Shown here piece after piece: positions 1-64,000 of a DNA stretch of 64,000 nucleotides. The position numbers were made by a program, and so were the translations under genes. Source of the DNA: Nitrospirota bacterium (lineage in GTDB: Bacteria; UBA2233); the NCBI GenBank assembly GCA_011620345.1, contig WOZJ01000050.1:35812-99811 (forward strand), written 5' to 3'. The notes below the pieces were generated by a model, which saw nothing but the letters and a program-made list of their open reading frames with translations, ran no database searches and had not been told where the DNA came from. Numbering within the stretch: position 1 is the stretch's first letter; each line of letters begins with the position of its first letter.

Positions 1-935
1 AAGAGGGACCGGTCAGGGTCGAGGTGCAAAAGGATGGATCCGTGGTTTTCGAAGCCAAAGAGAATGGTGCTATCAATCCGGGCGTGGAGATCCAAATTGA
101 CGGCAAGGCTTATGGGCGGACCGGTGAGGACGGCAAGCTCCATGCGAAAGGCTTGCTCTTCGGTCCCCATGCTTGGAGTGTCGAATCTGGTGACGAGGAA
201 CCCTTGAGCGGGGCATTCGAGGTCCCTAAGATTTCCAAGGCCTCGATCGTGAGGCATTGGTTCGAGGACAAGGAAACCAAGAAGGAACTCGATGCCTTTT
301 CGATCCGTCAAGGCGTTTCTTTGTGGATTGCCATCAAGAATACGGGCACGGTGCCCATAAAGGAATGGGAGGTCTGGAACACGTGCCCAGGGCTAACGAC
401 TTGTGCCGACTTAAAGATAACTCGCCCCTCGTTGCCTGGATGGCTCACAAAGCCGGTTATTTCTATCATTTTTAAGGACCTTCGTCTTGGAAGAAGGTTC
501 AAGATCGAAAACGGAAAGCTCAAGGTTGCCAACGTGTTCGCAAACCGAACGAGCAAACCTGGGAAAGTGCTTCTTCGAGGAAATCTGCCTCATGAAGGCC
601 TCAAGCCAGGGGATACGCTTGATTTTGCTGAAGATTGGTCATACGCGAAATGGATGAGAGAATACCTGGAAAATCTGGGGATTGACAAGAAAATCAAGGG
701 AGGGCTTGTCGAGCATAAAAATTACGAAATTACCGACCCAAAAAAGGGTATCATCGAGGGCAGCATCGAGGAGTACAAAATTGCTGGGGTCACGAAGCAC
801 GACGTGGGCTTCAGGGCAACGCTAAGAGGGCTTGAAGAGTGCTGTACCTTGCGGCTGTTTATCGAGGGGAAAGAAAGCGATCAGCGCTCGATCCAGGCCT
901 GCTACCGGGTAGGGAAGAGCCTCGTCAGGGACTAA
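1..935 (+). CDS. C-terminal part of a beta-sandwich surface/exported protein (5' truncated by window)
   Basis: The frame is open to the window edge, so this is the 3' part of a longer gene; the first usable start (GTG at 24) lies inside a domain-like stretch. Counting from that GTG, residues 10-65 alternate beta-prone segments and Gly/Asp turns in the style of carboxypeptidase-regulatory or Ig-like modules (motif 'PGVEIQIDGKAYG'). A second part after residue 75 resembles CARDB-like adhesion or sensor folds ('IKNTGTVPIKEW'). A CC pair lies near the end. No signal peptide is visible because the N-terminus is missing. It precedes a transporter locus on the same strand, which suggests an extracytoplasmic role. 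Function is not recognised; the domain assignment rests on sequence texture only. Confidence 0.55.
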   Translation, partial: EGPVRVEVQKDGSVVFEAKENGAINPGVEIQIDGKAYGRTGEDGKLHAKGLLFGPHAWSVESGDEEPLSGAFEVPKISKASIVRHWFEDKETKKELDAFSIRQGVSLWIAIKNTGTVPIKEWEVWNTCPGLTTCADLKITRPSLPGWLTKPVISIIFKDLRLGRRFKIENGKLKVANVFANRTSKPGKVLLRGNLPHEGLKPGDTLDFAEDWSYAKWMREYLENLGIDKKIKGGLVEHKNYEITDPKKGIIEGSIEEYKIAGVTKHDVGFRATLRGLEECCTLRLFIEGKESDQRSIQACYRVGKSLVRD

Positions 936-969
936 AGCCTGGGCCAAATGAGACCTTTGAGGCGTTCGC

Positions 970-1299
970 ATGAACAAGGAAGGCCGCCTTGCGCTTGCCA
1001 GCCTTGGCTTCGGTGCGGTGCTCGCAATCCTTGCGTTGTATGGGCTTTGCAGCTTCAAGGCGGCGGGGTTGGAGGCAACAAAGGCCAAGATCTTGCTGAG
1101 CGAAACGCTTGGAAGCCCTTTTATGGCGCTTGCGGTAGACTGCACCGCGCCGGGGAAGCTCGTTGAGGGTCTTGCCGAATGCCTCGGAGACATCCCCGGG
1201 GGGTATTGCTACCACACGAGCTGTGACGTGGTCCAGGCTCCTTGCCTTGCCATCGACCAGCCCTTTAAGGTTGCCATTCTGCCGGTGTCTCGCCTGTGA
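970..1299 (+). CDS. Small cysteine-rich exported or membrane-anchored protein
   Basis: A 109-residue protein with a charged N-terminus and one hydrophobic segment (about residues 8-28), consistent with a signal peptide or anchor. The remainder carries Cys58, 71, 80, 85 and 92, with 'GGYCYHTSC' the most distinctive motif, suggesting disulfides or metal binding outside the membrane. Its TGA overlaps the GTG of the next gene as GTGA, so it is probably translationally coupled to the ABC permease. I do not recognise the family. It could be a periplasmic partner or a substrate of the transporter; the context cannot tell these apart. Confidence 0.6.
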   Translation: MNKEGRLALASLGFGAVLAILALYGLCSFKAAGLEATKAKILLSETLGSPFMALAVDCTAPGKLVEGLAECLGDIPGGYCYHTSCDVVQAPCLAIDQPFKVAILPVSRL

Positions 1300-2483
1300 G
1301 CCTTGCAAAGCATGCCGGCCTTTTTGGCCTTGCCGCTTCCAACCTGGTGCGCTACTCTCACAAAACAATCGCGCTGTTTCTTCCCCTTTGCCTAGCAATG
1401 ACCCTAGCTTCGGCCATGACGTTCGTTAAGGACGGGCTCAAAAAGGATGCGCTCCTTTCCACGACGAACCTCCCCGACATCACGCTCCAGCGGCTTTTAG
1501 GCGGGAGGCTCGAGAGGCTCAAGGAAGAAAGCCTGTCCAAGGTCAGCACATTGCCTGGCATTGCAAGGCTGATCCCCAGAGTCTGGGGTTATTTTCCCTT
1601 GGAGATTGGCGGTAAGCCGTTTGTGTACACGCTCGTCGGCGTCCATCCTGGGCTTCAAGATCCTAAGATGATGGGCCTTTGTGTCGCCTATGGCAGGTTT
1701 TTGAAGCCGGGAGATGACAACGAGGCCGTGATCGGGTCCGCGCTCGCCCGCTCGCTCGGGGTGCACGTTGGCGAGAGCATCGTCCTTAAGGATGCGCTCG
1801 GCAATGCCTACGCCTTTAGGGTGGTCGGGCTGTTCGCCACGAGCGTCCAGATATATGCGAGCGACATGCTCGTCACGACCATAGGCGCCGCCCGGGATTT
1901 CCTTGGCTACGGCAACGGCGAGGCGAGCGATGCGCTTGTCTACCTCGAGAATGGAGTCTCGCATGACCTCGCGGCCAAAGCGATCGCTTCGCTTGATCCT
2001 GGGTTCCGGGTTCTTACCCGGGATACGCTTACGGATGCCACCAAGCAGGCCTACTCCTCGAGGGCCGGAGTCTTTTCGCTCGTTTGGCTCGTTTTGTTGC
2101 TGACGGCCGCGCTTGTAGCCTGGGCACAGCTCTCGAGCATCTCGCTCGAGCAACGAAAGGAGGTCGGCATTCTCCGCTCGGTAGGCTGGGGCATCGGCGA
2201 CATCATCGAACTCAAGCTCTTCGAAAGCCTGATTGTCGGGGTCATGGCGACGCTCTCGGGCCTCTTTTTGGGAGCGGGATACCTTCTTTTGGGCGCTCCG
2301 CTCATCAAGGGCTACTTCATCGGCTGGTCTTCGGTGTTCCCGGAGTTTCCGCTGCCTGCCTACGCCGCGCCCGAAAGCGTGGCGCTTTTGTTCTTTACGG
2401 GGGTGTTTCCATTGGTCTTTGCGAGCGTTGTGCCCTCCTGGGTCGCATCATCGGTGGAGGTAGATCAGTGCCTGAGAGGCTGA
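1296..2483 (+). CDS. FtsX/MacB-type ABC transporter permease
   Basis: A 395-residue integral membrane protein with one TM helix near the N-terminus (about 25-42), a large extracytoplasmic domain of the MacB periplasmic-core type, and three TM helices in the C-terminal FtsX domain (about 255-390). The segment 'SLEQRKEVGILRSVGW' is the cytoplasmic coupling region typical of FtsX/LolC/MacB permeases. GTG start at 1296 overlaps the previous stop by four bases, and the ATPase follows after 7 bp. Such systems usually act as mechanotransmitters for envelope proteins, lipoproteins or peptides rather than as classic pumps. The substrate is unknown; the small cysteine-rich neighbour is a candidate partner. 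Confidence 0.88.
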   Translation: MSLAKHAGLFGLAASNLVRYSHKTIALFLPLCLAMTLASAMTFVKDGLKKDALLSTTNLPDITLQRLLGGRLERLKEESLSKVSTLPGIARLIPRVWGYFPLEIGGKPFVYTLVGVHPGLQDPKMMGLCVAYGRFLKPGDDNEAVIGSALARSLGVHVGESIVLKDALGNAYAFRVVGLFATSVQIYASDMLVTTIGAARDFLGYGNGEASDALVYLENGVSHDLAAKAIASLDPGFRVLTRDTLTDATKQAYSSRAGVFSLVWLVLLLTAALVAWAQLSSISLEQRKEVGILRSVGWGIGDIIELKLFESLIVGVMATLSGLFLGAGYLLLGAPLIKGYFIGWSSVFPEFPLPAYAAPESVALLFFTGVFPLVFASVVPSWVASSVEVDQCLRG

Positions 2484-2490
2484 GAAGTTT

Positions 2491-3189
2491 ATGAACGCAA
2501 AGCCCGCCCTTATCCTCGAAGGGGCATCCAAGACCTACAGCATAGCCAAAAAAGAGGTCAACGCCCTCATGAATGTTACGCTCGAAGTCCCCCCGGGGAG
2601 ATGCTGCATGCTGGTCGGGCCATCCGGGAGCGGGAAGACAACTCTTCTGAACCTTGCCGCCCTCCTCACAAGACCAAGCGCAGGAAGGGTTGTTTTGTTC
2701 GGGAAGGATACAAACTCGCTCGGGGAGTACGGCCTGGATCGGCTGCGCAGGCAATTCATCGGGGTCGTCTTCCAGGCGTTCAACCTCTTGGGCGGGTTAA
2801 ACGTGCTAGATAACGTCACGCTGCCGCTCGTCCCGCGCGGTATGGGGCCAAAAAAGCGCAAAGAAGCAGGAATGGCCACGCTCGAGAGGCTTGGGCTTGG
2901 GGGGTTTGCCGCACTAAGGGCCGAACAGCTCTCTGGAGGAGAGCAACAAAGGGTTGCGATCGCAAGGGCGCTTGTGGGTGATCCAAGCCTGATGATCGCC
3001 GATGAGCCGACCTCGAACCTGGACGAGGAGAACGTGTTGGCGATCCTCGAGATCCTGGCCAAGCTCAAGGAAGAAGGCAAAACGCTCCTTCTTAGCTCGC
3101 ACGATGCGAGGGTCTTGGAGGGCGGGCTTGCCGATACCGTGGTACGGCTCAAAAACGGCGCTTTGCAAAGCTTAGCGGCGAAAGGATGA
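2491..3189 (+). CDS. ABC transporter ATP-binding protein, LolD/MacB family
   Basis: The 232-residue nucleotide-binding subunit for the upstream permease. Visible motifs: Walker A 'GPSGSGKTT' at residues 43-51, Q-loop Gln95 in 'VVFQAFNLL', ABC signature 'LSGGEQQRVAIARAL' starting at 147, Walker B 'LMIADEPTSNLD' ending near 178, and the switch His204. The insertion pattern and length match the MacB/LolD/FtsE class that pairs with FtsX-type permeases. It lies between the permease and a polytopic membrane protein in one tight plus-strand run, so it presumably powers that complex by ATP hydrolysis at the cytoplasmic membrane. Confidence 0.93.
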   Translation: MNAKPALILEGASKTYSIAKKEVNALMNVTLEVPPGRCCMLVGPSGSGKTTLLNLAALLTRPSAGRVVLFGKDTNSLGEYGLDRLRRQFIGVVFQAFNLLGGLNVLDNVTLPLVPRGMGPKKRKEAGMATLERLGLGGFAALRAEQLSGGEQQRVAIARALVGDPSLMIADEPTSNLDEENVLAILEILAKLKEEGKTLLLSSHDARVLEGGLADTVVRLKNGALQSLAAKG

Positions 3190-3193
3190 AGTC

Positions 3194-4171
3194 TTGATCT
3201 TAAACGAGTTCACCCTAGGCTATGGGCTGATGTCTGGGCTGTCGCTTGCCGGCGGGCTAGGGTCTGGGCTTTTAGGCCTTTCCCTTTCCCTAAAGAATCA
3301 TCGCGACGCTAGGAGCTCGAGACTGGTATACCTCGTCACGACGCTCGTGTTTCTTGGGTTGTGGATGCGGCTGGCCATGGTGCCCCTGTGGTTCTGGACG
3401 CTTTCCAGCCTCGTGCCATCCATCCCGGGCGCGATGTGTCTTTACGGCGTCCACCGGGCGAACGAGCCTATCTCATGGGTCGCCACGGGTCTCAAGCCCC
3501 TTTTCCCGCTCCTGTATGGGTTTTGGATTGCCCTGCACGCCATCGATATTCGCCAGGACAACCAGCCCCTTTTAAGGCTGAAGCTCGCAATGCTCGTTCC
3601 ATTGGGGGCCCTTTTGGTTGTCGAGTCTTTGGCGGACCTTGGGTTCCTCTGGCCGCTCGAGCCGATCCGTGTTACCTGCTGTACTTCGGCCTACACCGAG
3701 GTGCTCGAAGGAGGGTTTGGGTTCGTTTATGCATCCAACCACATCTGGGGGGCCTTGGCGTACGCCTTGCTGTCGGCTGGGATCGTGGCGGCAACTCTCA
3801 GGGCACTGGCAAGAAGGGCCTTCCCCCTTTCCTGGGGCTTTGTGCTTGCGATTCTTTTTGGTTCGGTCTTTTGTCTTTTTGCGCTTGTGTTTACGCTGCA
3901 GACCGAGCTTTCATTACGCATGGTGACGCCTAAGCATGCCTGCCTCTTTTGCCTTTTGAGGAAGTTCCCGGACGTGGCAATTGCCTCTCTCCTTGCGTTC
4001 TTGGGGGTCTTTTTTAACGTGCTGTCCGCCTTCGTGGGCGGGCTTGCTGGAAGAGGCAACGTGGATAAGGCCCTCGCAGGGGGTAGGGCTAGAGCCTACG
4101 CTCGAATTGGCGTGGGTCTGCTGATTCTTGGGACGCTAGGAATTCTTGCCCGATTCCTATTTTCTTCATAA
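3194..4171 (+). CDS. Polytopic membrane protein with CC and HxCxxC motifs, unknown function
   Basis: 325 residues from a TTG start at 3194, preceded by an AAAGGA-type ribosome site and 4 bp after the ATPase stop. About eight hydrophobic segments span the whole length. Cysteines sit in conspicuous places: Cys82 in 'MCLYGV', Cys162-163 in 'VTCCTSAY', and Cys250/Cys253 in 'KHACLFC', a CxxC two residues after a His. Such placement suggests redox chemistry or metal ligation at membrane loops. I do not recognise the family. Tight spacing links it to the ABC transporter and to the downstream anchored protein. A thiol-redox, heme or copper-handling role is only a guess. Confidence 0.75.
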   Translation: MILNEFTLGYGLMSGLSLAGGLGSGLLGLSLSLKNHRDARSSRLVYLVTTLVFLGLWMRLAMVPLWFWTLSSLVPSIPGAMCLYGVHRANEPISWVATGLKPLFPLLYGFWIALHAIDIRQDNQPLLRLKLAMLVPLGALLVVESLADLGFLWPLEPIRVTCCTSAYTEVLEGGFGFVYASNHIWGALAYALLSAGIVAATLRALARRAFPLSWGFVLAILFGSVFCLFALVFTLQTELSLRMVTPKHACLFCLLRKFPDVAIASLLAFLGVFFNVLSAFVGGLAGRGNVDKALAGGRARAYARIGVGLLILGTLGILARFLFSS

Positions 4172-4198
4172 GCCGCTTCAGGCCTTGGGGGGGAAGCA

Positions 4199-5104
4199 TT
4201 GAAAATTGGCAAAAAAAATACCCTCTACGCCCTCCTTGCTTTATCCATGCTTACCGCGCCCCTCGTCTTTTTTTGGGCTGGCCGAAAGGGTTCCATAGAG
4301 AGCCTTCGTATCGAAGAGACTGGGGCCTTCGAAGTACCCCTGGGAGGAGGTGCTCCAAGGTACATTAAGGATGTTTCTCTAAGCTTACGCCCAAAATCTC
4401 CGGGCGCGCGTATCAGCATGCTGCTTACAGATACCGTAGCCTTGAAGGATAGGCTCCTAAGCGAGACAGGCTGGAGGATACCGGCCGTACTGGCCGACGG
4501 CAGTCCTTTTTTCATTCCCGTCTCCGTACAAAGGCAGGCCGAGAGCAAAACGCTCAAGTTTTGGCTGAAAGACCTGCCTTTGCCGGTAGCCGCTGGAGAG
4601 GATAAAGCACCCACCCTTGTTTTTAGCTACGAAACGGCCCCTTCCATGGAAGGGCTAAAAAACTTCGTTAGGGCACGCTATGGGTATGCACCAAGAACCC
4701 TCCCGCTTGGCCGGCCGGCGGTTGTAAGCCTTACGCTCGAGGTAGAAAAAGTCCATGGTCTCGAGGATGCCGGCATTGCCTTCTTTTTCCGGCGCGACCT
4801 TGCGGATGCGGACATCGAGGTATGCTCCGCCCCGGATACGCTCCTTGACCTTTCAACGAATGGGGCCTACCTCTTTATGGGGAAGGTTGACGATGCTTCT
4901 TTGGTGACCCTAAAACTCCGCATTACGGCCCGCAGCCAAAAGCTTGTGCGTCTTGAGCGCGCCGTAATCGTCGGCGGCTACCTCAAAGATTCCCCCTACC
5001 CAGGCGTGAAGGTTGAGGGGGCCAAACCCACCGAGCAGGTTACAAGCAGTACCGTCTCCTACCTAGGGGATATGGTCTTTCACGTTGAAAGCGCAACCCG
5101 TTAG
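4199..5104 (+). CDS. Membrane-anchored extracytoplasmic beta-rich protein, unknown function
   Basis: 301 residues from a TTG start at 4199 behind a strong GGGGGAAG ribosome site. A basic N-terminus (KIGKKN) and a hydrophobic stretch at about 10-27 give a signal anchor; the rest is soluble and strand-rich, with one cysteine ('DIEVCSAPD'). No catalytic motif is recognised. It is the last gene of the plus-strand locus starting at the window edge, 27 bp after the polytopic protein. Position suggests the extracytoplasmic component of the same transporter assembly. The family is not known to me. Confidence 0.65.
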   Translation: MKIGKKNTLYALLALSMLTAPLVFFWAGRKGSIESLRIEETGAFEVPLGGGAPRYIKDVSLSLRPKSPGARISMLLTDTVALKDRLLSETGWRIPAVLADGSPFFIPVSVQRQAESKTLKFWLKDLPLPVAAGEDKAPTLVFSYETAPSMEGLKNFVRARYGYAPRTLPLGRPAVVSLTLEVEKVHGLEDAGIAFFFRRDLADADIEVCSAPDTLLDLSTNGAYLFMGKVDDASLVTLKLRITARSQKLVRLERAVIVGGYLKDSPYPGVKVEGAKPTEQVTSSTVSYLGDMVFHVESATR

Positions 5105-5155
5105 ATTTTAAGATAGGGCCATGGCTGGACTTTGGTGTGCTTGAATGCTCCTGTC

Positions 5156-5470
5156 CTAGTCGTGACTCTTTTTTAATTCTTGAATTTCCTCCTCGACCTC
5201 GGTAGCCCCTTCTGCATAGAATTTCTCTTCATCTGGGGCAAGCTCTCTTAAGAGTCGAAGAAACTCCCCGGCATGAATTCGCTCCTCATCGGCTACATCC
5301 TTAAGAACTTCAACGGCTAATTCGTTGTCAGTTGACTCGGCTAGCTGCATGTAGAGCTGAATGGCCTCGTATTCTGCCGAAATCATGAAGCGTACTGCCC
5401 GAACCAGTTCTTCATGGGTCAGCTTACGATCGTTGGCAAGTCCTGAAAATGGATTTCCGAAATCTGGCAT
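5156..5470 (-). CDS. Encapsulated-ferritin-like (half-ferritin/rubrerythrin-like) diiron protein
   Basis: A 104-residue, mostly helical protein. The first helix carries Glu33 in 'SAEYEAIQLY' and the second carries 'DEERIH' (Glu62, Glu63, His66), the E...ExxH pattern of two-helix ferritins that assemble a four-helix diiron site at a dimer interface. Length and motif fit the EncFtn-type family, usually cargo of encapsulin nanocompartments that oxidise and store iron. No encapsulin shell gene is present in this window. It lies downstream of ald on the minus strand, separated by 152 bp. A free-standing peroxide or iron detoxification protein is the alternative. Confidence 0.75.
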   Translation of the reverse strand: MPDFGNPFSGLANDRKLTHEELVRAVRFMISAEYEAIQLYMQLAESTDNELAVEVLKDVADEERIHAGEFLRLLRELAPDEEKFYAEGATEVEEEIQELKKSHD

Positions 5471-5622
5471 AGCAATTCCCCCTTAATATTAAAAAGCTAT
5501 CCTTAATTTAAGCCATTCTCCTGATCGAACAAAACGCGACGATGTCCTGCGCCCCGGCTACCAATGGAAAGGGGCCAAAGGGCATCTTATATGGGGCAAG
5601 GTAAGGTTTCCCCCCTAAGGGA

Positions 5623-6663
5623 TTACGAAACCACGAGGGCCTTCTTAAGGGCCGGGTTCGCTGAAAGCGCCCCATCTAGGCCTTTGGTGGCAATCTCAAA
5701 GACGTACGGAAAGGTGCGTACGGTAAGCGCAGGGGTGGAGGTCATTGGGGTAAGGGCGGGCATGTTGGGGACGGCGTAGTGGAGAACGCCCAGCCGTTCG
5801 ACAACGGGCTCGTCGTGCGTCGTCGGCGCCTCCAGCGACTCGACCGAGCCTCCTTGATCAATGGCCACGTCCACAACGACGCCGCCCTTGGACATTCTAC
5901 GGACCATATCGGTCGTTATGACCTTGGGTGCCCTTTCACCATGCAAGAGGACGGCCCCGATCAATAGAGCGGTGCCGTCCATGGCTCGACCAAGGTGGTC
6001 GGGGTTGGACACCAGCAGCTCCAGCCGCCCGCCAAACCGTTCCTCTAGCGCTTCGAGCCTGCTTGGGTTGGTATCGAGTACGATCACCCTAGCGCCTAGA
6101 CCGACCGCCGATGCTGCGGCGCTGGTACCGACTATTCCAGCGCCCACGATGACGACCTTGCTTTTGGGCGTCCCTGGAACGCCGGACAACAAAAGCCCCA
6201 TTCCGCCGAAGGTCTTGAGCAGGTAGTGCGCTCCGATTTGTGCGGCTAGCCTTCCTGCGATCGCGCTCATCGGGGCGAGCAGGGGCAACGATCCGTCCGC
6301 AAGCTCCACGCCTTCGTAGGCGAGCGCTCGAACCCCGGCATTGGCAAGAGCCATTTTCAAAGGCTCGTTGGCCGCCAGGTGGAGGAAAGAGAACAATATC
6401 AGCCCCCGACGAAAATTCTCGTACTCCTCGGGCAACGGCTCTTTGACCTTTAAGATCAACTCTGCCTCGGCCCATACTTGTGCGGCATCTGCAAGGGCGG
6501 CCCCGGAGAGCGCGTAGGCCTCATCCGCAAAGCCGCTTTCTGCCCCCGCGCCCCTTTCGACAAGCACAACGTGCCCTGCTTTGCAAAGATAGGCCACCCC
6601 TTCGGGGGTCATGGCGACGCGTGTTTCACAGTTTTTGATTTCCTTGGGAATTCCTACGATCAA
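5623..6663 (-). CDS. ald: Alanine dehydrogenase
   Basis: NAD-dependent oxidative deamination of L-alanine to pyruvate and ammonia, or the reverse. The opening 'MIVGIPKEIKNCETRVAMTP' is diagnostic. Arg15, Lys74 (in 'LKVKEP') and His95 (in 'SFLHLAAN') match the catalytic positions, and the nucleotide-binding motif 'GAGIVG' lies near 175. The C-terminal 'HYAVPNMPALTPMTST' region is typical. The protein has 346 residues, about 20-25 short of the usual 370: it stops shortly after the 'NPALKKAL' helix and lacks the usual tail. The catalytic core is complete. It follows the SDH protease gene by 9 bp, so it is probably in the same operon. Confidence 0.93.
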   Translation of the reverse strand: MIVGIPKEIKNCETRVAMTPEGVAYLCKAGHVVLVERGAGAESGFADEAYALSGAALADAAQVWAEAELILKVKEPLPEEYENFRRGLILFSFLHLAANEPLKMALANAGVRALAYEGVELADGSLPLLAPMSAIAGRLAAQIGAHYLLKTFGGMGLLLSGVPGTPKSKVVIVGAGIVGTSAAASAVGLGARVIVLDTNPSRLEALEERFGGRLELLVSNPDHLGRAMDGTALLIGAVLLHGERAPKVITTDMVRRMSKGGVVVDVAIDQGGSVESLEAPTTHDEPVVERLGVLHYAVPNMPALTPMTSTPALTVRTFPYVFEIATKGLDGALSANPALKKALVVS

Positions 6664-6672
6664 GCGTGTCTC

Positions 6673-7509
6673 CTAGCGTTTCGAGCCTTGCTCCTTGAAG
6701 GCGCGTCTTGGGGTTGGAAGGTATTCTACAGAATGGTACCTGCGGATGGGTTGAGGAAAAAGACTCATGAGTCGATAGATTTTAACGGGCATGTTTGTGG
6801 ATACGTGCAATCCCAGACTTTTGGCTTCTTTGACCGTAATGGGGTAGTCATGCGTCCATTTTCCTTTGGATAGAAGATCTGCCAACTCTTCTATTTTATC
6901 TTTTTCATAACGGCCATCAAGGAGTTCTTCGAGACTTTCTCGAACTTGAGCGATCGCCTTAGCCCCTACGTCTGCCAGGATGAGAGTTTCGTCGTCTAGA
7001 TCCTGAACCGGTTTTCGCTCGACGGCCTTAAGGATGGATGCCGCGGGAAATTGGCCGATCTGGGGGTCTACAGGACCCAAAACAGCCTCCTCGCACATGA
7101 CGATTTCATCGGCCGCCAGAGCGATGAGGGTGCCCCCTGACATGGCGTAATGGGGGATGAATACGGTGACCTTGCCAAGGTGCTGCTTGAGTGCCCGGGC
7201 AATTTGCAAAGAGGCGAGAACAAGTCCCCCTGGGGTGTGCAAGACGATGTCCAAGGGGACGCTCGAATCTGTTAAGTGAATCGCTCGAATGACCTCTTCG
7301 GAATCGTTGATGTCGATGAACCTCAAGACGGGGAACCCGAGCAGGTTCATGCTCTCTTGCCTATGAACCAAGAGGATGACCCGGGATTTGCGGCGGGCCT
7401 CGATCTTGGCGATCAGGCGACGTCTAGCCCCATCCAGCATCCTTTGTCGCAACATGGGTTCGATAGCCGCAAAAATGAAAAAAACCCAGAAAAGATCGGA
7501 AAAGGTCAT
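6673..7509 (-). CDS. SDH-type ClpP-fold membrane serine protease
   Basis: 278 residues resembling the SDH_protease (serine dehydrogenase proteinase, DUF114) group of SppA/ClpP-fold serine proteases. A short hydrophobic N-terminal segment (about 3-18) anchors it. The ClpP fold shows 'VLHTPGG' at 89-95 (oxyanion region), and 'YAMSGGT' holds the likely nucleophile Ser124. A Lys or His in the second half would complete the site. It probably cleaves membrane or signal peptides at the inner membrane. It sits 3 bp after a small three-helix membrane protein and 9 bp before ald. Confidence 0.85.
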   Translation of the reverse strand: MTFSDLFWVFFIFAAIEPMLRQRMLDGARRRLIAKIEARRKSRVILLVHRQESMNLLGFPVLRFIDINDSEEVIRAIHLTDSSVPLDIVLHTPGGLVLASLQIARALKQHLGKVTVFIPHYAMSGGTLIALAADEIVMCEEAVLGPVDPQIGQFPAASILKAVERKPVQDLDDETLILADVGAKAIAQVRESLEELLDGRYEKDKIEELADLLSKGKWTHDYPITVKEAKSLGLHVSTNMPVKIYRLMSLFPQPIRRYHSVEYLPTPRRAFKEQGSKR

Positions 7510-7512
7510 CGT

Positions 7513-7824
7513 TCAATCCTTATGCCATGGAAGTCTGGCTTCGGAGTTTGACCAGAACGCGGCCAAGAAAACGGCGACCAAAAACCCCCCTATCCAGAAG
7601 GCCGCGACCTCGGAACGTTCCCACGCTGGCCCTTTGGAGATGCGAAGTATTGCTTCGCCCACGATAAAATTGGCAAACCCCCACAGGACGTTTAAAACGG
7701 CGGAGCTGTCACGCTTGAACGGAGTCATATGCCGGTGTCCACAGATTCCCTGGATAAAATGAGGAACGCCGTTTACAAGAAGAACTCCAGCCAAAAAACA
7801 ACCTAAAACGCCATGAAGGGCCAT
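7513..7824 (-). CDS. Small three-helix membrane protein, unknown function
   Basis: 103 residues with three hydrophobic segments (about 5-22, 42-60 and 75-92) and a charged C-terminus ending 'LPWHKD'. The motif 'NGVPHFIQGICG' in the first third resembles a small family of uncharacterised bacterial membrane proteins. It is the first gene of the minus-strand run and is separated from the protease by only 3 bp, so it could be the protease's membrane partner. No catalytic motif is visible. Confidence 0.65.
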   Translation of the reverse strand: MALHGVLGCFLAGVLLVNGVPHFIQGICGHRHMTPFKRDSSAVLNVLWGFANFIVGEAILRISKGPAWERSEVAAFWIGGFLVAVFLAAFWSNSEARLPWHKD

Positions 7825-7997
7825 GGTCTTCTCCCCTTGGGTTTGTATACGGTTGTACCCTTCATTGTAAGGGCTGGCCGGCCGCCTGTAAAGGTAGGCT
7901 TTCGAGAAGGCGGCTTTAGGCGTTAGTTCTTTAGCACGTCATTTGACAGACAAAGCGAGAGCAGCCATAATGAATCAAAATTCAAATTCAAAAGGAA

Positions 7998-9182
7998 ATG
8001 GTGGGGATGAAGAGCAACCCATGTATTGCGGCAGCGAGCGAGATGAGGCCAGGGAGGTATCCCGCCGAGGATGGTTTTTCTCTCTATCAGAAGGTCTTGA
8101 AGGAATTTCTCCGAGAATGGCCCATTAAGCCCTCCGATGTAGGAGGGCTGTTTGCCGCTCCGGCGGGCATGGCCTCCGGAAACGGGGCGGAGGTGTTCAT
8201 CCATGAACGCCTCGTAGACGACCTCGGCATCCATCCAGCCGTTGCCGAAACGATCAACGTGGGCGGGGCAACCTACTCGGTCATGATCCAGCGTGCAGCG
8301 CTCGCCATCGAAAAAGGGCTTGCGGATGGAATCTTGTGCATAGGCGCCGGGAAGTTTCCGAAAGTCAGCGCGGGCGGGGCCGAGGAGATGGCCAAGATGG
8401 TCAGCCACCCCGAGTTCGAGTTCCCATACGGGGCGGCCATCTATGCCCTCTACGCCTTGGTGGCGACGGCCCACATGGAAGCGTTCGGGACCACTCCAGA
8501 GCAATTGGCCCGCGTAGCCGTTTCGGAGCGCAAGTGGGCACTCCATCACCCCAAGGCGCTCATGCGCGACAAGGGCGGCTTGTCGATCGAGGACGTGCTG
8601 GCCTCACGTATGATCGCAACCCCTTTTCACCTGCTCGATTGCTCCGTGCCCTGTGAAGGCGGCGGGGCAGTGCTTGTTTGTTCAGAGGCAATGGCAAAGA
8701 AAATCAACCCGAACCCCGCCTACATCCTGGGGTTTGGAGAAAAGCACGATTATGGGTTCATTTCCCAATCCAGAAGCTTTACGAGCCTTTTGGGTGCAAG
8801 GGATACTGGCAAGGCAGCATTCGAAATGGCCGGGCTTACACCGAAGGATATCGATTTTGTCGAGCTCTACGATGCCTTTTCAATCAACCCCATCGTGCTG
8901 CTGGAAGACTTGGGGTTTGTTCCAAAGGGCAAAGGGGGGCCTTTTATCATGGAGGGCCACACGGACCCGGGCGGTGATTTGCCGTCGAACACCTACGGAG
9001 GGCTTTTGTCGTTCGGGCATACGGGCGATGCTTCGGGCATCTCGATGATCATCGAGGGGGCCCTCCAGATCATGGGGAAGGCGCCCGGCATACAGCTTGA
9101 AAAGGCAGAGGCGGGTCTTGTTCACACTTACGGAGGAATGATGGCCGAGCACGCAACGCTCATTCTAGGGAGACATGCATGA
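7998..9182 (+). CDS. Thiolase-fold protein of the SCP2/Ltp2 type (probable acyl-CoA aldolase)
   Basis: A 394-residue thiolase-superfamily protein without the catalytic cysteines. The position usually held by the nucleophile reads 'INVGGATYS' (Gly89/Gly90), and the C-terminal Cys motif reads 'HTYGGMM'. 'ELYDAFSINP' and 'SFGHTGDASG' keep the other thiolase landmarks. This loss is characteristic of Ltp2-type lipid-transfer/aldolase proteins, which pair with a DUF35 protein to split steroid side-chain beta-hydroxyacyl-CoAs by retro-aldol cleavage. The DUF35 gene follows with a 4-bp overlap, then two MaoC hydratases and an acyl-CoA dehydrogenase. The actual substrate is not deducible from sequence. 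ATG at 8007 is an alternative start. Confidence 0.85.
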   Translation: MVGMKSNPCIAAASEMRPGRYPAEDGFSLYQKVLKEFLREWPIKPSDVGGLFAAPAGMASGNGAEVFIHERLVDDLGIHPAVAETINVGGATYSVMIQRAALAIEKGLADGILCIGAGKFPKVSAGGAEEMAKMVSHPEFEFPYGAAIYALYALVATAHMEAFGTTPEQLARVAVSERKWALHHPKALMRDKGGLSIEDVLASRMIATPFHLLDCSVPCEGGGAVLVCSEAMAKKINPNPAYILGFGEKHDYGFISQSRSFTSLLGARDTGKAAFEMAGLTPKDIDFVELYDAFSINPIVLLEDLGFVPKGKGGPFIMEGHTDPGGDLPSNTYGGLLSFGHTGDASGISMIIEGALQIMGKAPGIQLEKAEAGLVHTYGGMMAEHATLILGRHA

Positions 9183-9583
9183 ACCAAAAACCACTACCTG
9201 AGGTTAAAGCTTTTAGCTCTCCCTACTGGTCGGCGGCCAGGGAGGAAAGGCTCGTCATTCAACACTGCAAGGCCTGCGGGGCTTATAACTTCTACCCGAG
9301 GCCCTTCTGCCCCAAATGCTTCGGGCTTGAGTTCGATTGGCTAGAGGCCTCCGGCGAGGGCGAGGTGCTCACCTACAGCGTCGTTTACCAGGCGCCTTAC
9401 CCTTCCTACGCACCGGATGCGCCCTACATCTTGGCCGTTATCAAGCTCAAAGAAGGCCCCCAGATGATGGCGAACGTCTTAAATTGCCCAAAAGAGGCGA
9501 TCAAGGTCGGGCTAAAAGTGCATGTTTGCTTTGAAGAACGCCAGGGGGCCTTCAAAGTGCCCCAGTTCACACCCATTGGATAA
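9179..9583 (+). CDS. DUF35 zinc-ribbon/OB-fold protein, partner of the thiolase-like protein
   Basis: 134 residues. The zinc ribbon uses Cys30, Cys33, Cys44 and Cys47 ('HCKACG' and 'CPKC') and is followed by an OB-fold with the typical 'GEGEVLTYSVVYQAP' entry strand. DUF35 proteins bind SCP-thiolase-like enzymes and are needed for their aldolase or acyl-transfer activity, as in the ChsH2 DUF35 domain with Ltp2, or the thiolase/HMG-CoA synthase/DUF35 complex of archaea. The 4-bp overlap with the thiolase-like gene supports a stoichiometric complex. In mycobacterial ChsH2 this domain is fused to a MaoC domain; here it is a separate gene. Confidence 0.88.
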   Translation: MNQKPLPEVKAFSSPYWSAAREERLVIQHCKACGAYNFYPRPFCPKCFGLEFDWLEASGEGEVLTYSVVYQAPYPSYAPDAPYILAVIKLKEGPQMMANVLNCPKEAIKVGLKVHVCFEERQGAFKVPQFTPIG

Positions 9584-9594
9584 GGGGAAAGTCC

Positions 9595-10128
9595 ATGCAA
9601 GAAGCACCCACAAAAAGCCCAACGGGCTTTGATCTTAAGTTCGGCACCTACGAGCAAGCCAAGGCCATGATCGGCACCAAATCGGAGGTGCTTTTTTCCG
9701 ATGTAGATGTCAACGTCCCGATGATCAAGTACTATGCGGCGCACTTGGAGGATGCCAACCCGAGCTACTGGGACGAGGACTTCGCAACACAAGCCTGGGG
9801 GAGCGTCGTCTCCCCCCCGGGGATGCTCATGTCCTGGCTGATGCCTCTGCCCTGGAAACCCTCAGGCCGGGGTGTCGCGCCTTTATTGGCCACGCAGGTT
9901 CCGCTGCCAGGCGATACGCTCATTAACGTGTCGACCGAAACGGAGTTCATTAGGCCCATCCGAGCGGGCGAGCGCCTGAACGTGACCGATGAGGTCGCGG
10001 ACGTTACGCCCGAGAAGCAAACCCGCCTCGGAAAGGGGCACTTTATTACGACGGTGGCCACGTTTCGGAACGAAAAGGGCGCGGTCGTGGCCAAGAACAC
10101 GAACGTGATGTTCCGGTTCAGCCTATAA
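9595..10128 (+). CDS. MaoC-like hotdog enoyl-CoA hydratase subunit (ChsH2 N-domain-like)
   Basis: 177 residues with a hotdog fold of the FAS1-like dehydratase/MaoC N-terminal type. The segment 'MIKYYAAHLEDANPSYWDE' matches the substrate-proximal helix of these proteins, and 'VVSPPGMLMSWLM' lies on the central hotdog helix. This half usually lacks the full hydratase dyad and pairs with a second MaoC protein, which is exactly the next gene. Together they would hydrate an alpha,beta-unsaturated acyl-CoA. 11 bp separate it from the DUF35 gene. Confidence 0.8.
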   Translation: MQEAPTKSPTGFDLKFGTYEQAKAMIGTKSEVLFSDVDVNVPMIKYYAAHLEDANPSYWDEDFATQAWGSVVSPPGMLMSWLMPLPWKPSGRGVAPLLATQVPLPGDTLINVSTETEFIRPIRAGERLNVTDEVADVTPEKQTRLGKGHFITTVATFRNEKGAVVAKNTNVMFRFSL

Positions 10129-10146
10129 GGTTAGGAGAGGACAAGG

Positions 10147-10590
10147 ATGTATACAAAGCGCTATGCGCAGCGTTATTTTGAAGACGTCCAGGAAAATGAA
10201 GCCCTGCCCGAGGTGCATCTGGAGGTCACATTCAAGCGGGTTATTCAGGATGCCGCGGCGACGCTCGATTACTTCCCCGGCCATCATGACCCGGAGTATG
10301 CCCAGACCCAGGGACAAAAGACGGTCTACCTGAATACAATGTGTTTGCAAGGCTTCATCGACAGGGTGGTAACCGACTGGGCGGGGCCTTACACCTTCAT
10401 TCTAAAGCGTAAGATGACCATGGCACGCTCGGTCTACGCGGGCGATACGATGTACGGAAAGGGAAGGGTTATCAAGAAATACGCCCATGATGGCCGGCAT
10501 CTTGTTGACATTGGAATCGAAGTGGGCAACGAAGAGGGAGTCTGCTGTCCAGCGAGTGTAACGGTTGTGCTTCCGAGCAAGAACGGCTAA
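10147..10590 (+). CDS. MaoC-like enoyl-CoA hydratase subunit (ChsH1-like)
   Basis: 147 residues, the second hotdog protein of the pair. 'DYFPGHHDPEYAQ' resembles the Asp-x4-His catalytic element of MaoC/R-hydratases, here with a doubled His. The chain then follows the hotdog helix ('TMCLQGFIDRVVTDW') and the C-terminal strands. It probably supplies the catalytic residues of a heterodimeric hydratase with the preceding protein. Start at ATG 10147 behind TTAGGAGAGGA. It ends 25 bp before the acyl-CoA dehydrogenase start. Confidence 0.8.
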   Translation: MYTKRYAQRYFEDVQENEALPEVHLEVTFKRVIQDAAATLDYFPGHHDPEYAQTQGQKTVYLNTMCLQGFIDRVVTDWAGPYTFILKRKMTMARSVYAGDTMYGKGRVIKKYAHDGRHLVDIGIEVGNEEGVCCPASVTVVLPSKNG

Positions 10591-10615
10591 CGCAAAAAAT
10601 AAGGAGGAAAGGTCC

Positions 10616-11779
10616 ATGCCGATCGAGTTAAAAGAGGTCGAGCAGGCGATCGGAGGGATTACGAGGCGGTTTGACCGTGCCTACTGGCTTAAATGCTACA
10701 AAGAAAGGCGCTTTACCGACGAGCTCTGGCAGGCGATGGCAGACGCCGGGCTTTTGGGGGCAGGCATTCCGGAAGAGTACGGCGGGGTCGGAGGTGGGCT
10801 TACCGAAACGGTGGCCGTGATGGATGGGCTTTCTAAGGCCGGCCTTCCTCCTTTGTACCTCGTGATTACGGGGCTGTCGCGCGCCGCCATCTTAAAGCAC
10901 GGTACGGAAGAACAAAAGCAGCGCTACATCCCGCCCACGGTGACGGGCGAAGAGAAATTTTGCTTTGCGATTACCGAGCCCAACGCCGGGACAAACTCTT
11001 TCAAGATTCAAACGCTCGCCAAAGAAACGGGCAAGGGTACCTACAAAATCACTGGCCAAAAGATCTTCATCTCGGGCGCGGACGTGGCCGAGTGGATGCT
11101 TTTGGTGGCCCGGACGACGCCCTACAGCCAGGTCAACGACCGCAAAGAGGGGCTGGCGCTCTTCATCGTGGACGCCAAGGCGCCGGGGATCGAGCTTAGC
11201 CCTTTGAACGTTATGATGGTCTGCCCAGAAAGGCAGTTCATCGTGAACTTCGACGAGGTCGAGGTGCCGGCAGAGAACCTCGTGGGCGAAAAAGACAAGG
11301 GTGTGCGGGTTCTCTTCGATGCCTTAAACCCTGAAAGGCTCTTGATCGCCGCGATGAGCTTAGGGATCGGGGATTTTGCGCTACAAAAAGCCGTGGAGTA
11401 CGCAAACACCCGCGCACCCTTCGATGAGCCCATCGGTTCCTACCAGGCGCTCCAGCACCCGATGGCCTACGCCAAGGCGCACCTGGAGGCGTCACGGCTT
11501 ATGCTCTACAAGGCGGCCCAAGTGTACGACGCGGGGTCTGTGGCCGGTGCCGAGTCGAACATGGCCAAGTTACTATGCACCGAGGCGGCTACCGAGGCCT
11601 GCGAGATCGCGCTCCAGACGCACGGAGGCTACGGGTTTGATTTAGACTACGACGTCATTTCTCTCTGGAGCATCGCCCGGATCATGGAGGTAGCCCCGAT
11701 CAACAACCAGATGGTGCTGAACTTTTTGGGCGAACGCGTCCTTGGGCTGCCCAAATCCTACGGAAGGTTTCGTGGCTAA
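10616..11779 (+). CDS. Acyl-CoA dehydrogenase
   Basis: 387 residues starting at ATG 10616, chosen over an upstream in-frame start because of the strong AAGGAGG ribosome site. Motifs: 'CFAITEPNAGTNSF' (FAD/substrate-binding strand), 'KIFISGAD', 'GYGFDLDYDV' and the C-terminal 'ERVLGLPKSY'. The position that holds the catalytic Glu in medium-chain enzymes reads 'EVAPINNQM', so the base may lie elsewhere, as in other members with this tail. It would introduce the double bond that the MaoC pair hydrates and the aldolase pair cleaves, so the five genes form a short acyl-CoA degradation pathway. Electrons would pass to ETF. Confidence 0.9.
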   Translation: MPIELKEVEQAIGGITRRFDRAYWLKCYKERRFTDELWQAMADAGLLGAGIPEEYGGVGGGLTETVAVMDGLSKAGLPPLYLVITGLSRAAILKHGTEEQKQRYIPPTVTGEEKFCFAITEPNAGTNSFKIQTLAKETGKGTYKITGQKIFISGADVAEWMLLVARTTPYSQVNDRKEGLALFIVDAKAPGIELSPLNVMMVCPERQFIVNFDEVEVPAENLVGEKDKGVRVLFDALNPERLLIAAMSLGIGDFALQKAVEYANTRAPFDEPIGSYQALQHPMAYAKAHLEASRLMLYKAAQVYDAGSVAGAESNMAKLLCTEAATEACEIALQTHGGYGFDLDYDVISLWSIARIMEVAPINNQMVLNFLGERVLGLPKSYGRFRG

Positions 11780-11918
11780 CCAGGCAGGGGATCTTCCTGC
11801 CGGTGTATCGCTGGAATTCGTGGCGATCTTAAAAGAACCCCTGTATTTTGTATACTATGCTGGGTATGCTATGGCCTAGGGCCTGCATGGTGCCACGAAA
11901 AGAGCGCTAGGAGCGGTT

Positions 11919-12908
11919 ATGGATAAGCTTGTAGACGCCCAAGGTTATCTTCGCTACGGCTTGTACGACGAGCCGGTCGAGAACGTCAATTTTCAAGACT
12001 ACCCCCTAGAGACCCCGATGGGGTTCAAGGTCCCCAAGGGGCTGAAGGGCTTCATGGCCAACCAGTTCCATTTTTTTGGGGTTTTAGGGCAAGACATCAT
12101 GGTGGGGATGGCCGTAGTAGACCTGAAATACCTGACCAACGGGTTTCTTTACGTGTACGACCGAAAAACGCGCAAGCTGGCCGAAGCACGCAAGATCTCT
12201 TTGCCTTCTTCCAAGGTGTTTATCAAAACAACGCCCGCCACGCCCGAGAGCGTTTTTTCCTCGCGCCGCCTAAAAATAGAAATCCTCCATGACAAGGTGA
12301 AGGCCAGCGCCTGGGATGTTCGCGTGGACGTAACCCTGCGGCCAAGCGCCTCACCTTTAAGGCTGTGCAGCAGAGCCGGGTATCGCGGCTGGGTCTATAC
12401 AGAAAAGACCGTGCCGATTGATTTGTCGGGCCAAGTTTGTTATGGAGGCCGAACCGTTGAGGTCGGCTCTCCAGCCTATAGGGGCCTCATGGACTGGACG
12501 GCCGGCTACATGCGACGTCATACCTTCTGGAACTGGGCGGCTGCCGCCTCCACCCTGCCGGATGGCCGGTCGTTTGGGCTGAATCTTTCTTGCGGGGTCA
12601 ACGAGACCAGCTTTACCGAGAACGCTTTTTGGGTCGATGGCGTTCGTACCAAAGTCGATACGGTGAACTTTGTCTTCCAAAGCCGCAACCTATACGAGCC
12701 TTGGCACGTTGCCTCCTACGATCAGAATGTAGACCTCGCCTTCTACCCGGAGGCCCACCGGGAAGAATCTGTCAATGCACTGCTCGTGAAGTCTAAATTC
12801 AAACAGTTCATGGGAACCTTTGTTGGCCGGCTAAGAGCCGATTCTGGGGAAACAATCAAAATTGAAGCCTGCCCTGGATGGGCCGAGGACCACTATGCCA
12901 AGTGGTGA
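11919..12908 (+). CDS. DUF2804 family protein
   Basis: 329 residues matching the DUF2804 family by its conserved landmarks: 'WTAGYMRRHTFWNW', 'GLNLSCGVNET', 'NAFWVDG' and the terminal 'GWAEDHYAKW'. These are beta-rich proteins of unknown biochemical function. There is no signal peptide or TM segment. It lies alone, 139 bp after the acyl-CoA dehydrogenase and 243 bp before the transglutaminase-like gene. The family resembles lipocalin-like/AttH-type folds in texture, but no function should be assumed. Confidence 0.85.
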   Translation: MDKLVDAQGYLRYGLYDEPVENVNFQDYPLETPMGFKVPKGLKGFMANQFHFFGVLGQDIMVGMAVVDLKYLTNGFLYVYDRKTRKLAEARKISLPSSKVFIKTTPATPESVFSSRRLKIEILHDKVKASAWDVRVDVTLRPSASPLRLCSRAGYRGWVYTEKTVPIDLSGQVCYGGRTVEVGSPAYRGLMDWTAGYMRRHTFWNWAAAASTLPDGRSFGLNLSCGVNETSFTENAFWVDGVRTKVDTVNFVFQSRNLYEPWHVASYDQNVDLAFYPEAHREESVNALLVKSKFKQFMGTFVGRLRADSGETIKIEACPGWAEDHYAKW

Positions 12909-13151
12909 TTTACCCTAGTCGGCCAAAATGCTAGCCGTCGTATGGTGTAAGAATCGCCCATCTTTGATGCTATTTGGCTACGCCGTCTTCGTTTGGTTTA
13001 ACGGCTGACGAAAGCAAGGCTCCTTATGCCCTTCTATCGGCCATCACTTTGGTATCGAGTACATTTTGGGCATTTGCCGGCCCTGTAAACACAATGGTGT
13101 CAAGCCTGGAGAATCTAGAGAATAAGGAAAGGACGCAAAAAGGATGCTTCG

Positions 13152-13811
13152 ATGCAGGAATACTTAAAGCCCACGTATTTCATCGACAGCGAACATGCTT
13201 CTGTTGTCGCTTACGCCAAACGGGTCACGGAGGGTGCGGGCGGCCCTGTCCAGGCGGCGGTTCGGTTGTTTTATGCCGTGAGGGACGGGATTCGTTACGA
13301 CCCCTACAGCATGGCCATTTCTAAAGAGGAATTTCGTGCAAGCCGCGTGCTCGAAAGGGCCAAGGCCTTCTGCGTTCCGAAGGCCATTTTGTTGGCCGCG
13401 CTTGCCAGGGCTGCGGGGGTTCCGGCCGCGCTCGGGTTTGCCGATGTCCGCAACCACCTTACGAGCAAACGCCTAACGGAAACCATGGGGACGGACGTGT
13501 TTGCCTTTCATGGCTACACGCTGCTCTATTTAGATGGGCGCTGGCTCAAGGCCACGGCTACGTTCAACAAAGAGCTCTGCGAGAAAGCCGGCATCCTTCC
13601 GCTCGAGTTCGACGGCCGTAACGATGCGCTCTTTCAGCCTTTGGACAAAGAGGGCAGGCGTCATATGGAATACCTTAAAGACAGGGGTATGTACGCGGAT
13701 TTTCCTTACGAGGCATGGCTTCAGGCCATGCTCGAGGCCTACCCTTTCATGGCAACCGCGTTAGCCCAAGCGCCCCAGGGCGACTTCGAGGCCGAAGTGG
13801 GCAAAGAATAA
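13152..13811 (+). CDS. Transglutaminase-like superfamily protein
   Basis: 219 residues. The core shows Cys74 in 'KAFCVPKAILLAALARAAGVPA' (read as two adjacent motifs) and His120 in 'FHGYTLLYLDGRW', giving two of the three papain-like residues. The third position, usually Asp, falls in 'WLKATATFN', where Asp is replaced; the 'KAT.TFN' version is common in cytoplasmic COG1305-type proteins of unknown activity. It may be a cysteine protease or amidase, or a non-catalytic relative. No export signal. Palindromic repeats separate it from the convergent kinase fusion gene. Confidence 0.85.
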   Translation: MQEYLKPTYFIDSEHASVVAYAKRVTEGAGGPVQAAVRLFYAVRDGIRYDPYSMAISKEEFRASRVLERAKAFCVPKAILLAALARAAGVPAALGFADVRNHLTSKRLTETMGTDVFAFHGYTLLYLDGRWLKATATFNKELCEKAGILPLEFDGRNDALFQPLDKEGRRHMEYLKDRGMYADFPYEAWLQAMLEAYPFMATALAQAPQGDFEAEVGKE

Positions 13812-13879
13812 AGCAATGCTTTGTGGCCGTTGACGTTTTGGCAGGGTTAAATTCCCAAAGACATGCCCTGCAAAAGAAG

Positions 13880-13937
13880 ATAGGCGGGGTTTTCCAACCC
13901 CGCCGGAAGGAGAGCGGGGCGTGTTTGTCCCGCCTAT
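13880..13937. repeat. REP-like palindromic intergenic element, copy 1
   Basis: Between two convergent genes. An outer inverted repeat ATAGGCGGG (13880-13888) / CCCGCCTAT (13929-13937) encloses a hairpin GGCGGGGTT-TTCC-AACCCCGCC (13883-13904). The same outer arms occur as a perfect 12-bp palindrome at 33428-33455 and in degraded form near 53030. Placement at gene 3' ends is typical of REP/BIME elements that bound transcripts or stabilise RNA. Confidence 0.7.
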
Positions 13938-13987
13938 CGGGGGGAGTGGGCTTGACGGTATTGGCCGGCGCTCGAGAATGCTGGCGA

Positions 13988-15577
13988 TTAGACGCCCTTG
14001 AGGGCGTTTGATTTGAGAATGCGCTCAACCTGCGATGCGAGGGGTTTTTCGCTCCAAATCCTAAGAAGTGGGGCCTCGATCCCCACAGGGAGAGGGGCAA
14101 AGGAGGCAAGCTGGCTCTCTAGGATTTCCGTACGCCCGTCGGCAACCTGCTCGCCCGAGAGTTGCCTTTTTTGGAGACGACAGACAAGGGTTGCCTTGGA
14201 GGCCTCGCAGGCGATAAACACCGTCCTGGCTTGAATCCCTGCTCGCTTTAGCTCGGCTAGAGGGAGCGTTCGCTCTTGGGGCCCTGGAAACCCGCCTTCT
14301 ATAATAATGCTTCTTCCAGCCTTGATGTGGCCAAGGGCCCTATGAACGAGCTCTTCGTAGGTTCTTTGGGAAAAATCCGTCGAATAAATGCCCTCGCCGA
14401 AAGGCACGTAGTGGCGCTGTTCGCCGATGCCGGCAAGCTCTTTCCGAACCTTGTCCGTGGAGAGCGTCGGGATGTCGAGCGCTTCGGAAAGGGCCATGGC
14501 GAGCGTCGTCTTGCCGGACCCCATCGGCCCCAAAACGACCAAAAGCAGCGGCTCAGAGATACCCAAGGATCTTCTGTAGGCTAGACGAAAATAGCCGCGA
14601 ACCCTCTGAAAGGCCTTGGAACCTGGTTTGGCCGAGTCTTTTTCGAGCGAAAACCCTTCTACCTTGCCCCGGACGTAGGCCCTGTAGGCTTCGTAAAACG
14701 GCAGAAGCTCTAAAAGATCTTTGTCGTTTGTCTCTTGAGTGAACGCCCGTTTAAATGCCTTGGCCCAGTTGGGGAACCCCTGAAAAGTGAGGTCCATCGT
14801 AAGGAAGGCCACGTCCGAAGCTACGTCGTGGAAGCGAAACCGTTCGTTGAACTCGATCTGGTCTATGATCAAGACTTCTCCAGAGGGGGGGAAGTACACG
14901 TGGTCTGCGTGCAAGTCCCCGTGGCAGTCACGGATAAAGCCTTCCTGAACGCGCCTTTGCAGCAATTCCCGGTGCTCTACAAGGAAGCTGTTGGTGAAGG
15001 CCTCGATTGCCCGGTACTCACGCTCACTCAAGGTAAACCCGATGTAGGGCAGGGTTTGCTCGAAGTTTTCGTCCGTGTTGCGCTTGATCTGGGCGGGTTC
15101 GCCGAACACCGAGCGCGCCTCGTCCAAAGGGCCGTTTGCATAAAACGCTTGGAGTTTTTTTGCGAGCGCAACGATGTGATGCTCCTCAAGCCGTCCATCC
15201 CCAAGCATGGCCTTCAAGCTCCAGGCATCGTCTAGTCTCTTCATCTTAAGGGCGTATTCTACGGCCCTCTCGAAATCTTCCGGGTGCTCGGAGAGGCGAA
15301 AAGACCCGTTTTTGTCTTTTAAGATGGCTACGGCCCCTTCGTAGACGCCGGCTGCAAGCCTTCGGTTGAGCTCGATCTCTTGCTGGATAAAGTACCTGCG
15401 TTTTTCAAGCGAGGTGAAATCTAAAAAGCCAAAATTTACGGACTTTTTTACCTTGTAAACGTGTTCTCCGGCCACAAAGACGTCGCTGATGTGCGTCTGG
15501 ACGTGCCGAACCTCTGCCCCTTCAGACAGGCCAAAGCTTGTGGGGTCGAGCAAGAAGGCTTTGAGGGCCTCGTCCAT
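13988..15577 (-). CDS. APH-family kinase fused to P-loop ATPase/kinase (COG2187-COG0645 type)
   Basis: 529 residues in two domains. The N-terminal half (1-330) has an aminoglycoside-phosphotransferase-like fold with His219-Gly-Asp221 in 'DCHGDLHADHV' and metal-ligand Asp239 in 'LIIDQIEF'. The C-terminal half starts with a Walker A motif 'GPMGSGKTT' (350-358) followed by an adenylate-kinase-like segment with 'STDKVRKEL' and 'IIEGGF'. Such fusions are widespread but uncharacterised; small-molecule phosphorylation is likely, while antibiotic resistance is not implied. It starts 8 bp after the metK stop on the same strand, so the two genes are probably cotranscribed. Confidence 0.88.
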   Translation of the reverse strand: MDEALKAFLLDPTSFGLSEGAEVRHVQTHISDVFVAGEHVYKVKKSVNFGFLDFTSLEKRRYFIQQEIELNRRLAAGVYEGAVAILKDKNGSFRLSEHPEDFERAVEYALKMKRLDDAWSLKAMLGDGRLEEHHIVALAKKLQAFYANGPLDEARSVFGEPAQIKRNTDENFEQTLPYIGFTLSEREYRAIEAFTNSFLVEHRELLQRRVQEGFIRDCHGDLHADHVYFPPSGEVLIIDQIEFNERFRFHDVASDVAFLTMDLTFQGFPNWAKAFKRAFTQETNDKDLLELLPFYEAYRAYVRGKVEGFSLEKDSAKPGSKAFQRVRGYFRLAYRRSLGISEPLLLVVLGPMGSGKTTLAMALSEALDIPTLSTDKVRKELAGIGEQRHYVPFGEGIYSTDFSQRTYEELVHRALGHIKAGRSIIIEGGFPGPQERTLPLAELKRAGIQARTVFIACEASKATLVCRLQKRQLSGEQVADGRTEILESQLASFAPLPVGIEAPLLRIWSEKPLASQVERILKSNALKGV

Positions 15578-15584
15578 GGCGTGC

Positions 15585-16748
15585 TTAAGCCCGCATTCCG
15601 AAGTATTCCTTTAGCTTCTCGACTTGGTCTGTTCGTTCCCAGCTGAACTCTGGCTCTGTCCGGCCAAAATGGCCGTAGGTCGCGGTTTGCCTGTAGATCG
15701 GCCGTAGGAGGTCGAGATTCTCGATGATCATCTTGGGGCGGAAGTCGAAAAGCTCCTCTACGGCGCGTATAAGCCGCTCTTTTTCTACCTGCGCCGTGCC
15801 GAACGCGTGGACCATGACCGACACGGGCCTGGCTACCCCGATCGCGTAGGCCACCTGCACTTCGATGCGCTTGGCAAGCCCTGCGGCAACCAGGTTCTTG
15901 GCAACGTAGCGGGCCATGTAGCAAGCGCTCCGATCGACCTTGCTGGGGTCCTTGCCGGAAAAGCAGCCGCCTCCGTGGTGGCCCATCCCCCCGTAGGTGT
16001 CGACAATAATCTTCCTGCCCGTAAGCCCCGAATCTCCCTCGGGCCCGCCAACAACGAACCGGCCCGTAGGGTTTATGAAGAGCTTCATACCGGGAAGTTT
16101 GAGCTCTTTTGGGATGATGGGGGTTACGACTTCTTCGATGATGCCTTCGGTTACCATCCGAAGGTCGGCCTCTTCGGTATGCTGCGAGGAAACAACGACA
16201 GCCTGAATGCCGACAGGCTCGTCGTTTTCGTAAAGGACGGTTACTTGAGTCTTTCCGTCCGGGCGCAAGAAGGGCAGTTTTCCGCTCTTTCGTGCAAAAG
16301 AGAGTCTTTTGGCGAGCAGTTGGGCAAAGCTGATCGGCATGGGCATGAGCGTATCGGTTTCGTCGCAGGCGTAGCCGAACATCAGCCCTTGATCTCCAGC
16401 ACCCTGCTCATGGCCGTCGTACTCGTCCACGCCTAGGGCGATGTCGGGCGATTGCCTCCCGATATCGACAAGAAAGCTCACTTTGTTCGCCCTGAAGGAA
16501 TCGCCCTGCAGGTCATAACCGACCTCCCGGATGACTTCCCTCGCAACCTTAACCACGTCTACGTAGGCATCCGAGCTGACTTCTCCGGCAAGAATGGCCG
16601 TTTTGCCGGTCAAGAGGGTTTCCAGAGCGACCCTTGCCTTTTTGTCGCTCGCCAAATAGGCATCCAAAATGGCGTCCGAGATTTGATCTGCCAGTTTGTC
16701 TGGGTGACCCTCTGTGACGGACTCCGACGTAAACAAGTAACTTGACAT
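15585..16748 (-). CDS. metK: S-adenosylmethionine synthetase
   Basis: Makes SAM from methionine and ATP. 387 residues starting '[18 protein letters not shown]', the family's conserved N-terminus with the ATP-binding His. '[16 protein letters not shown]' and '[16 protein letters not shown]' are the signature loops. The ATG at 16748 aligns with the normal N-terminus. An in-frame TTG at 16793 would add 15 residues and has a much better ribosome site (AAGGAGG, 5-nt spacing), so the true start is uncertain. No SAM riboswitch is visible upstream. Divergent from rplU; leads an operon with the kinase-fusion gene. Confidence 0.96.
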
Positions 16749-16790
16749 TGCCTGCGCTATCCCCCTGTTTGGTCTTATTGCTTGTTTGGA

Positions 16791-16805
16791 CAAAACAACC
16801 TCCTT
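16791..16805 (-). promoter_or_regulatory. Strong ribosome binding site for an upstream TTG start of metK
   Basis: On the minus strand AAGGAGG (complement of 16799-16805) lies 5 nt before TTG at 16793-16791, which is in frame with metK. It is either the true metK start, giving a 15-residue N-terminal extension, or a leader initiation site. The ATG at 16748 has only a distant G-rich tract. Confidence 0.5.
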
Positions 16806-16816
16806 GAGCCCTAAGG

Positions 16817-16846
16817 TTGACGCTCTATTTTATTTCAAAGTAAGAT
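16817..16846 (+). promoter_or_regulatory. Sigma70-type promoter for rplU-rpmA operon
   Basis: TTGACG (16817-16822) and TAAGAT (16841-16846) are separated by 18 bp in the AT-rich gap between divergent metK and rplU. Transcription would start near 16853, leaving a leader of about 38 nt with a GCGGAGGAA ribosome site before the GTG at 16891. Confidence 0.6.
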
Positions 16847-16890
16847 AAAAGAAAAGGATTCAAGAAACTTGCAGCGGAGGAATCAGAAAC

Positions 16891-17211
16891 GTGGAGGTTC
16901 AAGAGGTTATTTTTTCCCATTCCGGCATTCAGTTTAACGCCAAGGTAGGGGATACGCTATCTCTTAGGGGTCATTTAGGCGATGCAGGGGAAATCCTCGA
17001 GGTGGGAAGTGTTCTCGCCGTAAAGATGGAAGGCGGGATCAAGTTTGGAGCGCCGTACATCAAAGGCGCTAAGGTAGGCCTTGGGGTTCTAGGGCACACC
17101 AAAGGGCCGAAGGTGCGGGTCTTCAAAATGATACGAAGGAAGCGTCGCCGCATGACTCTCGGATACAGGGACCTTCGGACCCTAGTTAAAGTTCAAGCGA
17201 TCAGCGCATAA
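16891..17211 (+). CDS. rplU: 50S ribosomal protein L21
   Basis: 106 residues, GTG start behind GCGGAGGAA. The C-terminal 'GHTKGPKVRVFKMIRRKRRR' with its basic run and the terminal 'LVKVQAI' are the L21 signature; it binds 23S rRNA domain VI. It is followed 23 bp later by rpmA, the standard bacterial L21-L27 pair, which leads to obgE after an inserted J-protein gene. A promoter is visible upstream at 16817-16846. Confidence 0.95.
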   Translation: MEVQEVIFSHSGIQFNAKVGDTLSLRGHLGDAGEILEVGSVLAVKMEGGIKFGAPYIKGAKVGLGVLGHTKGPKVRVFKMIRRKRRRMTLGYRDLRTLVKVQAISA

Positions 17212-17234
17212 GTAGACTTTAGGAGGAGAAGGCT

Positions 17235-17495
17235 ATGGCACACAAAAAGGGGCAGGGCTCGTCTAGGAACGGCCGAGACTCTGCAGGCAAGCGGCTTGGC
17301 GTAAAGATGTTCGAGGGGGAGGCGGCAAAAGCGGGCAATATTATCGTCCGTCAGCTCGGTACCAAGTTTCATCCGGGGTTGAACGTGGGCATGGGAAGGG
17401 ACTATACCCTGTTTGCCAAAAAAGATGGCAGGGTAGTCTTCAAGCAGAGCGGGTCCCGTCAGACAGTTCACGTGGTTCAAGAATTGCAGGCTTGA
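17235..17495 (+). CDS. rpmA: 50S ribosomal protein L27
   Basis: 86 residues beginning '[20 protein letters not shown]', the L27 signature whose N-terminal tail reaches the peptidyl-transferase centre. There is no Firmicutes-type cleaved N-terminal extension. '[11 protein letters not shown]'-like segment and '[12 protein letters not shown]' follow normally. Ribosome site AGGAGGAGAAGG lies before the ATG. Confidence 0.97.
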
Positions 17496-17591
17496 GCGTT
17501 TTTCTGAATGTCAGGCCAGGTTGTTTGGTTTATTTTATAGAAGAACGTACAAACTTTTGCAGGCAGTTTCGCGCGATACGGAACAGAACGA

Positions 17592-18542
17592 ATGGTTGCG
17601 TATAAAGATTACTACGCGATTTTAGGCGTCCCAAAAAGCGCGACGCCCGATGAGATCAAGAAGGCTTACCGAAAGCTTGCCAAACAGTGGCATCCCGACA
17701 AGCATGCCGGCGACAAGAAAAATGAGGCCGAAGCGAGGTTTAAGGAAATTTCCGAGGCCAACGCCGTCCTTTCGGACCCAGAAAAGCGCAAGCAGTACGA
17801 TATGCTTGGCGGCCAGTTTCGAGAAGGTCAGGAGTTTACGGCCCCCCCGGGCTACCAAGGGTTCCGCGTTCATGTGGGCGACTTGGGCGATTTGGAGGGC
17901 TTAGGCGATTTCAGCGATTTCTTCAGGACCCTTTTTGGGGGGGATGCCTTTGGGGCTGGGTCCTCCAAAAGGGCGAGCCCTTTTGGACATGCAAGGCAGC
18001 GGGCCTCACGGGAATGGCCTGGACCCGAGCGTACACCCAAGGAAGAAGAGATTTCTTTGAGCCTCGAAGAGGCGCACGAAGGATGCACGAAGACGCTCGA
18101 GCTCTCAATTCAGGCCCCTCAAGGCCTTGGAATGGCCTCGAAGGGGCGGCGGGTAACCATCCGAATCCCTAAGGGCGTGAGGGATGGGGAGCGTATCCGT
18201 GTATCTCTGCCCGAAGGCGATATATATTTTAAAGTAAGGCTCCAAGAGCATCCTCGTTTTCGTCTCGAGGGCGACAACCTCATCGCTAAGGTGCCGCTAT
18301 TCCCATGGGAAGCGGCGCTGGGTGCAGAAAAAGAGGTTCCTACGCTTTCCGGAGGCGTTCGAATTAAAATTCCGCCCAAAACAAACTCCGGGACGAAGCT
18401 ACGGGTGCGGGGCAAGGGGTTCGCGAAAAAAAGCGGGCCGCCTGGCGATTTGATCGTCGAGGCTGCCGTCGTGTTTCCGGAACGTATGCCAGACAAGGCG
18501 CTTGAACTCTTCAGGGAGCTGGCCTTGGTATGTCAGGGGTAG
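17592..18542 (+). CDS. cbpA: DnaJ-class co-chaperone without zinc finger (CbpA-like)
   Basis: 316 residues. The J domain (about 5-70) has '[20 protein letters not shown]' and the HPD motif in 'WHPDKH'. A Gly/Phe-rich linker (about 85-140) follows, then two C-terminal substrate-binding domains ending with '[16 protein letters not shown]'. The CxxCxGxG zinc finger of DnaJ is absent, making it a type II J protein of the CbpA class. It would stimulate DnaK ATPase. Unusually, it sits between rpmA and obgE and ends 4 bp before obgE, so it is probably cotranscribed with ribosome-assembly genes. Confidence 0.9.
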
Positions 18543-18546
18543 GGGA

Positions 18547-19539
18547 ATGCGGTTCGTCGACGAGGTTCACAAAGTCGTCGCCCAAGGTGGAGCCGGGGGA
18601 AACGGTTGTGCCAGCTTTCGAAGGACACGATCTAGTCCCAGGGGTGGGCCGGACGGCGGCGACGGCGGCGACGGCGGCGATGTCGTGCTTGAAGGCTCGA
18701 GTCGTATGGAAACCCTCGAAGACTTCTTGTATGCCCCGCTTTGGAGGGCGGAGCACGGCGAGCACGGGCAGGGGAACGGCCGAAAAGGAAGGCGAGGCCA
18801 CGATTTGACGGTTGCCCTTCCGTTGGGTACGGTCGTGAAAGACCACGAGACGAAAGCCGTCCTCTTTGAGATCCTCGAGGATGGACAGAAGTTTGCCCTT
18901 GCCAAAGGCGGTAAAGGCGGGTACGGAAACGCAAGGTTCGTGACCTCGACCAACCAGGCGCCAAGGTGGGCAACCCCGGGGCAAAAAGGGCAAACACAGG
19001 CTTGCTCGCTAGAATTAAAGCTTCTGTCGGACCTTGGGTTTGTAGGCCTGCCTAGCGTGGGCAAATCCTCGCTTCTTCGTTCCCTGACCCGTGCAATGCC
19101 AAAGGTTGCGGCCTATCCCTTTACGACGACAGCACCCGTGCTTGGCGTGCTGGCGGGTGAGGGGATGAAGCGTTGCACCATCGCCGACATGCCTGGGTTG
19201 ATCGAGGGGGCCCATCAAGGGCGGGGTCTAGGAATTCGGTTTTTACGGCACATCGAGCGAAGCAAGGCCCTTGTGATTGTCCTAGACGCGGCGCTTTCCG
19301 ATCCGACCCCAAAAAGGGCCTTTGAAATCGTTAGAGATGAGCTCTTCAGTTACAACCCTGCCTTAATGGCTCGCGTGCAGGCCATCCTTCTGAATAAGAT
19401 TGATCTCCTAGCAGACGGGAGCCTTAATGAACATAACGAGGAGTTTTTCCGAGCCTTAGGGTTTGAGGTAATCTCCGTCTCTGCACGTTACGGGACAAAC
19501 ATCGAATCCCTGATTCATTATTTACTACGGACAACATAA
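18547..19539 (+). CDS. obgE: Obg family ribosome-assembly GTPase
   Basis: 330 residues from ATG 18547 ('MRFVDEVHKVVAQGG'); an upstream in-frame start overlapping the previous gene is less likely. The Obg domain has the Gly-rich loops 'GGPDGGDGGDGGDVV', encoded by a GGCGGCGAC microrepeat, and 'AKGGKGGYGNA'. The G domain has 'GLPSVGKSSLLR' (P-loop), 'DMPGLIEGA' (G3) and 'NKIDLL' (G4). It acts in late 50S assembly and stress signalling. The long C-terminal OCT domain of some Obg proteins is absent. It is followed by proB after 3 bp. Confidence 0.95.
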   Translation: MRFVDEVHKVVAQGGAGGNGCASFRRTRSSPRGGPDGGDGGDGGDVVLEGSSRMETLEDFLYAPLWRAEHGEHGQGNGRKGRRGHDLTVALPLGTVVKDHETKAVLFEILEDGQKFALAKGGKGGYGNARFVTSTNQAPRWATPGQKGQTQACSLELKLLSDLGFVGLPSVGKSSLLRSLTRAMPKVAAYPFTTTAPVLGVLAGEGMKRCTIADMPGLIEGAHQGRGLGIRFLRHIERSKALVIVLDAALSDPTPKRAFEIVRDELFSYNPALMARVQAILLNKIDLLADGSLNEHNEEFFRALGFEVISVSARYGTNIESLIHYLLRTT

Positions 19540-19542
19540 GAC

Positions 19543-20679
19543 ATGGATCTACGCAATCAGCAGCTCAAAAGGATCGTCATAAAAATCGGCAGCCACGTAC
19601 TTTCCCAGGGTCAAACCCTAAACCCAAAACGTGTTCAAGCGCTCACGAGGGATATCGTCAACCTCAAGAAGGCCCTAGGGGCTGAGGTTGTGCTGGTTAG
19701 CTCTGGCGCCGTCATGACCGGGAGGATGCTTGTCCAAACGAACGGAAAGCCTGTTTCGGTGGGCATCAAGCAGGCGTTGGCGGCCGTTGGGCAGGCCAAG
19801 CTCATGGAGATCTATTCGTGGGCATTCGCCGAGCACGGCATGAACGTCGCTCAGGTTCTTTTGACCCATGACGACTTAGAGTGCCGCGAGCGGTACTTGA
19901 ACGCGAAGCGGACGTTCGTAACGCTCCTTAAGCTAGGGATGATTCCCATCGTCAACGAGAACGATACGGTGAGCACCGAAGAAATTCGCTTTGGCGATAA
20001 CGACAGGCTGTCTGCGGAAGTTGCGGGGCTCGTAGGGGCCGATACGCTCGTTTTGCTGAGCGATGTGGAAGGGCTCTTTACGGATGACCCAAAGACAAAC
20101 CCGTCGGCGAAGCTTATTTCCACGGTCGAGGCGGTAGGCGAATCGTTGCTTGGCTCGTTTAGCGAGTCGAAGTCGCAGCATGGAACCGGGGGGATCCGCT
20201 CCAAAATTCTGGCTGCCAAAATTGCGACGGAGCTAGGCCTCGGTGTTTGGATTCTTCCCGGCCACAAAGAGGACGTGCTTTGCCAGGCGCTCGTCGAGAG
20301 CAAGAGGATGGGGACGTTCTTTTTGCCCGCCAAAAACCCGCTCAACACGAAAAGGCACTGGATTTACCATACGCTCAAGGTCAAAGGCGAAATCGTCATC
20401 GATGCGGGCTGCGAAAAAGCGATCTTGCTCAAGGGCAAGAGTCTTCTTGCTCAAGGGATTGTCGATGTTCGAGGGGATTTTTCCAGGCAGAGCACGGTCT
20501 GGATTCGCAATGCAGAAGGCCAGTTCCTCGGCAAAGGGCTCTGCGGCCCCTCTTCTCAAGAGTTACGGGATGTTCTTGGCCTTAAGCCTGAAAAGGATAA
20601 GGATGTTGAAGCTCAAAAAAACGAGAGGGGGATCGAGGTGGTCCACAGGGACAACCTGATCTTGACGGCCCCCGCGTAA
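19543..20679 (+). CDS. proB: Glutamate 5-kinase with C-terminal PUA domain
   Basis: First step of proline synthesis: ATP-dependent phosphorylation of glutamate. 378 residues. The amino-acid kinase domain shows 'IVIKIGSHVLS' at the N-terminus, 'LVSSGAVMTG', 'NENDTVSTEEI' and 'GTGGIRSKILAAKIA'. The C-terminal ~80 residues ('KGEIVIDAGCEKAIL') form a PUA domain, as in most bacterial ProB. It starts 3 bp after obgE and precedes proA by 29 bp, the common obgE-proB-proA arrangement. Confidence 0.95.
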   Translation: MDLRNQQLKRIVIKIGSHVLSQGQTLNPKRVQALTRDIVNLKKALGAEVVLVSSGAVMTGRMLVQTNGKPVSVGIKQALAAVGQAKLMEIYSWAFAEHGMNVAQVLLTHDDLECRERYLNAKRTFVTLLKLGMIPIVNENDTVSTEEIRFGDNDRLSAEVAGLVGADTLVLLSDVEGLFTDDPKTNPSAKLISTVEAVGESLLGSFSESKSQHGTGGIRSKILAAKIATELGLGVWILPGHKEDVLCQALVESKRMGTFFLPAKNPLNTKRHWIYHTLKVKGEIVIDAGCEKAILLKGKSLLAQGIVDVRGDFSRQSTVWIRNAEGQFLGKGLCGPSSQELRDVLGLKPEKDKDVEAQKNERGIEVVHRDNLILTAPA

Positions 20680-20708
20680 AACTCTTATCCCGCCAGAAAG
20701 GTTAGCGT

Positions 20709-21962
20709 ATGGATCAGACACCCCCGGCTTGGCTTGTTTCGCTTAAAAAAGCCCAAAGGCAGCTTGCATTGTCCAATCGCGCCAAGAAGGACCAGGCGAT
20801 CCTCGAGGCGGCAAGGATGCTTCAGGAGAACGCAGGGATCCTGCTCGAAGCCAACGCGTCCGATACGGCTCGGGCCGAGTCGCAGGGCATGAAAAAATCT
20901 ATGGTCGACAGACTCTTGCTTACGCCGGAGCGGATCAAGGCCATGGCGGACGGGCTGCGGGAGGTTGCCGCGCTCGATGACCCGGTAGGAAGCATCGCGC
21001 ATATCCAGGTTCGCCCCAACGGCTTACAGGTTGGCAAGATGCGGATTCCATTGGGGGTCGTTTTAATCATCTACGAATCCAGACCTAACGTGACGATCGA
21101 TGCCGCCGGGCTGTGCATGAAATCGGGAAACGGCTGCATTCTAAAGGGGGGTCGTGAGGCGTTCGAGACGAACCATGCCTTGATCGGGATTTTTAAGGAT
21201 TCCCTAGAAGCCGCCGGGCTTCCACAAGATGCCGTTCATCTCTTGCCGATGGCGTCACGATCCGAGCTGCCCCAGCTTCTTTCCCTTGCCGGTTGGATAG
21301 ACCTTGCGATCCCGCGGGGAGGAGAAGACCTGATTCGTTTCGTGACGGAGCATGCGAGGGTCCCCGTCGTTCAGCACTTCAAGGGCGTTTGCCATGCCTT
21401 CCTCGAAGCCTCGGCGGACCTTGAGATGGCCAAAGCGGTCGTCATCAACGCAAAGACGAGCCGGCCTTCCGTGTGCAACGCGTTGGAGACCCTGCTAGTG
21501 GATGACAAGCTTTCGCAAGCGTTCCTCGAGGAGCTTTTCACGGCGCTGCTAAAGGCTGGGATCGAGGTTAGGGCCTGCCCCGAGCTCTACGGACAGTTCG
21601 GACGCCTAGGGCTTGCAAAAGCCTCCGATGAGGACTTTGGCCGGGAATTTCTGGAGATGACCCTGGCCGCAAAGCGCGTCCAAGGTCTTAAGGGGGCGAT
21701 TGAGCACATCGAGCGCTTTGGCTCGCTTCATACCGAAACGATCGTCACAAACGACCTTCAATGCGCAGAGACGTTCCTTCGGCATGTGGAGGCTTCTTGC
21801 GTTATGGTCAACGCCTCGACGAGGTTTAACGACGGGTTCGAGCTGGGGCTTGGCGCGGAGATTGGGATCTCCACATCGAAGCTCCACGCCTTCGGCCCGA
21901 TGGGCCTTCGTGAGCTGACCACGGAGAAATTCGTCGTCGTCGGAAACGGGCAGGTTCGCTAG
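20709..21962 (+). CDS. proA: Glutamate-5-semialdehyde dehydrogenase (gamma-glutamyl phosphate reductase)
   Basis: Second step of proline synthesis, NADPH reduction of gamma-glutamyl phosphate. 417 residues with 'GVVLIIYESRPNVTIDAA', 'LKGGREAFETNHAL' and 'DLAIPRGGEDLI'. The catalytic Cys lies in 'SRPSVCNALETLL', and the C-terminal 'MGLRELTTEKFVVVGNGQVR' is typical. It is followed one base later by nadD. Confidence 0.96.
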   Translation: MDQTPPAWLVSLKKAQRQLALSNRAKKDQAILEAARMLQENAGILLEANASDTARAESQGMKKSMVDRLLLTPERIKAMADGLREVAALDDPVGSIAHIQVRPNGLQVGKMRIPLGVVLIIYESRPNVTIDAAGLCMKSGNGCILKGGREAFETNHALIGIFKDSLEAAGLPQDAVHLLPMASRSELPQLLSLAGWIDLAIPRGGEDLIRFVTEHARVPVVQHFKGVCHAFLEASADLEMAKAVVINAKTSRPSVCNALETLLVDDKLSQAFLEELFTALLKAGIEVRACPELYGQFGRLGLAKASDEDFGREFLEMTLAAKRVQGLKGAIEHIERFGSLHTETIVTNDLQCAETFLRHVEASCVMVNASTRFNDGFELGLGAEIGISTSKLHAFGPMGLRELTTEKFVVVGNGQVR

Positions 21963-21963
21963 G

Positions 21964-22686
21964 TTGCAAAGAGCCGTTCCGTTGGGTATTTTCGGAGGGA
22001 CGTTCGATCCGGTACACATCGGGCACCTAAGGGGTGCAGAGGAAGTGGCGGAGCTTTTGGGGATCGAGCGCGTCTTGTTCGTACCGACGGGTTTTGCCAG
22101 GCATAAAGAGCTTGCAAGCCTTGCCTCTCCGGAAGATAGGCTCACGATGCTCGAGCTGGCCGTTGCTTCCAACCCAAGGTTCGGTGTGTTGCGCTACGAA
22201 ATAGAGCACCCGGAGCACGCCTCGTACACCTACTACACGCTCAAGCATCTTCATGAAACCGTCCTTTCGAGCGGGCAAAAGCCTTTTTTGATCCTCGGGG
22301 AGGACGCGTTCGCGGGGTTTCCAAAATGGCACCGGTTTCAAGAGGTGCTCGAAATGTGCCATATCGCCGTGATGGCAAGGCCCCCGATCGGCCTTCCTTC
22401 TATTCCTGCTGCCCTTAAAGGGTTAGAGAGCCAGGCCGTTTCCTCGGAAGTCTTGCATGTTCGCCTCCAGAGCGGCAACGGCCTCTACGAGTGCCGTGTC
22501 ACGCCGCTTGACATATCTTCGAGTCGGGTTCGGGAGAGGTGTTTGACCGGACGGTCTGTTCGTTACCTCGTCCCGGAGGAGGCCTTTCGCTTTATCCAAG
22601 AAAGAGGGCTTTATCGAAAACCCCTAAACCCACAGAGAAACCCAACCCAAAAGGAGGCTGAATGGGATTTCAAGCGAACTCCCTAG
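21964..22686 (+). CDS. nadD: Nicotinate-nucleotide adenylyltransferase
   Basis: Adenylates nicotinate mononucleotide in NAD synthesis. 240 residues from a TTG at 21964. The nucleotidyltransferase motif 'GIFGGTFDPVHIGHLRGAEE' starts near residue 8, and 'DISSSRVRERCLTGRSVRYLV' is the C-terminal ISSxxIR motif. The extended C-terminal tail overlaps the next gene by 25 bp, and the ribosome site of rsfS (AAAGGAGG) lies inside nadD, indicating coupling. This nadD-rsfS pairing is conserved in bacteria. Confidence 0.94.
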   Translation: MQRAVPLGIFGGTFDPVHIGHLRGAEEVAELLGIERVLFVPTGFARHKELASLASPEDRLTMLELAVASNPRFGVLRYEIEHPEHASYTYYTLKHLHETVLSSGQKPFLILGEDAFAGFPKWHRFQEVLEMCHIAVMARPPIGLPSIPAALKGLESQAVSSEVLHVRLQSGNGLYECRVTPLDISSSRVRERCLTGRSVRYLVPEEAFRFIQERGLYRKPLNPQRNPTQKEAEWDFKRTP

Positions 22687-23039
22687 CACAACAACTCTTG
22701 GAGATCGCGCTAGATAAAAAAGCGGAGAACCCGGCCGTATACAGGGTATCTCCGGTAGTGGACTATGCGGATACCTTGATTGTTTTGACAATCCACAACC
22801 CAAACCATGCCAAGGCCGTAACCGAGGCGATGGCTCAGGGTGCAAAGCCGGCATTCGGGCCGCCTCTTTCGATCGAAGGCCAGGACACGAACTGGGCCAT
22901 CCTGGACTTTGGCGATGTGATCGTCCACCTTTTTGAGAAGGAGACCAGGGAGTACTACGATCTTGACGGCCTTTGGATGGATATGCGCTCCGAGCAAACA
23001 AACGCGTTTCCCGTTTCTTCGCGTGGCTTCCTGGGATAG
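22662..23039 (+). CDS. rsfS: Ribosomal silencing factor RsfS
   Basis: 125 residues. RsfS (Iojap/DUF143) binds L14 on the 50S subunit and blocks subunit joining under starvation. The sequence has the expected 'DYADTLIVLTIHNPNHAKAV' core and 'WAILDFGDVIVHLFEKETRE' followed by 'YYDLDGLWMD'. It overlaps nadD upstream and the probable comF start downstream. Confidence 0.94.
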   Translation: MGFQANSLAQQLLEIALDKKAENPAVYRVSPVVDYADTLIVLTIHNPNHAKAVTEAMAQGAKPAFGPPLSIEGQDTNWAILDFGDVIVHLFEKETREYYDLDGLWMDMRSEQTNAFPVSSRGFLG

Positions 23040-23823
23040 CCCTTTTCGGTGGGCTAAGGAGGGGTTTCTAGCGTTAGGAGGCGCCCTGATCGAGCCAGAG
23101 TGCCCGTTGTGTGATACCCCCGTCTTCTTCCATCCAGGGTCATTGCTTTGCCCCGCATGCGAAAAGGATCTCTTGGCTCTTCGATTGTCCGGGCCTGTCT
23201 GCTCTTGCTGCGCCCTCCCCATTAAGGACGGTGAAACTGACCCCTGCGTTGAATGTAGGCTCGATCCGTTGGCGCTCCAAAGGACGAGCGCTTTTTTCAG
23301 CTACGAAGGGGCGGTGCGTTCCTTGCTCGTACTTTGGAAGAAGAGGGCGAACCCGTGCCTTCGGCGGTATCTTCTTCGAATATGGGCCTCAAGCTTGCAA
23401 GAAGGACTTCCGCCGTTCCCCCCAGGGGCCGTCGTGGTGGGGGTTGAGCCTCATCCAAATCGTCTCCTGGCCAGAGGGTTCGATCCTGTCCTGCCGTTTG
23501 TGCGTTCTTTGTCCAAGTCTTTTTGTATTCCAACCCTCCGCGCCCTCGTTCGAACGCACGATGCTCCCCATCAAGCCGCCCTTCCTGCCAGGGAACGCGA
23601 AAAGAACGTCAAAGGAAGCTTTCTGCTGAGGTCCGGGATGGATAGGGAGATTCAAGGCCGTCCGGTTGTGCTTGTAGATGACGTGATGACGACGGGGGCC
23701 ACGCTAAACGAGGCCGCAAAGGCCCTAAGGAAGGCCAAGCCCGGTTATATTCTAGGGGTTGTTTTTGCAAGGACGCTTAAGGGTAGGCAAGGCTTCCCCT
23801 TAATCTCGAAACCAAGGGGGTGA
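23023..23823 (+). CDS. comF: ComF-like amidophosphoribosyltransferase-fold protein
   Basis: 266 residues if started at GTG 23023, inside the rsfS end; the N-terminus of longer in-frame versions is out of character. A zinc-binding N-terminal region has 'CPLC', 'CPAC', 'CSCC' and 'CVEC' pairs. The C-terminal half is a type I phosphoribosyltransferase with the PRPP motif 'VVLVDDVMTTGATL'. In transformable bacteria ComF is a cytoplasmic competence protein, with the related GntX in others. A ComEA-like gene is also in this window at 33.6 kb, but no other competence genes are visible. Its 3' end overlaps the convergent MglA-like gene by 24 bp. Confidence 0.88.
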   Translation: MASWDSPFRWAKEGFLALGGALIEPECPLCDTPVFFHPGSLLCPACEKDLLALRLSGPVCSCCALPIKDGETDPCVECRLDPLALQRTSAFFSYEGAVRSLLVLWKKRANPCLRRYLLRIWASSLQEGLPPFPPGAVVVGVEPHPNRLLARGFDPVLPFVRSLSKSFCIPTLRALVRTHDAPHQAALPAREREKNVKGSFLLRSGMDREIQGRPVVLVDDVMTTGATLNEAAKALRKAKPGYILGVVFARTLKGRQGFPLISKPRG

Positions 23824-24423
23824 CCCCTTTTGGTCGGCGCTCGATCGTGAGACGGACTCTTTTGTGCTCTTATAGATGGCGTCAAATGTCTCGAGTACGC
23901 CTTTCCCCTCAATTGCTGCAGCCTCCACAAATGGGGCCTTCCAGGGGTTTAGCTCTGCTTCGAGCGTATGGATCGGAAGGATATCGGGGAGGTCCCGCTT
24001 GTTGTATTGAATGATGATGGGCAGGGTGTTTGGATCTTGCCCTTGTTCGCTCAGAAACCCGATAAGCTCTTCAAGGGCCGCCTTGTTGGCCGTTTTGGCT
24101 GTAGCCTGTGAGTCGTACACCATGACGATGCCATCTGCCCCCCGGAGGACAACTTTCCTTGCCTCCTTGTAAATCACTTGCCCCGGTACTGTGTAGACAT
24201 GGCAACGGGCCTTAAAGTTTCCCTCGAGCATATCTGCAACGTTCAGAAAATCGAAGAACAGCGTGCGTTCGTTGGCCGTGGGTACAATCAAAAGCTGCCT
24301 GGATTCTTTGTTTGGGAGCATGGCATGGAGCTTCTCGAGGTTGGTTGTCTTGCCCGACAGGGCCGGACCGGAGTAGACGACCTTTAAGACGACTTCCCTG
24401 TTGGCGTAGTGAATAAAAGGCAT
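23800..24423 (-). CDS. MglA-like small Ras-family GTPase
   Basis: 207 residues resembling MglA, the polarity GTPase of gliding and twitching bacteria. P-loop 'GPALSGKTT' spans residues 19-27, the switch-II motif is 'TVPGQVIYKEAR' (no classical DxxG Asp), and the base-recognition motif is 'NKRD'. The early segment 'ANREVVLKVVYSGPALSGKT' is very typical. No MglB roadblock partner lies next to it, although MglA needs one as GAP; it may be elsewhere. It is convergent with comF, overlapping its last 24 bp. A role in cell polarity or surface motility is inferred from the family. Confidence 0.88.
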   Translation of the reverse strand: MPFIHYANREVVLKVVYSGPALSGKTTNLEKLHAMLPNKESRQLLIVPTANERTLFFDFLNVADMLEGNFKARCHVYTVPGQVIYKEARKVVLRGADGIVMVYDSQATAKTANKAALEELIGFLSEQGQDPNTLPIIIQYNKRDLPDILPIHTLEAELNPWKAPFVEAAAIEGKGVLETFDAIYKSTKESVSRSSADQKGSPPWFRD

Positions 24424-24560
24424 TTCAACGCCCCTCGATCAATGCTGGTTTGTCCTTGAAGGGATCGGGGGTTACAAGCCAGGAAAGCCTTTCTGGGGAA
24501 GAAGAATCGTCTGGTAAGCCTTCGTAGGCCAAGGCGATCAACTGGGTTGTTCCTCGTAAA

Positions 24561-25214
24561 TCATACACCCCCGGGAATATTCACATTGAAGCGGATGTAG
24601 GAGCGTTGCCAAAGCTCCCCGATTTCGGGAACCAGGTTGACGCCTTTGATTTCCGCAAGGCCTGCATGAACTTCAATTCCGCTGACAGAGCCGTTATCGA
24701 TGCGTATGCGCCGAAACTCTTTTAGTGGAAGCTTCATATAATAGGCAAGGGCCGTACGGATGACGTCTCCGTGCGAAACGACAGCGAACGCTGCGACAGG
24801 CCGCTCTTTGGATGCCTCTTCGAGAAAGGCTACGGCGCGTTCCTGGACCCGGATGATCGGCTCGATTCCTTGCCCTGGGTTGAAGGAGGGGTCTTTTAAG
24901 TAGCGGAAGTAATTAGGGTCTTCTTTGAGTTCCGAAAAAAGCCTGCCTTCCCAGACCCCGTAACCCACCTCGCAGAGCGCTTGAGCGGGGGTAGGATCAA
25001 GAAGAAGTTCTTTGGCAATGATTTCTGCGCTCTCCGTGGTCCTAGGATAGGGAGAACAGTACACCCTTTCGATCGGTAACCCCTTGAGCACCCGGGCGGC
25101 CCACCGCATCTGAGTCTTTCCCGATTCATTGAGGCCCACCCAGGACGTTCCCATGACGCGCTGGGCCTTGTTCCAGTCTGTTTCCCCATGTCGAACGAGA
25201 ACAATGAGCCCCAT
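24561..25214 (-). CDS. Histidine phosphatase family protein (phosphoglycerate-mutase-like)
   Basis: 217 residues. The phosphate-accepting His lies in 'LVRHGETDWN' near the N-terminus, with 'YCSPYPRTTESAEII', Glu in 'EVGYGVWEG' and the second His in 'AVVSHGDVIRTAL'. This is the cofactor-dependent phosphatase/GpmB-like group, distinct from the true GpmA at 45.9 kb. Substrate unknown: a sugar phosphate, alpha-ribazole phosphate or nucleotide. Its ATG follows the thyX stop with no intervening base, so the two are coupled. Confidence 0.88.
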   Translation of the reverse strand: MGLIVLVRHGETDWNKAQRVMGTSWVGLNESGKTQMRWAARVLKGLPIERVYCSPYPRTTESAEIIAKELLLDPTPAQALCEVGYGVWEGRLFSELKEDPNYFRYLKDPSFNPGQGIEPIIRVQERAVAFLEEASKERPVAAFAVVSHGDVIRTALAYYMKLPLKEFRRIRIDNGSVSGIEVHAGLAEIKGVNLVPEIGELWQRSYIRFNVNIPGGV

Positions 25215-25952
25215 CTAGTCCTCCGCCAAAAAAACGTCTTGCTTATGAGGGCGGGCTTTTGAGAGGGGGCATTTCTTGTATGCCTCGTAAGGCTCGTCGC
25301 AAAAGCCTTGCCTTGCAGGCCCGCACTTGGGCTGCAGGAAGACTCCTAACAAAGGGGCGGCTTTTTTGACCTCTCTACGCATCCCGAGGGCCAGCCTTCG
25401 AATCTCCCATTGCGCTCGGAAGCAAAGCCTTAAATCGGCGATGTGCAACAATTCGGCGTAGTTCACGCAGACTTGGATGTTGGATACGACGGCTTGAGGT
25501 AGGATAAACCGCGCATCCTCTGCAGGAATCCCCGCCTGAAGCGCCTTTTGGTACAACTCAAAGGATTCCAGCATGTGGGCTTTGTAGGCCTCGGAAAGAG
25601 GGCCTTGCTGCCAAGTCTTGGGAGTGGCAAACATTTTTTTTGGATCTTCCGAATCGAGCTTAATGTAGCGCTGGGATTGCTGTTCGAAGCTGATTCCGAT
25701 ACGATGGCGGACAAGCTGGTGGGAGGCTGTCCTAGAGAGTCCTTCGATTCCAAACCAAAACACTATCTGCTCCAAAGGAGACGTATGGCCCGTTTTGAGC
25801 CGCTCCAGAATAAACGCCTGAAGCTTTTCGGGAGAGTTTTCCCCGGCCTCTTCCCAAATTTCTATCGGGGATTTCTTCGAGTAGCAGGTTCTGTAAGCCA
25901 CGTACAGCATGCGTAGCGGCTCCGGGGTATAGGAAAGCATGCGAACATGCAA
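25215..25952 (-). CDS. thyX: Flavin-dependent thymidylate synthase
   Basis: Makes dTMP from dUMP with FAD, methylene-THF and NADPH. 245 residues. The ThyX signature RHRxxSxxxxSxR is present as 'RHRIGISFEQQSQRY' from residue 82, and 'TGHTSPLEQIVFWF' is the conserved upstream segment. The probable start is TTG at 25952 behind AAAGGAAG; ATG at 25940 is possible. ThyX is common in anaerobes and thermophiles and replaces ThyA. Coupled to the histidine phosphatase gene. Confidence 0.95.
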   Translation of the reverse strand: MHVRMLSYTPEPLRMLYVAYRTCYSKKSPIEIWEEAGENSPEKLQAFILERLKTGHTSPLEQIVFWFGIEGLSRTASHQLVRHRIGISFEQQSQRYIKLDSEDPKKMFATPKTWQQGPLSEAYKAHMLESFELYQKALQAGIPAEDARFILPQAVVSNIQVCVNYAELLHIADLRLCFRAQWEIRRLALGMRREVKKAAPLLGVFLQPKCGPARQGFCDEPYEAYKKCPLSKARPHKQDVFLAED

Positions 25953-26023
25953 CCTAGTCTTCCTTTGTGGTTTTAGGGTAAGCTTTTGTATCTCTGTACT
26001 ACCGTTTAAGTGTAACCAAGGTT

Positions 26024-26833
26024 GTGGGTTCGAGTCTATCTCTTCTAAGAATGTGTAAATGGCTTAAGCAGCCACGGGTTTTACCTCGGGTTATTGTTGG
26101 CTTGGCCTTAAGCCTTGCCGTTCTTTTGGCCATCGGCGTCGGTACCTTTTTCGGGGTTCGTTCCTTCTACAGGAGTATACCCAGCCAGCTGATTCAGTAC
26201 GAAATGGACGTAGAGGCCATGGCCAAGCCTCTGGCCCCGGTATCCGTACGCTCCGAGCTGGGTGATTTTGAGATCCCCATCAAACTTCCGGAAGTCGTAC
26301 GCATTGCAGTCCCCGTCCGTAAGGTATTGGACGTTCCTGTAAAAGAAGAGTTTCAGGTGCCCGTGAACATGACGGTTCATGTGCCCATTGATCAGGAGGT
26401 TTTCATCAAAGCGGAGTTTCCCCTTGAGGTTTCCGTACCGCTCGATGGTATCCGCCTCAAGGCGCGCCCTTTCGGCTTGCCGGCCATCCCGGCGACTCTT
26501 CAAGGCTCGCTGCCCCTCAAGCTGACCGTGCCCTTTGCAAGGACGGTTCGCATCAAAACAGACGTCGAGGTTCCAATAAGGCGCGTCTTCACGGTTCCTT
26601 TTAGTAAGACGCTCCAAGTGCCCCTGAATTTTGATCTAACCCTCGACCTCCCGATTCAACGCCTCATTCAGGTCCACTTCGACGGGCCGCTCAAGCTCAA
26701 GGCCAAGATTACCGAGGAGATGCCCGTGCGCGCGCGGTTTCGCGTGGGCCTTACAAAAGACGGCAGGATCGCGGTAGATCAGCCTTCTACCGCACCCAAA
26801 AAAAGGGGGGCAGAGTCGGCTCTGCCCCCTTGA
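26024..26833 (+). CDS. Signal-anchored protein built of VP-octapeptide repeats
   Basis: 269 residues from GTG 26024 (ATG at 26051 is an alternative; neither has a good ribosome site). A basic segment and a TM helix (about 22-44) are followed by an extracytoplasmic part with almost no cysteine. That part is dominated by an 8-residue repeat V-P-hydrophobic-x3-hydrophobic-x: VP occurs at 96, 104, 112 and 120, and again at 183, 191 and 199, exactly in register. Looser copies fill the space between. The periodic Pro and alternating hydrophobics suggest short beta strands in a solenoid or barrel-like array. I do not recognise the family. Its last codons form a terminator hairpin for the convergent fad genes. 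Confidence 0.75.
   Translation: MGSSLSLLRMCKWLKQPRVLPRVIVGLALSLAVLLAIGVGTFFGVRSFYRSIPSQLIQYEMDVEAMAKPLAPVSVRSELGDFEIPIKLPEVVRIAVPVRKVLDVPVKEEFQVPVNMTVHVPIDQEVFIKAEFPLEVSVPLDGIRLKARPFGLPAIPATLQGSLPLKLTVPFARTVRIKTDVEVPIRRVFTVPFSKTLQVPLNFDLTLDLPIQRLIQVHFDGPLKLKAKITEEMPVRARFRVGLTKDGRIAVDQPSTAPKKRGAESALPP
26309..26404 (+). repeat. In-frame coding repeat, 24-bp period (VP octapeptides)
   Basis: Four consecutive protein octads (residues 96-127 of the anchored protein) each begin Val-Pro-aliphatic. The period is exact at protein level, but the DNA copies have diverged, so this is an old repeat maintained by selection rather than a recent slippage array. A second run of three lies at about 26570-26641. 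Confidence 0.7.
26798..26830 (-). terminator. Rho-independent terminator of the fadN-fadA transcript
   Basis: A perfect 10-bp GC-rich stem, GGGGGCAGAG (26806-26815) with CTCTGCCCCC (26820-26829) and a TCGG loop. On the minus strand it is followed by a run of seven T (complement of 26798-26804). It begins just after the fadA stop and lies wholly inside the last codons of the convergent VP-repeat gene, which encode 'KKRGAESALPP'. Confidence 0.85.
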
Positions 26834-26838
26834 TGCCC

Positions 26839-28020
26839 CTAGTCTTTGTGCTCGAAGAGCCCGGCGGCCCCCATTCCGCCGCCTACGCACATCGTGACGA
26901 TCCCGTATTTGAGGTCGTTGTCGCGCATATGGTAGAGAATCTTGGTCGAAAGGATCGCGCCCGTCGCCCCCAAGGGGTGTCCTAGCGCGATTGCGCCGCC
27001 GTAAGGGTTGAGCTTCCGGCTCTCTAGGAAGCCCTCGAGCCCTAATTTCTTTACACAGTACACGCTCTGGGAGGCGAACGCCTCGTTCATCTCGATTGCA
27101 TCGATCTCTTTGAGCTTTAGATCCACCTTGGCCAAAAGCTTTGGCACGGCCAACGAAGGGCCGATTCCCATTTCATCTGGACCGCAGCCTACCGTCATAT
27201 ACCCTTTGAAGCGCCCTAGCGGCTTGAGCCCTAAGTCCTTCGCTTTATCCTTGCTCATCAAAACGACGGCCGCCGCCCCGTCGGTCATCTGGGATGAGTT
27301 TCCCGCCGTGACCGTCCCTTCTTTCCAGAAGGCCGGTTTAAGCTTAGAGAGCGCTTCTATCGAGGTGTCCCTGCGCGGTCCTTCGTCCGTGTCGAACTGA
27401 AAGAACTCCTTGCCCCCGGTGGGTTTGTAGCGGTAAGCCTGGACGGGGACGATCTGCTCCTTGAAAACCCCTTTGTCGATCCCTTCGACGGCAAGAAGGT
27501 TGCTTCTTAGGCCGAGCGCATCCTGCTCTTCGCGGGTTATATTGTAACGCTTGGCCACGATCTCGGCCGTTTCTCCCATGCCAACGTATGCGGGGTAGAA
27601 CTCTTCGGCCATTTCAGGGTGCGGAACAATCCTGTTCCCGCCCATAGGTATAAGGCTCATGCTCTCGATGCCGCCGGCTACGACGATCTCGGCCATTCCA
27701 GACATAATCCGAAAGGCGCCCAAAGCGATCGCCTCCAGCCCGGAAGCGCAGAAGCGGTTGATGGTCATGCACGAGACCGAATTAGGCAGTTTTGCACGAA
27801 ACCAGGCCTCTCTAGCCAGGTTCATGCCCTGCTCGGCCTCCGGCATGGCACAGCCTATGATGCAGTCGTCCACGAGCTTCGGGTCTAAGTCGCCCGCACG
27901 CTTCAAGGCTTCGAGAATGACCGCGGCGCCCATATCCTCCGGACGAACATCGGCTAGGGATCCCTTTTTGGCCCGGCCCATCGCCGTCCGTGCGGCCGAA
28001 ACGACCATTGTTTTTTCCAT
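26839..28020 (-). CDS. fadA: Acetyl-CoA acyltransferase (3-ketoacyl-CoA thiolase)
   Basis: 393 residues, last step of beta-oxidation: thiolytic release of acetyl-CoA. Nucleophile Cys in 'NRFCASGLEAI', 'MNEAFASQ', 'GHPLGATGA' and the second Cys in 'CVGGGMG' are all intact, in contrast to the thiolase-like protein at 8.0 kb. ATG start behind GAAGGGGGAAA. Lies 24 bp after fadN; together they form the multifunctional beta-oxidation complex. A clear terminator follows. Confidence 0.93.
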   Translation of the reverse strand: MEKTMVVSAARTAMGRAKKGSLADVRPEDMGAAVILEALKRAGDLDPKLVDDCIIGCAMPEAEQGMNLAREAWFRAKLPNSVSCMTINRFCASGLEAIALGAFRIMSGMAEIVVAGGIESMSLIPMGGNRIVPHPEMAEEFYPAYVGMGETAEIVAKRYNITREEQDALGLRSNLLAVEGIDKGVFKEQIVPVQAYRYKPTGGKEFFQFDTDEGPRRDTSIEALSKLKPAFWKEGTVTAGNSSQMTDGAAAVVLMSKDKAKDLGLKPLGRFKGYMTVGCGPDEMGIGPSLAVPKLLAKVDLKLKEIDAIEMNEAFASQSVYCVKKLGLEGFLESRKLNPYGGAIALGHPLGATGAILSTKILYHMRDNDLKYGIVTMCVGGGMGAAGLFEHKD

Positions 28021-28044
28021 AGATTTCCCCCTTCCTTCGTGTGT

Positions 28045-30456
28045 TTAGTTCCTGAGCGGACGGTTGTACATAAGCATGTGCTGGATACGGGCAAGCGTGC
28101 GATCCTCGCCAAGGAGGCTAAGGAACGCCTCGCGCTCTAGATCCAGCAGGTATTGCTCGGAGACCTTAGTGCCAGGGCGTACCTTGCCGCCCGTCAAGAT
28201 GTCGGCAAGCTTGAAGGCAACGACGACGTCGTACTCGGTAGCAAACCCCGCGTTTCGCATTCCCTGGACGTACACCTTGAGAGCGGCCGCCGCACCTTCG
28301 CCGGCAACGGGGATGTTCTTAAGCTCTCTGGGCTGCCTGTAGCCCGTTTGAGCGAGCGCCAAGACGGCCTTTTTGGCGTCTTGGATAAGGAAGTCCCGGT
28401 TGAAGGTCATCCCGTCCGTTGGTTTCAAGAATCCCCATTCTATCGCCTCCTGGGCGGATGTGGCGACCTTGGCGAGCGCGATCAGCTCGAAAGCCTTCCG
28501 TACAAACGGGAAGAGGTCGGCTGGTGGGTTCTCGATCACGCTCTCGACGCAGCGCTTGTAAAGTTCTTTACAGCCCCCTCCTGCAGGAATAAGCCCTACG
28601 CCCACCTCGACGAGCCCGATGTAGCTCTCGACATGGGCCTGGACGCGGTCTGCATGCATAAGGATCTCGCAGCCCCCACCAAGCGCCATACCCGCCGGTG
28701 CGGCCACAACGGGCTTCTTGGAGTATCGAAGGCGCATGTTGGCGTCTTGGAATTCTCTGATGATTGTTTCAAGCTGTTCGAAGTCTTTGTTCTGGGCGGC
28801 GGCCAGGATCAAGAAAATGTTCGCCCCTACGCAGAAATTCTGAGCATGGTTGGCGATGACGAGCCCTTCGAAACGCTCTTCGACAATAGCGATGCTTTTA
28901 TTCATCATGCCGACGATGTCGGGGTCGATCGCGTTCATCTTCGTGTGGAATTCCAGGCAGGCGACGCCGTCTCCTAGGTCGTAAAGCGTTGCCCCGTCGT
29001 TGTGTTCGAGCACCTTCCCTTGTTCTTTAAGCTCGGGAAGAAGGATTATGTCAGGGTTCTTCGAAGCGGGGACGTAGTCCTTGGTCTTGAAATCGTAAAA
29101 ATAGACGGTATTGTTCTTTTTTGTGTAGAACGACTCTTTGCCAGCCTCGAGCATCCCGAGCACGTTCTTTGGGACGCTTATCCCTTCTTTTTGCATCCGC
29201 TCGATAGATTGCCTTACGCCGATCGCATCCCAAGCCTCGAACGGTCCAAGCTGGAAGTTAAACCCCCACTTGATCGCGTTGTCTACGTCCAGGATCGTGT
29301 CGGCGATCTCGGGAATCCGGTTTGCGCAGTATGCAAAGCTGTCTGCAAGCACTTTCCAGGCAAAGTTAGCCGCCTTGTCGTCCATTGAAACGAGCTTGGC
29401 GATTCTTTGTTTGGGGTCTTCGATCCCCTTAAGGCCCTTGAGCGATGGGTAATCGGGCTTTATCGTCTCGATATAAGACATGGTGGCTGGATCTAAGACC
29501 TTTCGTACGCTCTGGCCGTCTTGCGCCCTCTCTTTCTTGTAGAACCCTCTGCCCGTCTTGTCGCCGAGCATGCCGCCATCGATCATCTTTTTGATGAAAT
29601 CGGGAAGGGCGAAGACCTCGCGACGCTCGTCGTTAGGACAGTTGTCGTACACCGTCCTTGCTACATGGGCCAAGGTGTCGAGCCCGACCAAGTCGGCCGT
29701 ACGGAAAGTGGCGGAGTTCGGCCTACCCATAGGCACGCCCGTAATGGCATCGACCTCGTCTATCCTTAGGCCCTCTTGAAGCATTAGGTGCATGATGTAC
29801 ATTATGCCTTCGACCCCGACCCGGTTCGCGATGAAGTTGGGCGTATCCTTGGCTCGGATTACGCCTTTCCCGAGGGTGTAGCTGCAAAAACGCTCGATTG
29901 CCTGGAGCGCATCCTGCTTTGTTTTGGGGTGCGGGATGATTTCGAGCAGCTTCATGTAACGCGGGGGGTTAAAGAAGTGGGTGACCAGGAAGTGCTCCTG
30001 GAAGTCCTTGTTTAACCCCTCAGCCATCTTGGATACACTGATCCCAGAGGTGTTCGAGGCGACGATCGTCCCGGGCGTTCGGAACTGGGAGACGCGCTTG
30101 AAAAGCTGCTGCTTTACGGCAAGGTTTTCGACGACGGCTTCGATGATCAGGTCGCACTCTTTAAGCCGTTCCATGTCGTCGTCAAAGTTCCCGACGGTCA
30201 CCAGTTCGGCGTTCTTTTTCGAGAAGAACGCCGCAGGTTTCGAATTGAGCGCGTTGTTCCAACCCTTCAGGGAAAACCGATTGCGGACTTCTTTGCTCTC
30301 GAGCGTCAGGCCCTTGCGTGTTTCCTCTTCTGTGAGCTCTTTAGGAACGATGTCAAACAGGTAAGTGGGGATTTGGGCGTTGGCCAGATGGGCGGCGATG
30401 CCGCTTCCCATTACGCCAGCCCCGAGAACGGCTGCACGTCGGATGTCTCTTGCCAT
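28045..30456 (-). CDS. fadN: 3-hydroxyacyl-CoA dehydrogenase/enoyl-CoA hydratase fusion (FadN type)
   Basis: 803 residues. N-terminal NAD-binding domain with 'GAGVMGSGIAAHLAN' near residue 13, then the 3-hydroxyacyl-CoA dehydrogenase C-domain ('TPNFIANRVGVEGI'), and a C-terminal crotonase domain with 'AGMALGGGCEILMHADRV' and 'EVGVGLIPAGGGC' (about 590-640). The order dehydrogenase-then-hydratase is that of FadN, opposite to E. coli FadB. It catalyses hydration and oxidation in beta-oxidation; the partner thiolase follows. Ribosome site TAAGGAGGAAA. No acyl-CoA dehydrogenase is adjacent. Confidence 0.94.
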   Translation of the reverse strand: MARDIRRAAVLGAGVMGSGIAAHLANAQIPTYLFDIVPKELTEEETRKGLTLESKEVRNRFSLKGWNNALNSKPAAFFSKKNAELVTVGNFDDDMERLKECDLIIEAVVENLAVKQQLFKRVSQFRTPGTIVASNTSGISVSKMAEGLNKDFQEHFLVTHFFNPPRYMKLLEIIPHPKTKQDALQAIERFCSYTLGKGVIRAKDTPNFIANRVGVEGIMYIMHLMLQEGLRIDEVDAITGVPMGRPNSATFRTADLVGLDTLAHVARTVYDNCPNDERREVFALPDFIKKMIDGGMLGDKTGRGFYKKERAQDGQSVRKVLDPATMSYIETIKPDYPSLKGLKGIEDPKQRIAKLVSMDDKAANFAWKVLADSFAYCANRIPEIADTILDVDNAIKWGFNFQLGPFEAWDAIGVRQSIERMQKEGISVPKNVLGMLEAGKESFYTKKNNTVYFYDFKTKDYVPASKNPDIILLPELKEQGKVLEHNDGATLYDLGDGVACLEFHTKMNAIDPDIVGMMNKSIAIVEERFEGLVIANHAQNFCVGANIFLILAAAQNKDFEQLETIIREFQDANMRLRYSKKPVVAAPAGMALGGGCEILMHADRVQAHVESYIGLVEVGVGLIPAGGGCKELYKRCVESVIENPPADLFPFVRKAFELIALAKVATSAQEAIEWGFLKPTDGMTFNRDFLIQDAKKAVLALAQTGYRQPRELKNIPVAGEGAAAALKVYVQGMRNAGFATEYDVVVAFKLADILTGGKVRPGTKVSEQYLLDLEREAFLSLLGEDRTLARIQHMLMYNRPLRN

Positions 30457-30517
30457 GCTTTTCCTCCTTAGGAAAAAGGTTTGTGTTGGGCCTGCATTGG
30501 TATGAAGTTACTATACA

Positions 30518-31255
30518 TCAAACCTTGCATCGTTGTGGAGAGCTTTTTAGGAAAGCCAGTGCGAGCCGATCTAGCCTGCTTAACGTGTCCTGGATACAGC
30601 ATCTTCCATGTTCTATGCGGACCTTGAGCGGACCTTGGGCTTGAGGGGGAAAGAGCGGCTTTCCTACGACCACGACGAGCCTGGTAAAGGGTAGGGGAAT
30701 CCAGTAGCGGTCCCAGGAGAAGGGATTGTGTATCTTTAGGGAGCTGGCCATGGCTACCGGAATAACCGGGACTCCGAGCCTCAAGGCCAGGTAGGCCGGT
30801 CCCGGTTTGGCAATAAATCTTGGGCCCATTGGCCCGTCGGGGGCGATCGCAACGGAGTTGCCTTCTTTAAGAAGCCTAAGCAAACGTGCGGTCGTTTTCG
30901 GGCCTTCGATGCCCCTAACGCCTTGGACAAAATCGCTGCCAAACACCCGCGCCGCGGTTTTCAGTAGTTCGGCGCCCATGCTCCTAGAAACCACAAAATA
31001 AACGCCCTTCGGTCCAAGAAGTCCGGGGACGAGGAACTGGTGGTGATGCCAGCCGGCCAGGACCGCGCCTTTGGGGAGGCAATCCTCGAGCGGTTCTCCC
31101 GATTCCTTGAGCCATACAACCCGGAGCGTTCCAATGTAGCGCTTGTAGAACCAAACCCCGACCCTGGCGAACGTGCGGAAGCCTTTAGGGAGGTTGCAGC
31201 CCTCCTGTTGATATCCTACGCTCACGCCACTTCCTGACCGGTGCATGTTTTTCAA
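30518..31255 (-). CDS. Lysophospholipid acyltransferase family protein (DUF374-like)
   Basis: 245 residues. 'AGWHHHQFLVPGL' is the position of the catalytic His motif in DUF374/LPLAT proteins, 'VVSRSMGAELL' and 'APDGPMGPRF' are the other blocks, and a substrate-tunnel segment 'VPVIPVAMASS' follows. It probably transfers an acyl chain to a lipid or lipid A precursor at the inner membrane, which would suggest a Gram-negative envelope. The first ~10 residues are uncertain, since downstream starts exist. It precedes fadN by 61 bp on the same strand; cotranscription is possible. Confidence 0.82.
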   Translation of the reverse strand: MKNMHRSGSGVSVGYQQEGCNLPKGFRTFARVGVWFYKRYIGTLRVVWLKESGEPLEDCLPKGAVLAGWHHHQFLVPGLLGPKGVYFVVSRSMGAELLKTAARVFGSDFVQGVRGIEGPKTTARLLRLLKEGNSVAIAPDGPMGPRFIAKPGPAYLALRLGVPVIPVAMASSLKIHNPFSWDRYWIPLPFTRLVVVVGKPLFPPQAQGPLKVRIEHGRCCIQDTLSRLDRLALAFLKSSPQRCKV

Positions 31256-31330
31256 CTCAACGCACTTTACAACCGTTTCCGTTTTTTGGCAACATGAAAG
31301 GATGTTTTGTCGAATATCAAGGATTGGCCT

Positions 31331-33400
31331 ATGGTCTGGAGAAGATACCGGAAAAGCCTGTGCATTGGGGTATTCCTGGTTGGCTGTATGTTTGCGGGCG
31401 CAATTTTGAAAGGAATGGCTTTTGGCCCCTTAAGCTCCCTATCTACCCCGTATCAAGGCTCAACCCAGCAAGGCCAAAACGATCAGCCCCTAGCCTACGT
31501 GGCCGAGAGCATCCATGACCTCGTCGTGTACCGGGTGTACGCGGACGGGTTCTCTTCGCTGTCCAAAGATGGCAGGGTGCTTGCCTACTGGCTTACGATG
31601 GCGGCGCGTGCCGGAAGGGACATCTACTATCTCCAGTTGACAGACCGGGGGCTAGAGGTCCGGGGGCTTATCGAGGGTATTCTTGCCAACCCGGAAGGGA
31701 TCGAGCCCGAGTTTCTTCGTGACCTAAAATACTACGCCTACAGGTTCTGGGATGCCTCCTCAAACTACGATACGCGCTCATACAAGAAATTTCTCCCCCG
31801 CTTTTCCTACGACGCACTCGTTCGTGCCGCCAAGAAGGCGCATGCCAACGGGGCGGACTTTGGGCTAAAAAAGGGCAAGAGCCTGGATGGGCTCCTTGAA
31901 GAGCTTAAGCGTACGCTGTTCGACCCAGACTTTGAGCCCTACCTGATTCATCCTTCCCCAAGCGATGCGCTGCTCGATGCCGCGACAAACTTCTACGAGG
32001 GAGTAAGCGAAAAAGAGGCTAGGGAGTTCTACGCCGATACGACGGGCAAGCATCCGCTGAATTCCCAGCTTGCCAAGCAGGACGGTGCTCTCGTGGAGAA
32101 GGTATGGAAGGCGGGCGGCATGTACGACCCGCAGGTTAGGCAGATTATCCGGTATTTGAAGAAGGCTGTTCCTTTTATGGAAAAAGCCCAGGCGGAGGCT
32201 ACGGGGCATTTGATCGCCTATTACGAAACGGGCGATACGGCCCACTGGAGAGCCTTCAACGAAGCGTGGGCAAAGACCCCATCAAAAGTCGATTTTATCA
32301 ACGGGTTCGTCGAAGTTTACCACGACCCGCTCAATTTAAAGGGAAGCTTCGAAGGGCTCGTGGGCTACACGAACGAAGGAAGGCTTGCGATCGCGAAGAA
32401 GGTGTTAGGCGACATCCAGGCGTTCGAAGACTCTGAACCTTGGGATGATGCCTACAAAAAGACCTGGACGGACCTGCCAGCCGTCAACCCGGTCGATATC
32501 GTTACCGAAACGGGCGATGCGATGGCCTGCTGTACGATAGGGATCAACCTGCCCAACGAAGCCGACATCCGCGAGCGTGTAGGCTCAAAGAATTTTACGC
32601 TCGAAAACGTCATCGATGCGATGAATTTAGGCTCGAAGCAGGCTTATGGCAGCAAGGTACTCGATGCGTTTGCGCTTGAAGACGAACGGGCGTACGATGA
32701 AGCCTACTCTACCGAGGCGGACTGGCTCCATACGCTATACCACGAAATCGTCGGCCACGGTGGCGGGAAGGTGCTCATCGATCGCGACCCTTCGGAGGTG
32801 TTGCTGGAGACGTACAACGCGCTCGAGGAGGCGAGGGCGGAGCTCGTCGCACTCTGGCAAATCGGAAACCCATTGACGATCAAGCTTGGCCTTTTGCCAA
32901 ACGAGCGGGCCGCGCTCGCACACTACCGCTCGTTTGCGCGTAACGCGCTGCTTCTCCTCCGCAAGTACGAGGAGGCAGACGGAGTAGGTGAGGCCCACGA
33001 TAGGGCAAGACACCTGATCGTCAATTTCATGATCCGGAACGGTTACGGCGTGAATGTCTTGAACGTCGAGGGCAAGACGTACTACCGCGTAAAGAACTTA
33101 GAAGCGATGCGCGAGGGCGTTGGTAAGCTCTTGGCCGAAATTCAGCGCATCAAGGCCAACGGAGATTATCCCGCGGCCAAGCGGCTTATTGAGGACTATG
33201 CCGTCCGTTTCGAACCCGCGCTCAGGGACGAGGTGGTAGCCCGCTACAAGGCGCTCGGGGTTCCTGCCTACAGCGTTGCTTTAAGGCCAGTGATCGTGCC
33301 CGTCCTCGAGAACGGTGAGGTTGTCGACGCCAAGCTCTACGAGCCCGCGGATTTACTCGAAGAGAACCTAATTTACTCGGGTCTTATAGAGCCGAATTAG
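31331..33400 (+). CDS. Peptidase family M49 (dipeptidyl-peptidase III-like) with N-terminal export signal
   Basis: 689 residues from ATG 31331; an in-frame TTG at 31307 would add eight. The N-terminus 'MVWRRYRKSLCIGVFLVGC' looks like a signal peptide or anchor, and a lipobox-like Cys follows. The M49 zinc motif HExxGH is present as 'YHEIVGHGGGK' (His at about 471), with the third ligand in 'EEARAELVALW' about 30 residues later. DPP III removes N-terminal dipeptides; bacterial members may be exported. The gene is monocistronic, and a palindromic repeat follows its stop. Confidence 0.9.
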   Translation: MVWRRYRKSLCIGVFLVGCMFAGAILKGMAFGPLSSLSTPYQGSTQQGQNDQPLAYVAESIHDLVVYRVYADGFSSLSKDGRVLAYWLTMAARAGRDIYYLQLTDRGLEVRGLIEGILANPEGIEPEFLRDLKYYAYRFWDASSNYDTRSYKKFLPRFSYDALVRAAKKAHANGADFGLKKGKSLDGLLEELKRTLFDPDFEPYLIHPSPSDALLDAATNFYEGVSEKEAREFYADTTGKHPLNSQLAKQDGALVEKVWKAGGMYDPQVRQIIRYLKKAVPFMEKAQAEATGHLIAYYETGDTAHWRAFNEAWAKTPSKVDFINGFVEVYHDPLNLKGSFEGLVGYTNEGRLAIAKKVLGDIQAFEDSEPWDDAYKKTWTDLPAVNPVDIVTETGDAMACCTIGINLPNEADIRERVGSKNFTLENVIDAMNLGSKQAYGSKVLDAFALEDERAYDEAYSTEADWLHTLYHEIVGHGGGKVLIDRDPSEVLLETYNALEEARAELVALWQIGNPLTIKLGLLPNERAALAHYRSFARNALLLLRKYEEADGVGEAHDRARHLIVNFMIRNGYGVNVLNVEGKTYYRVKNLEAMREGVGKLLAEIQRIKANGDYPAAKRLIEDYAVRFEPALRDEVVARYKALGVPAYSVALRPVIVPVLENGEVVDAKLYEPADLLEENLIYSGLIEPN

Positions 33401-33420
33401 CCTGGGCTTTCCAACCCGGA

Positions 33421-33500
33421 CGGGGTTATAGGCGGGACAAGAATGTCCCGCCTATCAAAAAGGGGGGTTTTGTCGATAACCCAAGGCTTTCTAGCCTTGG
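33421..33500. repeat. REP-like palindromic intergenic element, copy 2
   Basis: Contains a perfect 12-bp inverted repeat ATAGGCGGGACA-AGAA-TGTCCCGCCTAT (33428-33455), followed by a second hairpin around CCAAGGCT/AGCCTTGG (about 33480-33500). It lies just after the M49 peptidase stop. It shares the GGCGGGACA/TGTCCCGCC arms with copy 1 and the CCCAAGGCTT segment with copy 3. Confidence 0.75.
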
Positions 33501-33612
33501 CGGAGGCGGGCTTGCTTCGTAAGATTAAGTTCGTAAGATTTAATAACGTTTCGCCTGCGATAAGGGACGTAAACGGAATGGAAAAACCCCATAAAGAGGT
33601 AAAAGGCTTCGC

Positions 33613-33960
33613 ATGAATCGCGTGGAAATGCAGCGGCTCATCGGAATCGGGGTCGTCTTCTTGCTGCTTCTGGCCCGTGTCCTTACCTACGACCCCTTCA
33701 AAGCCAGCATCGTTCCCCTTGACCCTTCCAACGCGTATGCCAGGCCTGCGCTTGGTCCCTCTCCTGGTTCGATCGCGCTGAACCTAGCGAGCGCAAAAGA
33801 GCTCGAGCTCCTGCCTGGCATCGGCCCCTCCCTGGCCTCACGCATTCTCGAACACCGCCAAACTCACGGCCCATTCAAGAGCGTAGAAGAGCTACTGGCC
33901 GTGAAGGGCATAGGCCCAAAGACGCTCGAAAAAATCCGGCCTTATCTCAGGCTCGAATAA
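33613..33960 (+). CDS. ComEA-like helix-hairpin-helix DNA-binding protein
   Basis: 115 residues with an N-terminal TM anchor (about 8-24), a short linker, and a C-terminal tandem HhH domain starting 'NLASAKELELLPGIGPSLA' and ending 'LLAVKGIGPKTLEKIRPYL'. ComEA proteins bind incoming DNA at the outer face of the membrane during transformation. With comF at 23 kb this hints at natural competence, but no ComEC or pilus gene is visible here. Confidence 0.85.
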   Translation: MNRVEMQRLIGIGVVFLLLLARVLTYDPFKASIVPLDPSNAYARPALGPSPGSIALNLASAKELELLPGIGPSLASRILEHRQTHGPFKSVEELLAVKGIGPKTLEKIRPYLRLE

Positions 33961-34189
33961 CCGGTATATCCCGCTTAGCCGGCGTGGCCGGAAAGAAAGT
34001 TATGCCCGTCGTGGCAAGGAAAGCTGGAGCTTTTCTGGTAGGCCATGAAGGCGTTACTATGAAGAATACCTTGTTATTATCCTCAGGGCCGGCCAGGCTT
34101 TTCCCTGTTGCCCTAGAAATCCTTCCTCCTTAAGGGGGGATCGTCAAGTTTGTTGAGGTGCTTAACCTGATCCTGAAGAAATCCCCTCG

Positions 34190-35452
34190 ATGAAGCTCCC
34201 CAGCACGCTTCGTGCTTTCCGGTCGTACAACTATAGGCTATTCTTTGTCGGCCAGGGCATCTCGCTCGTTGGAAGCTGGATGCAGCAGGTGGCGCTTGGA
34301 TGGCTTGTGTACCGGCTTACTTCGTCTCCTTGGTACCTAGGGCTCGTGGGTTTTTTAGACCAAATTCCGATCTTCTTGTTCGCCCCAATTGGCGGGGTCA
34401 TCTCGGACCGCTTCGATCGAAGAAAAGTGCTGATCGTCTCCCAGGCGCTTGCGATGCTCCAGGCGTTTTTGCTTGCACTGCTCGTGTTCTCTGGGAGGGC
34501 TTCGGTGGCATGGATCTTTCCCTTGGCCTTTATGCTGGGCGTTGCCCACGCGCTCGATGTGCCCACGCGCCAGGCCTTTGTCTTGGACATGATCGATCGC
34601 GCCGAGGACCTAGGCAACGCGATCGCGCTCAACTCCTCGATGGTGAACGTGGCGCGCTTCTTGGGGCCGATGGTTGCCGGCGGGCTGATCGCGGCCGTGG
34701 GGGAGGGGTGGTGTTTTCTTCTGAACGCGCTTAGCTATTTGGCGGTGATCGGCTCGCTCATCATGATGCAAACCCGAAAGGGTGTAAGAATTACCCCAAA
34801 CCAGCCCTTTCTCACCGCGTTCAAGGAAGGCTTTAGCTATACGTTCGGCTTCTTGCCGCTACGCACGATCGTAATCTACCTAGGACTCATCAGCCTTGTG
34901 GGTGTTCCCTACCAGACGCTGGCGCCGGTGTTTGCCAGGGATGTCTTTCATGGAGGTCCAAACACGCTTGGGGCTTTGATGGCCGCCTCTGGGGTTGGGG
35001 CGCTAGCGGGTGCGCTGTACCTTGCCTCGCGAAAGAGAGTGCTTGGTCTTGGCCACCACATCCGGGCGGCAGGGTTCTTGTTCGGGGTTGCGCTCATTGC
35101 TTACGCGCTTTCTGGCACGCTCTGGCTCTCGCTTTGCTTCCTTGCGCTCATAGGTTTCGGGATGATCATTCAGATGGCCGCATCAAACACGCTCTTACAG
35201 ATGATTGCCGAGGACGACAAACGAGGAAGGGTGATGAGTTTCTTTGCCATGGCCTTCCGGGGCATGGTGCCATTTGGCAGCCTATTGGCTGGAACGCTAG
35301 CGTCAAATTTTGGGGCGCCAACGAGCGTTTTGATGGGCGGGCTGGCCGCGCTGGTAGGGGCGGGGTGGTTTTCTTTGGAATTGCCGAAAATGCGCGTTTC
35401 GCTTCAGGCCGTGTACCAAAAGAAGGGCCTCCTCAAGACTACTTCGAGCTAA
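34190..35452 (+). CDS. MFS transporter, EntS-like (MFS_3) family
   Basis: 420 residues with about 12 hydrophobic helices. 'FRSYNYRLFFVGQGISLVGSW' at the N-terminus and the loop motif 'GGVISDRFDRRKVLI' identify the MFS_3 exporters related to EntS and macrolide-efflux proteins. The substrate is unknown. Its stop overlaps the convergent bioA stop by 4 bp. The 229-bp region upstream holds no recognisable gene. Confidence 0.88.
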   Translation: MKLPSTLRAFRSYNYRLFFVGQGISLVGSWMQQVALGWLVYRLTSSPWYLGLVGFLDQIPIFLFAPIGGVISDRFDRRKVLIVSQALAMLQAFLLALLVFSGRASVAWIFPLAFMLGVAHALDVPTRQAFVLDMIDRAEDLGNAIALNSSMVNVARFLGPMVAGGLIAAVGEGWCFLLNALSYLAVIGSLIMMQTRKGVRITPNQPFLTAFKEGFSYTFGFLPLRTIVIYLGLISLVGVPYQTLAPVFARDVFHGGPNTLGALMAASGVGALAGALYLASRKRVLGLGHHIRAAGFLFGVALIAYALSGTLWLSLCFLALIGFGMIIQMAASNTLLQMIAEDDKRGRVMSFFAMAFRGMVPFGSLLAGTLASNFGAPTSVLMGGLAALVGAGWFSLELPKMRVSLQAVYQKKGLLKTTSS

Positions 35453-36792
35453 AGGGATTCCATGGTTGCTTTGAGTGAATCAAAAAGAATGCCTACGAGC
35501 TCTCTTAGCGTTTCCTCCTCGATTGCCAAAGGCGGCATCAAAACGAGCACGTCCCCCAAAGGCCTTACCAGCGCCCCGCGTTTTCTCGCCTCTAGCGTGA
35601 CCCTGTGGCCTAGACAGAGTTCCTCCGGAAAAGGCTTTTTGTTATTTCTGTCTTGGACAAGCTCAATCCCAACCATGAACCCAAGCCGCCTCACCTCGCC
35701 AACGTAAGGAAGCGAAGCAAACTTCAAGAGCTCTTCTTTAAGTGCGTTTGCCTTTAAGGCGAGGCGCTCGAGCGTCCGGTCTTTCTCGAAGAGATCAAGG
35801 CTGGCCAAAGCGGCCGCTGAAGCGAGCGGGTTGCCCGTGTAGGTGTGGCCGTGGTAGAACGTCGTGCCCAAAAAGGCCTCGAAGACCCGCTCGGTAGCGA
35901 GCGTTGCCGCAAGCGGCAGGTATCCGCCCGTTACCCCCTTGGCGAGCGTTAAAATATCTGGGCTGACGCTCTCGTGTTCGCAAGCAAACATCCTGCCCGT
36001 ACGCCCGAACCCTGTCGCCACCTCGTCTACGATCATCAAGACGCCAAGCTGTGCCGAGAGCTCCCGGACTTTCCTAAGGTACCCTTCCGGGTGGACAATC
36101 ATCCCGCCTGCCGCCTGGATCTTGGGCTCCAAGATAACCGCGCATGCCTGTTTGTGGTGCTCAAAGAAAACCCTTTCGAGCGCGTTGAAACACTCGTGAT
36201 CGCACGATTCCTGGTGTTGACCCCAGGGACAGCGGAAGCAGTAAGGGGCCTGGGCTTGGATGCTTTCAAAGAGCAAAGGCTCGAACAGCCTATGGAAGGC
36301 GGCGATCCCGCCAACGCTGACCGCGCCCAGCGTGTCGCCGTGGTAGGCGTTCGTGAGGCAAAGGAATGTGGTTCGTTGGCTTTCGCCCAAGTTTCGCCAG
36401 TACTGAAAAGCCATCTTAAGCGCGATCTCGACGGCCGCCGCGCCCGTGTCCGAGTAGAACACGCGGTTTAAGCCTTGCGGCGCAACATCGATGAGGCGCC
36501 CGGCCAGCAGGATACCAGGAGGGTGGCTGGCCCCAAGCATCGTCGAGTGCTCCAAGCGGGCTAGCTGTTCTTTGATCGCTTGGTTGATCTCTGGCCGGTT
36601 GTGGCCGTGAACATTAACCCAAAGCGAGGAGACGCCGTCGATGTAGCGCTTTCCTTCCGTATCGAACAGGAACACGCCCTCGGCTCGATCGATGATGAGC
36701 TGGTCCTCCTCGAGCCACCTGGCCATGGGGGTGAAAGGGTGCCAGAGGTGGCGGTTGCCGAGCTCGGCAAGCGTACGCGTTCGCAATTCCAT
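35449..36792 (-). CDS. bioA: Adenosylmethionine-8-amino-7-oxononanoate aminotransferase
   Basis: 447 residues, PLP-dependent conversion of KAPA to DAPA using SAM in biotin synthesis. Starts 'MELRTRTLAELGNRHLWHPF', with 'WVNVHGHNRPEI' and 'SDTGAAAVEIALKMAFQYW'; the PLP Lys lies in 'LTLAKGVTGGYLPL', and 'TFYHGHTYTGNPLA' follows. Ribosome site GGGGAAGAG. Downstream of bioF by 20 bp; bioB and bioD are not in the window. Confidence 0.95.
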   Translation of the reverse strand: MELRTRTLAELGNRHLWHPFTPMARWLEEDQLIIDRAEGVFLFDTEGKRYIDGVSSLWVNVHGHNRPEINQAIKEQLARLEHSTMLGASHPPGILLAGRLIDVAPQGLNRVFYSDTGAAAVEIALKMAFQYWRNLGESQRTTFLCLTNAYHGDTLGAVSVGGIAAFHRLFEPLLFESIQAQAPYCFRCPWGQHQESCDHECFNALERVFFEHHKQACAVILEPKIQAAGGMIVHPEGYLRKVRELSAQLGVLMIVDEVATGFGRTGRMFACEHESVSPDILTLAKGVTGGYLPLAATLATERVFEAFLGTTFYHGHTYTGNPLASAAALASLDLFEKDRTLERLALKANALKEELLKFASLPYVGEVRRLGFMVGIELVQDRNNKKPFPEELCLGHRVTLEARKRGALVRPLGDVLVLMPPLAIEEETLRELVGILFDSLKATMESL

Positions 36793-36812
36793 GAAGCTCT
36801 TCCCCTACACGT

Positions 36813-37979
<1,167 letters not shown>

Positions 37980-38181
37980 GGCGTTACTCTAAAAAAAAAG
38001 AAAAACATAATTCTAAGGGGTATACGGTGCTTCAAATGTCTCATTGTAGCTTCCGGAGCGGATCTTTGCCAACACCTTAAGCAAGTTGGCGAGGACAGCC
38101 AGGGAACCTGCAGGCATGACTTGTTCGAGGGCCCGTGGCCTCGATTTATATTCCAATCAACCTATCAAAGTGAGGCTAGGC

Positions 38182-39303
38182 ATGCATTATCCGAACCTCT
38201 TCCAAGCGTTTTCTCTTAAGGGCATCCAGATCAAGAGCCGGATCGTTCTTGCCCCGATGTACACTGGCTGGTACCAAGAAGACGGGGTCCCTTCGGAGTG
38301 GATGATTGAGCTGTACGCAAAGCGGGCGCGAGCGCTGGTAGGCCTTAGCGTCGTCGAATGCGCGGCCGTCAACGAGAGCGCGAAAGGAAGCCGCTACATG
38401 CTCCGGACAGATCAAGACCGATTTATACCAGAGCTTGCAAGGTTGGCAAGGGCTATCGAAAAAAACGAAAGCGTTCCCATCCTGCAGCTTTACCACGCTG
38501 GAAGGTACGGGCTTGGCGAACGACCTAAGGCCCCCTCGGCCGAGCCCTTCTTCAGGTCCAAGGTAGGCTACATCACTCCCGAAGCGCTGACGGAGAAAGA
38601 GATCGAAGGCATCGTCCAAGAGTTTGCCATGGGAGCAAAGAGGGCGATCGACGCCGGGTTTGCCGGCATCGAGGTCCACGGGGCGACGGGGTACTTGATC
38701 GTACAGTTCTTGTCGCCTAGGATGAACAAGCGCCTGGATGCCTACGGAGGCCCGCTAGAGAACCGGGCGCGTTTTTACCTTGAAGTCGTCCGGTCGATTC
38801 GAGATGCGATAGGGAAGGACCCCGTGCTCGGGTGCCGGTTTATGCCGGACGAATGGGCGGATGGCGGGTTTGGGCTTGGTGAGGCTAAAACCCTGGCTAA
38901 ATGGCTCGAGGCGTGCGGCGTCGATTACCTCTCTTGCAATGCGGGTACGTACGAATCCTGGTCCAGGACAGAAATTAAAAGGATCATCGCCAAGCCGGGC
39001 TACCAGGTTGACGTTGTCCATGAGGTCAAAAAGGCGGTGAACCTCCCCGTATTCACGAACGGAAGGTTCGTTTCACCCGATTTGGCGGAAAGCGTGCTCG
39101 ATGAGGGAAAGGCCGATGCCGTGGCCTTGGCTAGGCCGCTCTTTGCCGACCCGGAGTATGCGCTCAAGGCCTTTGAAGGTCGACAAGGGGATATTGTAAC
39201 GTGTAAAGGGGATGGGATATGCACTAGGCAGGTTCAGCAGGGCAAATGGGCTGTCTGCTCGCAATGGAAAGAGCCCCCTTGGGGGTTACGCAGCAAGCGC
39301 TAA
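38182..39303 (+). CDS. NADH:flavin oxidoreductase (Old Yellow Enzyme family), single-domain
   Basis: 373 residues from ATG 38182. TIM-barrel OYE landmarks: 'SRIVLAPMYTGW', 'LQLYHAGRYG', 'DAGFAGIEVHGATGYL', 'RMNKRLDAYGGPLENR' and 'ARPLFADPEY'. The C-terminus keeps Cys341, Cys347 and Cys359 ('CKGDGIC', then a Cx11C spacing), resembling three of the four cluster cysteines of 2,4-dienoyl-CoA reductases, but the large flavodoxin-like C-domain of that group is absent. It may reduce enoyl compounds with FMN. Downstream comes an SDR gene on the same strand. Confidence 0.88.
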   Translation: MHYPNLFQAFSLKGIQIKSRIVLAPMYTGWYQEDGVPSEWMIELYAKRARALVGLSVVECAAVNESAKGSRYMLRTDQDRFIPELARLARAIEKNESVPILQLYHAGRYGLGERPKAPSAEPFFRSKVGYITPEALTEKEIEGIVQEFAMGAKRAIDAGFAGIEVHGATGYLIVQFLSPRMNKRLDAYGGPLENRARFYLEVVRSIRDAIGKDPVLGCRFMPDEWADGGFGLGEAKTLAKWLEACGVDYLSCNAGTYESWSRTEIKRIIAKPGYQVDVVHEVKKAVNLPVFTNGRFVSPDLAESVLDEGKADAVALARPLFADPEYALKAFEGRQGDIVTCKGDGICTRQVQQGKWAVCSQWKEPPWGLRSKR

Positions 39304-39398
39304 AGGCTTCCTACGCTGACGGGGTTTTGACAAGCGCCGTGTTTTATGCTTTCGGCTCGTTTTCGCATACACCGAAAAATCAAAAAAAGGGAAGCGGT

Positions 39399-40145
39399 AT
39401 GGTTCTTGAAGGAAAAGTCGCGATGGTTACGGCTTCATCGAGAGGGATTGGGCTCGAGATCGCAAGGTACTTTTCTAGGGAGGGGGCCAAGATCGCCATG
39501 ACCTCCAGAAGGCTCGAAAACGTCTCAAGGGCGGCAGAGCAGATTGGGGCGTTTCCCATTCAGGCCCATGCAGGCGACCCTGACCAGGCAGGGGCCGCCT
39601 TCGAGGCCTGTCTTAAGCATTTCGGCAGGCTCGACATCCTCGTGAACAACGCGGCCTCCAACCCCTCCATGAGCCCCGTTCACGAAACCCCTGTCGAGCT
39701 CTGGGGTAAGATTCTAGGCGTTGGGCTAACGGGAAACTTTTTAATGAGCCAGCTGGCCGCTCGGCATTTCATCGCAAGCGCCACGAAGGGCGTGATCCTC
39801 AACATCGCTTCGATCGCGGGTCTCAGGGCGAGCCCGCTTTTGGGGGCCTACGGGGCGGCCAAGGCGGGGCTCATCTCGCTTACCAAGACAATGGCGGTAG
39901 AGCTCGCGGGCTACGGGATACGGGTGAACGCTATCGCGCCAGGCGTCGTACGAACGCGCTTTGCCGGGGCGCTCGTCGATATGTTCGAAGCGGGCCAGAG
40001 TGCGGCCAACCCCCTTTTAACCATTCCACTGGGTAGGGTAGGAGAGGCCTCCGAGGTGGCAGAGCTTGCGCTCTTTCTCGCTTCCGACAAGGCCAGCTAC
40101 ATCACGGGGGGCGTGTACCCGATCGACGGAGGCTCTTCGGCCTAA
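39399..40145 (+). CDS. Short-chain dehydrogenase/reductase (FabG-like)
   Basis: 248 residues from ATG 39399 behind AAAGGGAAG; a longer in-frame version overlapping the upstream gene is unlikely. NAD(P) motif 'TASSRGIGLEIA', 'NNAAS', catalytic Ser in 'LNIASIAGLRA' and the YxxxK motif in 'GAYGAAKAGLISL'. The C-terminal 'YITGGVYPIDGGSS' is classical. It probably acts with the OYE protein on a carbonyl or hydroxyacyl substrate. The stop overlaps sdhB (convergent) by 4 bp. Confidence 0.9.
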   Translation: MVLEGKVAMVTASSRGIGLEIARYFSREGAKIAMTSRRLENVSRAAEQIGAFPIQAHAGDPDQAGAAFEACLKHFGRLDILVNNAASNPSMSPVHETPVELWGKILGVGLTGNFLMSQLAARHFIASATKGVILNIASIAGLRASPLLGAYGAAKAGLISLTKTMAVELAGYGIRVNAIAPGVVRTRFAGALVDMFEAGQSAANPLLTIPLGRVGEASEVAELALFLASDKASYITGGVYPIDGGSSA

Positions 40146-40975
40146 TCGCCAGATAGACTGGTGTCCTCAGGGGTCACCGTGCGCTCGGGCGGCCTTGGCG
40201 CCCCTTCAGGCGGGGCGGCTTCCCAGGAAACGGGCGGGCCCAAGGTTGCCTTGCGCTTCCGAAACAGTCCGAAGTACGAGGCGATTAACGCCCGCTTCAG
40301 CCGTTGAATTCCGAGCGCCGGGTCTACCCCTTTTGGACATGCTTCGGAACATGCACCCGCCAAATGGCAGTTCCAGACGCCGTGAGGCCTGTCGAGAGAC
40401 TCTTTTCTTTTTGCAAACCCTTCATCGCGGTTATCGGCACTGTAGCGCCAGGCCTGGGCAAGCGCCTGCGGACCCAAGAAGGTGGGGTCGGAGGCGCAGG
40501 TTGGGCAGCCAGAGACGCAAATCCCGCACTTGATGCAGTAACTGAATTTCAGGAACGCTTCGAGTTCGTCTGGACGCTGCACAATAGGCCGCGTGTCGTC
40601 CGGCTCTTCGCTCCTGATTAAGTACGGAAGGACGGTCCTGTGGCGATCAAAGAGGCTGCTTAAATCGACTACGAGGTCTTTGACCACCGGGAAGTTGGGC
40701 AGCGGCTTGATGATAAGCTCTTGCTTGCCGATCTCGTGGATTTGGGTATGGCATGCGAGGTAGGGGTAGCCGTTGACGAACATCGCGCAACTGCCGCAGA
40801 TTCCCATTCTGCAAGAGGCCCTGAAGGCGAGCGAACCGTCCAGGTTTTCTTTGATGAACATGAGGGCGTCTAGTATGGTCATTCCCTCTTTTTGCGGAAC
40901 TTCGTACTGTTCGATCCTTGGCGGCAACCCATTGGAAGCGTACCGCTGTACCTTGACGGAAACCCGTCGTTCCAT
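40142..40975 (-). CDS. sdhB: Succinate dehydrogenase/fumarate reductase iron-sulfur subunit
   Basis: 277 residues with three cluster motifs: [2Fe-2S] Cys55, 60, 63 and 75 ('CRMGICGSC'), [4Fe-4S] Cys147, 150, 153 and 157 ('CIKCGICVSGCP'), and [3Fe-4S] Cys203, 209 and 213 ('CHLAGACSEACP' with Cys157 region). It carries electrons from the FAD subunit to the quinone site. It has a Pro-rich C-terminal extension of about 30 residues beyond the usual end. Last gene of the A-C-D-B operon. Confidence 0.94.
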   Translation of the reverse strand: MERRVSVKVQRYASNGLPPRIEQYEVPQKEGMTILDALMFIKENLDGSLAFRASCRMGICGSCAMFVNGYPYLACHTQIHEIGKQELIIKPLPNFPVVKDLVVDLSSLFDRHRTVLPYLIRSEEPDDTRPIVQRPDELEAFLKFSYCIKCGICVSGCPTCASDPTFLGPQALAQAWRYSADNRDEGFAKRKESLDRPHGVWNCHLAGACSEACPKGVDPALGIQRLKRALIASYFGLFRKRKATLGPPVSWEAAPPEGAPRPPERTVTPEDTSLSGD

Positions 40976-40998
40976 TCGCCCACCTCCATAAGGCTAGG

Positions 40999-41361
40999 TT
41001 AAACCAAGAAAAACCCGACACTCACGGCAGTTCCGAGAAAGAACAAGAACAGCCCAAGGCTCCAAACGAGCATATTGATGGAAGATAGCGTGCGGCTCGA
41101 GGCCCATACCTCCATCAAAACCGCTCGAAGCCCGTAGAAGCCATGGTAGAGGGCCAAGCCTAGGAACACGACGTAGAATGCCACGAACAAGGGAGCATGG
41201 CCGCGTTTGAGAACCTCTTGAAACACAAGGGGGTCTTTGTAGCCCATGCCAAAACGCGGCAAGAGGGTGTCCATGTGCATCCCAAGCATGTGAACGCCAA
41301 GGAGCGCGACCAAGAAAAGCCCCGTAAAGAGTTGGAAAAACCATCCGAGCCCTTCTTTCAT
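40999..41361 (-). CDS. sdhD: Succinate dehydrogenase/fumarate reductase membrane anchor subunit
   Basis: 120 residues from ATG 41361, which has an ideal AAAGGAGGC ribosome site lying over the sdhC stop. Three TM helices; 'LGVHMLGMHMD' carries candidate heme His residues and 'LYHGFYGLRAVLME' is the conserved helix-II/III block of SdhD. It anchors the enzyme and helps form the quinone and heme b site with SdhC. Confidence 0.85.
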   Translation of the reverse strand: MKEGLGWFFQLFTGLFLVALLGVHMLGMHMDTLLPRFGMGYKDPLVFQEVLKRGHAPLFVAFYVVFLGLALYHGFYGLRAVLMEVWASSRTLSSINMLVWSLGLFLFFLGTAVSVGFFLV

Positions 41362-41372
41362 GCCAGCCTCCT

Positions 41373-41816
41373 TTAGACGAGGAACATGTCGCAAAAGGCC
41401 ACGAACGCGCCCACAACGGCCAGGACGACGACCAGGAACGCGACGGGCCGAAAATCCCTTAGGCCATAGCTGTAAGGGAATACGGGAGGGGTAGGTTTGC
41501 CCAGCAGGTAGCCCAACTCCTGGAAGATTAGCCGGACGCCGTTGAGCGCGTGGAACACGAACCCAGCGAACACGAGGTACTCGCCAAAACGAAATGCAGG
41601 ATGGTGCAGGAAGCCCATGGTCGCTTTCCAGGCCGGCTCTCCAAAAATCCGTGTCGACGTGGCAAAGATGTGAAGGACTAAGTAGAACAGCACGCCTAGA
41701 CCCGTAAGGCGGTGGAGGGTGTAGAGGTAGCGCTCAAGCCCGTACCTACCGGCCCATCCCCAGCCGACGATCCCTAGGTCGTTTTGAACGGGCCTTGCCT
41801 TGAGCGGAATCGCCAT
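41373..41816 (-). CDS. sdhC: Succinate dehydrogenase cytochrome b556-type subunit
   Basis: 147 residues from ATG 41816 (ribosome site GGGGGAG). The segment 'LYTLHRLTGLGVLFYLVLHI' holds the conserved HRxTG motif and a heme-ligand His; two further TM helices follow. A longer in-frame start would overlap sdhA. Between sdhA and sdhD in the operon; its stop lies 11 bp before the sdhD start. Confidence 0.88.
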   Translation of the reverse strand: MAIPLKARPVQNDLGIVGWGWAGRYGLERYLYTLHRLTGLGVLFYLVLHIFATSTRIFGEPAWKATMGFLHHPAFRFGEYLVFAGFVFHALNGVRLIFQELGYLLGKPTPPVFPYSYGLRDFRPVAFLVVVLAVVGAFVAFCDMFLV

Positions 41817-41832
41817 GGCTTCTCCCCCTTTG

Positions 41833-43548
41833 TTAGTATGTCCGCTCGACGGGCTTCCAGTAAGTAAGGCGGACATCACTCGTCCCAAACTGCAGCCGGC
41901 CGTTTTCGAGCGAACAGAGCGTGTGCTTCAAGAAACGCTCGTCGTCGCGTTTGGGGTAGTCCTTCCTAAAATGCCCCCCGCGCGATTCGGTACGCCTAAG
42001 CGCCCCTTCGACGACCACCTCGGCCAACAAGAGCATGTTCTCTAGCTCTAGGACGCTCATGAGATCCGTGTTATACACCAAAGACTTGTCGGTGAGCTGG
42101 ACGTGCTCGAAGCGTTGTTTGAGTTCCTGGACCTTGGCGAGCGTCTTTTGGATGCCCGTTTCGTCCCGGAACACGCCAACCCCTTCATCCATTGCTGCCC
42201 TAAGCTCGTTCCTTATGGCGTAAGGGTTTTCCGACCCACGCTTTTCGAAAAACCGGCCGAAGGCCCGCCATTCGGCCTCGGTCGCCTCCTTTTCGGAAAC
42301 CTTAGGCGGAGTCCCAAGCTTTGAGATGTCCCCTAAGACGGCCTGCCCGACGATCCTGCCCCAGACCAGACATTCGGCCGTGGAGTTTGACCCCAAACGG
42401 TTCGCCCCGTGCAAGGACACGCAGGCTGCCTCTCCCGCGGCGTACACACCGGGCAAGGGGGTTCTTCCATTGATGTCGACGTGAACTCCCCCCATGGAGT
42501 AATGCGCGGCCGGACGGATGGGGATTGGCTTTTCGATCGGATCTACCCCTACGAACTTGATGGCCACCTCCCTAATCAACGGAAGGCGCTCGTTGATCGT
42601 CTTTGCCCCTAGATGGCGCAAATCCAGCGCGATGTACCCCATCCTCTCGGGCCCTTCAAACCCTCGGCCCTCGAGGATTTCCGTCATTTCCGCCCTGGCA
42701 ACGATATCCCTCGGGGCTAGTTCCATCTTGGCCTTCGCGTAGCGCTCCATGAAGCGTGCGCCAAGGGCGTTCTTCAAGTACCCCCCTTCGCCTCGGGCGC
42801 CCTCTGTAATGAGTACGCCGGACGGGACGAGCCCTGTGGGGTGAAACTGAACAAACTCCATGTCTTTTAGATGAAGCCCAGCCCTCAAAGCGAGCGCCGC
42901 ACCATCGCCCGTTGCCGTGATCGAGTAGGTCGTGAAGCTGTACATCCTGCAGCACCCGCCCGTTGCGATGATGAGCGCCTTGGCCCGGATGAGGAAAAAC
43001 CCGCCCGTGTTGAGGTCCCAAGCGGCGAGCGCGCAGAAAGCCCCATCCTTGACAATCAGCTCGGCCGCGAACATATCGGGATAGAGCGTGACCTGGCCGT
43101 AACGCTGGAGCGTGTCGTAGAGTGTCTGGACCTCGAAGAACCCAGTCTTGTCCGCGGCATAAACAGTTCGGTCGACGCTGTGCCCCCCAAAGGGCCTGTA
43201 CGCGGCCGACCCGTCTTCCCTGCGGGACCATGGGATGCCCAGGTGGTCTAAAAAGAATATTTCCTTTGGTATCGTCTCGACAAACCGAAACACGACGTCC
43301 TGGTCCGCAAGAAAATCCGAACCTTTTACCGTATCCCAGGCATGAAGATCTAGGGAATCCCCGCCTTCGGGGTGAAGGACGGCCGCCGTTCCGCCCTCTG
43401 CGCATACCGAGTGCGGCCTCAAGATGTGGGTTTTTGAAACGAGCCCGATGTCGATCCGCCCTTGAGAGGCTAAAGCAAGCTCCAACGCGGCGCGCATGCC
43501 CGCAAGCCCAGACCCCAAAATAACGACGTCATGGTTTCTTTGTTCCAC
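41833..43548 (-). CDS. sdhA: Succinate dehydrogenase/fumarate reductase flavoprotein subunit
   Basis: 571 residues. FAD motif 'VVILGSGLAGMRAALELA'; the covalent-flavin His lies in 'ILRPHSVCAEGG'. Catalytic segments are 'GGHSVDRTVY', 'ARGEGGYLKNA', 'HYSMGGVHVDING' and 'SLHGANRLGSNS'. It interconverts succinate and fumarate; direction cannot be told from sequence. First gene of a minus-strand operon ordered A-C-D-B, unlike the common C-D-A-B or A-B-C-D orders. Confidence 0.95.
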   Translation of the reverse strand: MEQRNHDVVILGSGLAGMRAALELALASQGRIDIGLVSKTHILRPHSVCAEGGTAAVLHPEGGDSLDLHAWDTVKGSDFLADQDVVFRFVETIPKEIFFLDHLGIPWSRREDGSAAYRPFGGHSVDRTVYAADKTGFFEVQTLYDTLQRYGQVTLYPDMFAAELIVKDGAFCALAAWDLNTGGFFLIRAKALIIATGGCCRMYSFTTYSITATGDGAALALRAGLHLKDMEFVQFHPTGLVPSGVLITEGARGEGGYLKNALGARFMERYAKAKMELAPRDIVARAEMTEILEGRGFEGPERMGYIALDLRHLGAKTINERLPLIREVAIKFVGVDPIEKPIPIRPAAHYSMGGVHVDINGRTPLPGVYAAGEAACVSLHGANRLGSNSTAECLVWGRIVGQAVLGDISKLGTPPKVSEKEATEAEWRAFGRFFEKRGSENPYAIRNELRAAMDEGVGVFRDETGIQKTLAKVQELKQRFEHVQLTDKSLVYNTDLMSVLELENMLLLAEVVVEGALRRTESRGGHFRKDYPKRDDERFLKHTLCSLENGRLQFGTSDVRLTYWKPVERTY

Positions 43549-43657
43549 GCCGCCTCCTTGTATGCCGGTTGATATTCGTATGCATTATACGACGAATCAT
43601 TGTGCTGATCAACGGCAAGAAGGCGTGCAGATGCTCCTTGGTAGGGCTTCGAGTTTG

Positions 43658-45811
43658 CTAGCGTTGTTCCCCCGCGGCCAAAAGCGCCCTCAAGGCAGGG
43701 ATGTAGGCCTTGTTTGCGTACTCCTTGAGCATCCTGCGGGCGCTGAAGGTAGGGCCGCAGCTTTTGATTGCTGCCTTCATCATGGCAACCCAGCCGTGAG
43801 GGGTGCCGTCTTCCCCTATGTCGTAGTACAAAGGAATAATCTCTTCTTCGAGCACTCGGTAGAGCGCTTCGGCATCCGTCCTGTCCCTGTTCTCGGTAGG
43901 CGTTCCGACCCCGAAGGCCCAGCCGTTTTGGCCGTTGAACCCCTCGACCCACCAGCCGTCCAGAATGCTCAAATTTGGGACGCCGTTTAACGACGCTTTC
44001 ATGCCCGAGGTTCCGGAAGCTTCCAGCGGAGGGATGGGGTTGTTGAGCCAGGCATCCACGCCGTGCACCAAGTACTGGGCGGTCTGTTCGCCGTAGTCTT
44101 CGACAAACGCGATCCTCCCGCAGAAGGAGGGGTCCTTTGCGACGTTGAACACGTTTTGAAGGATGCGTTTGCCTAGGCTGTCGTCTGGATGGGCCTTGCC
44201 TGCAAAAATAACCTGGACGGGCCTTAACGGGTTGCACGTGATCCGCTTAAGCCGTTCCGGGTCTGAAAGGATCAAATCGGCGCGCTTGTAGGCGGCAAAG
44301 CGTCTTGCGAACCCAAGCGTGAGGACAAACGGGTCAAGAAGTGCCCCTTGAGCCAGCCCTACCGATGCGGGCACTTTATCGCGGGCCCAACGGCGCCTTG
44401 CACGCTCGCGCATGATGTTTAAGAGCTTGGTTTTGAGCCAGATATGGAGCTCCCAAAGTTCTTTATCCGGGACGTCTTGGATATTAGACCAGGTTCTTTG
44501 GTCGTCATGGCGTTCCAGCCAGTCTCGGCCCAAATGACGGTCGAACAACAGCCCTACCTTTGGGTCTACCCAGGTAGGTACGTGCACGCCGTTGGTTACG
44601 TGGAAGATGGGAATTTCTTCCAGCCTTTTGTTCGGCCAAAGAGCCTTCCACATGTCCTTGGTCACTTCAAGGTGTTTTTTGCTGACAGCATTGGCGAATT
44701 GGCACATTTTTAAGGCAAATACGGCCATGTTAAACCCGGCGTTCGGGTCGGCAGGGTTCAGCCCGAGCTTGAAGAACGCCTCACGGCTTAGCCCGAGCGC
44801 TTCCCAGTAGGGATGGAAGTATTTCTCCACGAGCGCGTAGCTGAAGACGTCGATCCCGGCAGGAACAGGGGTATGCGTTGTAAAGAGCGAGGTCCTGTAG
44901 ACATACTCCTTGGCCTGCTTAAAATCGAGCCCACGCCCCATGAGACCCCTGGCATGCTCCAAAAGGGCGAAGGCTGGGTGCCCCTCGTTTAAATGGACCA
45001 TGAACTCTTGAAGGCCGAGCGTTCTTAGGACCGCTATGCCCCCCAGCCCTAGAACAATTTCCTGGCGGAGACGCTCCTCTGGATCCCCTATGTAGAGCCT
45101 CGCCGAGATTTCCCTGTTCCAAGGCTCGTTCGCCTCGATGTTCGTATCCATTAAATAAAGGGGAACACGGCCGACCTGAACCCGCCATACAGAAACGTAT
45201 ATGGCGGGTTCGATGACAGGGACGCGAACAGTCAGCCATTTTCCCGCTTTGTCTTTAACCTTTTCGATCGGCAGATAGTTGTAGTTTATAAGCTCGTGGT
45301 GTTCTTCCTGCCAGCCTTGCTCCGTGAGCCTCTGGTGAACGTAGCCTTCTGGGTAGAAGAGTCCTATCCCTACGACCGGGACACCCAAATCGCTCGATTC
45401 CTTAAGATGGTCCCCCGCCAGCATGCCAAGCCCTCCGGCATAGATGGGGAGAGACCGGTGTAGGCCATACTCGAAACTAAAGTAGGCGATGAGCGGCTCT
45501 TTTTGTGGCCTTGGAAAAACCGTATCGAACCACCTAGATGTGTTGACCATGTAGGCCTCGAACTCGGCCATGACCTCGTCGTAGAGGCGAAGGTACGACC
45601 GGCTTTTGCAGGCCTTCTCGAGTTCCTCCAAGGGAAGCTCGCTTAGCATCTTTACAGGGTTGTGAACGGTTTCCTTCCAGCGCATTCTTCCTAGGAGCTT
45701 GAACAGCATCCGGGCCTTAGGGTTCCAGCTCCAGTATAGGTTCATAGAGAGTTTTCCTAGCCCTTTAATCCTTTCGGGCAAAAGTGGACAGGTATGATTC
45801 ATCGATTCCAT
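43658..45811 (-). CDS. glgP: Alpha-glucan (glycogen) phosphorylase, short MalP-like type
   Basis: 717 residues; phosphorolysis of alpha-1,4-glucans to glucose-1-phosphate. The short form lacks the N-terminal regulatory extension of the 820-residue enzymes. 'FSFEYGLHRSLPIYAGGLG' opens the catalytic core, and the PLP Lys is in 'EASGTSGMKASLNG' near the C-terminal third. A DUF3417 N-terminal segment ('LSMNLYWSWNPKA') is present, as in thermophile and actinobacterial members. Third gene of a glycolytic cluster with pfkB and gpmA, 68 bp after gpmA. Confidence 0.94.
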   Translation of the reverse strand: MESMNHTCPLLPERIKGLGKLSMNLYWSWNPKARMLFKLLGRMRWKETVHNPVKMLSELPLEELEKACKSRSYLRLYDEVMAEFEAYMVNTSRWFDTVFPRPQKEPLIAYFSFEYGLHRSLPIYAGGLGMLAGDHLKESSDLGVPVVGIGLFYPEGYVHQRLTEQGWQEEHHELINYNYLPIEKVKDKAGKWLTVRVPVIEPAIYVSVWRVQVGRVPLYLMDTNIEANEPWNREISARLYIGDPEERLRQEIVLGLGGIAVLRTLGLQEFMVHLNEGHPAFALLEHARGLMGRGLDFKQAKEYVYRTSLFTTHTPVPAGIDVFSYALVEKYFHPYWEALGLSREAFFKLGLNPADPNAGFNMAVFALKMCQFANAVSKKHLEVTKDMWKALWPNKRLEEIPIFHVTNGVHVPTWVDPKVGLLFDRHLGRDWLERHDDQRTWSNIQDVPDKELWELHIWLKTKLLNIMRERARRRWARDKVPASVGLAQGALLDPFVLTLGFARRFAAYKRADLILSDPERLKRITCNPLRPVQVIFAGKAHPDDSLGKRILQNVFNVAKDPSFCGRIAFVEDYGEQTAQYLVHGVDAWLNNPIPPLEASGTSGMKASLNGVPNLSILDGWWVEGFNGQNGWAFGVGTPTENRDRTDAEALYRVLEEEIIPLYYDIGEDGTPHGWVAMMKAAIKSCGPTFSARRMLKEYANKAYIPALRALLAAGEQR

Positions 45812-45879
45812 CGTCGTTTGCCTTCATGCCATGAATTGGTGGAACGTTTGGAGAGTGCGATCATCTATCCATGATTTAT

Positions 45880-46623
45880 CTATGCCTTGACTTGCCGTTT
45901 GACAGCCTCGGCGGCCCTTTGAACCTCTTCTTGGCTTCCCAAGTAATAGTGGCGAAGGGCGCGGAAGTCCTGATCGAGTTCGTAGACCAACGGAAACCCT
46001 GTCGGAATGTTTAGGCCTACAATATCTTGATCGGAGATTCCGTCCAGATACTTTACGAGCGCGCGCAAGCTGTTGCCGTGGGCGGCGATTAGCACGCTCT
46101 TCCCGTTTCGGATTTTGGGGACGATTGCATCTTGCCAAAACGGAATCGTTCGTTGAAGGGTTGTTTTGAGCGATTCGGAGGCCGGCAAAAGCCTTGGGTC
46201 TAGCTCTTGGTAACGCGGGTCGGACTTAGGGTGCCTTGGATCGTCCGACTCGAGCTCTGGCGGGGGGATGTCGTAGCTGCGCCGCCAGGCGAGCACTTGT
46301 TCCGCCCCGTACTTATCTGCCGTTTCTTGCTTGTTGAGCCCTTGGAGCGCTCCGTAGTGACGCTCGTTCAGCCTCCAGGACCGTTGGACAGGTATCCACA
46401 TCAAATCCATTTCTTCCATTACGATCCACAGCGTTCGTATGGCCCGTTTTAGGACCGAGGTGAGCGCATAATCGAAGCTGACCCCGGCTTCTTTGAGGAG
46501 CCTTGCTGCGTTCTTTGCCTCTCTAACGCCCTGTTCGGACAAATCGACATCCACCCAGCCCGTAAAGCGGTTCTCTAGGTTCCAGGTGCTCTGTCCATGC
46601 CTTAGGAGAACCAAGCGGTACAT
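45880..46623 (-). CDS. gpmA: 2,3-bisphosphoglycerate-dependent phosphoglycerate mutase
   Basis: 247 residues; interconverts 3- and 2-phosphoglycerate. '[18 protein letters not shown]' contains the phospho-His; 'KRAIRTLW', '[12 protein letters not shown]' and '[14 protein letters not shown]' are the other GpmA blocks. This is the true dPGM, in contrast to the generic histidine phosphatase at 24.6 kb. It lies between pfkB (23 bp upstream) and glgP. Confidence 0.95.
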
Positions 46624-46646
46624 TTCTGCCCCCCTTTTATCGCACT

Positions 46647-47570
46647 TTATAGAGGCTTAATTTCAACCTTTGACAGGATTTCAAGGAACGCTTCTTGCGT
46701 GCAGATGGCCGTTCCTGGCATGAGCGTGGTGGCCGTCCCCGCAGCGACGGCACATTTGAGCGCCCAGGTAGGATCCTTTTTTTGCCGGAATCCATGAAGG
46801 AACCCCGCCACGAAAGAATCTCCGGCCCCGACGGTGTTTTTTGCCTGAACCTTCGGAGGAACGGCCAAAAGTCTAAGGTCGTTTTTGACGAGCAGCGCGC
46901 CCTTGCCGCCAAGCGAAACGAGCACCCAGGGAATCCCTCTTTCGAGGACATCCATGGCCGCTTGCAGGGTCTCATTTAAATTGGTGAGCTCTTTGCCCAC
47001 AAGCCCAGCCAGCTCGTGCTCGTTTGGCTTGATCGCATCGGGAAGGCCCTCAACCCCCGCCTTTAGCGCCTCGCCGTCGGCATCTAGGAATACCATTGCA
47101 CCCTTGGACTTGGCTAGCGCCACAACCTGCCTGTAAACAACGGGGTGAACTCCAGCGGGGAGGCTACCGCTGATGGCAAGGAATTCTATATCTTTAAGAT
47201 TTTCGATTCTTCGGATGAGACGCATGAGCTCGTAAGGGTGAACCTTCGGGCCTTTGGCGTTGAAGATGACTTGCCTGTGGTCGCCTTGTTCATTGACGAT
47301 GATGTTCGTCCGGGTTTCACCAGAAATTCTAACGAAGCTGCAAGAAACCCCCGCGTTCAATAGCTGTCCTTCGAGCTCTTCGCCAGCGAACCCACCGACG
47401 AACCCCAACGCCATGTTTGGCGTGCCGAGCGAGGTGAGCACCTTCGAGACGTCGATCCCTTTTCCCGCGGCGTAACGCTCTTCGTGGACAACCCGGTTGG
47501 CCGTGTCGAGGTAAACCTCTTTGACCCATAGGGCCCGATCAAGCGCGGGGTTGAGGGTCAGCGTGTATAT
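46647..47570 (-). CDS. PfkB-family sugar-phosphate kinase (FruK/tagatose-6-P kinase-like) with apparent non-canonical start
   Basis: Reading back in frame from the first standard start (GTG 47441) recovers 43 more conserved codons, beginning '[16 protein letters not shown]' and containing '[12 protein letters not shown]', the family's GGKGxN block. Before that there is no in-frame ATG, GTG or TTG; the natural first codon is ATA at 47570 (or GTT just before), 9-12 nt after an AAAGGGG ribosome site. From ATA the protein has 307 residues, the normal length. The catalytic motif '[13 protein letters not shown]' is intact. Likely a 1-phosphofructokinase or 6-phosphofructokinase-2 type. It may use a rare start, or one base may be wrong in the assembly. 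Upstream of gpmA and glgP. Confidence 0.88.
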
Positions 47571-47612
47571 AACGGCCCGATCCCCTTTGGATGTTTCTAT
47601 TTGCGCACTTTT

Positions 47613-47643
47613 ATTATATAGGGTACTCCAGGCTCTGGTTGAA
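47613..47643 (-). promoter_or_regulatory. Candidate promoter for pfkB-gpmA-glgP
   Basis: On the minus strand TTCAAC (47643-47638) is followed after 17 bp by TATATAAT (47620-47613), the only strong -10-like sequence between the CoA-transferase stop and pfkB. Transcription would begin near 47606, only about 36 nt before the ATA codon, so a start codon further upstream is unlikely. Confidence 0.45.
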
Positions 47644-47664
47644 GTGCAAGCGTTCGCCAGGCCC

Positions 47665-49185
47665 TTAAACGGCCTGGGTCATGCTTTCTGGAAGGGCAGG
47701 AAGCATTTGGCCCCTCCTTTGGTAGCGCACGTGGAATGATAGCGCTTCTTCTAAGATATGGGGGGTATGCCCTCCTCGTTTGAGTGCATCCTTGCAGTAG
47801 TCTTTGAGGATCTCACGATAGCTTGGGTGTGCGCAGTGCTCGACAATCAACGGCGCCCTTTCTCTGGGGGCAAGCCCCCTTAAATCGGCAAGCCCCTGCT
47901 CGGTGATCAGGATGTCCACGTCATGCTCTGGATGGTCGACGTGGGCCACCATCGGAACGATGCAGGATATTTTCCCCTCCTTAACGATTGAAGGGGTAAC
48001 AAATATAGACAGGTGGCTGTTGCGGGCAAAATCCCCCGACCCCCCTATCCCGTTCATCATGTGCGTGCCCATGATGTGGGTCGAGTTGATGTTGCCGTAG
48101 ATGTCCGCCTCGATGGCTGCATTGATGGCCACGATCCCTAGCCTTCGAACCACCTCCGGGTGGTTGGAAATCTCTTGAGGTCTTAGAATAAGTTTATCCC
48201 GGTAGCGTCCAATATTGGCCATGATTTCCCTGTGGGCCTTGGCCGAGAGCGTGATCGAGGTGCACGAGGCAAAGGACATCTTTCCGGCATCGATCAGCAT
48301 GAACACGGCATCCTGCAGCACTTCGGAATACATCTTGAGGTTCTCGAAATCTGAGCCTATAAACCCTTCCAAGACAGCGTTTGCCGTGGCACCGATTCCT
48401 GCCTGCAGCGGCGGGAGTTGTTTGCTGAGTCTTCCTTTTTTCACCTCGTGCTTGAGGAAATCGATCAACTGGACTGCGATCGCTTCGGTCGCCCCGTCGG
48501 GCGGTAAGATGCGTGCCTCCGAATCGGGCTTGTTGGTAATGACGATGCCTACAATCTTCGAGGGGTCTACGGGGATGGCCGAAACCCCCACCCTGTCTTC
48601 GGGGTGGACGATTGGGATTGGTTCCCTGTAGGGCCTTCTTGCTGGGATATAAATGTCGTGGACGCCCTGGAGAGCATCGGGTTGGGCCAGGTTGATCTCT
48701 AGCAGAATCTTGTCGGCGAACAGCGCGTAAGAGGCAGAATTCCCAACCGAGGTTGTCGGTACGAGCCCCCCGTCCTCCTCGATGGCCAAAACCTCCAAAA
48801 GGGCAACGTCCACCTTGGGCAATTGCCTGGAGCGCAACAGCTCGACGGTTTTAGAGAGGTGTTGGTCGATGAACATCACCTCTCCTGCGTTGATCGCCTC
48901 CCTAAGCATACCATCCGACATAAAAGGAAGCCGTCTTGCGATGACTCCGGCCTCCGTGAGCGGAGAGTCGCAGTCTTCCCCCGTCGAGGCGCCCGTCATC
49001 AGCGTAATCTTGAACGGCTCTTCTTTGGCACGCTCTGCAAGTGCCCTTGGAATCGCCTTAACATCGCCCGCCCGCGTAAACCCGCTCATTCCGACAACCA
49101 TCCCGTCTTGGATGAACGAGGCTGCCTCCTCGGCGTTCATAACCTTCCCCAAAAGTGACTTGCACCTTAATCTATCGCGGTACAC
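47665..49185 (-). CDS. Acetyl-CoA hydrolase/transferase family CoA-transferase (Ach1/AarC/Cat1-like)
   Basis: 506 residues from GTG 49185. 'GMSGFTRAGDVKAIPRALAE' at the N-terminus and 'GIGATANAVLEGF' in the middle are class I CoA-transferase blocks; the probable catalytic Glu lies in 'KMYSEVLQDAVF'. 'NSTHIMGTHMMNGIGGSGDFARN' lies in the C-domain (quoted as two adjoining motifs). It likely exchanges CoA between acetate, succinate or propionate species, linking the SDH/KOR part of metabolism to acetate. Activity as hydrolase or transferase cannot be decided from sequence. Confidence 0.9.
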   Translation of the reverse strand: MYRDRLRCKSLLGKVMNAEEAASFIQDGMVVGMSGFTRAGDVKAIPRALAERAKEEPFKITLMTGASTGEDCDSPLTEAGVIARRLPFMSDGMLREAINAGEVMFIDQHLSKTVELLRSRQLPKVDVALLEVLAIEEDGGLVPTTSVGNSASYALFADKILLEINLAQPDALQGVHDIYIPARRPYREPIPIVHPEDRVGVSAIPVDPSKIVGIVITNKPDSEARILPPDGATEAIAVQLIDFLKHEVKKGRLSKQLPPLQAGIGATANAVLEGFIGSDFENLKMYSEVLQDAVFMLIDAGKMSFASCTSITLSAKAHREIMANIGRYRDKLILRPQEISNHPEVVRRLGIVAINAAIEADIYGNINSTHIMGTHMMNGIGGSGDFARNSHLSIFVTPSIVKEGKISCIVPMVAHVDHPEHDVDILITEQGLADLRGLAPRERAPLIVEHCAHPSYREILKDYCKDALKRGGHTPHILEEALSFHVRYQRRGQMLPALPESMTQAV

Positions 49186-49380
49186 CCTCTAAGCCTCCAG
49201 AAAATAAAAAAACATACATTTATAAAATCAAACATATTTGTGTAATCGTCTTTCTAGAATTGTAGCTTATAATGAGAAGAAGTATCAACCCATAACGTAT
49301 TTTCCACGAAAAGGCCGCAGTCATACTGAAAGACCAAATGCAAAGCTCGAAGTTTTACCAAAATAAGGTTCGGGAGAGTC

Positions 49381-49926
49381 CTACGAGGGGGAGCCTGGGT
49401 GGAGCTCGTTCAGGGCATGTTCGAAGACGGTCTTCGACACTTTGTCTATCAGGACAAACCGTACAATCCTAATGGACCGGAGCTTTTTTGCCTCCTTAAG
49501 GATTGTTGCGAGCGCCACACGAGCCGCTTCCTCCATAGGGTAGCCGAACGCACCCGTCGATACGGCCGGGAAGGCGATGGAGCGCAATCCTTTCTCCTCG
49601 GCTAGCTTAAGAGCATTTGCGTAGCAATCGGCAAGGAGATTTTGAGGCTGGTTGTCCACCCCATAAACAGGCCCTAGGCAGTGGATGACCCATGGGTTTG
49701 GCAGGTTGAACCCTGGTGTGATAACGGCATCGCCCGGTTCGATCGGAGCAAGCGGCCCGCAGGCTTTTTCGAGGCTGGGCCCCGCGGCGCGGTGAATGGC
49801 CCCTGCTACGCCTCCGCCGGGTTTGAGCTTCGCGTTGGCCGCGTTGACGATCGCATCAATCCCTTCTTGCTGTGCGATATCCCCCGTCACGATTTCCAGC
49901 GTAATCGGTCCTAGCGCTCTCCCCAT
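49381..49926 (-). CDS. Macrodomain (ADP-ribose/O-acetyl-ADP-ribose binding) protein
   Basis: 181 residues forming a single macrodomain: 'IVTGDIAQQEGIDAIVNAAN', 'KPGGGVAGAIHRAAG' and 'IAFPAVSTGAFGYPMEEAA'. These loops bind ADP-ribose; many bacterial members deacetylate O-acetyl-ADP-ribose or reverse mono-ADP-ribosylation. The catalytic-type Asn and Asp/Gly loops are intact, so activity is plausible. Divergent from upp; no toxin partner is visible. Confidence 0.92.
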   Translation of the reverse strand: MGRALGPITLEIVTGDIAQQEGIDAIVNAANAKLKPGGGVAGAIHRAAGPSLEKACGPLAPIEPGDAVITPGFNLPNPWVIHCLGPVYGVDNQPQNLLADCYANALKLAEEKGLRSIAFPAVSTGAFGYPMEEAARVALATILKEAKKLRSIRIVRFVLIDKVSKTVFEHALNELHPGSPS

Positions 49927-50095
49927 CTGTCTTCCTTATTCTGTAGTCGGTAGCAGGGGAATCGTGAAGGAGGGCTCTAACGGCCCTAGGCATGGGTTAT
50001 CCGTGCTTGACAAACGATACTTTGACTCTATCGGCCATTCAAGTATAGTACCTCTAAATTGTTTACAAACGGCCTTCGGCCAAAGAGGAGGACGA

Positions 50096-50731
50096 ATGAA
50101 TGTGAACGTTCTCGATACGGCCCTTATCCAGCACGAGCTTAGTATACTTCGTGATTCAAGCACGGGTGGAATTGCCTTCAGGAAGGGCCTTCAGCACCTA
50201 GGCCGCTATTTTGCCTACGAGATTTCTAAAAGTTTTCCAAGAATTAAGCGTCCCATAGCTACTCCGCTGGACACAGCAGTTGGGTTGTTTATCGAGGGGC
50301 TGGGCAGAATCGTTATCGTGAACGTCCTAAGGGCGGCCATTCCGCTTGTCGAAGGGCTCTTGAGCGTGTTCTTCGAGGCTAGAGTGGGCATTATCAGCGC
50401 CTTTCGCGGTGAAGCTCCTCCGTTTCCCGTTCAAATCGATTACGTGCGTGTTCCCAAGATCGAGCCCGAAGATACGCTCATCGTGGCCGACCCGATGGTG
50501 GCAACCGGCTCGACGATAACGGGCGTCCTAAAAGTACTCGAGCGTTACGGGGCTCCGAAACGTACCATTCTGGCTTGCATTTTGACGACGCCCGTCGCTT
50601 TAGACCGCCTAGAGCGGGCGTTCCCGGGCCTTAATGTCTACACATCGGGCATTGATAATTCGCTGAACGATCAAGGCTATATCGTGCCCGGGCTAGGAGA
50701 TGCAGGAGATAGGGCATTCTTGACCCTATGA
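50096..50731 (+). CDS. upp: Uracil phosphoribosyltransferase
   Basis: 211 residues from ATG 50096 (ribosome site AGAGGAGG); a longer in-frame reading into the divergent region is not supported. It salvages uracil with PRPP to UMP. PRPP motif 'LIVADPMVATGSTITG' and the uracil-binding C-terminus 'DQGYIVPGLGDAGDRAF' are diagnostic. The N-terminus 'LIQHELSILRDSSTGGIAFR' is typical. Confidence 0.94.
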   Translation: MNVNVLDTALIQHELSILRDSSTGGIAFRKGLQHLGRYFAYEISKSFPRIKRPIATPLDTAVGLFIEGLGRIVIVNVLRAAIPLVEGLLSVFFEARVGIISAFRGEAPPFPVQIDYVRVPKIEPEDTLIVADPMVATGSTITGVLKVLERYGAPKRTILACILTTPVALDRLERAFPGLNVYTSGIDNSLNDQGYIVPGLGDAGDRAFLTL

Positions 50732-51078
50732 TTCATTGCTTGGCCGAACGACGGGGAGGTCTCGTCGGATACTGAAGAGGCGGGTCTATCCACTGTTCGT
50801 ATCACGATCGCCATTGAGAGTGTTGCAGTTGACGAGCGTGCGTATCCTTGCGGCCGGGATCACGCCAGCGCTTGCAAGAAACCTTGTTTACACGAGGGTG
50901 TTTTCTAAAAATATCCAAACGTTTACGACGCTCTAGCAGGCCCTTCGGGCCATGATTGCCCATACTCGAGAATCTTAGAGTACACCGTACAAAAACAACA
51001 GCTTGACTTTATACTTCTCTCATGCTACCTCTATCAATAGATTTTATTAAAATAAATCTAACGTTTTATGGAGGAAGC
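50732..51078. other. Intergenic region without a recognisable gene
   Basis: 347 bp between upp and the CocE-like hydrolase gene. A short hairpin AGGCCC-TTC-GGGCC (about 50938-50951) lacks a T tract. Near the downstream end the sequence becomes AT-rich, with TTGACT at 51003 and TATACT at 51010, too close together to form one promoter. The hydrolase ribosome site (TGGAGGAAGC) sits just before 51079. A 66-codon open frame at 50736-50936 has no supporting start signal or composition. Confidence 0.5.
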
Positions 51079-52746
51079 ATGGGGAGGCTTAGGTTTCTTT
51101 GGGGGTTCTTTGCGTTTATGTTTGCATTCTCGTATTTTGGGTCACTGGCTGAGGTTTTCGCCTTGGGCCCTCTCATGCAAGGAGTAGCTTCGAGTGCCTT
51201 TAACGCCCTGCCAGGAACGCTCTCGGTACCAGGGCTCCATTTCGAGACAAAGACGTTTACCGTCAAAGCGCTGGATGGCGCGGAACTTCCAGGGCACGTA
51301 CTGGTTCCAAAAAACGTTTCTCCAGGTCAACGCTTGCCCGTGATTTTATTCGTCCATTCTTGGCTGTTAAACCAGATCGAGTACGTTACCCAAGAGGTAC
51401 AATTTGCGAGCAAGGGCTACATCGTAGGTAGCTACGATTGCAGGGGCTGGTATGCCGGTCAGGGCAAAATTCAGGTGACTGGTCCCGCCGAGATGGACGA
51501 TTTAAGCCGCGTGCTCGATCATATCTTAAGCATTCCGTCGGCGGACTCCGGCAATGTTGGAGTGGTGGGTATTTCCTACGGCGGCGGCCATGCCCTGCTG
51601 GCCCCGGCCTTCGATGAACGCGTTAAAGTCGTGTACAGCATGAGCGGCTGGGCCGACCTTCAAGACGCTCTTGTTCCCTACGATTCGGGCAAGGGGCTGT
51701 GGGATTTGATGCTCGTGGGCTCTGCCCAGATGATCGCAAACCCTGATCCGATGCTTTGGGGATGGATATCCTCTTTCCTTACCGGCGGGCCCAGCGAGCG
51801 CGATGCGACCAAGGATGACTTACGCCGCCGTTCGGCCAAGACGTACGTGGACAAGATTAACGCCAAGGGAACGCCCGTTTACATTCAGAACAACATCAAC
51901 GATGATTTGTTCACCTCCAGGCAGATGGTTGATTTTTTTTCAAGCCTAAACGTTCCCAAAAAACTGGCATTTTTAAACGGCGTACACGCGACTGGCGAGG
52001 CGCCGGGGCTGCTTTTTATGTCTAGCTTTGCCTGGAATCAGGCCCATAAATGGTTCGATTACTGGCTTAAGGGCGTTCCAACGGGCATCATGGAAGAGCC
52101 TGATGTGCACGTGTACACCAAATGGAACGATTCCTTAGCAGCGTTCGATGACCTTCCGCTCAACGATTCAGCGATGAATATGGTCGTGAGCGATGAGGGG
52201 CTCCGAGAGGGGAGGGCCGCTTCAAGCAAAACCTACAGACTCGAGAATCGTGTGGGCATCTCGGATACGAACTCCGGCATTTTTATGACTACGCCGCTTA
52301 TGTACTCGTATTTTGGCCTGCCCGTAACACAAGGGCCGAAGGTCGCGGGGAATTCGATCGACTGGGATACGATCGCGTTTTCTACCCCTGTTACGTTCAT
52401 GGGAATTCCAGAAGTCAAGGTGAACGTCAGGACGGATTCAGAAACCTTTCAGGTAAACGCCTTTCTTTGGGATGTTGACCCCTCTGGTAGGGCGAGCATG
52501 CTTTTGCACGAGGCATACACCAAGTTTGAGGCGACACCCGGATCGGTCTATCCCGTTGACATCAGAATGAACCTTTTAGCCCAAAAACTAGGGGCAGGCC
52601 ATAAACTGCGCCTAACGCTTAGCACCTCAGACCCGGCCTTTGCCTTGAGCGTCCTTCAACCATTCACGCTAGAGGTCCTTTCCGGTCAAGATGGACCCAT
52701 TAGCTTAACGCTACCCGTAATGGGCGGACAAAGGAGCGCGCAATGA
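51079..52746 (+). CDS. Secreted CocE/NonD-type (S15 peptidase-like) alpha/beta hydrolase
   Basis: 555 residues from ATG 51079, chosen for its GGAGGAAG site and because the N-terminus 'MGRLRFLWGFFAFMFAF' then reads as a signal peptide. The alpha/beta-hydrolase core has the nucleophile in 'GISYGGGH', the acid in 'NINDDLF' and the His in 'NGVHATGEA'. The C-terminal ~200 residues form the jelly-roll domain of X-Pro dipeptidyl-peptidases and CocE esterases ('PVTFMGIPEVKVNVRTDS'). It probably hydrolyses an extracellular ester or peptide. Its stop overlaps a 60-codon hydrophobic ORF. Confidence 0.88.
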   Translation: MGRLRFLWGFFAFMFAFSYFGSLAEVFALGPLMQGVASSAFNALPGTLSVPGLHFETKTFTVKALDGAELPGHVLVPKNVSPGQRLPVILFVHSWLLNQIEYVTQEVQFASKGYIVGSYDCRGWYAGQGKIQVTGPAEMDDLSRVLDHILSIPSADSGNVGVVGISYGGGHALLAPAFDERVKVVYSMSGWADLQDALVPYDSGKGLWDLMLVGSAQMIANPDPMLWGWISSFLTGGPSERDATKDDLRRRSAKTYVDKINAKGTPVYIQNNINDDLFTSRQMVDFFSSLNVPKKLAFLNGVHATGEAPGLLFMSSFAWNQAHKWFDYWLKGVPTGIMEEPDVHVYTKWNDSLAAFDDLPLNDSAMNMVVSDEGLREGRAASSKTYRLENRVGISDTNSGIFMTTPLMYSYFGLPVTQGPKVAGNSIDWDTIAFSTPVTFMGIPEVKVNVRTDSETFQVNAFLWDVDPSGRASMLLHEAYTKFEATPGSVYPVDIRMNLLAQKLGAGHKLRLTLSTSDPAFALSVLQPFTLEVLSGQDGPISLTLPVMGGQRSAQ

Positions 52747-52925
52747 ACCTAACGCTTACGTTCCTCGACCCCGTGAAGGCATTGATCGAGATGGTGTTCG
52801 GTTCCCTTGGGACGGTGATGGTCCCAAGCGCGCCTGCATTCTCTTCGGTGTATACGCTTATGGGGCCGGTTATGCTAGGCCTCCAGCTGGGCCTAGGCCA
52901 AATCCTCTCGATGCTCGGGCTGTAA
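52743..52925 (+). CDS. Small hydrophobic protein coupled to the secreted hydrolase
   Basis: 60 residues. The ATG overlaps the hydrolase stop as ATGA, the usual sign of translational coupling, and a strong terminator begins 19 bp after its stop, so it lies within the transcript. Mostly apolar, with two possible amphipathic or TM segments (about 5-25 and 38-60). It has no recognisable domain. It may be a membrane tether or chaperone for the hydrolase; a chance frame cannot be excluded. Confidence 0.5.
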   Translation: MNLTLTFLDPVKALIEMVFGSLGTVMVPSAPAFSSVYTLMGPVMLGLQLGLGQILSMLGL

Positions 52926-52943
52926 GCGGCCCTTTCAGTTCAG

Positions 52944-52976
52944 ATCAAAAAGGGGGCCAAAGGCCCCCTTTTTGAT
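52944..52976. terminator. Bidirectional rho-independent terminator
   Basis: A perfect 15-bp inverted repeat ATCAAAAAGGGGGCC-AAA-GGCCCCCTTTTTGAT. The GC-rich stem is flanked by A5 and T5, so it can end the plus-strand hydrolase transcript and also the minus-strand oxidoreductase transcript converging on it. Confidence 0.85.
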
Positions 52977-53020
52977 CTTGGTCTCTGAAGCGCAAGAATA
53001 GCCTAATCTTTCAAGCTCCG

Positions 53021-53160
53021 GGGGGGACAGAAATGTCCAGCCTATCATTTGACAGTAGATGGCAATAATCCGTTCCCAGCCCTATTAAAGCGAAGCCCAA
53101 GGCTTTTCGCCCCGGCAATAGGCCTGCAAATGTGGGGAGGAAACCCCGCCATCCTGAATG
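53021..53160. repeat. REP-like palindromic intergenic element, copy 3 (degraded)
   Basis: Contains GGACA-GAAA-TGTCC followed by AGCCTATC (about 53025-53046), a diverged version of the copy-2 palindrome. It also has CCCAAGGCTTTTCGCCCCGG (about 53098-53117) and GGGGAGGAAACCCCGCC (about 53135-53151), echoing segments of copies 1 and 2. It lies between convergent genes. Confidence 0.55.
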
Positions 53161-53197
53161 GGCAACCCCGATCATAGCGATTCTCATATCCAAGCTT

Positions 53198-54223
53198 CTA
53201 GTTGATCGTCCAGGTCTCGAGCCCGTCGAACAGCGCCATGAAAGAGTTGTCCTTCGCTTTGGCTTTTGCTTTCTTGACTTGACCGTCTAGGATTTCGTCG
53301 TAGGCTGGGCTTTGAACGTTTCTAAAAATGCCCATAGGAACGGGAAATTCCGGGTAGGTCATGCCAGAGACTAGGAAGGCATACGCCGGGTCTTGGAGCC
53401 CTGATTTATGAACGAGAAGGCGCTCTTTTGGGGCCTCAGAGGCGGGGACGACCCTTGGCGACATTTCCTCTGAAATAACGGCATTTTCTTTGTCTTTGCC
53501 GAACAGAAGCGGCTGGCCTTCTTCTAGGTATAGCAAGTGGTCGGGCCTCGATTCCTTGGAAACGATCGGGTCAAACACAGAGTCGTTAAAGACTACGCAA
53601 TTCTGCCAAATCTCGATAAAGGCGGAGCCTTTGTGCAACGCCGCCTCTTTCAAAATAGCCTGGAGGTGCGGTCCGTCGACATCGAACGCCCTCGCCACGA
53701 ACGTCGCTCCGGCGCCCAAGGCAAGCCGAAGCGGGGAGAACGGGTAGTCTGGAACTCCGTAGGGGGATGATTTGGTAACCTGCCCCATTTGCGTGGTGGG
53801 AGAGTATTGTCCCTTCGTAAGGCCGTATATTTCGTTGTTGAACATGACGATCTTGAGGTCCAAGTTCCTACGGAGCGCATGGATCAAATGGTTCCCCCCT
53901 ATGCTCATGGCGTCTCCGTCGCCCGTCATCACCCAGACGCTCAACTTTGGGTTTGCAAGCTTCACGCCCGTGGCGACCGCCGGTGCCCTGCCGTGGATGC
54001 TGTGGAGCCCGTAGGTGTTCATGTAGTAAGGGAAACGGCTCGAGCATCCTATCCCCGATACGAAAACAAAGTTCTCTCTGGGGGTGTTCAACTCAGGAAG
54101 TATCTTTTGGATGCTTGCCAGGATGGCGTAATCTCCGCAGCCGGGACACCACTTCACCTCCCCGCCTGGAATAAGATCTTTTCTCGTGAACTTCGGTATG
54201 GATGCCGATTCCTGCATTTTCAT
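53198..54223 (-). CDS. korB: 2-oxoacid:ferredoxin oxidoreductase beta subunit (two-subunit type)
   Basis: 341 residues; the TPP-binding half of the fused gamma-alpha/beta enzyme. 'EVKWCPGCGDYAILASIQK' at the N-terminus and 'VMTGDGDAMSIGGNHLIHAL' bind TPP and Mg. 'EIYGLTKGQYSPTTQ' is the conserved catalytic-loop block. It has a longer C-terminal tail than the beta subunit at 56.9 kb. ATG overlaps the upstream gamma-alpha stop (ATGA). Likely substrate 2-oxoglutarate by resemblance to bacterial KorAB, but pyruvate is not excluded. Confidence 0.92.
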   Translation of the reverse strand: MKMQESASIPKFTRKDLIPGGEVKWCPGCGDYAILASIQKILPELNTPRENFVFVSGIGCSSRFPYYMNTYGLHSIHGRAPAVATGVKLANPKLSVWVMTGDGDAMSIGGNHLIHALRRNLDLKIVMFNNEIYGLTKGQYSPTTQMGQVTKSSPYGVPDYPFSPLRLALGAGATFVARAFDVDGPHLQAILKEAALHKGSAFIEIWQNCVVFNDSVFDPIVSKESRPDHLLYLEEGQPLLFGKDKENAVISEEMSPRVVPASEAPKERLLVHKSGLQDPAYAFLVSGMTYPEFPVPMGIFRNVQSPAYDEILDGQVKKAKAKAKDNSFMALFDGLETWTIN

Positions 54224-56085
54224 GCAACGACTCCTTCAAAAACTTGGTGGACAAATTCTACGATCTCTTGCGCTCGTATAGGAACCCCTAGGACACGATT
54301 GAACGGGATGGTCTCGATCAAATACGTTGCCCGGAGGATTCTGGAGAGCTGGCCAAGGTTAATTTCGGGGACGATCACTTTTTTGAAGCGCTTGAGGACC
54401 TCGCCCAAGTTCCCAGGCAACGGGTTTAGGTAGCTCAAATGGACCTGGGCGACGGGAATGCCGCTACGGTTAAGCTCATCGACGCTCTGGGCGATCGCCC
54501 CGAACGTCGAACCCCACCCGACCAAAGCCACCTCAGAGTCGGGGCTGCCTAGCACCTCGACGTCGGGAATGTCTTGCTGAACCCTGGCGATCTTCTCTTG
54601 CCTCGTAAGAACCATTTTCTCGTGATTGTCGGCATCGTAGCTTACGCATCCTGTCAAGGAGTCTTTTTCAAGGCCTCCAATTCGGTGTTCCAGGCCCGGC
54701 GTTCCGGGAATCGCCCACGGCCTTGCAAGGGTTTTCGGATCCCGCAGATAGGGGTAAAAGCCGTTCGGGTCCGTTCGTAACTGAACTTTTATCTCGGGAA
54801 GTTCGTTGGGGCTAGGGATGCGAAATGGCTCCGAGCCGTTTGCCAGGTAGCTGTCCGAGAGGACAATTACGGGGATCATGTACTTGGTGGCGATTCTGAC
54901 AGCCTCGTATGCCATGTGGAAACAATCGGCCGAGTTCTTCGCGGCCAGGACGACGACTGGGGCCTCGCCATGCCGGCCGTAGATGGCCTGCATGAGGTCG
55001 GATTGCTCGGTCTTGGTCGGCAATCCTGTCGATGGCCCACCCCTTTGGACGTCCACGATGACTAACGGGATCTCAAGCATGAGGGCAAGACCAAGCGCTT
55101 CTTGTTTGAGCGACAAGCCAGGACCGGAAGTGGACGTTGCAGCGATCATTCCAGCAAAGCTAGCCCCGATGGCCGAGCAAATACCCGCAATTTCATCTTC
55201 AGCCTGGAAGGTGACAACATTTAGGTGCTTTAGCTTGGCCAGCTCATGAAGAATTTCTGATGCGGGCGTGATCGGATAGCTGCCTAAAAACAGCTCAAGC
55301 CCGGCCTGCTTTGCAGCCGCGACAAGCCCGTAAGCAATGGCTTGATTGCCTGTTAAATTAGTGTACAACCCTGGGTTCATCCTTGCCCGAGGAATATCGT
55401 AGAGAGGGAAAGCGCTAAAAATTTCGGCGTTTTCTCCGTAACGATAGCCCGCCACAAGGGTCTTTTCGTTTGCCTCCATAATGGCAGGATTCTTGGCAAA
55501 CTTCTTTTTGATCCAGTCGATCGTGGGCTCGATTTTCCGGTTGAACATCCAAGAAATTAGGCCGAGCGCGAAGAAATTCTTGCAGCGCTCCGCTTGGGCC
55601 GGGGTTAAGCCTAGGTCGTTTACGGCAAGCTGGGTAAGCTTGGTGATCTCGACCTCGTAGAGGCGGTAGCTGGACTTGATACGGTCCAAGTCTTCCTTGG
55701 TCAAACCGGCCTTTTGGAGGTTACGCTCTGTAAGGCTCGAGGTGTTCAAAAGCACGATTCCGCCATCTTTGAGCCCCTTGAGGCCTACTTTGAGGGCTGC
55801 GGGGTTCATGGCGACGAGGACGTCTGGGTTGTCTCCTGGCGTGTAAACATCGGATGCCCCGATCTGGAGCTGAAACCCGCTTACGCCGTTCAGGGTTCCA
55901 ATCGGGGCCCGGATTTCTGCGGGATAATCTGGAAAGGTGGCTAGGTCGTTTCCCATCCAGGCGGCTTCCGTTGCAAAAAGGTTCCCTATCAGCTGCATGC
56001 CGTCGCCGGAGTCGCCCGCAAAGCGTACGGTAACTTTGTTGACAATCGTGCGTTCTTGGCTTGCAAGGCCCGAATCGGATGGCAT
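54220..56085 (-). CDS. korA: 2-oxoacid:ferredoxin oxidoreductase fused gamma-alpha subunit
   Basis: 621 residues from ATG 56085 (ribosome site AAGGAGGAG); an in-frame start further upstream lacks such a site. The N-terminal ~190 residues are the gamma domain ('VRFAGDSGDGMQLIG'). The alpha domain follows with 'LFLGSYPITPASEILHEL', 'EDEIAGICSAIGASFAG' and 'DVQRGGPSTGLPTKTEQSD'. This gamma-alpha fusion with a separate beta is the KorA/KorB design of aerobic and microaerobic bacteria. It forms a two-gene operon with korB and is separated from the four-subunit enzyme by a hairpin. Confidence 0.93.
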   Translation of the reverse strand: MPSDSGLASQERTIVNKVTVRFAGDSGDGMQLIGNLFATEAAWMGNDLATFPDYPAEIRAPIGTLNGVSGFQLQIGASDVYTPGDNPDVLVAMNPAALKVGLKGLKDGGIVLLNTSSLTERNLQKAGLTKEDLDRIKSSYRLYEVEITKLTQLAVNDLGLTPAQAERCKNFFALGLISWMFNRKIEPTIDWIKKKFAKNPAIMEANEKTLVAGYRYGENAEIFSAFPLYDIPRARMNPGLYTNLTGNQAIAYGLVAAAKQAGLELFLGSYPITPASEILHELAKLKHLNVVTFQAEDEIAGICSAIGASFAGMIAATSTSGPGLSLKQEALGLALMLEIPLVIVDVQRGGPSTGLPTKTEQSDLMQAIYGRHGEAPVVVLAAKNSADCFHMAYEAVRIATKYMIPVIVLSDSYLANGSEPFRIPSPNELPEIKVQLRTDPNGFYPYLRDPKTLARPWAIPGTPGLEHRIGGLEKDSLTGCVSYDADNHEKMVLTRQEKIARVQQDIPDVEVLGSPDSEVALVGWGSTFGAIAQSVDELNRSGIPVAQVHLSYLNPLPGNLGEVLKRFKKVIVPEINLGQLSRILRATYLIETIPFNRVLGVPIRAQEIVEFVHQVFEGVVA

Positions 56086-56131
56086 ATCGCTCCTCCTTAA
56101 AGGATTGAGGCGGGAAGCCCGCTTATGAGAC

Positions 56132-56165
56132 AAGGAGCGGCCTCCATAGGCCGCTCCTTTCTATT
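56132..56165. terminator. Hairpin between the two oxidoreductase operons
   Basis: 12-bp stem AAGGAGCGGCCT (56132-56143) / AGGCCGCTCCTT (56148-56159) with a CCAT loop. The T-rich run follows on the plus strand (TTTCTATT); on the minus strand, in the direction of the flanking genes, only TTGTCT follows. It may attenuate read-through from the upstream KOR operon, or process and stabilise the mRNA. Confidence 0.5.
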
Positions 56166-56292
56166 ATACAACCAAACGCACGGAAAAAAAGAGTATCGAC
56201 ACCTCTTACGGAAGGATTGGCCGCAAATCGCTGCCTTTTTGTTTCTTTTCTAAAATGCCAGCCAGACTTGCTTTGCGGCGAGGTGGCACGAT

Positions 56293-56847
56293 TTAGTTCG
56301 CCACGTAGCGTTCGAGCCCGTAGGTGTATCCCATCTCGAACGCCTTGAGGTTTAGAGCCTCCGTCCCTTTGGGGACTGAGCTTTCCACCGCCTGCTTCAT
56401 CGCATCCTTCGAGACAATACCTGTGGTTGCAGTGAGAAACCCTAGCATGACGATATTCGTGACCATCCTGCGGCCGGCCTCCTCGGCTAGCCGGGTTGCT
56501 GGAATGGCGAACGTTCGTAGTGCGGGTAAGGCTTTTTCAAGCTTGACGAGCTCTTCTTCGATTAGGAGCGTTCCTTCGGGCTTGAGAGAGCTGGCGTATA
56601 CATTATAGGCCTCCTGCGACATGGCTACGAGAATGTCTGCTTGTGTCGTGTAAGGATAGAGAACCTTCCCCTCTTCGAGCACAACCTGGGCACTACAAGC
56701 GCCTCCCCTGGCCTCAGGTCCAAAGCTCTGCGTCATGGCGGCTTCTTTCCCCTCGAACAGGGCCCAGGCCTTTCCTAAGATGATGCCCATCAAGATGACG
56801 CCCTGACCGCCGAACCCAGCAATCCGTATTTCGATGCGTTTATCCAT
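56293..56847 (-). CDS. korC: 2-oxoacid:ferredoxin oxidoreductase gamma subunit
   Basis: 184 residues. 'IAGFGGQGVILMGIILGKA' at the N-terminus and 'MTQSFGPEARGGACSAQVV' are the gamma-subunit signature. Fourth gene of the D-A-B-C operon, 3 bp after korB of this set. The gamma subunit helps position CoA and the other subunits. Confidence 0.93.
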   Translation of the reverse strand: MDKRIEIRIAGFGGQGVILMGIILGKAWALFEGKEAAMTQSFGPEARGGACSAQVVLEEGKVLYPYTTQADILVAMSQEAYNVYASSLKPEGTLLIEEELVKLEKALPALRTFAIPATRLAEEAGRRMVTNIVMLGFLTATTGIVSKDAMKQAVESSVPKGTEALNLKAFEMGYTYGLERYVAN

Positions 56848-56850
56848 TGC

Positions 56851-57732
56851 CTATGCCCCCGCGACTGCTTGTTTTCCGCCCTTTAGCAGGCCTGCGTAGT
56901 GCTCTTGGTAGGCGTCGTAGTACTCCTTTTTCTCGATGTCGAGAAACTTGCCGATCGTGACCTTGTCCTGGTGTCGAAGGTCTATGCCGACATCTTTGGT
57001 ATCGGCCCCGTTTTGTATCACGCAGTGCTCCTTGTAGTATTTCAGCTCTTCGACGGCCCCGCCAAGGCGATTGCGTCTTAAGTAAATTGTGGGGCAGGGG
57101 GCAAGGATTTCCACGAACGAAAACCCTTTTTTCTGAAGTGCTTCCAGTATGGCCTTTTTGGTCTGGACGACGTGGTAGGCAGTCCACCTGGCCACGTAAA
57201 CGGCCCCGGAAGAAGCGGCGAGGTGGGGGAGGTTGAACGGCTCCTCAAACACGCCATACGGGGCAGTCGTTTCTATGCTTTCTTTTGGGGCCGTCGGTGT
57301 TGCTTGGCCTCCCGTCATCGCGTAGGTGAAGTTGTTTACCAGGATGACCGTGAGGTCAAGGTTGCGTCTTGCCGCGTGGATAAAGTGGTTCCCCCCGATA
57401 CCGGCGAGGTCGCCGTCGCCGGAGTACACGACGACATGGAGTTTTGGGTTGGAGAGCTTAAGCCCCGTTGCGAACGGGATGGCCCTGCCGTGGGTTGTGT
57501 GGAACGAATCGAGCTTCAGGTAACCCGCAACCCGGCCCGTGCATCCTATCCCTGAGACGATGGCAAGCTCATCGAGCGGGATACCGCAGTCCATGACCGC
57601 CCTGGCAAAGCAGTTGACGGTCGTCCCGATGCCGCAACCAGGACACCAGATATGAGGCATGCGTTCCGTCCGTAAGAAGGGAACAACCGGGTTGAGCGGT
57701 AGAGTGCATTCGGTGGAATCGTTCGAATTCAT
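56851..57732 (-). CDS. korB: 2-oxoacid:ferredoxin oxidoreductase beta subunit (four-subunit type)
   Basis: 293 residues with 'HIWCPGCGIGTTVNCFARAV' and the TPP motif 'VYSGDGDLAGIGGNHFIHAA'. 'NFTYAMTGGQATPTAP' replaces the KorAB-type loop, which marks the archaeal-style KGOR/VOR group. ATG overlaps the alpha stop as ATGA, with an AAGGAGG ribosome site inside the alpha gene. Paralogous to the 341-residue beta subunit at 53.2 kb, but clearly diverged from it. Confidence 0.93.
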   Translation of the reverse strand: MNSNDSTECTLPLNPVVPFLRTERMPHIWCPGCGIGTTVNCFARAVMDCGIPLDELAIVSGIGCTGRVAGYLKLDSFHTTHGRAIPFATGLKLSNPKLHVVVYSGDGDLAGIGGNHFIHAARRNLDLTVILVNNFTYAMTGGQATPTAPKESIETTAPYGVFEEPFNLPHLAASSGAVYVARWTAYHVVQTKKAILEALQKKGFSFVEILAPCPTIYLRRNRLGGAVEELKYYKEHCVIQNGADTKDVGIDLRHQDKVTIGKFLDIEKKEYYDAYQEHYAGLLKGGKQAVAGA

Positions 57733-58907
57733 GAAAGGGCCTCCTTGATCGCATGAAAAATATCTTGAGGGTCATGAACGCCACCGCCCGGATGACCTAC
57801 TGGAACGACCGGGCAACGCCCCTGGACGGCGCGCTCGACTTCGTTGGCCACCTGGCCTCGCAGGTTAAGTTCGGGGACGACGATTGCCCGAACCCGCGTA
57901 GCGAGCTCCTGGATGCGCTGGCCGGGGAAAGGCCATACCGTGATTAACCGAAAGAGGCCCGCTTGAATGCCATCTTGCTTGGCGAGTTCTATCGCCTTTA
58001 GTGCCACGCGCGCGGAAATTCCGTAGGAAATCACCGCGACTTCCGCGCCTTGAAGGTTGCGCTCTTCCCACTTCCATATTTTTGGGGCGTTTCGTTGGAT
58101 CTTTTCGATAAGCCTTACGACGAGCTGTCTTTGGGTTGCAAGGGTGGTAGATGGGTAGCCTCGTTCGTCGTGCGTTAAGCCGGTTACGTGGAACCGGTAG
58201 CCGTCTCCCGCCTTGACCATTTCGGGAACGAGGTCCTCTCCGGGGGCGTAAGGGAGGAATTCTTCCGGGGGCTTTTTCGTAAAGCGCCGCCCGAGCACAG
58301 AAATTTCCCTTGCATCCGGAATGACAAGCTTCTCTGTCATGTGGCCGACACACTCGTCCATCATGAAAAACACGGGAACCCGGTAGGCTTCTGCAAGGTT
58401 AAAAGCCTCGATCATGAAATCAAAGCATTCCTGGACGCTTGAAGGACAGAGCGCGATCGCTTCGTAATCCCCGTGCGATCCAAAGCGGCACTGAAGCATG
58501 TCGCCTTGAGCGGGAAGCGTTGGAAGGCCGGTCGATGGGCCTGCGCGCTGGACATCGACAAAAACACATGGAGTCTCCGTCATGGCGGCGTACCCCGTAT
58601 GCTCCATCATGAGCGAAAACCCAGGGCCTGAGGTGACCGTCATGGCCTTGAGTCCTCCCCAAACCGCACCTTGCAGGCAGATGCTCGATGCGATCTCGTC
58701 TTCCATTTGGATGAACATGGCGCCTACGTGTGGCGCCCGTTCGGCGAAGCGTTCGACGATCTCGGTCGAGGGTGTGATTGGATAGCCAGCGGCAAACCGA
58801 CAACCGGCAGCGATCGCACCTTCGCAGGCAGCGTGGTTGCCATCCATAAAATGAGTGCCCGAAAGAACTGCCTCGGGCTCGGCATGCTGGTAGAGAAGCT
58901 CAGCCAT
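57729..58907 (-). CDS. korA: 2-oxoacid:ferredoxin oxidoreductase alpha subunit
   Basis: 392 residues from ATG 58907, which shares its A with the ferredoxin-subunit stop (TGATG). 'GCRFAAGYPITPSTEIVERF' binds the TPP-proximal substrate region; 'QMEDEIASSICLQGAVWGG' and 'DVQRAGPSTGLPTLPAQGD' are the other alpha-subunit blocks. Second gene of the D-A-B-C operon. The substrate may be 2-oxoglutarate or another 2-oxoacid. Confidence 0.93.
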   Translation of the reverse strand: MAELLYQHAEPEAVLSGTHFMDGNHAACEGAIAAGCRFAAGYPITPSTEIVERFAERAPHVGAMFIQMEDEIASSICLQGAVWGGLKAMTVTSGPGFSLMMEHTGYAAMTETPCVFVDVQRAGPSTGLPTLPAQGDMLQCRFGSHGDYEAIALCPSSVQECFDFMIEAFNLAEAYRVPVFFMMDECVGHMTEKLVIPDAREISVLGRRFTKKPPEEFLPYAPGEDLVPEMVKAGDGYRFHVTGLTHDERGYPSTTLATQRQLVVRLIEKIQRNAPKIWKWEERNLQGAEVAVISYGISARVALKAIELAKQDGIQAGLFRLITVWPFPGQRIQELATRVRAIVVPELNLRGQVANEVERAVQGRCPVVPVGHPGGGVHDPQDIFHAIKEALS

Positions 58908-59119
58908 CAAGACGCCTCCTTCATTTCACGCTTGAACGCGTAGATGGCAAAATCGGGACAGTACATGCCGCACAGATCGCACCCCGAACACTTTTCCGGA
59001 TCTTTGAGCTCCGGGAAGTGGTAACCCTTTTGGTTGAAGGCGTCTGACATGGAAAGGACATGAACAGGACAGAATTCAACGCAAACGGTGCAACCTTTGC
59101 ACCGTTCCTGGGTGATCAT
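58907..59119 (-). CDS. korD: 2[4Fe-4S] ferredoxin-like delta subunit of 2-oxoacid oxidoreductase
   Basis: 70 residues from ATG 59119 ('MITQERCKGC'), preferred to an upstream TTG at 59152 because GAAGGGGTGG lies just before it. Two cluster motifs, 'CKGCTVCVEFCP' and 'CSGCDLCGMYCP', give two [4Fe-4S] clusters for electron transfer from the TPP centre to soluble ferredoxin. It leads the four-gene operon. Confidence 0.92.
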   Translation of the reverse strand: MITQERCKGCTVCVEFCPVHVLSMSDAFNQKGYHFPELKDPEKCSGCDLCGMYCPDFAIYAFKREMKEAS

Positions 59120-59242
59120 GACCACCCCTTCGAAGCGCCTTTTGCGCTGCACGGTATTCCCCCTTACGTTATGGATGTTTTGTGGATAACCTGTTTAGTA
59201 TACTCCATGGCGCATGGAACGCCAAACGGTAGAATGACCCGT

Positions 59243-59869
59243 TTAAAACGGCATACGTTCTTGGGAGGCCTTTTTTGCTGAGCGTCGTCGCTTGATCAAG
59301 AAAACGGCAAGGCTCGCGATTGCCGCGCCCACAAGCCCAAGTCCTGCCGATAGACTTAGATAGGCCTGAAAAGCTTCGTAAGAGCGGTAGAAGAAATACC
59401 CCATGAACGTGAGCGATGTTGCCCAAAGGAGGGCGCTGGCTAGCTCTACGACAAAGAACGCCGCTGCAGCCATGTGAAACATCCCGGCAAGCAGCGGTAC
59501 GATGCACCGGAGCGGCCCGATGAATTTACCTAGAACAAGCGCCCAGACGCCGTAACGCGCGATGAAACGCTTGCCCATCTCGAAGGATTCGGGCCTTAGA
59601 CTAGCCCTTTTGAGCAGCCAAGAGCTTTTCCTTCCGACAAAGAAGCTAAACGTATCCCCCAAGAAGGCCCCCAGGCTTGCGACGAGAATCAGCCAGATGG
59701 GGCTGAACGCGCCGTGGAACGCCAGGAACCCAGCGACGACGAGCAAGACCGTTCCCGGAAAGGCGAGGCTCACGAACGCGAGCGATTCGGCAAACGAGAA
59801 TGCGAACACGGCCAGATAACCTAGGTCTTGGTGGGCGCTTAGCCATTGGGTCAGCCCAGCAATCGTCAC
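59243..59869 (-). CDS. DedA family membrane protein
   Basis: 208 residues from GTG 59869, which overlaps the upstream stop as GTGA; a start 15 bases earlier is possible. Polytopic, with the DedA/SNARE-associated core 'FAESLAFVSLAFPGTVLLV', 'GAFLGDTFSFFVGRK', and 'FIARYGVWALVLGKFIGPLRCIVPLLAG' (quoted as the conserved G..R.iP..AG block). DedA proteins are lipid scramblases for undecaprenyl phosphate or phospholipids in several bacteria. Coupled to the DUF6775-like gene. Confidence 0.92.
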   Translation of the reverse strand: MTIAGLTQWLSAHQDLGYLAVFAFSFAESLAFVSLAFPGTVLLVVAGFLAFHGAFSPIWLILVASLGAFLGDTFSFFVGRKSSWLLKRASLRPESFEMGKRFIARYGVWALVLGKFIGPLRCIVPLLAGMFHMAAAAFFVVELASALLWATSLTFMGYFFYRSYEAFQAYLSLSAGLGLVGAAIASLAVFLIKRRRSAKKASQERMPF

Positions 59870-60687
59870 GGCGTAACCTTCCAATCCTTGACCATCCTAG
59901 AATGGGCAGAGCAAAGAGGAATGTCCTGCGAAAGGCCTGCGTTTTGGGCCTCATCAGGCCCGTAAAGGGCGATCAACTCATGGTGCCAATGCGCGTTGTG
60001 CAAGCTGCACCTTGCATCGTCACAAAACGCGTTGCCCGTTCGTAAATACGCAAGCGCTTGAAGCGCAAGCCCGGCAACGACCCGAGGCAGCCTTGAATCC
60101 CCATGATCGATGAACAGGGCCTTGAAGGCTCTATTGAGGCCGGCCGGGTCCAACCCGGATCGCTTCAAGAGGTAGTATTCCCTTGGCTTTGCAGGGGCAA
60201 GAACGATGCCTGGAATCGAGATGAGCGCCGGGAAGCCTAAGACATTCATCCGCAAATGGTAACGGCGGTCCGAAGGTTCGAACGTTGCCAGCAAGTCGGG
60301 CAAAAGCACTACAGGAAGGCTTGATAGGCGGGAAAAACCGGCTTGCTTCAGCAATGGCCGCAGAAAAACTTGAAGCAAGGCCCCCTCGTAAGGAATGCCG
60401 TAAGGTTTTTTTTCCGGGCTGGTCAAAAACCGGCCTTCAAAGGCGACCTCTGCCGGGAAGGGTTCTACGCTTTCGTTAGGGCCTACCTTGGCCGTAAGCT
60501 CTTTGATTCGCAGCTTGGCGAGCATCCCCGCGAGCGTTTCTTTGTCGGCGTTTTTTTCTTCCAAGATAACGCGGTATACATAGGGCGCGAAAGCGGGGAG
60601 GGGAGAGCCCGTTTCCTCGATGGAGGCCTTTAGCTTACGGGCTTCTCCCCCTAGGAGCTCTTCGGCCCCTAATACGACCCAGTCCAT
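59866..60687 (-). CDS. DUF6775-like putative metallopeptidase
   Basis: 273 residues. The C-terminal third has a dense ligand pattern: Cys222, Cys227, His230 and His233 in 'FCDDARCSLHNAHW', then Cys259 and His262 in 'LCSAHSR'. This arrangement, with 'APAKPREYYLLK' upstream, resembles DUF6775/archaemetzincin-related putative metallopeptidases known mainly from archaea. The classical HExxH is absent, so activity is unproven; the residues may only bind structural zinc. It starts 20 bp after thi4 and is coupled to dedA, suggesting one transcript. Confidence 0.6.
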   Translation of the reverse strand: MDWVVLGAEELLGGEARKLKASIEETGSPLPAFAPYVYRVILEEKNADKETLAGMLAKLRIKELTAKVGPNESVEPFPAEVAFEGRFLTSPEKKPYGIPYEGALLQVFLRPLLKQAGFSRLSSLPVVLLPDLLATFEPSDRRYHLRMNVLGFPALISIPGIVLAPAKPREYYLLKRSGLDPAGLNRAFKALFIDHGDSRLPRVVAGLALQALAYLRTGNAFCDDARCSLHNAHWHHELIALYGPDEAQNAGLSQDIPLCSAHSRMVKDWKVTP

Positions 60688-60706
60688 GGCCGCTTCTTGT
60701 TTCTCG

Positions 60707-61504
60707 CTAACGCCCTATTTTTAGGCTTTCCAGGATTGTCTCGGCCACGCGCTTGCCAGAAAGAAGCATACCCGAGAACGTCGGCCCCATTCTTGGGATT
60801 CCATACGTCGTCGTTACGGACATGCCGCAGACGAAAAGCCCCGGGTAGACCTCCCCCGTGTGTTCGACAACAAGGTCCTCGGAGGCCTCGACCCACATGG
60901 AGCCGTGCCCTGGCACCTTGAGCAACCCCTTGGATTCGAGCATCTTGACAACGAGGGCATCATGACCCGTCGCGTCCACGACGATTTTCGTTTCCAGGGC
61001 GATTGGGTCCACGCAGGTGATTTCTCTCGGTAGCGCCCTGACAGGCGTCCAGTTGACGACCACGCCCTGAACACGGTTGTCTCTAAGGACGACGTCATCG
61101 AAGATCGTCATGTTTGCAAACTTGACCCCAGCATCGCAGGCGGATGCGATGAGTTTTGAGCATGCGTGAGGCCCGTCGGCTACGAAAAGACCCTCTTGAG
61201 CCTTTTCGTAGGGCACGCCGATCTCATCGAGCACTTTCTCGCCCGGAGCACGGAACGTCACCTTGTTTAGCAGGTATCCCCCGATCCAGAACCCGCCGCC
61301 CAGATAGTTGTTCCGCTCGACGATGAGCGTTTTTAACCCTTGCCTTGCAAGGTCCCTCCCGGCTATCAGCCCGCTCGGGCCGGCACCAACGATGATGCAG
61401 TCAGACTCTACATACTCGACGAACTGCTTGGCAAAGGTATTGACGATAGCCCTGGTGATTTCCTTTTCCCCTACGGGGGCAAACAAACGACCCTCTTGCG
61501 CCAC
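60707..61504 (-). CDS. thi4: THI4-family thiazole synthase
   Basis: 265 residues; makes the adenylated thiazole carboxylate precursor of thiamine from NAD, glycine and a sulfur source. FAD/NAD-binding '[18 protein letters not shown]' near residue 36, '[17 protein letters not shown]', '[12 protein letters not shown]' and '[14 protein letters not shown]' are family signatures. The segment '[10 protein letters not shown]' places Cys164 at what I align with the sulfur-donating Cys of yeast and plant THI4; archaeal sulfide-using enzymes have His there. No TPP riboswitch is visible upstream. Precedes the DUF6775-like and dedA genes; a ThiF/MoeB gene lies upstream. Confidence 0.92.
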
Positions 61505-61570
61505 TACGCACTCCCAAAGATTTAATTTAAGGATTTGCTAAAACACCTCTTCCATTTTATCCTGCCGGGA

Positions 61571-62308
61571 TTAGCCCTGGCAAGCGATACAACCGGCCAG
61601 TTTTACAACACGGATCCGGGTGCATTCGAGCGAAAGCGTTCGGATAAAATGAATGCTCCCTGCCGTTGAAGAAGGGAGGCCCAGTAGCCATTTAAGAGCC
61701 TCGAGCGCTTGAAGGACCCCGAGAAGCCCCGGCGTAGTTCCGATCACCGGGAAAGGGCTCGAGGCGGCGGGCGGCCTGCGTTTTCCCAGATAGCAGGCAT
61801 AGCAGGCCGTTTTTCCTGGGACGAACAGGCCGACCTCGCCGTCAAACCCGTGGACGGCGGCATGAACGAAAGGGATGCGAGCTCTGAAGCAGGCCTCGTT
61901 AAGAAGGATCCGAGATGGAAGGTTGTCTAGGCAATCTAGCGCGATATCGATGTCGCAAAGCAGGCGTTCTGCGCTTTGGGAATGAAATTCTTCCTGAAAT
62001 GCCTCGATCGCCACCGCAGGGTTGGCTTTGGTTAGCTTGTCTTTTGCCGATTCGACCTTCGGCCTTCCTATGTCGGAAGACGTATGGAGGGTTTGCCGGT
62101 TCAAGTTGGAAGCCTCCACCCGGTCGCGGTCGATCAGCCGAAGCTTGCCGATTCCGGCGTAAGCCAAGTACGTTGCGGCCGGGCTCCCCAACCCGCCCAC
62201 GCCGATGAGGGCTACCGAGGCGTTCTTCAGGCGTTCCTGGCCTTCTTCCTGAACCTCGGGCAGGAGCAATTGCCGCTGGTAGCGTTCATGCTCCTGCTCG
62301 GTCAGCAT
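61571..62308 (-). CDS. ThiF/MoeB/HesA family adenylyltransferase
   Basis: 245 residues. Nucleotide motif 'IGVGGLGSPAATYLA' at 35-49, 'DRVEASNLNRQTLH' (the conserved Arg), and structural zinc ligands Cys169/172 ('CYAC') and Cys240/243 ('CIAC' at the extreme C-terminus). It adenylates the C-terminal Gly of a ubiquitin-like sulfur carrier (ThiS or MoaD). Position next to thi4 suggests thiamine metabolism, but THI4 does not need ThiS-thiocarboxylate, so molybdopterin or another sulfur-carrier role is also possible. No ThiS or MoaD is seen here. Confidence 0.9.
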   Translation of the reverse strand: MLTEQEHERYQRQLLLPEVQEEGQERLKNASVALIGVGGLGSPAATYLAYAGIGKLRLIDRDRVEASNLNRQTLHTSSDIGRPKVESAKDKLTKANPAVAIEAFQEEFHSQSAERLLCDIDIALDCLDNLPSRILLNEACFRARIPFVHAAVHGFDGEVGLFVPGKTACYACYLGKRRPPAASSPFPVIGTTPGLLGVLQALEALKWLLGLPSSTAGSIHFIRTLSLECTRIRVVKLAGCIACQG

Positions 62309-62414
62309 CTTTCCAATTCCTGGTCATCAAATAACATAAGCGAGCGCCGTCGGTCGTGTACTTACATCTCAATTCTAGAGGCAGAAGCATCCTTCGGGCA
62401 AGGCCGCGGCCCTG

Positions 62415-64000
62415 TTACTCTTCTAGTGTCGAAACGTCTCCCGTATCAAGCCCTAGCTCTTTCGCCCTCAAGAGCCTCCTTAAAATCTTTCCGCTCCTCG
62501 TTTTTGGCAAATTGTCCATAAAAAGGATACTTTCTGGCTTCGCGATAGGACCGACTTCGTGGCCGACGTGCGCCTTGAGCTCTTCTTCGAGAGCTATGGA
62601 GGGGGAGAACCCTGGTTTTAGTGCGACGAAGGCCTTGATCACGTTACCTTTGATGTCGTGCGGGACACCGATCACGGCCGCCTCGGCCACAGCAGGATGG
62701 GAAACAAGCCCGCTTTCAACCTCTGCCGTGCCGAGCCTGTAGCCAGATACCTTGATAATTTCGTCCGAACGCCCGATGACCCAGAAGTACCCGTCTTCGT
62801 CCAGCCTTGCCGTATCGCCGGTAAAGTATTTTCCTGGAAATTTACTGAAATAGATCCGCTGAAACTCTTCCGGGTCTTTGTAGAGTGTCCTGGCAAGTGA
62901 AGGGAAGGGCCGTGTAAGGACAAGGTAGCCCTCCTCGTTCGGGCCGCAGGGTTCGCCCGATTCCGTGAGAATCTCTGCTCCCATTCCAGGCAGAGGCTTG
63001 GCGCATGAGCCGGGCTTAAGCGGCGTCTCTGGAAGGGGAGAGATGCAGATCATCCCGGTTTCGGTCTGCCAGTAGGTGTCCATGATGGGGCACTGCCCAT
63101 CGCCGACCGCTCGATGGAACCATTTCCAGGCGGCAGGGTTGATGGGCTCGCCAACGCTGCCTAAGAGCCTTAGCTGCTTCAAGTCATGGCGCTTGGGCCA
63201 GGCATCGCCGTAACGCATCAACCCGCGGATGGCCGTGGGAGTCGTGTAGAAGATGCTGATGCCGTACTTGGAAATGAGATGCCACCACCTGTCTGGGTAA
63301 GGGGTGGATGGCCCGCCCTCGTAAAGCAAGAGCGTGGCGCCGTTTATCAGGGGGCCGTAGGTCACGTAGGTATGACCCGTAATCCAACCTGGGTCTGCCG
63401 TACAGAAGTAGCGGTCTTCGTCTCGGATATCGAACACCCATTTGGTCGAGCAGTACGCCCCGACCATATAGCCGCCGTGGACATGCACGACGCCTTTGGG
63501 CTTGCCCGTGGTGCCCGAGGTGTAGAGGATAAACAGCGGGTCTTCGGCATCCATTGGCTCAGTTTGGACCAAATTGGCCAGCTTGAGGCTCATCAGGTCG
63601 TGGTAGAAGTAGTCACGGCCGGGCTCCATCGAGACCTCCTGGCCGATGTGCTTGACCACGATGACGGACTCTAAGCTTGGCACCCTCTTGATGGCCTCGG
63701 TTGCTATTTCTTTGAGCGGGACAACCTTTCCGTTCATGTATCCGCCGTCCGCCGTGATCAATAGGCGTGATTCCGCTGACATCATCCTCTCTCTTAGGGC
63801 ATCCGTGCTGAAGCCTCCGTACACGACGCTGTGGACGGCGCCGATTTTGGCGGTTGCGAGCATTGCGATGACCTGCTCGGGAATCCTGGGCATGTAGATC
63901 GTGACGCGATCGCCCTTGTTGATGCCCATGCTTTTTAATACGGTGGCAAGGCGTGTCACTTCCCGGTTCAGCGCATGGTAGCTAAGCGTCCTCGTTTCAC
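62415..64000 (-). CDS. acs: Acetyl-CoA synthetase, AMP-forming (5' end beyond window)
   Basis: The frame is open to the window end, where it still reads the family's 'TLSYHALNREVTRLATVLKS', so about the first 100-120 residues are missing. Core motifs: 'YTSGTTGKPKGVVHVHGGYM', 'DTYWQTETGMICISP', 'YFTGDTARLDEDGYFWVIGR' and the acetylation-site Lys in 'LPKTRSGKILRRLLR'. It activates acetate to acetyl-CoA with ATP. With the CoA-transferase at 47.7 kb it gives two routes between acetate and acetyl-CoA. Confidence 0.95.
   Translation of the reverse strand, partial: ETRTLSYHALNREVTRLATVLKSMGINKGDRVTIYMPRIPEQVIAMLATAKIGAVHSVVYGGFSTDALRERMMSAESRLLITADGGYMNGKVVPLKEIATEAIKRVPSLESVIVVKHIGQEVSMEPGRDYFYHDLMSLKLANLVQTEPMDAEDPLFILYTSGTTGKPKGVVHVHGGYMVGAYCSTKWVFDIRDEDRYFCTADPGWITGHTYVTYGPLINGATLLLYEGGPSTPYPDRWWHLISKYGISIFYTTPTAIRGLMRYGDAWPKRHDLKQLRLLGSVGEPINPAAWKWFHRAVGDGQCPIMDTYWQTETGMICISPLPETPLKPGSCAKPLPGMGAEILTESGEPCGPNEEGYLVLTRPFPSLARTLYKDPEEFQRIYFSKFPGKYFTGDTARLDEDGYFWVIGRSDEIIKVSGYRLGTAEVESGLVSHPAVAEAAVIGVPHDIKGNVIKAFVALKPGFSPSIALEEELKAHVGHEVGPIAKPESILFMDNLPKTRSGKILRRLLRAKELGLDTGDVSTLEE

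Follow-up and report, generated by a model that had tools for sequence, protein, structure and literature searches.

What kind of structure is built by a bacterial protein in which Val-Pro (VP) recurs every eight residues behind a membrane anchor? The protein is encoded in a 64,000-nucleotide stretch of DNA from a member of the Nitrospirota, referred to here in its whole length as the window. The source genome (G000) is 1.8 Mb in size, a record encoding the same protein is named Nitrospirae bacterium UBA2233, and the genomes available for comparison included one other member of the phylum (G001). It had earlier been proposed from the nucleotide sequence that the repeat forms a new β-solenoid or β-barrel-like fold on the outer face of the membrane (here called the original prediction).

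Gene, neighbors, and orthologue

The gene is a single cistron that lies between a divergent and a convergent neighbor.

25215-25952, minus strand: ThyX gene, the divergent neighbor
26024-26833, plus strand: protein-coding gene from the list of open reading frames (ORFs), with a GTG start and 269 amino acids
26806-26829, minus strand: terminator-like hairpin with a T-run, inside the 3' end of the ORF, which fits the convergent thiolase gene
26839-28020, minus strand: thiolase/acetyl-CoA acyltransferase gene, the convergent neighbor

Terminator-like hairpins numbered two against 2.0 expected, which makes this feature a weak one. No tRNA was found in the window, and a search of window positions 25000 to 28000 gave no Rfam family. 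A gene for an MglA-like small GTPase, recognized by eye, lies nearby at 23800-24423.

An orthologue (L004/L005) is flanked identically, by ThyX and a thiolase-like gene, and shares 94% amino acid identity with the window protein in the core (175 of 187 residues, 12 differences). The core is under purifying selection, with a dN of 0.031, a dS of 0.237, and hence a dN/dS ratio of ~0.13 between the two proteins. The DNA of the anchor and linker (26045-26226) is 56% identical to that of the orthologue, compared with 90 to 96% in the flanks on either side, and dS is 1.17 in this region versus 0.24 in the core. The membrane anchor looks as if it had been swapped between relatives.

The Val-Pro octapeptide repeat

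The translation confirmed VP at residues 96, 104, 112, and 120 and again at 183, 191, and 199, each followed, as had been claimed, by an aliphatic or aromatic residue (V, V, V, and I in the first run; I, F, and L in the second).

26309-26404, plus strand: first octapeptide run, residues 96-127 (VPVRKVLD VPVKEEFQ VPVNMTVH VPIDQEVF)
26570-26641, plus strand: second octapeptide run, residues 183-206 (VPIRRVFT VPFSKTLQ VPLNFDLT)

Two further VP dipeptides at residues 138 and 169, which were absent from the original prediction, are off the 8-residue register and bring the total to nine. Five VP-VP pairs are spaced exactly eight residues apart, a number reached by 0 of 20,000 shuffles of the core and, in a control in which VP dipeptides were kept whole, again by 0 of 20,000. 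The copies have indeed diverged at the DNA level, sharing only 7 to 14 of 24 bases and encoding VP by five different pairs of codons, and the claim that the pattern is under selection is borne out by the low dN/dS ratio of the core and by the orthologue of UBA2233, which retains every VP. On the strength of the shuffle result, the diverged DNA copies, and the conservation in the orthologue, the octapeptide repeat is real, old, and constrained.

Within the 8-residue units, positions 1, 3, and 7 are hydrophobic in 95 to 100% and positions 4, 6, and 8 are polar in 80 to 90%, while position 5 is polar in about 40 to 45%; no glycine occupies a fixed unit position. The strict period of eight is one local expression of a wider rule, that of hydrophobic/polar alternation.

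Alternation blocks and proline phase

Two-phase Viterbi segmentation and a parity table divide the core (residues 81 to 245) into two unbroken alternation blocks and one central loop.

26264-26446, plus strand: alternation block 1, residues 81-141, even positions hydrophobic and odd positions polar or proline
26447-26482, plus strand: central loop, residues 142-153, GIRLKARPFGLP, at which the hydrophobic parity switches; 12 of 12 residues are identical in the orthologue
26483-26758, plus strand: alternation block 2, residues 154-245, odd positions hydrophobic

The segmentation extends the phase of block 2 to residue 269, and its end is set here at 245. The parity-coherent blocks are thus 61 and at least 92 residues long, whereas the longest among 291 background ORFs is 41, and the hydrophobic autocorrelation flips sign from one lag to the next, undiminished up to lag 16. 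Valine, isoleucine, and leucine make up ~67% of the hydrophobic phase. An aliphatic face of this kind is what would be needed by amphipathic β strands spread flat over the membrane surface with their hydrophobic phase inserted in the lipid, but such strands would explain neither the central loop nor the limited range of unit lengths, and the 40 to 45% polarity of unit position 5 also speaks against them; we consider this arrangement improbable.

All prolines that the window protein has in the two blocks, counted to residue 245, are in the polar phase. Across 16 nonredundant family members, proline makes up 21% of the residues in the polar phase and 0.8% of those in the hydrophobic phase, a 26-fold enrichment compared with 9-fold for aspartate; because the hand-trained segmentation counts proline as "not hydrophobic" (its only score for this residue), this enrichment is partly, though not wholly, built in. 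A mirror symmetry of the prolines about the central loop, as in an up-and-down hairpin, was considered and rejected: four exact pairs were found about residue 148.5, but 31% of spacing shuffles reach four pairs and other members do no better.

Membrane anchor and topology

The protein is membrane anchored, as the original prediction held, by a single hydrophobic stretch near its N terminus.

26090-26146, plus strand: transmembrane anchor, residues 23-41, hydropathy 2.50, no lipobox seen

AlphaFold2 (AF2) placed a helix at residues 20 to 50 (26081-26173), with a pLDDT of about 83 to 86 over residues 21 to 40. Five lysine or arginine residues precede the anchor and two stand just after it, so that by the positive-inside rule the N terminus is in and the repeats are out. 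Since the source genome encodes Omp85 and LptD proteins, "out," or the outer face of the membrane in the original prediction, here means the periplasm.

A single N-terminal anchor followed by a β-type domain with one continuous hydrophobic face would also suit a monomeric lipid-binding groove like those of LptC, AsmA, or YdbH, in which that face would carry or shield lipid at the outer leaflet of the inner membrane, and the organism does have LptD. Even unit lengths are a requirement of parallel multichain fibers and of solenoids, and in antiparallel sheets with tight turns the phase usually changes at each turn. The latter counts against a groove made of such sheets, as the window protein has one parity switch in 165 residues. 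There is also no Pfam match to the LptC, AsmA, or YdbH-like families, and similar proteins occur in genomes in which neither LptD nor Omp85 was found. We give the lipid-binding groove a modest chance.

Database searches

The window protein matched no Pfam, NCBIfam, or PHROGs family up to an E value of 10, and it matched no PDB sequence, so that no solved fiber was recovered by sequence. When 24 family members were compared with Pfam and NCBIfam, only scattered weak matches appeared, none of them widely common. LEA_2 (PF03168) was matched by 1 of the 24 (E value of 0.025; 15.5 bits, below the cutoff of 25.4) and not by the window protein, and bactofilin (PF04519) by 1 of the 24 (E value of 0.12; 13.1 bits, below the cutoff of 27.9); both assignments were rejected. 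No relative was found in the viral contigs scanned, and two matching phage records proved to be chromosomal Acinetobacter contigs with gapA, obgE, and proB rather than phage. With its gapA, obgE, and proB genes, the record L058 (CAKLQF020000007.1), listed under the name "Acinetobacter phage MD-2021a," resembles a chromosomal contig.

Two matches within the source genome (L002 and L003) were discarded because of internal stops, and two low-scoring matches (L012 and L013) were discarded as wrong-frame readings of other repeat genes. The repeats in these last two records are of the VYGNAxVYGDA type and a P/E-rich N-terminal region on an apparent signal recognition particle receptor (FtsY) gene. 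A literature search turned up nothing relevant on the protein family and, for Acinetobacter obgE, nothing on the adjoining gene pair described below.

Relatives in other phyla

The family was found in only 6 genomes of a 386-genome survey and is thus sporadic. A chromosomal gene of Acinetobacter baumannii was matched by the window protein (tblastn E value of 5e-4, 23% identity); this gene and a tandem paralogue lie just before obgE (L006:3893-4627 and 4660-5313; CP040041.1). The first of the two, the gene matched, is annotated as an "MFS transporter," a name without support in its sequence. Like the window protein, the Acinetobacter pair have an N-terminal anchor, mostly evenly spaced motifs of a proline between two hydrophobic residues (h-P-h), and long alternation blocks (84 plus 88 residues and 151 residues); unlike it, they are encoded by two tandem paralogous genes, and the spacing of 8 mostly gives way to 6, 10, 12, and 16.

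With the Acinetobacter protein as the query, matches were found in G288, a genome of a rare phylum, and in G332. The G288 protein (L009:949-1809) resembles the window protein in its anchor and VPI repeats and differs from it in having probably two N-terminal hydrophobic segments; its gene, unlike that of the window, stands directly before an ABC transporter ATPase gene. The phylum of G332 is probably Chloroflexota, judging from gene content and the absence of Omp85, and 23 of its 151 genomes encode such a protein. Neither Omp85 nor LptD was found in the genomes of this phylum that were tested. In one family of the phylum (L033 to L043), the gene belongs to a conserved cassette, with two M16 peptidase genes adjoining it and a likely holo-ACP synthase gene further on. 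Genes for such proteins otherwise stand by themselves or have differing neighbors, and no co-conserved partner gene was found across phyla.

Homology was controlled with full shuffles and with harder shuffles that preserve the pattern of hydrophobic, proline, and other residues. Alignment scores to the relatives were far above those of full shuffles. The window protein aligned with the G288 protein at z scores of 3.6 and 4.1, each reached by 0 of 200 pattern-keeping shuffles, and with the first Acinetobacter protein at a z score of 1.5 in the pattern shuffle (19 of 200) and 2.9 in a unit shuffle (3 of 200). The alignments support homology with the G288 protein and, less firmly, with the Acinetobacter pair, for which the case is borderline. 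The scores of the window protein against the putative Chloroflexota proteins were mostly no better than those of pattern-keeping shuffles, so that shared descent is inseparable here from a shared pattern, and this group may share a common structural principle rather than an ancestor.

Distant relatives do not keep the exact 8-residue register on which the original prediction was built, and spacings of 6, 8, 10, 12, and 14 are mixed among them; the check proposed with that prediction, whether homologues retain the period of eight, thus fails in its literal form. What is kept is the two-residue register, with a varying number of units. Among 165 spacings between neighboring h-P-h motifs (24 proteins, spacings of 4 to 24 residues), 155 are even and 10 are odd, the commonest being 6 (71 cases), followed by 8 (33 cases).

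Structure prediction and likeness to viral fibers

From two sequences, AF2 returned a pLDDT of 38.4 for the whole protein and 30.0 for the core, the core model being all β without confidence. These models are uninformative about the proposed β-solenoid or β-barrel fold, for which there was no PDB sequence match either. In favor of a monomeric β-solenoid with three sides of 6 to 8 residues per coil, the unit lengths of shorter proteins in the family can be read as triads of 6, 6, and 8, and even units would preserve the in/out register round the coil. Solenoids are, however, often predicted well by AF2 from few sequences, and proline placed midstrand, as it is in most strands here, would interrupt the ladder of stacked hydrogen bonds in a solenoid and deprive a barrel of backbone hydrogen bonds as well; we assign the solenoid only a small likelihood.

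The very low AF2 confidence and the 22 prolines within residues 69 to 245 would fit a disordered or polyproline-rich linker, the outcome that the original prediction had set against its own, in which there would be a pattern without a fold. Such a linker is unlikely in view of the strict two-residue alternation over 165 residues, the identical central loop, and the strong purifying selection in the core, which is absent from the anchor. As far as can be read from the sequence, the strong alternation and the units of 6 or 8 residues point to an extracytoplasmic β repeat instead.

The closest layout among known fibers is that of the Orsay virus CP-δ β-bracelet, in which 5-residue strands of the form (V/L)-x-V-x-V alternate with 3-residue polar loops in a pentameric fiber that follows an N-terminal coiled coil (PMC7565637). 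The window protein likewise has an 8-residue unit made of an h-x-h-x-h strand and a 3-residue polar loop, and its repeat, too, follows an N-terminal helix. Residues 94 to 127 fit this layout (IAVPV-RKV LDVPV-KEE FQVPV-NMT VHVPI-DQE), although the fit is confined to the octapeptide runs, the third loop position of RKV is a valine, and the other units have 6 residues. The window protein differs from the bracelet in the proline within its strand, the mixture of 6- and 8-residue units, the central parity switch, and the membrane anchor, and no sequence relationship was found.

The triple-stranded β-helix of phage T4 has 8 residues per turn in gp5 and ~6 in gp12 (PMC3004832), an even register like that of the window protein, and gp12 has the hydrophobic interior that is proposed here for the window fiber. 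The gp5 repeat carries glycine at position a and valine at position g, in contrast to the h-P-h motif, and neither protein matched by sequence; the likeness is one of repeat layout.

A candidate periplasmic stalk

The reading that we prefer, tentatively and at less than even likelihood, is a membrane-tethered periplasmic β stalk of several chains with a structural role. The protein would be a single-pass inner-membrane protein with a cytoplasmic N terminus that displays its repeat stalk in the periplasm. Each unit would consist of a short strand, h-x-V-P-h, and a short polar link (FQVPV-NMT, VHVPI-DQE, LDVPV-KEE), and because the units, of 6 or 8 residues, would always be even, hydrophobic side chains would face one side and prolines the other. 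The hydrophobic side would form the inside of a fiber or groove. Several chains would then make up a thin fiber with a hydrophobic core, like the Orsay δ β-bracelet or the gp5/gp12 triple β-helix, their transmembrane helices bundled in the membrane, and the stalk would be a structural spacer or tether from membrane to cell wall.

The analysis establishes the anchor, the alternation, the phase of the prolines, the even spacing, and the conservation, and from these we infer the β structure, the oligomerization, and the stalk role; the stalk is probably oligomeric. A multichain fiber is preferred to a solenoid on two arguments, both weak: proline in most strands disfavors a stacked ladder, and AF2 recognized no solenoid. 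The lack of a partner gene common to the relatives suits a structural role rather than one in a pathway, and an outer-membrane job would not be the general one, as the putative Chloroflexota genomes tested were without Omp85 and LptD. Counting against the stalk are AF2 models without confidence, the lack of a sequence match to a solved fiber, and the want of a partner gene.

A bolder extension, which we regard as having a rather low likelihood, is that these proteins represent a new class of membrane-tethered β fiber or ribbon in unrelated bacterial phyla, whether or not these have an outer membrane. The polar-phase prolines would then leave every strand with one free edge, and an even unit length (6 or 8) would be the only rule selected. 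The rules of even spacing and proline phase lend themselves to simple detection of such proteins by sequence and predict structure in clear terms. The family, which has no Pfam, NCBIfam, or PHROGs match, looks like a membrane-anchored counterpart, in cells, of the β fibers of viruses, and if the fiber reading is true, several bacterial phyla would possess a thin stalk of protein whose type has so far been described in viruses.
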